A stretch of DNA of 23,263 bases. It comes from a virus. The position numbers and the translations under genes were made by a program. The notes beneath the pieces are model-generated. The model worked only from the letters and a program-made list of their open reading frames with translations. It searched no databases and was not told the DNA's origin. Of this stretch, positions 1 to 23,263 are shown one piece after another (within the stretch, counting starts at the first letter, position 1; the number at the start of each line of letters is the position of its first letter). The stretch covers positions 1 to 23,263 of IMG/VR virus record IMGVR_UViG_3300045118_000117; one strand, given 5' to 3'.

Positions 1-5
1 AGAAT

Positions 6-38
6 AAAAAAAGCAAGCCGATAGTGGCTTGCTTTTTT
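6..38 (+). terminator. Intrinsic terminator, probably bidirectional
   Basis: An 11-bp perfect stem (9-19 with 26-36, arm AAAAGCAAGCC) has a 6-base loop and is followed by a T run (33-38). The A run before the stem would give a T run on the other strand, so it could also stop minus-strand transcription. It probably ends a plus-strand unit lying to the left of the window. Confidence 0.8.
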
Positions 39-44
39 GTTTGA

Positions 45-63
45 GGGGATTAAAAAATCCCTT
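45..63. repeat. GGGGAT / ATCCC hairpin, left copy
   Basis: GGGATT (46-51) pairs with AATCCC (56-61) around a short A loop. The core GGGGAT...AAAAATCCC followed by TT closely resembles the hairpin at 1584-1604 just before the terminase gene. The two copies bracket the whole control region. Function is unknown. Confidence 0.4.
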
Positions 64-117
64 GCTGTTAGTAAGGGGTTAAGTCCAAAAAAATTATGGC
101 AAGATTAAAATTCGGCA

Positions 118-132
118 GTTGCTCCGAGCAAC
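118..132. repeat. GTTGC-TCCGA-GCAAC dyad, copy 1
   Basis: This is a perfect 5-bp dyad GTTGC/GCAAC around TCCGA; GTTGCTC and GAGCAAC are full reverse complements around one central base. The 15 bases recur identically at 800-814 and nearly so at 1300-1314. All three copies lie in the non-coding parts of 1-1620. It could be an operator or a protein-binding hairpin. Confidence 0.65.
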
Positions 133-150
133 ATTTTCAGGGTCGGACAA

Positions 151-195
151 ATAAAAAAGCCGTTCCCGTAGCAAGCAATTAAACGGGTGCGGCTT
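151..195 (-). terminator. Intrinsic terminator of the minus-strand operon
   Basis: Read on the minus strand, AAGCCG (190-195) pairs with 157-162 and ACGGG/CCCGT (183-187 with 165-169) continues the stem past a 2x2 internal loop. A run of six T's (156-151 region) follows. It lies 22 bases beyond the stop codon of the minus-strand gene at 217-426, so it most likely ends that operon. Confidence 0.75.
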
Positions 196-216
196 ATTAT
201 TCGGCTTAACGCCTTA

Positions 217-426
217 TCATTCGCCTATATTAACGCCATATTGTCGGCACTCCTGCCGTGTGGCTGGGTCGGGTGAGAATAGCGGATATTCCCCCGTCCA
301 TTTTTGCATCTGATAGCATTGCCTTATCAGTTCTCGCGTGAAGGCGATAGACAAGACAATACGAGCGAAAAAAAGCAAAAAAAGAATAACAAAAAATATG
401 AGCAAAGCAGAAAAAAGTTTATTCAT
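217..426 (-). CDS. Small single-pass membrane protein, unknown function
   Basis: This is a 69-residue protein when started at the ATG at 426-424. That ATG overlaps the end of the upstream minus-strand gene (stop at 421-419), an arrangement typical of translational coupling. A start seven codons upstream (447) is possible but lies deeper in the other gene. Residues about 5-27 (LLIFFVILFLLFFARIVL) form a strongly hydrophobic helix with Lys before it. The rest is soluble, with two Cys and an Arg/Gln-rich end. I recognise no family. It sits second in a two-gene operon read away from the virion genes and is followed by a good terminator. An anchored accessory or exclusion-type protein would fit, but that is a guess. 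Confidence 0.6.
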   Translation of the reverse strand: MNKLFSALLIFFVILFLLFFARIVLSIAFTRELIRQCYQMQKWTGEYPLFSPDPATRQECRQYGVNIGE

Positions 427-703
427 TTTCGCTTTCTTCCGCACCATAGCCGAAAACTAAACGGCTGGGATATTTTTTGTCGGGGTTTTTATATTCAAGC
501 GATAATTTTTGCCAAGACGGCGGCAATTCAACGATTAACCGCGGTTTGCCATTATTCCATAAAAAATATAAATCAATCTGTTCAGTTCCGTCTCGCCAAT
601 CGCCCGCTTCGGTTTCGTGGTGAAGAGAGATTTTAAGTTCTTTGTTGCTGCCTTGCTGTTTGGTCGTTTTCTTTTCATTAGAAATGAAAGAATAAAGTTT
701 CAT
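419..703 (-). CDS. Hypothetical protein, first gene of minus-strand operon
   Basis: This is a 94-residue acidic soluble protein with no membrane segment. Its middle has the look of a beta-rich fold (ISLHHETEAGDW, IDLYFLWNNGKPRLIVELP). It is the first gene downstream of a strong sigma70-like promoter (772-744) and overlaps the next gene by 8 bases. The leader has only a weak GGAA about 10 bases before the ATG. Local GC by eye is about 43%, higher than the virion genes, so this operon may have a separate origin. I do not recognise the family. An early or accessory role is inferred only from its orientation, opposite to the late genes. Confidence 0.6.
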   Translation of the reverse strand: MKLYSFISNEKKTTKQQGSNKELKISLHHETEAGDWRDGTEQIDLYFLWNNGKPRLIVELPPSWQKLSLEYKNPDKKYPSRLVFGYGAEESENE

Positions 704-743
704 ATTTCAAAGTTCCAACCGCTTGCCATAATTGGCTATCTTA

Positions 744-772
744 ATTTTATGAAAAAAAACAAGGGCGGTCAA
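744..772 (-). promoter_or_regulatory. Sigma70-like promoter for the minus-strand operon
   Basis: On the minus strand TTGACC (772-767) is followed by exactly 17 bases and then TAAAAT (749-744), 41 bases before the ATG at 703. The hexamers match consensus at 5 of 6 and 5 of 6 positions. A perfect DnaA-box match begins 8 bases upstream of the -35. Confidence 0.65.
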
Positions 773-780
773 GTGTAAGA

Positions 781-789
781 TGTGGATAA
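781..789 (-). promoter_or_regulatory. DnaA-box match (TTATCCACA)
   Basis: TGTGGATAA on the plus strand is the exact reverse complement of the consensus DnaA box. I found no second perfect copy nearby. A single perfect 9-mer somewhere in 23 kb is not rare, but its placement in the only long non-coding stretch, next to dyads and an AT-rich inverted repeat, gives it some weight. Confidence 0.4.
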
Positions 790-799
790 CTTTTTGGGT

Positions 800-814
800 G
801 TTGCTCCGAGCAAC
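800..814. repeat. GTTGC-TCCGA-GCAAC dyad, copy 2
   Basis: The 15 bases are identical to those at 118-132, and the following bases are near-identical (ACACTTTC against ACATTTTC). It lies just upstream of the minus-strand promoter and 10 bases after the DnaA-box match. Confidence 0.65.
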
Positions 815-931
815 ACTTTCCGAGTTAACATTATATTGCCGTCCCGCCCTAACCATAACAATAAAAGATATAAGTATGACAGGGAGAGAGTGAGAGGATT
901 GAGCGGTAGAGAAAAAAACACCTATTTTTTT

Positions 932-1009
932 GCTTTTTCTCTTATCTCTACCTATAAAATCGCCTAATATAATGTATTATTCCTTTATAAGCGAGATAAG
1001 AGAAGAAGC
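932..1009. repeat. 17-bp inverted repeat with AT-rich spacer, plus direct repeat GCGAGATAA
   Basis: The arm at 932-948 (GCTTTTTCTCTTATCTC) pairs with 993-1009 over 17 positions, 16 Watson-Crick and one G-T. The 44-base spacer is rich in A and T. GCGAGATAA occurs twice in direct orientation, at 991-999 and at 1008-1016, one and a half helical turns apart. This could be an iteron-like initiator site, a cruciform, or a hairpin in RNA. Confidence 0.6.
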
Positions 1010-1230
1010 GAGATAAACCAAGTCGGGGCGGATATCAATGTATAATAACCTTTTAATAGCCAATAATAGCATTTTATTGAGGGGGCGGGGTCTAATAAAT
1101 TATTCCTATTAGTCGTTATAAGCAAAAGGGTTTAAGTTTAAGCACTTTTACAAGGTTCTTTCTTCTAAAAAGTATATATATCTTTACACACACACGACCC
1201 CCCCCATATTTTGATAAAACAATATACCCA

Positions 1231-1259
1231 TTGACTTTACAGGGAAAAGTGTTTATCCT
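1231..1259 (+). promoter_or_regulatory. Promoter for the structured RNA and virion operon
   Basis: TTGACT (1231-1236) is followed by 17 bases and TATCCT (1254-1259), which predicts a start near 1266. The -35 matches 5 of 6 and the -10 matches 4 of 6 positions. No T-rich terminator is seen between here and the terminase gene at 1621, so the transcript probably carries the structured RNA as a long leader. Host promoter consensus is unknown, so this is a sequence match only. Confidence 0.5.
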
Positions 1260-1299
1260 AATTTACAGTAGGATATAACTCCGTTGATTATGGGGATTT

Positions 1300-1314
1300 G
1301 TTGCTTGGAGCAAC
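1300..1314. repeat. GTTGC-TTGGA-GCAAC dyad, copy 3
   Basis: The arms are identical to copies 1 and 2, the loop changes from TCCGA to TTGGA, and the next bases are again ACACT. The arms are conserved while the loop varies, which favours a dyad or hairpin as the functional unit. It lies about 35 bases past the predicted transcription start and 5 bases before the large RNA helix. Confidence 0.65.
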
Positions 1315-1318
1315 ACTA

Positions 1319-1518
1319 TAATGTTGGAATGTGGCTGAATAATCCTCGTGCTATGGGATAAGGCATTGTCCGCAGAAGTATGTCCGAATGGATGAGGTCT
1401 GTGGGGACAAGTAGCGTAGGCAAACCCAACTTGATGTTAAATCAACCAAGGGATAGTAGCACAAAGCCGAAACTTGCGGGTAAGGTTCTAATCCAATCGT
1501 CCCGCCATTCCAACATTA
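1319..1518 (+). ncRNA. Large structured RNA of unknown class upstream of terminase
   Basis: A perfect 13-bp helix (1319-1331 with 1506-1518) closes about 200 nt. Nested inside are 1333-1336 with 1465-1468 (GGCT/AGCC), 1348-1353 with 1457-1462 (GTGCTA/TAGCAC), a long hairpin of 1366-1371 with 1405-1410 (TTGTCC/GGACAA) continued by GCAG/CTGT with a GG bulge, a small hairpin TTGAT/ATCAA (1431-1445), and GCGGG/CCCGC (1476-1480 with 1501-1505) stacked directly on the closing helix. The loop of that last hairpin holds GGTTCTAATCC, which resembles a tRNA T-loop. All helices are compatible with each other. GC is about 46%, clearly above the flanks. It has no 3' CCA, no tag reading frame, and no group I, RNase P or SRP hallmarks that I can recognise. 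It may be a cis-acting leader such as an antitermination or packaging-linked RNA, or a processed trans-acting RNA. Confidence 0.65.
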
Positions 1519-1544
1519 CAATGTTTCTTCAAGGTTTATCCTTT

Positions 1545-1604
1545 CTTTACGGGGGGCTTTCATTCGTAATAGAATGAGTCGTAAAGGGGATGAAAAATCC
1601 CCTT
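1545..1604 (+). promoter_or_regulatory. Two tandem hairpins in the terminase leader
   Basis: CTTTACG (1545-1551) pairs with CGTAAAG (1580-1586) and encloses CATTC/GAATG (1561-1565 with 1572-1576). An 8-bp hairpin AAGGGGAT/ATCCCCTT (1584-1591 with 1597-1604) shares three bases with the first, so the two may compete. No T run follows, so these are not ordinary terminators. They end 16 bases before the terminase ATG and could regulate its translation or extend the RNA domain upstream. Confidence 0.5.
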
Positions 1605-1620
1605 AAAGGCGGGATATGTT

Positions 1621-3576
1621 ATGGAAGAAAGAAATCCAGTAAAAGAAAAATTTGACAGGGGTGAAAAACCGAAGTATATTTGGCAGAATGAATTGAAGCA
1701 TTTGGCTAACTTCCAAAAATTCTTCAAAAGCATAGATGCTGTATTCAATAGGGTTAGGGGTGACAGAAAATGGCATCAGGATAAGAAATCCCGCTTATAT
1801 CAATTTTTAATAAATAATAAAACTTGGGAAATAAAAGATTATAAAACTGCCCATTCGCTCTTACAAGCATTCTTAAAAACCTATCAGCCCGCTTATGACA
1901 CTCTATTGGAGGTTGACGATTTCGCACTTTTGGAGATTTTGAACTACGACTATGGATTTTCACTTTATGATGTCGTAGTATCATTCTTTGATGCAGAGTA
2001 TTTTTTTAGAAGGTTTTTTGAACCATTAGTAAATCTCGCACCCAAACAGCGTGAAATTTTACATACCACTTCATATTATGATTTAGTCACCATCAGGAGT
2101 TCTACTGCGTCAGGCAAATCTTTTTCTACTGGAAGAATAGCGGGTTTTTGGTGGCTTGTCACTCGCAGAAACTCAAAGTTAGTGATGACAGCACCCACCT
2201 CACGGCAAGCCATTAACATTTTATGGAGTGAATTTAAGCAGTGTTTTTATGATTTCAAAAGGCGTTATCCCGACTTTGCCGCAGAACAATGGAGGCAAGA
2301 GCCAAGAAATGTAACCTACTACGAGGGAGTTTGGAACTTATCAAAGGAAGGAGAACAGTGGCAAGCACTTTGTTTTTCCACAAAAGATTATTCGCCAGAA
2401 AGTTTGCAGGGTTTTCACTCAAAGTTTATGATGGTTATAGTGGACGAAGCGTCTGGCGTTAAGGAAAACATTTATTCTGCGTTAGACAGAATACTTACTG
2501 GAAGCCAAGTTTCAAAATATATTTTAGTTGGAAATCCAACAAGAACATCAGGATTTTTTTATGATAGCCACAGGGCTGACAATACTGTTTTCAGGAAAAT
2601 TCATATTTCTGCTTTTGACAGCCCCAATGTAATTCTTGATTTCCTTGAACAGAAATCTTATTATCGTTTCAAAAATATAAAGAAAAGATTGAATTTGAAA
2701 GAACAGAGATATTCTATGCTTGATATAGTCCTTGGATATGAGGTTAAAGTTCCAAGCGTTAAGCAAATTTCTGGTCTTATAACCATAAAAGATGTTATCA
2801 AATATGTTCATCTTTATGGAATGGATAGCGATAAGTTTGGAATTGATATTCTTGGAGAATTTCCAAAATCTTCTGGGGATTACTTGATGACAAGAGAACA
2901 AATAGAAACTCTAATTGATGGTTCTTTTCCCAAAGAAATTTCCCTTGATTGCCAATTCGGCATAGACCCAGCGACTGGTTCTTCAAAAGATGGGGGTTCT
3001 GCCACAACATTTGCTTATCGTAATGGCAAGTCATTATTGGCTGTCTATAAAACAAATGTATCTGGCGATGATGCACAAATACAGGAATTTAGAAAGTTCT
3101 ACGAACAATGCCAAAAGCCAGAAGGTCTTGATATTAAAAGCGTCCCAATAGTCATAGACAGGGCTGGAATTGGTTTTAATCTTTATGAAAGAATGAAAAC
3201 GAATGGATTTAATGTAGATGGATTTACTGGTCAGGAAGTTCCGATTGAATATCATAATCAGGAAAAATATGCCAATAGGCGTTCAGAAGCATTTTTTACA
3301 CTATTGGAAGCAATAAAATCTGGTATTGGAAGTTTTATTAAACATCAGGCATTATTTCTTCTTTCTTCCATTTCTTATTCAACGGATAGGCGTGGCAAGA
3401 TAGTTCTTATCCCAAAAGAAAAAATTATTATTCCCGATAGGGACAAGCATTTATTGGACATTTTAGATGCAGTGGCTCTTGCTTTTGCACCCACTCTTAA
3501 AAAAAATTCAGCCAATTATAGGGTTGGAGAGAAGTTTTTTGATAATATTGCCAGATTTTGGCAAAGACCAAGATGA
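1621..3576 (+). CDS. terL: Terminase large subunit (DNA packaging motor)
   Basis: This 651-residue protein is the packaging ATPase-nuclease that pumps DNA into the prohead through the portal and cuts it. The N-terminal ATPase domain shows a Walker A-like loop at about 161-167 (STASGKS, without the first conserved Gly), Walker B VIVDEA at 272-277, and the coupling motif VGNPTRTSG near 303-311. The C-terminal RNase H-like nuclease shows FGIDPATG (Asp449), VIDRAG (Asp513) and a late acidic motif LLDILDA (Asp613, Asp616), the usual metal ligands. About 130 residues precede the ATPase fold, which is longer than many TerL proteins. GGCGGG lies about 9 bases before the ATG, one of few possible ribosome sites in the window. 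No small terminase subunit is visible in this window. The next gene starts on its stop codon. Confidence 0.93.
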   Translation: MEERNPVKEKFDRGEKPKYIWQNELKHLANFQKFFKSIDAVFNRVRGDRKWHQDKKSRLYQFLINNKTWEIKDYKTAHSLLQAFLKTYQPAYDTLLEVDDFALLEILNYDYGFSLYDVVVSFFDAEYFFRRFFEPLVNLAPKQREILHTTSYYDLVTIRSSTASGKSFSTGRIAGFWWLVTRRNSKLVMTAPTSRQAINILWSEFKQCFYDFKRRYPDFAAEQWRQEPRNVTYYEGVWNLSKEGEQWQALCFSTKDYSPESLQGFHSKFMMVIVDEASGVKENIYSALDRILTGSQVSKYILVGNPTRTSGFFYDSHRADNTVFRKIHISAFDSPNVILDFLEQKSYYRFKNIKKRLNLKEQRYSMLDIVLGYEVKVPSVKQISGLITIKDVIKYVHLYGMDSDKFGIDILGEFPKSSGDYLMTREQIETLIDGSFPKEISLDCQFGIDPATGSSKDGGSATTFAYRNGKSLLAVYKTNVSGDDAQIQEFRKFYEQCQKPEGLDIKSVPIVIDRAGIGFNLYERMKTNGFNVDGFTGQEVPIEYHNQEKYANRRSEAFFTLLEAIKSGIGSFIKHQALFLLSSISYSTDRRGKIVLIPKEKIIIPDRDKHLLDILDAVALAFAPTLKKNSANYRVGEKFFDNIARFWQRPR

Positions 3577-3941
3577 GAAAAGAAACTAAAATTAAAAAGA
3601 TTGCCGACAGAATTTGGGAAGTTGAACACAAAGAACATAGAGAGATTGGCGAAATGGATAGTGGAAAACAAGTTAGGTGGCTTACAATAGAAGTAAGTAA
3701 AATACAAATTCCGAAAGTAATGGCGAGAGAAGAAGTAAGAAATTTTCTCATTAAGGATTTGCGTCTTATTGCTTGGAAAAGGGGATATGATTTAAGGGAA
3801 GAAACGCTTGAATTTACAGAAGATAAACATAGATATGTTCTTTCGGGAGTTGCCACTTTCAAATTTAGGAGTGGTTCTGATGACAAACCAGTAATCAATC
3901 CATTTACAAAATTATGGAACAGGAACAAAAGCAAGAATTAA
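3573..3941 (+). CDS. Hypothetical protein between terminase and portal
   Basis: This is a 122-residue, highly charged protein. The chosen ATG overlaps the terminase stop as ATGA, which makes coupling likely; a TTG 15 bases upstream is the only alternative. It contains a predicted helical stretch (AREEVRNFLIKDLRLIAWK) and beta-like segments (WLTIEVSKIQI, HRYVLSGVATFKF) and ends in a basic tail. It overlaps the portal gene by 28 bases. It has no Cys and no membrane segment. The place between TerL and portal suggests a packaging or virion accessory role, but I do not recognise a family. Confidence 0.7.
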   Translation: MRKETKIKKIADRIWEVEHKEHREIGEMDSGKQVRWLTIEVSKIQIPKVMAREEVRNFLIKDLRLIAWKRGYDLREETLEFTEDKHRYVLSGVATFKFRSGSDDKPVINPFTKLWNRNKSKN

Positions 3942-5842
3942 CAACCGTTCAAAAAATTATAAATAAAGTGAGGGATGAATATAAAGAAAGTTTTTTCTTT
4001 CTTGAAAGGAAAAAACAAGCGTGGGTTAATAATTTGAAAATTTACAATAATTTGGAAAAATCAGATGAAGATATTTCTTCTTCTCTTTTTCTGTCGTCAT
4101 TTCAGACGATTTTTGGGCTTCTTTATAATGATAAAATGTTGGTTAAATTTGCCCATACTGACCCGCCAGATTTTCAAAGAGTTGAAAGATTAAACCGAGT
4201 TGCAGAGTATGAAGATAGTGAAATGAAAGTTACATACCATAAATATGACAGTTTGTGGGACACTTTATTTTTCGGCATTGGTATCACAGACCTTAATAAT
4301 TGGGATGAAGTAAATACTCGCATTTTACCAGAGGCAATAAATCCGTTGACTTTCGGTTATGACCCGTTCTTCCCAGACAAAACTGATGACTGGCGTTATT
4401 ATTGGAAATGGATTTTGATGCCAAAGCATAAGTTGCTTGCTCTGCAAAAAGCAGGAAAACTTTATGTTAATGTGGATGAACTGCCAGATGGCGTAGAGCC
4501 GACACTTTGGTCTTATAAAGCGGATTTGGATAAATCAAAGGGTGCATCACCGACATCTCCAACATCTTCTTCAACAAATAACATTTATCAAATACTTGAT
4601 ATTTATACTATTCTTGACAATGGCAAAAGGGTTAGATTATGGCTTGATAAAGATTTGGCAAAAATTATTGCACTTGATGTTGATATTCCACAAGATAGAT
4701 GGAACATTGTTGTTAAAAAGGTTAATAGAGTTCCGCACTCATCAATCAATCCGAGCAAGGTGGATGTCATAGAAGACAAGCATAGAAGTTTTGGTGCTAT
4801 TCTTAATCTTATAAACATCAAGGCAAAAGATTGGGCAACTCCCATTTATGAATATGATGTGAATAAGGTGAAAGATAAGAATGCCCTTTTACAAAGGCAG
4901 GTAAATCAGCATATTCCAGTGGAAAGTATTGGTGCTGTTAGTCCGCTTACAAAAGACCCGCCAATTGATAATCCAACATTGGCATTTCTTGAATTGCTTA
5001 AATCGGAGGTTCGTGATGGAGTTGGTCTTCCAAGTGGAATTATGGGGCGAAAGAAGATGTCTGCTACTGAAAGTGCCATACGACAACAAATATCCGATAC
5101 GGTATCATCTATTGATATTGGTTTATTAGTTATGTCAGAAATAGAATTTTGGAAGAATTGGTATAAGACAATGAAAGAAAAACTCAAAAAAGATAGTAAG
5201 ATTAAAACTTCTTTGTCAAATCCGCAAGGAGAGTTAATTCTTGAACAATATACAAAGGTGGATATTATAGCGGAACAGCCGATAACAGTTCAAATAATTT
5301 CTTCTTCCGAAAAAGAATATAAAGACCTTGTTTTAAGGAGGGACTTGATGCAACAGTTGCCAGTTTTGATAAAAACACTTCCGCAATCGGCACTTAAAAA
5401 CTTTTTGAAATTCTTTTACTTTCCTAAATTTGTGCCAGATACGAAAATGTTGAATGTGATTTATCCAAAAACTATTGATGAAATTAAGGCAGAGCAGGAA
5501 AATGCTATTTTGGAAAAGGATGATTTAACCCCAGTTAGTCCAAACGACAATGATGAAGAACATTTGGCTGTCCATTATAGGGCTAAATCAACAAGTGCAA
5601 CTTGGTCGCACATTTACACACACGAAAGACAATATTCAATTAAAAAAGGTCGGGAAAAAGAATTGGCAGAGCAACAAGCAATGCAGGGTGGAAAACAACC
5701 GCAACAACAAGAACAAAAAGCAGATTTATTGCCAACAATGGGCGGAAGGAAACAAATGCCAAGGGGAAAGACAAATCCGCTTGATGTTGCAACGCCATCA
5801 ATGGAAAACTTTAATCGTGAGATATTCTCACAAAAAATTTAA
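3914..5842 (+). CDS. Portal protein
   Basis: This 642-residue protein probably forms the ring at the capsid vertex through which DNA passes. Features typical of large podovirus-type portals are an N-terminal helical region, the segment EYEDSEMKVTYHKYDSLWDT with FFGIGI behind it (about 95-125), and the clip/stem-like run DGVGLPSGIMG followed by SATESAIRQQ (about 364-395). The C-terminal 60 residues are Gln-rich, polar and probably disordered (QQAMQGGKQPQQQEQ). A low-complexity loop SPTSPTSSS lies near residue 210. It begins inside the preceding gene and its stop overlaps the next start as TAATG. Order (directly after TerL) and length support the call. Residue-level assignment is by pattern, not alignment. 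Confidence 0.85.
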   Translation: MEQEQKQELTTVQKIINKVRDEYKESFFFLERKKQAWVNNLKIYNNLEKSDEDISSSLFLSSFQTIFGLLYNDKMLVKFAHTDPPDFQRVERLNRVAEYEDSEMKVTYHKYDSLWDTLFFGIGITDLNNWDEVNTRILPEAINPLTFGYDPFFPDKTDDWRYYWKWILMPKHKLLALQKAGKLYVNVDELPDGVEPTLWSYKADLDKSKGASPTSPTSSSTNNIYQILDIYTILDNGKRVRLWLDKDLAKIIALDVDIPQDRWNIVVKKVNRVPHSSINPSKVDVIEDKHRSFGAILNLINIKAKDWATPIYEYDVNKVKDKNALLQRQVNQHIPVESIGAVSPLTKDPPIDNPTLAFLELLKSEVRDGVGLPSGIMGRKKMSATESAIRQQISDTVSSIDIGLLVMSEIEFWKNWYKTMKEKLKKDSKIKTSLSNPQGELILEQYTKVDIIAEQPITVQIISSSEKEYKDLVLRRDLMQQLPVLIKTLPQSALKNFLKFFYFPKFVPDTKMLNVIYPKTIDEIKAEQENAILEKDDLTPVSPNDNDEEHLAVHYRAKSTSATWSHIYTHERQYSIKKGREKELAEQQAMQGGKQPQQQEQKADLLPTMGGRKQMPRGKTNPLDVATPSMENFNREIFSQKI

Positions 5843-6186
5843 TGACCGCTACAAAAATAATTAGGAAACTTGCCTCTATCGCTGGTGGTGCTGGAACAAC
5901 CGAACTTTCGGTTAAAGATATTTGGCACGGAGTAAGAAAATACATACTATTTGCAAACATTACTGAAATTGGTGGTTCTCCAACCAATGTCCAAATTTCA
6001 TTAACAGAAAAGGTTAGTGGAGATGTTAAATTGGCTTCTGGCACAATTACTGCTACTTCCGCTGGTGCGGCAAAGACAAGTTTAATTGATAGCATTGGCG
6101 TTGATGCAGAAATAACTGTTGTATTTTCTGGTGGAAGCAGTCCAAGCGTTACTGCTGATGTCTATATCATTGCTTATGAACAATAA
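5842..6186 (+). CDS. Small beta-rich virion protein
   Basis: This is a 114-residue protein that starts on the portal stop codon (TAATG). After a short basic N-terminus it is made of alternating Ser/Thr/Val/Ile strands with Gly turns (NVQISLTEKVSGDVKL, EITVVFSGGSSPSVTADVYI), the pattern of a small beta sandwich. The protein at 6888-7319 has the same general texture and a similar ending of strands, so the two may be distant relatives. A head decoration or head-tail joining role fits its position. No family is recognised with confidence. Confidence 0.7.
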   Translation: MTATKIIRKLASIAGGAGTTELSVKDIWHGVRKYILFANITEIGGSPTNVQISLTEKVSGDVKLASGTITATSAGAAKTSLIDSIGVDAEITVVFSGGSSPSVTADVYIIAYEQ

Positions 6187-6433
6187 TTTTGAAAAACAAC
6201 ACGAAGTTTTAACTTTCCTGTTTGCCACACATAATTGGCAAGAATTTGTTAGGTATTTTCTTGTCCCCACAAGGGAAGACATACTTACCAAAATAAAAAA
6301 AACAAAAAATGATAAAGAAGCAACTGACAGGTTGCTTGGGCAACTTGAATTTATAGATAAGTTAATTTATCATCAAGAATTAAAAGATGAGGTTGCTCAT
6401 TTATTAAAGGTCGGGGCTATGAGTAAAAAATAA
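6176..6433 (+). CDS. Hypothetical helical protein
   Basis: This 85-residue protein is taken from the ATG at 6176, which overlaps the previous gene by 11 bases. The frame stays open upstream to 6119, but those residues are in the other gene's coding sequence and look like its shadow. The product is helical and charged (REDILTKIKKTKNDKEATDRL, split here by Asp/Lys clusters) and ends in a short basic tail. It has no Cys-rich or membrane segment. Its size and place among virion genes suggest an assembly or packaging helper. The family is not recognised. Confidence 0.65.
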   Translation: MNNNFEKQHEVLTFLFATHNWQEFVRYFLVPTREDILTKIKKTKNDKEATDRLLGQLEFIDKLIYHQELKDEVAHLLKVGAMSKK

Positions 6434-6441
6434 ATTTAATT

Positions 6442-6849
6442 ATGGCAAGACAAAAAAAACAAACAGAAGAAACTAAAATAATTGAAGAAATTGTAAAAGA
6501 CACTCCGACAGTAGTTGCGAAAGAAGATGATATTGAACAAAAACAAGAAGATATTGCACCAAAAATGATTTCACCGCAACCAAAAGTAAAACCCGCAAAA
6601 TCGGTTGAACAGCCAGATGCTGTTAAAATGCCAAGTATTATTGGTGGAGTTTGTGAATTTTGCGGAGAACCGTATAATCAGTGCAAACATTATAAGGGAA
6701 TTGATATTTTCTGCTCTTATTGTTTAAGGAAAGATATGATACCTTGGAGAAGATTGAGAATTTTCAATATCAATGGTGAATTATTGGTTTTATGTGATGA
6801 TTATACTTGTGAAGATAAACACAACAAAAAGTATAACCCAACAATATAA
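6442..6849 (+). CDS. Putative zinc-binding protein with disordered N-terminus
   Basis: This 135-residue protein has two parts. Residues 1-65 are Lys/Glu/Pro-rich and probably disordered. The C-terminal half carries Cys71, Cys74, Cys81, His83, Cys91, Cys94, Cys118, Cys123 and His127, enough ligands for two zinc sites (CEFC, CSYC). The pattern resembles zinc-ribbon or treble-clef domains, but no exact family is recognised. It lies 8 bases after the previous gene, with an A/T leader and no Shine-Dalgarno sequence. Being inside the head-gene block it could be a virion component or an early-infection regulator. Confidence 0.7.
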   Translation: MARQKKQTEETKIIEEIVKDTPTVVAKEDDIEQKQEDIAPKMISPQPKVKPAKSVEQPDAVKMPSIIGGVCEFCGEPYNQCKHYKGIDIFCSYCLRKDMIPWRRLRIFNINGELLVLCDDYTCEDKHNKKYNPTI

Positions 6850-6887
6850 AGGTCGTAGTAATAGTATAATTTATTCAATTTACAAAA
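6848..6887 (+). promoter_or_regulatory. Shared leader element AAAGGTCGTA + TAATAGT, copy 1
   Basis: The 38-base gap begins with AAAGGTCGTA immediately at the previous stop, then TAATAGT, an A/T stretch and TTATT before the ATG. The same order appears before the KH-domain gene at 20004-20041. It could be an internal promoter (TATAAT is present at 6866-6871) or a translational signal. Confidence 0.5.
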
Positions 6888-7319
6888 ATGTTAAGACAAC
6901 CTATCAAAACTCTGTATTCAAAAACTGTTACGGCAACAAGCAATGGAACTGATACTTTTGTTATTGATGTGAATGATTTTGACGCATTGATTGCTAAAAT
7001 TGCTGTTCCAACTTTGGCTGGTTCGGGGACACTTGATGTCTACCTTCAAACAAGTTTTGACGGTGGTTCAAATTGGGTGGATGTCGTTCATTTCACACAA
7101 ATTACAGCAACTCTTTCAAACCCGCTTTATGCAATGATTTCCGCAGTTGGAAATGTATTCAAGGGTGCGGTTGGAGATGCGGTAATTTCTGCTGGAACTT
7201 TGGGCGTGCCGTTTGTTGGTAAGAATGCTCGGTTAAAATATGTTTTTGGCGGTTCAATCAGTTCTATCAGTTTCACGGTTACGCTTTATCAGGCACAGCA
7301 ATCTGGTGCGGCATTCTAA
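6888..7319 (+). CDS. Beta-sandwich virion protein, possible decoration protein
   Basis: This 143-residue protein is almost free of charge in its core and built of Thr/Ser/Val/Phe strands (TFVIDVNDFDALIAKI, TLDVYLQTSFDGGSNWVDV, SISFTVTLYQAQQSG). The phrase YLQTSFDGGSNW is reminiscent of small beta-sandwich proteins of phage heads and tails that contain 'S.DGG..W'. It has no Cys. It has its own leader element (6848-6887), shared with the distant KH gene, which suggests separate expression control such as a high copy number. The exact role is inferred from its place just before the scaffold and capsid genes. Confidence 0.7.
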   Translation: MLRQPIKTLYSKTVTATSNGTDTFVIDVNDFDALIAKIAVPTLAGSGTLDVYLQTSFDGGSNWVDVVHFTQITATLSNPLYAMISAVGNVFKGAVGDAVISAGTLGVPFVGKNARLKYVFGGSISSISFTVTLYQAQQSGAAF

Positions 7320-7343
7320 ATTGAGAATTAAAAATTAACTTTC

Positions 7344-7369
7344 CCCGTCTATTCCTCCTAATGGACGGG
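7344..7369 (+). promoter_or_regulatory. Hairpin with anti-SD-like loop over the first scaffold start
   Basis: CCCGTCTAT (7344-7352) pairs with ATGGACGGG (7361-7369), nine pairs including one G-T, around the loop TCCTCCTA. The 3' arm contains the first ATG of the scaffold frame, so that start would be hidden when the stem forms. The loop resembles the 3' end of 16S rRNA (CCTCC) rather than a ribosome-binding site. Confidence 0.6.
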
Positions 7370-7885
7370 CGTATGAAAATGACTAAAACAAAGGAAGAAG
7401 AAAAAGATTTAGAAGATGAAGAAAATGAAGATGAAGAAGATGATGAAGAAGATAAAACAAAAGATGAAAAAAAAGATACTAAATTAGTTAAAAAACTACG
7501 GAAAGAAATAGGTGATAGGGATAAAAAAATCAAGGAATTGTCTTTTGATAAGGCAATTTCTAATGCAAAAAGCGAATATCCCGATGTTGATAAACACCTT
7601 GACGATATTAAAAAAGCCGTTGAGGATGGTAAATCGCCAGAGGATGCTATCGCTATTACTCTTTTCAAACACGGAGTTTCTAAAATGAAAAAAGAAGGAA
7701 AAGAAGAAGAAAAAAAGGATGATGGTGATAAAGACAAAGACCTAAATAAAGATTTAGGCGGTGCTGGTTCAGCAGGGACAACAGATTTAGATAAGGGGAA
7801 GAAAAAGCCAGAGGAAATGACAGTGGAAGAATTGGAAAAAGAACTTCGTGAAGAAGAAAAGAAGGGCAACATTTTTTTAACCTAA
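7361..7885 (+). CDS. Scaffolding protein (capsid assembly)
   Basis: This is a protein of up to 174 residues, extremely rich in Glu, Asp and Lys and largely predicted coiled coil, directly before the major capsid gene. That composition and place are typical of phage scaffold proteins that guide prohead assembly and then leave. An acidic low-complexity block (about 10-40) leads into a helical core (KLRKEIGDRDKKIKEL) and a more ordered part (SEYPDVDKHLDDIKKAVEDG). Three in-frame starts exist: 7361 (in a hairpin stem), 7373 and 7379. The last has the A-rich leader seen at most genes here and may be the real one. A Ser-rich frame on the opposite strand is only its mirror image. Confidence 0.8.
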   Translation: MDGRMKMTKTKEEEKDLEDEENEDEEDDEEDKTKDEKKDTKLVKKLRKEIGDRDKKIKELSFDKAISNAKSEYPDVDKHLDDIKKAVEDGKSPEDAIAITLFKHGVSKMKKEGKEEEKKDDGDKDKDLNKDLGGAGSAGTTDLDKGKKKPEEMTVEELEKELREEEKKGNIFLT

Positions 7886-7907
7886 CTTATATCCGTAGTG
7901 CAAAACA

Positions 7908-8819
7908 ATGAGCGTTACGCTACGAAGCGACTGGGCGGCAAATTTGCTTATTAACTATGTTACGAGGATAGTTACTAACCTTGAACCCAAACTACACTTT
8001 TTGGCTTTTGGTCGCCAAGACAATATCCCAAGCGGATATAATGTTTTGGCTGTGCCGAAAGTTAATCAGTTCACTATTGCCGATGCTGGCACTATCAGCG
8101 AGGGAACAAACCCCACTGAAATTACTTGGGGTTCTACTGCCTATACCGCTTCTCCTACCCAGAAGGGTCTCGTTGTGAAAATTTCTGATTTATTGATTAG
8201 AAACTCTGCTGTTGAAACTGTTAAAAATTGTGCTACGGAAGTTAGGAATGCGGTTGCTCGTTCACTTGATGCTTTGGCACAGGTAACGGTTAATGGTTCT
8301 GCGACTTCTGCACAGATAATCTATGCTGGTGGAAAGGCATCAAGGGCGGCTCTTGCGGCTGGTGATGTTTGTGAGCCAAGTTTGATTGCGAAAGCAACAA
8401 CCAAACTTCGTGCCGCAAATGCAGAAGCATTAGAGGGTGGATATTTTGTTGGTGTTCATCACCCCAATGTTGAAGGCGACCTTACCCAAAACACTTCTGT
8501 TGGCGGTCATCTTGGTTTTTACACCGATGTTAATGACCTCAAAAAGGGTGAAATGGGACATTTTAAGGGCGTTAGGTTTTTAACTTCTGGAAATGTTCAA
8601 ACATTTTCGTCAAGCGTTACGGTTTATCCGACTGCCATTTTTGGTGCTGATGCTTATGTTTGGGGCTATTACCAGAACCCTACCCCGATGATGGTTGCTA
8701 CTCCCGACAGCAATAATCCGTTATTGCTCTACAACACAATTGGTATGAAAGCCACTCTTGCTATTACGAGAGTTCAGGAAGAGAAGATTGTTAGAATTGA
8801 GAGTGCGACAAACCAATAA
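7908..8819 (+). CDS. Major capsid protein, N4 gp56-like family
   Basis: This 303-residue protein is probably the main shell subunit with an HK97-type fold. The order of features resembles the N4 gp56 family: an N-terminal helix, a beta stretch with AGTISEGTNPTEITWGS (about 58-74), TQKGLVVKISDLLI (about 84-97), a helix with ARSLDALAQVTVNG (about 117-131), VGVHHPNVEGDL near 182-193, and a C-terminal strand TLAITRVQEEKIVRIE. Codon usage is more even than in its neighbours and includes more C and G, which suggests high expression. The leader has no Shine-Dalgarno sequence (GCAAAACA before ATG). A strong terminator follows. The family call is by pattern. Confidence 0.85.
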   Translation: MSVTLRSDWAANLLINYVTRIVTNLEPKLHFLAFGRQDNIPSGYNVLAVPKVNQFTIADAGTISEGTNPTEITWGSTAYTASPTQKGLVVKISDLLIRNSAVETVKNCATEVRNAVARSLDALAQVTVNGSATSAQIIYAGGKASRAALAAGDVCEPSLIAKATTKLRAANAEALEGGYFVGVHHPNVEGDLTQNTSVGGHLGFYTDVNDLKKGEMGHFKGVRFLTSGNVQTFSSSVTVYPTAIFGADAYVWGYYQNPTPMMVATPDSNNPLLLYNTIGMKATLAITRVQEEKIVRIESATNQ

Positions 8820-8833
8820 TAGTTGGTTTATAG

Positions 8834-8862
8834 AACCCATCCCACAGGGGGTGGGTTTTATT
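8834..8862 (+). terminator. Intrinsic terminator after the capsid gene
   Basis: AACCCATCCC (8834-8843) pairs over 10 positions, with one G-T, with GGGGTGGGTT (8848-8857) around a 4-base loop and is followed by TTATT. It ends 12 bases before the next gene. Partial termination here would raise capsid mRNA relative to the tail genes. Confidence 0.8.
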
Positions 8863-8873
8863 AAGCCAGAACT

Positions 8874-9608
8874 ATGCCAACAGTTAACGCAAATACAATA
8901 ATTGCATACGCCAGAAAAATAATGGGTAATTTGAATGTTTATGATTTGACGGATGCTGATGCTTTGCTTTTCTTAAATGAGGCGTTTAATGAAGCCCAAA
9001 TGGATTTGGTCAATATTAGGGCTGACTTCTTCGTGGAAAAAAGCATTTTTAATAGTATCAGCAATAACCAATCTGTTATTCAAATGCCGCTTGATTGCTT
9101 ATTGGTAAAAAGAATTGAAGTTAATTTTACAGACCCAACCAATGTTGATTATTTCAAAAAATGCACTGAATTTGATGCCGCAAACGCACCAAAAAGTTGG
9201 GATTGGTATTTGAAAAACCAACCCAAATCAGAACCAATGGTTGATTTAAGGGGTGAATTTGCCGAAATAGCACCGAAGGCAGATGCTGATTACAATAATG
9301 CCATTAAAATAATTTATATTTCCAAATCTGAAATTTATGATGCAAATGGCGATAAGGTTAGCAATCAAAGATTTTCAGCCACCACCGACTTAATACCATA
9401 TCCATTTTCTCTTTATCCCGAAGTTCTTGCTTATAAAATGGCGGAGGTAAGAACATATACGCTTGGCAATACATCAACAATTCAGAATAAAGCATTGGGT
9501 TATGAAAGATTATATGATAAAAAAATGAAAAAATTAGTTTCTGGTATTGAAACAGATTTGGAAGTTATTGTTTCCAAGTCAGTTCCAATAGACACAAGGT
9601 CGTTCTAA
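8874..9608 (+). CDS. Head-tail adaptor (connector) protein, putative
   Basis: This 244-residue protein begins with helical segments (NTIIAYARKIMGN, DADALLFLNEAFNEAQMDL) that resemble adaptor proteins sitting below the portal (T7 gp11 / P22 gp4 / HK97 gp6 type). The middle contains beta strands that start with VIQMPLDCLLVKRIEV. The C-terminal part again is helical (YPEVLAYKMAEVRTYTLG). Position directly after the major capsid gene is typical. It has only one Cys pair-free core and no membrane segment. Pattern and synteny support the role; no single diagnostic motif exists. Confidence 0.65.
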   Translation: MPTVNANTIIAYARKIMGNLNVYDLTDADALLFLNEAFNEAQMDLVNIRADFFVEKSIFNSISNNQSVIQMPLDCLLVKRIEVNFTDPTNVDYFKKCTEFDAANAPKSWDWYLKNQPKSEPMVDLRGEFAEIAPKADADYNNAIKIIYISKSEIYDANGDKVSNQRFSATTDLIPYPFSLYPEVLAYKMAEVRTYTLGNTSTIQNKALGYERLYDKKMKKLVSGIETDLEVIVSKSVPIDTRSF

Positions 9609-9628
9609 AAATAATTAAATTAACATTT

Positions 9629-9919
9629 ATGAGAACAGCAAAAATCATTTCAATAACAAAAGATAATCTCATTGAAACTGGTGAAAGGTTTTTGGATATA
9701 AAATTTGGAATTTATAAAGATGGTGAATTTGAAAAAGAAATTCGTTTGGCTTTCACAATGTCAATGACTACCGAAGAAATTGAGAACGAAATAAAAAAGT
9801 ATTGTGAAACAATGAATAGCGATGAAGAAAATGCTATTAAAAATGCAAAGGTCGTAGAAGAAGATAAAGTTGCTGATAAAACAATTATTGAATTAACTAA
9901 TAAGGAAATATCACTATGA
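9629..9919 (+). CDS. Hypothetical acidic protein
   Basis: This is a 96-residue protein with alternating strands at the N-terminus (AKIISITKDNLIETG, FLDIKFGIYKDGEF) and an acidic helical C-terminus (TTEEIENEIKKYCETMNSDE). It lies in the tail region and shares an ATGA overlap with the following fibre-like gene, so the two products are likely made together. It could be a small tail assembly factor. I do not recognise a family. Confidence 0.65.
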   Translation: MRTAKIISITKDNLIETGERFLDIKFGIYKDGEFEKEIRLAFTMSMTTEEIENEIKKYCETMNSDEENAIKNAKVVEEDKVADKTIIELTNKEISL

Positions 9920-10515
9920 ATAAATCTCTAAATTTTCCTGCTCAATTTCAAATAATGGAGAATGTTGAATTTGTGCTTCGTGATAAATTTGGCAATGTAA
10001 AAAAACTTTTCCAAGAGAATAAAATTTATACCAAATTGATGAAAATGGGTGTTTTAAGCCCTTTCGCTTATCAAAAACTTGGCATATTTGATTTTCTTTT
10101 GGGCAAATGGTCTGAAAGCAAATTGGTGGCAAACCTAATGACAAATGCTGGTTTTGCTGGTATGGCTTCTCGTTGTAATGGTGCTGGTTCAGAAGCCGCT
10201 TTCACATATATTGGTATTGGAACTGGAACAACTGCGGCTAATGTGGCAGACACTACTTTGGAAACCGAGATTACGACTGGTGGCGGTGCGAGAGCAAATT
10301 CAACTGCTTCAAGGGTTACAACCACTGTAACCAATGACACGGCACAACTTGTTAATACATTTACTTTCACGGCTGGATTTGCGGTTACTGAAAGCGGAGT
10401 ATTAAATGCCGCTTCAAGCGGTGTTCTATTATGTCGTCAGGTATTTTCCGCAATAAATGTTGTTAGCGGAGATACGCTTCAAATTACTTGGAAAATCAAA
10501 AATGCCGCTTCGTAA
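9916..10515 (+). CDS. Tail fibre-like virion protein
   Basis: This is a 199-residue protein. The second half matches a common phage tail pattern: YIGIGTGTTAANVADTTLETEI (broken by Gly and Thr turns), then an Arg (GGGARANST), repeated Thr-rich strands, FAVTESGVLNAASSGVLLCRQ, and a final strand LQITWKIKN. Proteins with this pattern are usually tail fibre or tail tip components that trimerise. The N-terminal 60 residues are more charged and may attach it to the tail. It starts on the stop of the previous gene (ATGA) and is followed by a 12-bp hairpin, which suggests the end of a subunit of the operon. Confidence 0.7.
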   Translation: MNKSLNFPAQFQIMENVEFVLRDKFGNVKKLFQENKIYTKLMKMGVLSPFAYQKLGIFDFLLGKWSESKLVANLMTNAGFAGMASRCNGAGSEAAFTYIGIGTGTTAANVADTTLETEITTGGGARANSTASRVTTTVTNDTAQLVNTFTFTAGFAVTESGVLNAASSGVLLCRQVFSAINVVSGDTLQITWKIKNAAS

Positions 10516-10516
10516 T

Positions 10517-10544
10517 AAATAGGGGAACTTTTGTTCCCCTATTT
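10517..10544 (+). terminator. Perfect 12-bp hairpin, probable terminator
   Basis: AAATAGGGGAAC (10517-10528) and GTTCCCCTATTT (10533-10544) are exact reverse complements around a TTTT loop. The stem starts 1 base after the stop codon. The 3' arm ends in ATTT and is followed by CTAAAT, so the T run is short; it may act as an attenuator or an mRNA-end stabiliser. Confidence 0.7.
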
Positions 10545-10554
10545 CTAAATAAAT

Positions 10555-11301
10555 ATGAAATTTTTTCAAAAAGAAAATGAAGTTAAGTTGAACAAGGCGG
10601 AATATGATGAGAATGCTTTTAGTATTGTGCAAAAAGCGGATATTTTGACACTAAAAGATTTTGAAACATTACAATCTTTAATCCCAGAATTGAAAGAAAC
10701 ATTTGTTAAATCACAAGTTTTTAGAACAAGAACGGAGATGGAAGTATCTGTATTAAATGCTGTTAAGTTTCCGACATCAGCCAGTAAGTATTGGCAATCA
10801 GTTAGAGAGCAAAATGTAATGTTTCAGGAATTAGTCATACTTTCCTATGAATATCGTAAAAATCTTGTGGAAATCAAGATTTTGAAAAGGGATATGGAAA
10901 AAATGACAGATAATTTGAAAAAAGAACTAAAACAGATTGAAATTGAAAAGAAAACTTTTATTTTGAGACATCAAGAGAAAACAGCAAAAGACAGAATTAG
11001 AGAGTTAAAAATGTGGTCAGAAATTAAAGAAAGGGAGGCACAGAATATGTCAAATGAAGAATTATCCGATGTAGATAATCATCAACTTGTTTCTTATACG
11101 AGAAGATGGATAAATCAAAGTATTGAAATGGGAATGAATGGAAGCATTGCTGAAAGGCAAAATTTATTAGGGCAACTTCGGTCAGGAATTATAACTTGCA
11201 TAGAAAGAGGAATTATAGAGAATGTTATTAGTGTTTATGCCAATCATATTCAGAAAAAAATTAGAGAAGAATATGGTATTCCGAAACCGAAAAGTCATTA
11301 A
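10555..11301 (+). CDS. Hypothetical coiled-coil virion-operon protein
   Basis: This is a 248-residue, strongly helical and charged protein. Residues about 95-160 form a long predicted coiled coil (NLVEIKILKRDMEKMTDNL, KKELKQIEIEKKTFI) continued by a second charged helix. The C-terminal third contains SIEMGMNGSIAERQNLLGQL and ends with a basic tail. It is not Cys-rich and has no membrane segment. It lies between two fibre-like genes. It could be a fibre chaperone, a tail spacer or a structural rod. The leader lacks a Shine-Dalgarno sequence. Family not recognised. Confidence 0.65.
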   Translation: MKFFQKENEVKLNKAEYDENAFSIVQKADILTLKDFETLQSLIPELKETFVKSQVFRTRTEMEVSVLNAVKFPTSASKYWQSVREQNVMFQELVILSYEYRKNLVEIKILKRDMEKMTDNLKKELKQIEIEKKTFILRHQEKTAKDRIRELKMWSEIKEREAQNMSNEELSDVDNHQLVSYTRRWINQSIEMGMNGSIAERQNLLGQLRSGIITCIERGIIENVISVYANHIQKKIREEYGIPKPKSH

Positions 11302-11306
11302 ATTAT

Positions 11307-12746
11307 ATGGGTGTATGGTCATCTGGTGGTAATAGTAGTGTAGCCAGATATTATTTGGCTGGTTGCGGAACGCAGACAGCGGGCTTAAATTTTGGTGGGT
11401 CAACTGGCACTGCTTCAAATGTCACCGAAGAATATGATGGTGCATCTTGGTCATCTGGCGGAAATTTGGCAACAGCAAGATGGGGATTGGGAGGTGCTGG
11501 CACGCAAACCGCAGGATTAAGTTTTGGCGGACGAGATACATCTAATTTAACTACTACCGAAGAATACAACGGAACTGCTTGGGGAAGCGGTGGGGCATTA
11601 GGAACCGCAAGACGGCAAATGTCTGGTTGCGGCACTCAAACCGCAGGATTAGCATTTGGGGGTTTTGACGGAACAAATAATTTTGCCACGACCGAGGAAT
11701 ATGACGGGGCAAGTTGGGGAAGTGGAGGCGATTTATTGGTTGCGAAAAGAAATATAGCGGGTGCTGGAACTCAAACAGACGGATTATGTGTCGGAGGATA
11801 TTCAACAGAGAGTTTATCAACTACCGAAGAATACAACGGCACGGCTTGGAGTTCTGGTGGAACTCTTAATGTCGTAAGAAATTCCGCAGGGGCATTTGGG
11901 GCTTCCACTTCTGCCGCAGTTGCTTATGGCGGAGGATCATATCTAAATTCTTCCGAAGAATACAACGGCACGGCTTGGTCAACGAGCGGAAATTTAGGAA
12001 CTGCGAGGGCATCAAGCGGCAGTGCTGGCACACAAGCGGCAGGATTGGCTATATGCGGTGAGGGTTCAATTTTGGCAAGTTGTGAGGAGTATTCGTCATC
12101 AACCGCTTATTATCAAACCTGTTCTGATACTAATTTCCTGTTATCAACATTTCTTGCTGGGACATCAAGAACTCTCACAGAAACATTAGTTTTAACTTCA
12201 TCTATAATCCGAACGACTGCAAGAAATTTCGCAGAAACACTTTATTTATCTGATATAATTGAAGTTGTTAGGACAAAAATTTTGGAAGAAAATAATATAC
12301 TTTCTGATACGATTTCATTTGTTAAACAATATGGGAAAATTTTATCAGAAACATTAGTTTTGACTTCATCTATAATTAGCGGGTTATCAAGAACGCTTAC
12401 AGAAACACTTGTTTTGACATCGTCAATTATCCGTGGTATTGGAAGAAGTTTGTCAGAAACATTGAAATTGTCAGATACTATTATTAAATCAATTACAAAA
12501 ACTCTTACCAATACGAATGTTATTTCTGACACAATCATAAAGACAAAAATGACTTTTAGAACGCTTGCAGACACTAATGTTTTAACTGCAACATTTACAG
12601 TCATAAAACATTATTCAAGAATACTGACGGAAACGCTTAAATGGTCGGCAAACATAACTAAAATTTTCAATGGTCGTATCATATACGATATGTGGTTAAA
12701 GGTTTCAAAATCGGCTGGTAATTGGACAAAAGAAACAAAAACATAA
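11307..12746 (+). CDS. Kelch-propeller receptor-binding / fibre protein with C-terminal repeats
   Basis: This 479-residue protein has two repeat domains. Residues 4-268 hold six Kelch-like blades of about 44 residues, marked by Trp at 4, 48, 92, 137, 181 and 224 (WSSGGN type), AGxGTQTAGLxFGG in the middle, and EEYNG/EEYDG at 41, 85, 130, 174, 217 and 260. The chain starts mid-blade and ends with an EEY strand, consistent with a six-bladed ring closed by its two ends. Residues about 287-454 hold nine copies of an 18-20 residue unit (RTLTETLVLTSSIIR type). Kelch proteins with this wording are common in environmental phages as presumed tail fibres. Receptor or glycan binding is therefore likely but inferred. 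No signal peptide is present. Next gene starts on its stop codon (TAATG). Confidence 0.75.
   Translation: MGVWSSGGNSSVARYYLAGCGTQTAGLNFGGSTGTASNVTEEYDGASWSSGGNLATARWGLGGAGTQTAGLSFGGRDTSNLTTTEEYNGTAWGSGGALGTARRQMSGCGTQTAGLAFGGFDGTNNFATTEEYDGASWGSGGDLLVAKRNIAGAGTQTDGLCVGGYSTESLSTTEEYNGTAWSSGGTLNVVRNSAGAFGASTSAAVAYGGGSYLNSSEEYNGTAWSTSGNLGTARASSGSAGTQAAGLAICGEGSILASCEEYSSSTAYYQTCSDTNFLLSTFLAGTSRTLTETLVLTSSIIRTTARNFAETLYLSDIIEVVRTKILEENNILSDTISFVKQYGKILSETLVLTSSIISGLSRTLTETLVLTSSIIRGIGRSLSETLKLSDTIIKSITKTLTNTNVISDTIIKTKMTFRTLADTNVLTATFTVIKHYSRILTETLKWSANITKIFNGRIIYDMWLKVSKSAGNWTKETKT
11316..12110 (+). repeat. Six Kelch-like blade repeats (about 44 codons each)
   Basis: The protein-level period is 43-45 residues between successive Trp and EEY marks. 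At DNA level the blades share short blocks such as GAAGAATACAACGG (around 11561 and 11827) and CTGGCACGCAAACCGCAGG-like segments. This makes the array a candidate for recombination and blade-number variation between related phages. Confidence 0.75.
12165..12668 (+). repeat. Nine 18-20 residue tandem repeats
   Basis: Units begin near residues 287, 305, 324, 343, 361, 379, 397, 417 and 437, with consensus R-x-L-x-E-T-L-x-L-S/T-S/D-x-I-I. Units 1 and 5 are identical over 15 residues (288-302 and 362-376) but use different synonymous codons, so the protein repeat is kept by selection and is not a fresh duplication. Confidence 0.7.
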
Positions 12747-13051
12747 TGTCAACATTTCAAGAATTACAATTTGAGATAGAAAATCTTAAAAAGAGCATAT
12801 CTAAAACAAATAAAGAAATTGCTGATATTAAAATTTTGCTTGCTGGTGCGAAAAGCCAACTAAAAGAAAAAATAATAGATAGGGAAATAATTGATAATTT
12901 AAGATTAAATCTTTATCCCAAATATACGACAATAGAGCCAACACACGAAGCCAGAGATGGAGAAATGTATATTTATTATGATACTACTAATTATTGGTTG
13001 TATATTTCGGCAAACAGGATTTGGTATAAAGTTCAATTAACAGCCGTTTAA
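12746..13051 (+). CDS. Short coiled-coil protein with beta tip, fibre-like
   Basis: This 101-residue protein is taken from the ATG at 12746, which overlaps the fibre stop as TAATG; the TTG at 12722 lies inside the fibre gene and is less likely. Residues about 3-50 form a coiled coil (FEIENLKKSISKTNKEIADI). The C-terminal end has ARDGEMYIYYDTTNYWLYI and WYKVQL, a strand pattern often seen at the tip of small phage fibres. It may trimerise and accompany the Kelch fibre. No known family is assigned. Confidence 0.65.
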   Translation: MSTFQELQFEIENLKKSISKTNKEIADIKILLAGAKSQLKEKIIDREIIDNLRLNLYPKYTTIEPTHEARDGEMYIYYDTTNYWLYISANRIWYKVQLTAV

Positions 13052-13054
13052 TCT

Positions 13055-14572
13055 ATGTATCTTTCATTCAAAAATCTTTCTGGTGGTTTAATTTCACAAA
13101 GAAATTCAGCCGTAATAGAGGTTGAGGGGGAAATAAATCAATACTCATTATCAAATGGTTTTATGATGGGAGAAAAAGGAAGTATTGGCTCATTATGTCC
13201 GCCAAAAGCATTTGCCGAATTGTCCGCAGTAAGCGACTGGGCTAATCTTGATACCCAACCGAGATGTGCAGATTATATTTTAGGTGCGGCAAGATTATTA
13301 TTTATTGGAACTGAAAAAAAAGATGACACAGCCGCTGGTTGCGGAAGAGTATTAAAAATTTCTTATTCTGGTGGCTCAATAACACCACACGCAGTTTCTA
13401 ATGGCGGTGCTTGGACGAAAAGAAGAATTGACAGCATTTTTCCGTATAAAGATGCTTCCGACACCTATGCCCTATATTTAAGCATTGATGAGAGTAATAA
13501 CATTGATGTTGGAAGATATGTCCTTTCAACAGATACTTATGATGATGATTGGTATTCAACTACTTATGGCGGAAGCGTTGCTTTGGCTGGAAACAGCAAT
13601 GAATATCTTTCAATTATTCAATCTGTCAATAAAGGAATTTATATAAATTGTGGATATAAAATAGTTTGTTTTTATGCTGGAACATCAACGGTTAAAGAAA
13701 TTTTTGTGCCAGATAATGGATGGTCTGTTAGAAGCCAAATAGATTTTGGCGGATATTATGTGTGGCTTGCAAGAAGAGAGGCGGGAAACGCATCGGAGGC
13801 AAGAGTTTATTTTTGGGATGGCATTAGCAATGTTTCTGATGTCCAATACATAACAATTTATAATATAAAAAATCCAGTATTGGTTACGGATGGAATAAAC
13901 ATTTATATTATTGGCGGAGATGATGAAACTCCAACTTTCGGAAAAGTTTTAATGTATCAGAATGGAACATTTGTAAATATCTTTGAACATACATATTTGC
14001 AATCTGGTATTTATCCGCAATCTTGGACAATATGGCGTGGTAAAATTACTTTTATTTCTGCATATTCGGATAGCGGCAGTTATTACATAATGTATATTGA
14101 TGGAAATAAAGTTCATATTTTGCAAAAAATCACTTCTGCGGAGTTGCCGCTTTTCTTGAAAAATCTACAATTAGGAAAACTTTATTATCCATACAAATTA
14201 AGCACTACAAGAAAAATATATGAACAATCATCAAATTGGGTTTCAAGTTTATTCACGAGCGGAATTATTACTTTTCCGCAAAAAGTTAGAATACCAAAAG
14301 TAAAGGTCTATTTTGAAGGAACTGCGGCAACAAATAATGTATTTGAATTGATAATTTATAATCCAATGACTGGAACTGATGGCAGGGAAATTGATGTCCA
14401 AATTTCTCCATCAATGCTTGATACAGATAATAATTCATATAGCATTGTTAAAGCATTGGAAAAAGTTGATAAGATTTGCCTTAAAGGAATTTGGGACATT
14501 CAAACTCCATCTGGCAATCCGCCAGTAATAAATGAAATAAGAATTGAATACGAAATTTTAGATTTAATATAA
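13055..14572 (+). CDS. Beta-propeller-like tail protein, possible tail nozzle or stabiliser
   Basis: This is a 505-residue, beta-rich protein with several repeating strand-turn segments that contain aromatic and Gly residues (ILGAARLLFIGTEKK, YALYLSIDESNNIDVGRYV, GYYVWLARREAGNAS, INIYIIGGDDETPTFGKVL, GSYYIMYIDGNKVHIL), the pattern of a propeller. The last 130 residues form a separate beta domain (PKVKVYFEGTAATNN, INEIRIEYEILDLI). Podovirus tails contain propeller proteins such as T7 gp12 and P22 gp10. Size, fold pattern and place before the internal virion genes fit that role, but this is inference. It lies 3 bases after the previous stop and has no Shine-Dalgarno sequence. Confidence 0.6.
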   Translation: MYLSFKNLSGGLISQRNSAVIEVEGEINQYSLSNGFMMGEKGSIGSLCPPKAFAELSAVSDWANLDTQPRCADYILGAARLLFIGTEKKDDTAAGCGRVLKISYSGGSITPHAVSNGGAWTKRRIDSIFPYKDASDTYALYLSIDESNNIDVGRYVLSTDTYDDDWYSTTYGGSVALAGNSNEYLSIIQSVNKGIYINCGYKIVCFYAGTSTVKEIFVPDNGWSVRSQIDFGGYYVWLARREAGNASEARVYFWDGISNVSDVQYITIYNIKNPVLVTDGINIYIIGGDDETPTFGKVLMYQNGTFVNIFEHTYLQSGIYPQSWTIWRGKITFISAYSDSGSYYIMYIDGNKVHILQKITSAELPLFLKNLQLGKLYYPYKLSTTRKIYEQSSNWVSSLFTSGIITFPQKVRIPKVKVYFEGTAATNNVFELIIYNPMTGTDGREIDVQISPSMLDTDNNSYSIVKALEKVDKICLKGIWDIQTPSGNPPVINEIRIEYEILDLI

Positions 14573-14576
14573 AATT

Positions 14577-16235
14577 ATGCCTACTTTTTTACAAAACATA
14601 AAATCTTTGACTGGTCTTGTTACAAAACCATTAAAAAAAGTTGCGGATGTTACTGGTCTATCTTCAAGTTGGGAAAAAGCAAAAGTGACACAACAACAGC
14701 AGAAACAAGATGTGATGGCTGGTTATGACCCCAAAAAATTTGGTCAGGGAAGTTTTTTCTCAACTCCAACCGAATATAAAATTACGCCAACAGAAACAAA
14801 ACAGATTGCTTCCGCTACTCCCGTCTCTGATTTACCACAATCTATTGCAGAACCAGACCCGACAAAAAGAACTCCATTATCAGCATTGACACCAAAACAA
14901 CAAGGTGGTGGTGTTGGTGTTGCCCAAGCAACTTCCGCACCGACACAAGATGAAAATAACCAATTTCAAGAAATTATAAAACAACTTATTGATAAGAATG
15001 CCGATGTTCAAAGTGGTGATTTGGCAGAAATCAGGAAACAAATGACCACTGCGGAAGAAGCAATGACATCTGCCAAAAAAGAAATGGAAGATACGAAAGC
15101 ATTAGTTAAGGCGGGTATTACTCCGAAAACACCAGAGGAAATTTATAAAGAATTGGAGGATATTAGAAATTTAGTTGGTATTCAGCCCATTGAAGATAAA
15201 TATAATGAATTATTCAAGATAGTTACTGAACTCCCAACGCAAGTTAAGAAAGAATTTTCAGTTAGGCAAACTGGTATAACATATCCACAGCATTTGATTG
15301 ACCAAGAAACCAAACAAAGAATGGAAGTTTATAAAGCCCAATTTGATGTGGTTGCAGACCAATTATCCAAAAAGGAAGCAATGGTTAAAACAATCCAAAA
15401 TAATTTGAATTTATCAAGGGCTGATGCGGAGAAAAAACTTGATGATTATTTTACTATCACCAAAACGACTTTTGACCAAGCACAAGACCAATTTACAAGT
15501 GCTTTTTCAACATATAAAGAACTATTAAAACAAAGCCAAGAACAAGTTAAGGCAAACATAGAGATGGGATTGAAATATCCCCAAGCGGGAATTTTGCCAT
15601 CAGATAACCAATATGTTTCTTATGTCAAGGCACTTCCCTTCGCCCAAGCACTTGATGCCCTTGCCTACGAAAAGAAAATGGCTGAATTATCATTAAAAGA
15701 AATATCAACCGCAAAGGCAGAATTGAGTTTGCAAAAACTTCAACTTGAAATTGCTGACACTACTGGCGTTGCCGATAGGGATATTATTAGTTCTTCCGTT
15801 AATCAAATTGTTTTTGAAGGAAAGCCAGTTGCTTCTGTCACTGGTCAATTCACAGACAAAAAACTTCAAGACAATATCTATAAAAGTGCTATTATAGCCG
15901 CAAAAAATCTTATTGCAGATGAGCCGCAAGAGATATTTAATCAAGCATATAATAGGGCATTAACGCTTGGACAAGACGCAGACCCAGAAATAATTGCTAA
16001 TAATGTTTTGAATAATCAATTTTATAAATCAATTCTGTCAACTGACGAATTGCAATCTTTATACAATGCTGGAAATTCTTGGGAACAAAAACAAAATGAA
16101 ATTTATAAACAGCAACATCCAAGTTTCTTCTCTTCGCTTTGGAGTTGGTTGAGCGGTGGAAACAAAGATACGACCATTACTCCGACAACTGCTAATTATA
16201 AAAAAGATAATATAACAATTATTAACCAACGATAA
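14577..16235 (+). CDS. Putative internal virion (ejection) protein with coiled coils
   Basis: This is a 552-residue protein. An amphipathic N-terminus (NIKSLTGLVTKPLKKVADV) is followed by a Gln/Pro/Thr-rich linker (about 40-125), then long helical coiled-coil segments (about 130-400; KKEMEDTKALVKAG, LKQSQEQVKANIEMG). A more compact helical part (IAAKNLIADEPQEIFNQAYN) and a Trp/Phe-rich patch near the end (PSFFSSLWSWLSGGN) close it. The pairing with the very large protein that follows, with a one-base gap, resembles internal core proteins of podoviruses that are injected with the DNA to form a channel. No enzyme motif is seen. The role is inferred from context. Confidence 0.55.
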   Translation: MPTFLQNIKSLTGLVTKPLKKVADVTGLSSSWEKAKVTQQQQKQDVMAGYDPKKFGQGSFFSTPTEYKITPTETKQIASATPVSDLPQSIAEPDPTKRTPLSALTPKQQGGGVGVAQATSAPTQDENNQFQEIIKQLIDKNADVQSGDLAEIRKQMTTAEEAMTSAKKEMEDTKALVKAGITPKTPEEIYKELEDIRNLVGIQPIEDKYNELFKIVTELPTQVKKEFSVRQTGITYPQHLIDQETKQRMEVYKAQFDVVADQLSKKEAMVKTIQNNLNLSRADAEKKLDDYFTITKTTFDQAQDQFTSAFSTYKELLKQSQEQVKANIEMGLKYPQAGILPSDNQYVSYVKALPFAQALDALAYEKKMAELSLKEISTAKAELSLQKLQLEIADTTGVADRDIISSSVNQIVFEGKPVASVTGQFTDKKLQDNIYKSAIIAAKNLIADEPQEIFNQAYNRALTLGQDADPEIIANNVLNNQFYKSILSTDELQSLYNAGNSWEQKQNEIYKQQHPSFFSSLWSWLSGGNKDTTITPTTANYKKDNITIINQR

Positions 16236-16236
16236 T

Positions 16237-19200
16237 ATGGCTAAATTTTCGTCAGAAGAACCACAACTTTATTCTTCTGGTTTACCAGAAAGTTTGCAAG
16301 AAAAGGAAATAAGAAGTTTACAAGAACTTGCCCAAGAAAAGGGCGTTTCCACAGAAACTGGAAAAAATTTGATAATGGATAAAATTAAGAAAGTGGGAAA
16401 TTGGGCATTAAATATATTTGATAAATTAGAAACTCCATTTTATGGCTTATCTGGTATTGTTGCTGGCATTGGCTGGAATAGGGGAATAGAAAAGAAAATA
16501 AGAATGTCAGAGGCATTATTGGGAGATGATTATTTTTCAAAAAAACTTCAATTAACTGGCACGGCAAAGGTGGTAGCAAATACTGCGGAATGGATTGGCA
16601 GAATGGGAGTTGATATATTCACTGACCCGCTTACTTGGATTATGCCAGCAACTTTTGGAAAATTCAGAGTAGTTGCGGACGAATTAGGTAATTTGACAAA
16701 AATAAATAAAAGTGGAATGGAAATTTTATCTGACCTTGCGGAAAAAAAACTTGCTCAAAAAACTATCGGATTGGCTGATAAATCTCCCAATCTATTAGCC
16801 AATTTGAAAAAAGAAGCATTTGGCGAAGCAAGCCAAGATGTGGCAAAAATAGTTTTGGGTCAGAAAAAACAAATACTTGCTACTGGCAAATATGGGGAAC
16901 TTTCTCCGAATGTGCTGGATGTGAAGAATATCCTTGAAAAAATAGGAATTTCGGGAACAAAAGAAAATGTTGCCAAAGCAATTAAAGATGGAATACCAGA
17001 ACTTCAAGCAAGAAGAATGTTCAAATTGTCAAATCCGTTCGGTTCTTGGGAAAAGGATATTTTCGGTTATGACAAAATGTCGGATGTTTATAATAAAATT
17101 TCCAAATCTTTTGCAACACGATTATCAAAGACGGAAACTGGTCAAAAAATTTTAGATATTAGAAATTTTAATAGCCAATGGTTAAGGGGTCTTGGAAAGA
17201 AATGGTTTGATATTGGAATACCAGAGGGGGCTGACCCGCTTAAATATAAGCAATTAAAATCATTGCTGAAAACTAACGAATGGGCTTTATTAAAAACGAA
17301 CGAAAGAACTGGGAAAATAATTGATACTCTTTTTTCTGATTTTAAGGCAGACGATTTAGAAAGATTGGGACAACAGTATTGGAAATGGGATTATTTTTTA
17401 AGACAAGGAAAAGAAGTTGAAAGTAATGCTATTTGGAATACACTCGCAGAAAAGGAAAAAGGATTGTTCAATACCCTACGGGGATTTTATGACAATTTAT
17501 TTGAACAAGAGACGAGAAGAGGATTACAAGCAAATTATCTTGAAAATTATTTGCCGCTTATTTTTCGCAATAAACAAAAGGCGGAAGAATTATCAAAACT
17601 TTTCAAATTACCAGACCAGTTGCCAATTTATTTAAGATTTTCAAAACAGAGGACTATTATAAATCCGCTTGAATTGCCAGAAGCAACATTAAAAGAACTT
17701 GACCCAGTGTGGGATTTAAGAAACCAAATGTTTGCCAGAGTTTCTGCCCACAATTCCGTTGTTGGAAGACAAAATCTACTTTTATCTTTGGCAAAAGACC
17801 AAAAATTTGCCATCAATAAGTGGGGTTCTTGGGATGTAGAGCGGGTTCAAGTTCCCGCACAGGTTACAGAAACTCTTTATGAGCAGTTTGTTAAAATACC
17901 AATCGGAAAAGATGCACCAGATAAAGTTAAAAAAATTATCAATGATGTTGATAATTTATTAGGAAAGGAAATAAAAACTATTGATGGTGTTAAAATTGGG
18001 ACACCAACTACGCTTAATGATATTGAGAATGCGAGAAGCCAACTTTATAAACACAGAACTTCATTGATGAAAGAATTTAAGGAAAGTCCCACTCTTGCAA
18101 CCGCACAGAGCATAAATGTTTTGAAAAAGAAAATAGGAGTTTTAGATGATTTTTTAACAGACCCAGAGTGGAAAGATATTTTTATTAAACAAAGGACAAG
18201 GGCTTTAATTCCCGATGTTAAAGATGGATATGAAGTTCTTAATAGAGTTAGACAAACAAATCCACGGCTTTCTTCGGAAATGCTTGATATTGTGTCAAAA
18301 CCCCTTGTTCCGCTTAAAGATTATATTACTGGCGTTGAATTACGTGGCGAAAAAATAATTCCACAATTAAAAACTGTATTGGGAGAAATGAAAAGCGGAG
18401 ATATTTTGATAGAAAAATGGGTGGCGGATGAATTAGTTAATCATCTTAATGCTGATTTCTTTGCAAGGGGAGGCGGATGGAAAGAATTTTCTACTCCATT
18501 AAAGAAATTTACGCAATGGTTCAAATTTTCTGTCACTACTCCATTTCCATCGTTTCACGCAAGGAACTTGATTTCTGACACATTTAGGTCTTATTTAGAA
18601 AGTGGATTATCTGTTGTTTTGCCAAGATTTCATAAGGAAGTTTCTGCACTCGCCACTGGAAAAATTGATAACATTATTACTGATATTGGAGAAGTTATCA
18701 CCTCAAAACAATTCATTAAAGAACTTGAAAAATACAATGTTAAAGCCAATGCAATAGCATTTGTATATGACAATAAGGCGGCTGTTATTGAGGGATTAAA
18801 AAGACATCCATTTGCCAATAAAACCATTGGAACAATAGCGAGGGCGGCAGAATGGAGAGAAAATAGATGGAGGGCTATTACATATTTTTCTTTGAGAAAA
18901 AGGGGATTTGACCCAGTTTCGGCAGTTGAGAAAATGAACAAGGCAATGGTTGATTATACTGCCCAAACTGCTTTTGAAAGGGAAGCACTTTCTTTGGCTT
19001 TGCCATTCTATAAATGGTATAAATCAAATGTTGTCCAAACCATAGAAAAAACTTTAACTGAAACTGGTAAGTATTTTCCGATGCTAAAAGCATATCAAGG
19101 TGTTAATGAAATGTTTGGCAGGAAACAAACAAATCCCGAAGAAGCAAAATTTCTTCCGCTTTATATCAAAGAACAGCCCTACATTTGGCTGATGTCCGAC

Positions 19201-19815
19201 CAGAATAAAGAATTATATCTTTATAATTTTGATTTGCCGCTTGAACAAGCGTGGAGTATGTTAAATAATCCGCTTAAAGCCACTTTTGAATTATTATCCC
19301 CATTTTTGAAAGTTCCGATTGAGGCGGCAACTGGATATAATATATTCAAAGAAATGAAAATTAAAGAAGATTATTCTGGTGAAGTTTTCAAGCATTATCC
19401 GCAACCGATGAAAGATTGGCTTGAATATAAGGAAATTACTAAATTAAGTGCTACTGGCGAGGAATATGTGGTTTCAACCGTAAATCCGCAAAAGAAATAT
19501 CTTGTGTCTGCATTATCGCAATGGGCTGGTGCTTCAAGGTTGCTCGCACAATCAAACATCAGGGACATTGAGGCACTTGGGGCAATGTATAAAGCCATTA
19601 CTGGCACGGAAAAAATGACCAAAAAGGATAAATTGCAGTTATTACACTTTGTTTCTGGTGCGATGGTTTATGAGCAAGACCCCAATAAAGACAGGGCAAG
19701 GGCTGAAAAAGATTTATTAAATGAATACGGCAATTATCTTGAACGGGTCGGTATAGTTAAAGATTTCAAACAATTTTATGAAGACCCAAGAGTTACCACA
19801 ACCCCAGAAGAGTAA
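16237..19815 (+). CDS. Large putative internal virion / ejection protein
   Basis: This 1192-residue protein is the largest in the window. It is mostly helical. Segments include ETPFYGLSGIVAGIGW (about 66-81), DIFTDPLTWIMPATFGKF (about 126-143), a long middle with charged helices, and LPFYKWYKSNVVQTIEKTL (about 920-940). The phrase FxRExxxxxLPFYKWxKxN resembles the conserved C-terminal block of large phage virion proteins with polyvalent-protein-associated domains, often with PFxxWxRxN. No lysozyme, protease or polymerase motif is evident. It follows the 552-residue coiled-coil protein by one base. Together they are good candidates for the ejected DNA-delivery complex of a short-tailed phage. 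A polyvalent protein with an unseen enzyme domain cannot be ruled out. Confidence 0.65.
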   Translation: MAKFSSEEPQLYSSGLPESLQEKEIRSLQELAQEKGVSTETGKNLIMDKIKKVGNWALNIFDKLETPFYGLSGIVAGIGWNRGIEKKIRMSEALLGDDYFSKKLQLTGTAKVVANTAEWIGRMGVDIFTDPLTWIMPATFGKFRVVADELGNLTKINKSGMEILSDLAEKKLAQKTIGLADKSPNLLANLKKEAFGEASQDVAKIVLGQKKQILATGKYGELSPNVLDVKNILEKIGISGTKENVAKAIKDGIPELQARRMFKLSNPFGSWEKDIFGYDKMSDVYNKISKSFATRLSKTETGQKILDIRNFNSQWLRGLGKKWFDIGIPEGADPLKYKQLKSLLKTNEWALLKTNERTGKIIDTLFSDFKADDLERLGQQYWKWDYFLRQGKEVESNAIWNTLAEKEKGLFNTLRGFYDNLFEQETRRGLQANYLENYLPLIFRNKQKAEELSKLFKLPDQLPIYLRFSKQRTIINPLELPEATLKELDPVWDLRNQMFARVSAHNSVVGRQNLLLSLAKDQKFAINKWGSWDVERVQVPAQVTETLYEQFVKIPIGKDAPDKVKKIINDVDNLLGKEIKTIDGVKIGTPTTLNDIENARSQLYKHRTSLMKEFKESPTLATAQSINVLKKKIGVLDDFLTDPEWKDIFIKQRTRALIPDVKDGYEVLNRVRQTNPRLSSEMLDIVSKPLVPLKDYITGVELRGEKIIPQLKTVLGEMKSGDILIEKWVADELVNHLNADFFARGGGWKEFSTPLKKFTQWFKFSVTTPFPSFHARNLISDTFRSYLESGLSVVLPRFHKEVSALATGKIDNIITDIGEVITSKQFIKELEKYNVKANAIAFVYDNKAAVIEGLKRHPFANKTIGTIARAAEWRENRWRAITYFSLRKRGFDPVSAVEKMNKAMVDYTAQTAFEREALSLALPFYKWYKSNVVQTIEKTLTETGKYFPMLKAYQGVNEMFGRKQTNPEEAKFLPLYIKEQPYIWLMSDQNKELYLYNFDLPLEQAWSMLNNPLKATFELLSPFLKVPIEAATGYNIFKEMKIKEDYSGEVFKHYPQPMKDWLEYKEITKLSATGEEYVVSTVNPQKKYLVSALSQWAGASRLLAQSNIRDIEALGAMYKAITGTEKMTKKDKLQLLHFVSGAMVYEQDPNKDRARAEKDLLNEYGNYLERVGIVKDFKQFYEDPRVTTTPEE

Positions 19816-20005
19816 AAGATGGTTCACTGCGGCAGGAAAGGATTATAATGAAAAAGTAAAAAAGGAAAGAAAACTAAATCATTCAATTAGATTGGTTGGC
19901 ATTAAATATAATCCAATTTTCAAGAAAAAAGCATTCAAATGTCGTTTTCTTTCAAGGTTATATGACCCGCCAAGAAAGAAAATTAAAGTGAGGCGGGAAA
20001 AATAA
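19778..20005 (+). CDS. Small basic protein, hypothetical
   Basis: This 75-residue protein has about 25 Lys and Arg and few acidic residues, with an end rich in Arg/Lys (PPRKKIKVRREK). It overlaps the end of the previous gene by 38 bases, longer than other overlaps here, but it fills a stretch that would otherwise be empty and ends just before the KH-gene leader. Charge suggests nucleic-acid binding, perhaps in the virion or with the adjacent RNA-binding gene. Internal starts after 19815 are not obvious. Family not recognised. Confidence 0.55.
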   Translation: MKTQELPQPQKSKRWFTAAGKDYNEKVKKERKLNHSIRLVGIKYNPIFKKKAFKCRFLSRLYDPPRKKIKVRREK

Positions 20006-20041
20006 AGGTCGTATGTTAATAGTTAAATTATTGTTAAAACA
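20004..20041 (+). promoter_or_regulatory. Shared leader element AAAGGTCGTA + TAATAGT, copy 2
   Basis: AAAGGTCGTA (20004-20013) overlaps the end of the previous stop codon and is followed by TAATAGT, an A/T stretch, TTATT and AACA before ATG. The order, spacing and length match the element at 6848-6887 in front of an unrelated gene. The 10-mer also occurs inside a coding sequence at about 9848, where the rest of the element is missing. Confidence 0.5.
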
Positions 20042-20314
20042 ATGGAAAAGAACGAAGTATTAACGCTTGTAGAAAAATTTTTCGGTCTTTTAATAGATGA
20101 ACCGATTGGCATAGAAATCAAAGAAGAACAAATTGTATCTGATGGCGAAGTTAGAAAAACTGGCTATAATGTTTTAATTGACGCTCCGCAAGACATCAAA
20201 AAATTCTTGATAGGAAAAAGCGGCAGAACTGCTAAAAAATTGAATTATCTATTTGGACAGATTGTTTCTTTTAGGCGTGGTCGTGTTTCAATCACATTAT
20301 TTATTAAGCCGTAA
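20042..20314 (+). CDS. KH-domain RNA-binding protein, KhpA-like
   Basis: This 90-residue protein is probably a single type II KH domain that binds RNA. It resembles bacterial KhpA along its whole length: an N-terminal helix (VLTLVEKFFGLLIDEP), strands (IGIEIKEEQ, GYNVLIDAP), then the core IGKSGRTAKKLNYLF with the GxxG loop GKSG at 58-61, and a final strand RVSITLFI. Family KhpA proteins have IGKQGR-A at the same place. Bacterial KhpA works with KhpB and binds many small RNAs and mRNAs; phage copies are not well known to me. It is preceded by the same leader element as a virion gene and followed by a hairpin. The structured RNA at 1319-1518 is a possible, untested partner. Confidence 0.75.
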   Translation: MEKNEVLTLVEKFFGLLIDEPIGIEIKEEQIVSDGEVRKTGYNVLIDAPQDIKKFLIGKSGRTAKKLNYLFGQIVSFRRGRVSITLFIKP

Positions 20315-20331
20315 TATTGAATTGTTAAATT

Positions 20332-20362
20332 TTGAACCAACATTTGGGATATGCTGGTTCAA
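20332..20362 (+). terminator. Hairpin after the KH gene
   Basis: TTGAACCA (20332-20339) and TGGTTCAA (20355-20362) are exact reverse complements with a 15-base loop. It starts 18 bases after the KH stop and ends 9 bases before the holin ATG. A T run is lacking after the stem, so it may be a weak terminator, an mRNA-end structure, or an operator. Confidence 0.45.
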
Positions 20363-20371
20363 TCATAAATT

Positions 20372-20899
20372 ATGGAACTACAAATCCCGCAAGATACAAT
20401 CAAATTAAGAAATTCTTATACTAATATGAGCGAATTTTTCAACCAATTAGGCGTGTTTTTTTCACAAAAGATGTTGTCTGGCATTAGTGCATCTGCCATT
20501 TTGGGTTCAATTACATTCTATATGCTTGGTATAAACCCCGAACTTGTTTTTATCCTATTTGTAATGGCTGTCTTTGATACGATTACTGGCGTTCTAAAAT
20601 CAAAGAAACTTGGTATTCCGCTTACTTCCGCAAAAGCATTTGCCTTTCCCTCAAAGATTGTATTGTATTTTATATCTATTTCCGCTTTTAGATTGGCTGG
20701 AAGAGCGGCTACGATTGCTTATGGATTGCCAGAAGAAGCGGTAATAGGTGCGGCAACTGGTGTAGTTTTATGGTTAATTGGCTGGGAAATTAAATCAATT
20801 ATAGAGAATTTTGATGAGATGGGAATGTCTATTCCACAATGGATAAAAGATAAATTATCTTCATTCTTTAATGGACAATCAAGAGGACAATCCGAGTAA
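20372..20899 (+). CDS. Holin, toxin-secretion/phage-lysis type (Phage_holin_4-like)
   Basis: This 175-residue membrane protein probably opens the inner membrane at lysis. Hydrophobic segments lie at about 34-54, 56-74, 92-110 and 121-139. The short motif FDTITGVLKSKK (68-79), followed by a Ser-Ala-Lys turn (SAKAF), matches the usual D-x-x-T-G-x-L-K/A signature of this holin family. The end WEIKSIIENFDEMGMSIPQ (138-156) matches the typical E-x-x-S-I-x-E-N...MG...P ending. An ATG at 20426 (Met19) would remove the polar N-terminus and could be a second start. No endolysin gene is visible within this window. A small membrane gene starts inside its last 29 bases. Confidence 0.8.
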   Translation: MELQIPQDTIKLRNSYTNMSEFFNQLGVFFSQKMLSGISASAILGSITFYMLGINPELVFILFVMAVFDTITGVLKSKKLGIPLTSAKAFAFPSKIVLYFISISAFRLAGRAATIAYGLPEEAVIGAATGVVLWLIGWEIKSIIENFDEMGMSIPQWIKDKLSSFFNGQSRGQSE

Positions 20900-21032
20900 T
20901 TTATGTCCAAAATGTAAGAAGGAGATGAAACGCTATTTAATGGGAAAAAGAGAGGGTATATGGATAGCCGTAAAATATGTGGCGATATTTTTTGCAGTTA
21001 TTTTTCTAATAATTTTTCTATTAAATCTATGA
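20871..21032 (+). CDS. Small CxxC tail-anchored membrane protein
   Basis: This 53-residue gene is short and easy to miss. It starts at ATG 20871 inside the holin end and stops at TGA 21030-21032, overlapping the next start (ATGA). The acidic N-terminus is followed by CPKC at 12-15 and a basic stretch (KKEMKRYLMGKREG), then a very hydrophobic C-terminus (IWIAVKYVAIFFAVIFLIIF, about 30-50). This is the form of a tail-anchored protein with a half zinc knuckle or redox pair. The place directly after a holin suggests an auxiliary lysis factor or antiholin. The overlaps on both sides are strong support for its being real. No family is recognised. Confidence 0.7.
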   Translation: MDNQEDNPSNLCPKCKKEMKRYLMGKREGIWIAVKYVAIFFAVIFLIIFLLNL

Positions 21033-22738
21033 GAGAATATACAGAACGCTCTATTGTTATCGGAGATTTACACATTCCATTCCAAAATAAACAAATTGTT
21101 GATTTGGTAGTGCAAGATTTCATTCCATATTTCAATCCGCATATTGTTTTCATCAATGGCGACCTTCTTGATTGTTGGGAAATTTCCAAATTTGAAAAAC
21201 CATTAAATATACATAGCCGTTTGAGAGATGAAATTTTACAGACAAATATATTTTTGAGAGATTTAAGAAAAAAAGCCCCAAGAGCAAAAATTATTTATAT
21301 TTTTGGCAATCACGAATTTAGATTTGAAAAATTCATATCCAAAAATGCAAAAGAATTATATGGATTATCTGGTCTTTCATTGGAAGAACAACTTAATTTA
21401 GATAAATTAAAAATTCAGGCAATCAATAATCATCAAAGAGAAAATTATTTTAGATATGGCAAATTGTTGATTGGTCATTTTAATAAGGCAAATAAACATT
21501 GCTTATTAGAAGATACAGAAATTTTAACAAAGAATGGATGGAAAAAAATTGATACCATAAATGAAAATGATATAATAATAAATGTTGTTCAAAAAATTGG
21601 CGAACCATCACTTTCTATTGCCGAGGATAAAGTAATCAAAAAATATATTTATGGAGGACAAAATGAAGTTTATTTTGTTGGTGGGAAAAATGGAGCAGTA
21701 TTTGATTTCGTGGTTACGCCAGAACACGAATTGATTTATAGAAGCAGTAAAAGAAAGGGATATATTTTCAAAGATAAAGCAAAAAATGTTTTCAAAAGAA
21801 AAATGGCAGGAACAATTTTACCAGTTGCCACTCAAAGTAATTTGCCAGAATATAACATTAAAGATGATTTATTAAAATTGATTGCTTGGATTATCACAGA
21901 AGGACACTTTCGGCAAAAATACAATTATATTTATATTTATCAAAATGAGGGTTCTAAAAGTAAAGAAATTAAAAAAATCTTAATTACTCTTAAAATTTCT
22001 TTTACTATCCAAAAAAAATATAATAAAAATGGAAAAAAACATATAGTATTTAATTTGGGAAGAAACAAGGATATTTTATCACTTATAAACAAAAAAATTA
22101 TTCCCGATTGGGCATTCCAATTAAGCGATAGACAAACAAAATTATTTATTGATGAATTGATTAAGGGAGACGGGCATAAGGGCAAAAAAGAAAAAATAGG
22201 AAGTTATTTTTCGGGAAGCGAAGAATTGATAGACAAATTACAAATTTTAGCCATAACTCACGGATTATGTGCCAACAAAACTATTATAAATTCTAAACCG
22301 AATAAAACTTATTCTTTATATTTTTCAGATAGGCAATGGAGGCATTTATCTCAATATATTGAATTACAGAATGTTAATCAGAAAGTATGGTGTGTTTCCA
22401 CGCTTAATGGGACGATAATAACAAGAAGAAATGGAAAGGTCATCATTGTTGGAAATTCGGGTTATACCGCTAAAAATCTTGTAGAAGAAAAAGGAATGTC
22501 GGTTATACAAAATCATACTCATAGGGGCGGAGTATCTTATAAAAGAGATTATGACCGTCTAAAAGTAGGCGTTGAGAACTTTTGTCTCTGCGACCTCAAT
22601 CCCCCATATTGTTCTATTCCAAATTGGCAAAATGGATTTTCAATAATAACAAAAGATAAAAAATCAGATTTTTTTTCTATTGAGCCAAAAATTATTGTTA
22701 AAAATAGAATTATATATAGGGGAAAAATAATAGAATAA
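21029..22738 (+). CDS. Calcineurin-like metallophosphoesterase interrupted by an intein
   Basis: This is a 569-residue precursor. The start is put at ATG 21029 because it overlaps the previous stop (ATGA); an upstream ATG at 20960 lies in another gene's frame. The host enzyme has the binuclear metal motifs GDLH (12-15), NGDLLD (43-48), GNHE (93-96), GH (149-150) and, after the intein, NHTHR (495-499; usually GHTHR). Such enzymes hydrolyse phosphoesters; phage versions are often thought to act on nucleic acids or nucleotides, but the substrate is unknown. Residues 158-476 are an intein. Splicing would join ...NKANKH to SGYTAK... and restore a protein of about 250 residues. Without splicing the last metal ligands stay separated, so activity probably depends on it. 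Confidence 0.88.
   Translation: MREYTERSIVIGDLHIPFQNKQIVDLVVQDFIPYFNPHIVFINGDLLDCWEISKFEKPLNIHSRLRDEILQTNIFLRDLRKKAPRAKIIYIFGNHEFRFEKFISKNAKELYGLSGLSLEEQLNLDKLKIQAINNHQRENYFRYGKLLIGHFNKANKHCLLEDTEILTKNGWKKIDTINENDIIINVVQKIGEPSLSIAEDKVIKKYIYGGQNEVYFVGGKNGAVFDFVVTPEHELIYRSSKRKGYIFKDKAKNVFKRKMAGTILPVATQSNLPEYNIKDDLLKLIAWIITEGHFRQKYNYIYIYQNEGSKSKEIKKILITLKISFTIQKKYNKNGKKHIVFNLGRNKDILSLINKKIIPDWAFQLSDRQTKLFIDELIKGDGHKGKKEKIGSYFSGSEELIDKLQILAITHGLCANKTIINSKPNKTYSLYFSDRQWRHLSQYIELQNVNQKVWCVSTLNGTIITRRNGKVIIVGNSGYTAKNLVEEKGMSVIQNHTHRGGVSYKRDYDRLKVGVENFCLCDLNPPYCSIPNWQNGFSIITKDKKSDFFSIEPKIIVKNRIIYRGKIIE
21500..22456 (+). mobile_element. 319-residue intein with LAGLIDADG homing endonuclease
   Basis: Block A starts at Cys158 (CLLEDTEILTKNGWKKI), block B has TPEHELIYR (Thr230, His233), the endonuclease motifs are LLKLIAWIITEGH (281-293, Glu291) and FIDELIKGDGH (373-383, Asp381), block F/G runs from VWCVSTLNGTIITRR to VIIVGN, and the +1 residue is Ser477. 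The penultimate residue is Gly rather than the usual His, a variant also known from other inteins whose end is GN|S. Both splice junction nucleophiles are intact, and both endonuclease acidic residues are present, so it looks active. It is more A-rich than the host gene, consistent with recent entry. Confidence 0.9.
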
Positions 22739-22745
22739 AATTTCA

Positions 22746-23087
22746 ATGGTGAATAAAATAAGAAAATTCAAAACTGGGGCTACAAGGGATATTGATAGCG
22801 GAAAGATTGACCCAGAGGGATATATTTCTCCAATAGTGATTAAAAGATTTGCTGAATATATGCTGAAACATCAATATCAATCAGATGGGAAAGTTAGGCA
22901 ATCAGACAACTGGCAGAAAGGAATTGGACAAGAAATTTATATGAAATCTTTATGGAGGCATTTTTTAGATTTATGGTTATTGCATAGAAAAGAAGATGGG
23001 AGTAGAGAAGATATTGAAAATGCTTGTTGTGCAATTATGTTTAATGTTATGGGATTTTTGTTTGAGGAATTAAGAAAGAAAAAATAA
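22746..23087 (+). CDS. dATP/dGTP diphosphohydrolase-like protein (DUF5664-type)
   Basis: This 113-residue protein matches the pattern of a phage family annotated as dATP/dGTP diphosphohydrolase N-terminal domain: FKTGATRDIDSGKIDPEGY (8-26), PIVIKRFAEYML (29-40), DNWQKGIGQE (54-63), LWRHFLDLW (69-77), EDIENACCAIMFNVMGFL (88-105). Enzymes of the wider all-alpha NTP-pyrophosphatase group convert dNTPs to dNMPs. Members have been discussed in nucleotide-pool remodelling by phages. It overlaps the next gene (TAATG), which also looks like a nucleotide enzyme. The catalytic role is by family resemblance only. Confidence 0.7.
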   Translation: MVNKIRKFKTGATRDIDSGKIDPEGYISPIVIKRFAEYMLKHQYQSDGKVRQSDNWQKGIGQEIYMKSLWRHFLDLWLLHRKEDGSREDIENACCAIMFNVMGFLFEELRKKK

Positions 23088-23263
23088 TGAAAATTATTTA
23101 CATAGCCGCACCATATACAAAACCAGACCCAGTGTGGAATACTCATAAAGCCGTTCAAATTGCGGAAAAAGTTTATGATGCTGGATTTATTCCTTTTATT
23201 CCCCATCTAACTCTATTATGGCATATAATAAATCCAAAACCAGAAAAGTTTTGGTATGAATAT
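23087..23263 (+). CDS. Nucleoside 2-deoxyribosyltransferase-like protein, partial
   Basis: The first 59 residues run to the window edge. The start MKIIYIAAPYT (1-11), the Asn at 18, a helix with AVQIAEKVYDAGFIPFIPHL (23-42) and LLWH (44-47) followed by WYEY are typical of the DUF4406/DUF1937 branch of the nucleoside 2-deoxyribosyltransferase-like superfamily, which cleaves N-glycosidic bonds of (deoxy)nucleosides or nucleotides. The start overlaps the stop of the preceding nucleotide gene. The catalytic Glu, usually further C-terminal, lies outside the window, so the activity cannot be judged. Confidence 0.7.
   Translation, partial: MKIIYIAAPYTKPDPVWNTHKAVQIAEKVYDAGFIPFIPHLTLLWHIINPKPEKFWYEY

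Follow-up and report, generated by a model that had tools for sequence, protein, structure and literature searches.

Positions 1319-1518 of IMG/VR virus record IMGVR_UViG_3300045118_000117, a stretch of 23,263 nt that was analysed whole and is here called the window, almost certainly specify a structured RNA homologous to manA RNA (RF01745), and the form present here is a variant of the manA class in which the closing helix is long and is not preceded by a GACG hairpin (Table 1). The preliminary description had left this RNA unclassified; by all indications it belongs with manA as a divergent relative missed by strict Rfam searching, in that no family reached its cutoff when the window was scanned at the gathering threshold, whereas a permissive scan (1 kb, all families) returned manA RNA with 24.9 bits (E=3.7e-4), a score that falls below the RF01745 cutoff of 55.2 bits. 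Matches to Phe_leader and miRNA families at 910-1024 were dismissed because they arise from a long intergenic inverted repeat at 923-1017 (arms near 937 and 1004). BLASTN with the window RNA against phages recovered a 22-nt chance match only.

We then relied on a covariance model (R1) of 19 related phage RNAs, several of them above the RF01745 cutoff, that excluded the window together with L027 and L029, the relatives closest to it. R1 aligned to the window over the full model with 50.5 bits (E=1e-12, R1 E-values being rough owing to a short calibration), and the next best place in the window scored 9.5 bits. A motif from the window had been the search seed for these relatives, so accidental matches to it in bacterial coding sequence (14-24.5 bits with R1) were taken as the noise level, and the window scores twice that level. 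The window contains the manA core GUGRCUGAAUAA, P2 and UAAGG (1330-1363), followed by the P3 helix 3' of the core, together with the closing helix P1 and the abutting 3' hairpin P5. The hairpin with a GACG-type loop that lies just 5' of P1 in manA is absent; a weak hairpin at 1311-1326 could form only if the outer pairs of P1 opened. We considered a switch between this hairpin and P1, for which the possible pairing is the sole support. Given the score cutoff and the missing 5' hairpin, the window RNA is formally not a member of RF01745. That a real RNA of some unrelated new class should resemble manA by chance nevertheless seems extremely improbable: the RF01745 score does lie under the curated cutoff and the search for relatives started from a motif of the window, but R1, which lacks the window, matches over its full length far above accidental scores, and L027 and L029 bridge the gap between the window and manA.

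Table 1. Features of the RNA and its immediate surroundings in the window.
Feature	Position	Strand	Remarks
manA-related structured RNA, long-P1 variant (whole element)	1319..1518	+	R1 model match 1326-1511; RF01745 match 1311-1511
P1, 5' strand of 13-bp closing helix	1319..1331	+	perfect complement of 1506-1518; relatives pair with differing sequence
P1, 3' strand	1506..1518	+	perfect complement of 1319-1331; relatives pair with differing sequence
Invariant strand UGGCUGAAUAA	1332..1342	+	identical in all aligned relatives, but served as search seed
P2 hairpin AUCCU/GGGAU	1342..1359	+	98.5% of cells paired; double changes in 4/6 pairs
Conserved AAGGC 3' of P2	1360..1364	+	UAAGG kept in relatives; partly search seed
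P3, UUGUCC 1366-1371/GGACAA 1405-1410	1366..1410	+	outer helix 91% of cells paired; double changes in 5/5 pairs
P3 inner part, GCAGA/UCUGU and GUCC-GAAU-GGAU hairpin	within 1366..1410	+	read from sequence
GUAG linker (1411-1414), variable P4 region, CUU before P5	1411..1475	+	
P4-region pairs GGC/GCC and UUGAU/AUCAA	1419-1421/1466-1468; 1431-1435/1441-1445	+	by eye against L029
P5, T-arm-like hairpin GCGGG/CCCGC, T-loop UUCUAAU (1486-1492) on inner GG/CC stem	1476..1505	+	100% of cells paired in relatives
Possible sigma-70-type promoter TTGACT-17-TATCCT	1231..1259	+	9/12 consensus matches
terL, terminase large subunit, first gene downstream	1621..3576	+	PHROGs phrog_2, E=7.6e-32

Several properties noted earlier hold for the window itself. 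The closing helix of 13 perfect base pairs lies exactly where it had been placed, GC content is raised (46% in the element versus 35% across the window and 33-37% on its flanks), and the claim of a non-coding RNA of about 200 nt agrees with the coding potential, the only frame of note across it (65 aa, 1380-1577) having no PHROGs match. On its own, the 13-bp inverted repeat is weak evidence for an RNA, since dinucleotide shuffling of the window leaves a perfect repeat of at least 13 bp within 300 nt in 32 of 100 cases, and the excess in folding energy is modest (-62.1 kcal/mol for the 200-nt fold, z=-2.24, with 5 of 200 shuffles equally stable). In P2 and P3, moreover, the comparative core departs from the single-sequence minimum-energy fold. 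With a modest z-score and an inverted repeat that is common in shuffles, the single sequence is insufficient to settle the matter, and it is the relatives that settle it: judged from their alignment, which is decisive, 1319-1518 is a real folded, non-coding RNA.

Scanning viral contigs with two core patterns, GTGGCTGAATAA-gap-GGNTAAGG and a variant, yielded about 60 loci; among the first 32, eight lie above the RF01745 cutoff and some 24 match RF01745 at E <=0.001 per record. The common anatomy reads, 5' to 3', P1, UGGCUGAAUAA, P2, UAAGGC, P3, a GUAG-type linker, P4, P5 and P1 again. Across 34 aligned relatives including the window, standard pairs occupy 94.8% of pair cells and 23 of 29 pairs show double-sided changes; because this alignment was fitted to the structure, we note that a MAFFT alignment, not so fitted, already has double changes in 22 of 29. 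Covariation, proposed earlier as a check, is strong (score 0.742, against 0.198 in shuffled and at most 0.176 in slid controls, with no shuffle reaching the observed value), and no protein is conserved in place of the helices. All five helices, P1 to P5, are conserved and covary in the relatives. P4 is 86% paired there; in the window it is poorly paired in the R1 alignment, where the fourth helix is matched partly, and another pairing is possible by eye. Within the invariant strand of the window, GCU at 1334-1336 pairs with GGC at 1362-1364.

The relatives fall into two architectures. Most of those with a short P1 (4-6 bp) have, 5-9 nt 5' of the core, a hairpin whose loop is usually GACG, whereas the window, L008, L020, L027, L029, L039, L049 and L059 have a P1 of at least 8 bp and no separate 5' hairpin of the GACG kind. 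By automatic call, the split between long-P1 and hairpin types gives a Fisher P of 0.02, and a clean division is only moderately supported because that call counted short hairpins overlapping P1. Among ten long-P1 sequences, 8.0 of 8 inner P1 pairs are kept, versus 3.8 of 8 after strands are swapped between sequences; these relatives differ at a mean of 5 of 8 inner P1 positions and retain all 8 pairs. (A MAFFT alignment of the long-P1 set misaligned the 3' half and was set aside.) Patterns specific to the subtype of the window matched in L029 and L027 only.

The last hairpin had been described as stacking on the closing helix and carrying a T-loop-like sequence; P5 does abut P1 and contains GGTTCTAATCC at 1484-1494, with the window T-loop closed by a G-C pair at 1485-1493. 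In relatives, the T-loop pattern is kept almost throughout (closing pair G53-C61 in 31/31, U54 in 29/31, A58 in 31/31 and Y60 in 31/31), and by this conservation pattern P5 behaves as a T-arm. Stacked together, P1 and P5 would form a tRNA-elbow-like end.

Two further kinds of arrangement came to light during these searches. L055 (2846-3209) and L044 (1860-2221) each hold a tandem pair of manA-type RNAs separated by 4 nt, outside any tRNA setting. A pattern search of genome contigs gave mostly chance matches in coding sequence, except for L070 and L072, two Acholeplasmataceae MAGs in which a structured-looking element of about 430 nt (L072:1270-1720 and L070:540-1005, both on the minus strand) opens with a GTGGCTGAATAA-P2-TAAGGC core and has a last hairpin that directly adjoins a long closing helix. 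This element has no Rfam match of its own, is present in 2 of 88 Acholeplasmataceae genomes, and is followed downstream by a terminator-like hairpin and a c-di-AMP riboswitch.

Weinberg et al. (2010; PMC2864571) put manA RNA forward as a candidate riboswitch, and its Rfam type, 'Cis-reg', follows that proposal. The RNA can also adjoin tRNAs, as noted in the description of megaplasmid pMP7017, which lists one copy (PMC10832533). On that plasmid, manA sits between tRNA-Phe and tRNA-Arg; in Synechococcus phage S-CREM1 it is wedged between tRNA-Leu and tRNA-Asn with at most 1 nt to spare, and in Rhodococcus phage Francesca its neighbours are tRNA-Met, about 3 nt away, and tRNA-Lys, about 1 nt away. 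Overall, a tRNA lies within 300 nt at 12 of 48 distinct loci, compared with 4.1 under random placement, and the gaps are often 6-7 nt. Phage tmRNA genes occur near the manA-type RNA in L003 and L045, as does one on pMP7017, and ARAGORN calls a tmRNA in L038. In L016 and L017, the RNA is flanked by a gp32-like single-strand-binding gene and, next downstream, by a convergent gene, which in L016 is a tape-measure gene 6 nt past the RNA, and the genes downstream at other loci of the class are mutually unrelated. This genomic context makes the cis-regulatory label of the manA class doubtful. The placement of the window RNA at the head of a virion operon is correct as to location, terL being the first gene downstream, but does not extend to the class, whose downstream genes are unrelated.

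In the window, neither ARAGORN nor Rfam models found a tRNA or tmRNA. The promoter candidate in Table 1 comes from a consensus scan, which found 6 sites versus 2.9 expected. A search for relatives of the window TerL recovered only L002 and the distant L075, and neither has a model match in its available DNA. The non-coding left end of the window also holds three copies of a hairpin, GTTGCT-loop-AGCAAC (118-132, 800-814 and 1300-1314, the third directly before the RNA), and, at 7-38, a perfect inverted repeat set between runs of A and T, resembling a bidirectional terminator. Toward the other end are a 90-aa protein (20042-20314) with a GKSG stretch that by eye looks like a KH-type RNA-binding domain, for which Pfam and PHROGs gave no confirmation, and a metallophosphoesterase gene (20960-22738) with an internal LAGLIDADG homing-endonuclease domain, probably an intein.

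Because members of the class occur in tRNA arrays, between convergent genes or before unrelated genes, we consider it likely, on the strength of the class, that the window RNA acts in trans as a free-standing molecule. Its transcription would precede that of the late operon or accompany it, P1 would hold the two ends in place, and P1 stacked on the T-loop hairpin would present the elbow-like end. During infection, the RNA may act on a partner common to many phages, and its location before terL would be incidental. The partner would most plausibly be the tRNA or translation machinery, a target suggested tentatively by the neighbours and the T-loop end and on balance doubtful. Against a trans-acting RNA, the window has no tRNA and the RNA is placed before terL as a leader would be; placement in tRNA arrays could, besides, merely reflect a shared transcription unit. 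The main rival, that the RNA is a leader (for example a riboswitch) acting in cis on the terL and virion operon, is rather unlikely. The RNA is on the same strand as terL, 103 nt upstream, and heads a long run of plus-strand genes, the RNA in L027 also precedes a terL (one unrelated to that of the window), and both the original proposal and the Rfam type favour regulation in cis; however, downstream genes are unrelated across the class, many members are found within tRNA arrays or ahead of a convergent gene, the RNA of L029 precedes a different, non-terL gene, and positions 1518-1621 offer no evident terminator-like or start-site-masking alternative, although this is a weak test.

Adjacency to terL in both the window and L027 could also point to a packaging RNA or terminase cofactor working with the neighbouring TerL in the manner of phi29 pRNA, but this is very improbable: members of the class do not in general lie near terL, the two TerLs differ in length and Pfam score, and L002, whose TerL is 56% identical, lacks any such RNA in the sequence upstream of its terL, a limited test since the contig offers only 253 nt there. 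An RNA with no partner of its own, whether selfish or a structural spacer such as an RNA-processing or transcript-stability module, would suit the patchy distribution, the tandem copies in L044 and L055 and the variable surroundings; strictly conserved unpaired bases and the T-loop pattern instead suggest a specific partner, and no linked coding sequence or mobility signature accompanies the RNA, which leaves this reading improbable. Extending the trans-acting interpretation to the whole class, it is quite possible, if short of probable, that manA RNAs are trans-acting molecules that share a tRNA-elbow-like end and are usually produced and excised along with phage tRNAs, and that the window represents a tRNA-independent form at the head of a late operon, in which a long clamp helix takes the place of both the array setting and the 5' hairpin.

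Cumulatively, these results link an orphan RNA with a catalogued class that goes undetected in strict searches, broaden manA to many phages and to a second architecture, and cast doubt, through context, on its cis-regulatory label; because S-CREM1 and Francesca are isolated phages, the question of manA function is directly testable. The window RNA shares with RF01745 the same core, P1, P3 and P5 in the same order, a distribution in phages and an unexplained function, and differs from it in having a P1 of 13 bp rather than about 5, nothing of the GACG hairpin 5' of P1, an enlarged P5 loop with an inner T-loop stem, no adjoining tRNAs and no metabolic gene downstream. GOLLD and ROOL are likewise phage-encoded structured RNAs, often near tRNA islands and of unexplained function (PMC12286853); they are several times longer, unrelated in sequence and without a match in the window. 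Compared with tRNA and tmRNA, the window RNA has no recognised D-arm, anticodon arm or tag frame, and its P1 sequence is not conserved, but like them it sets a closing helix on a hairpin that resembles a T-arm and follows the conservation pattern of a T-loop, and tRNAs and tmRNAs occupy the same arrays as other members of the manA class.
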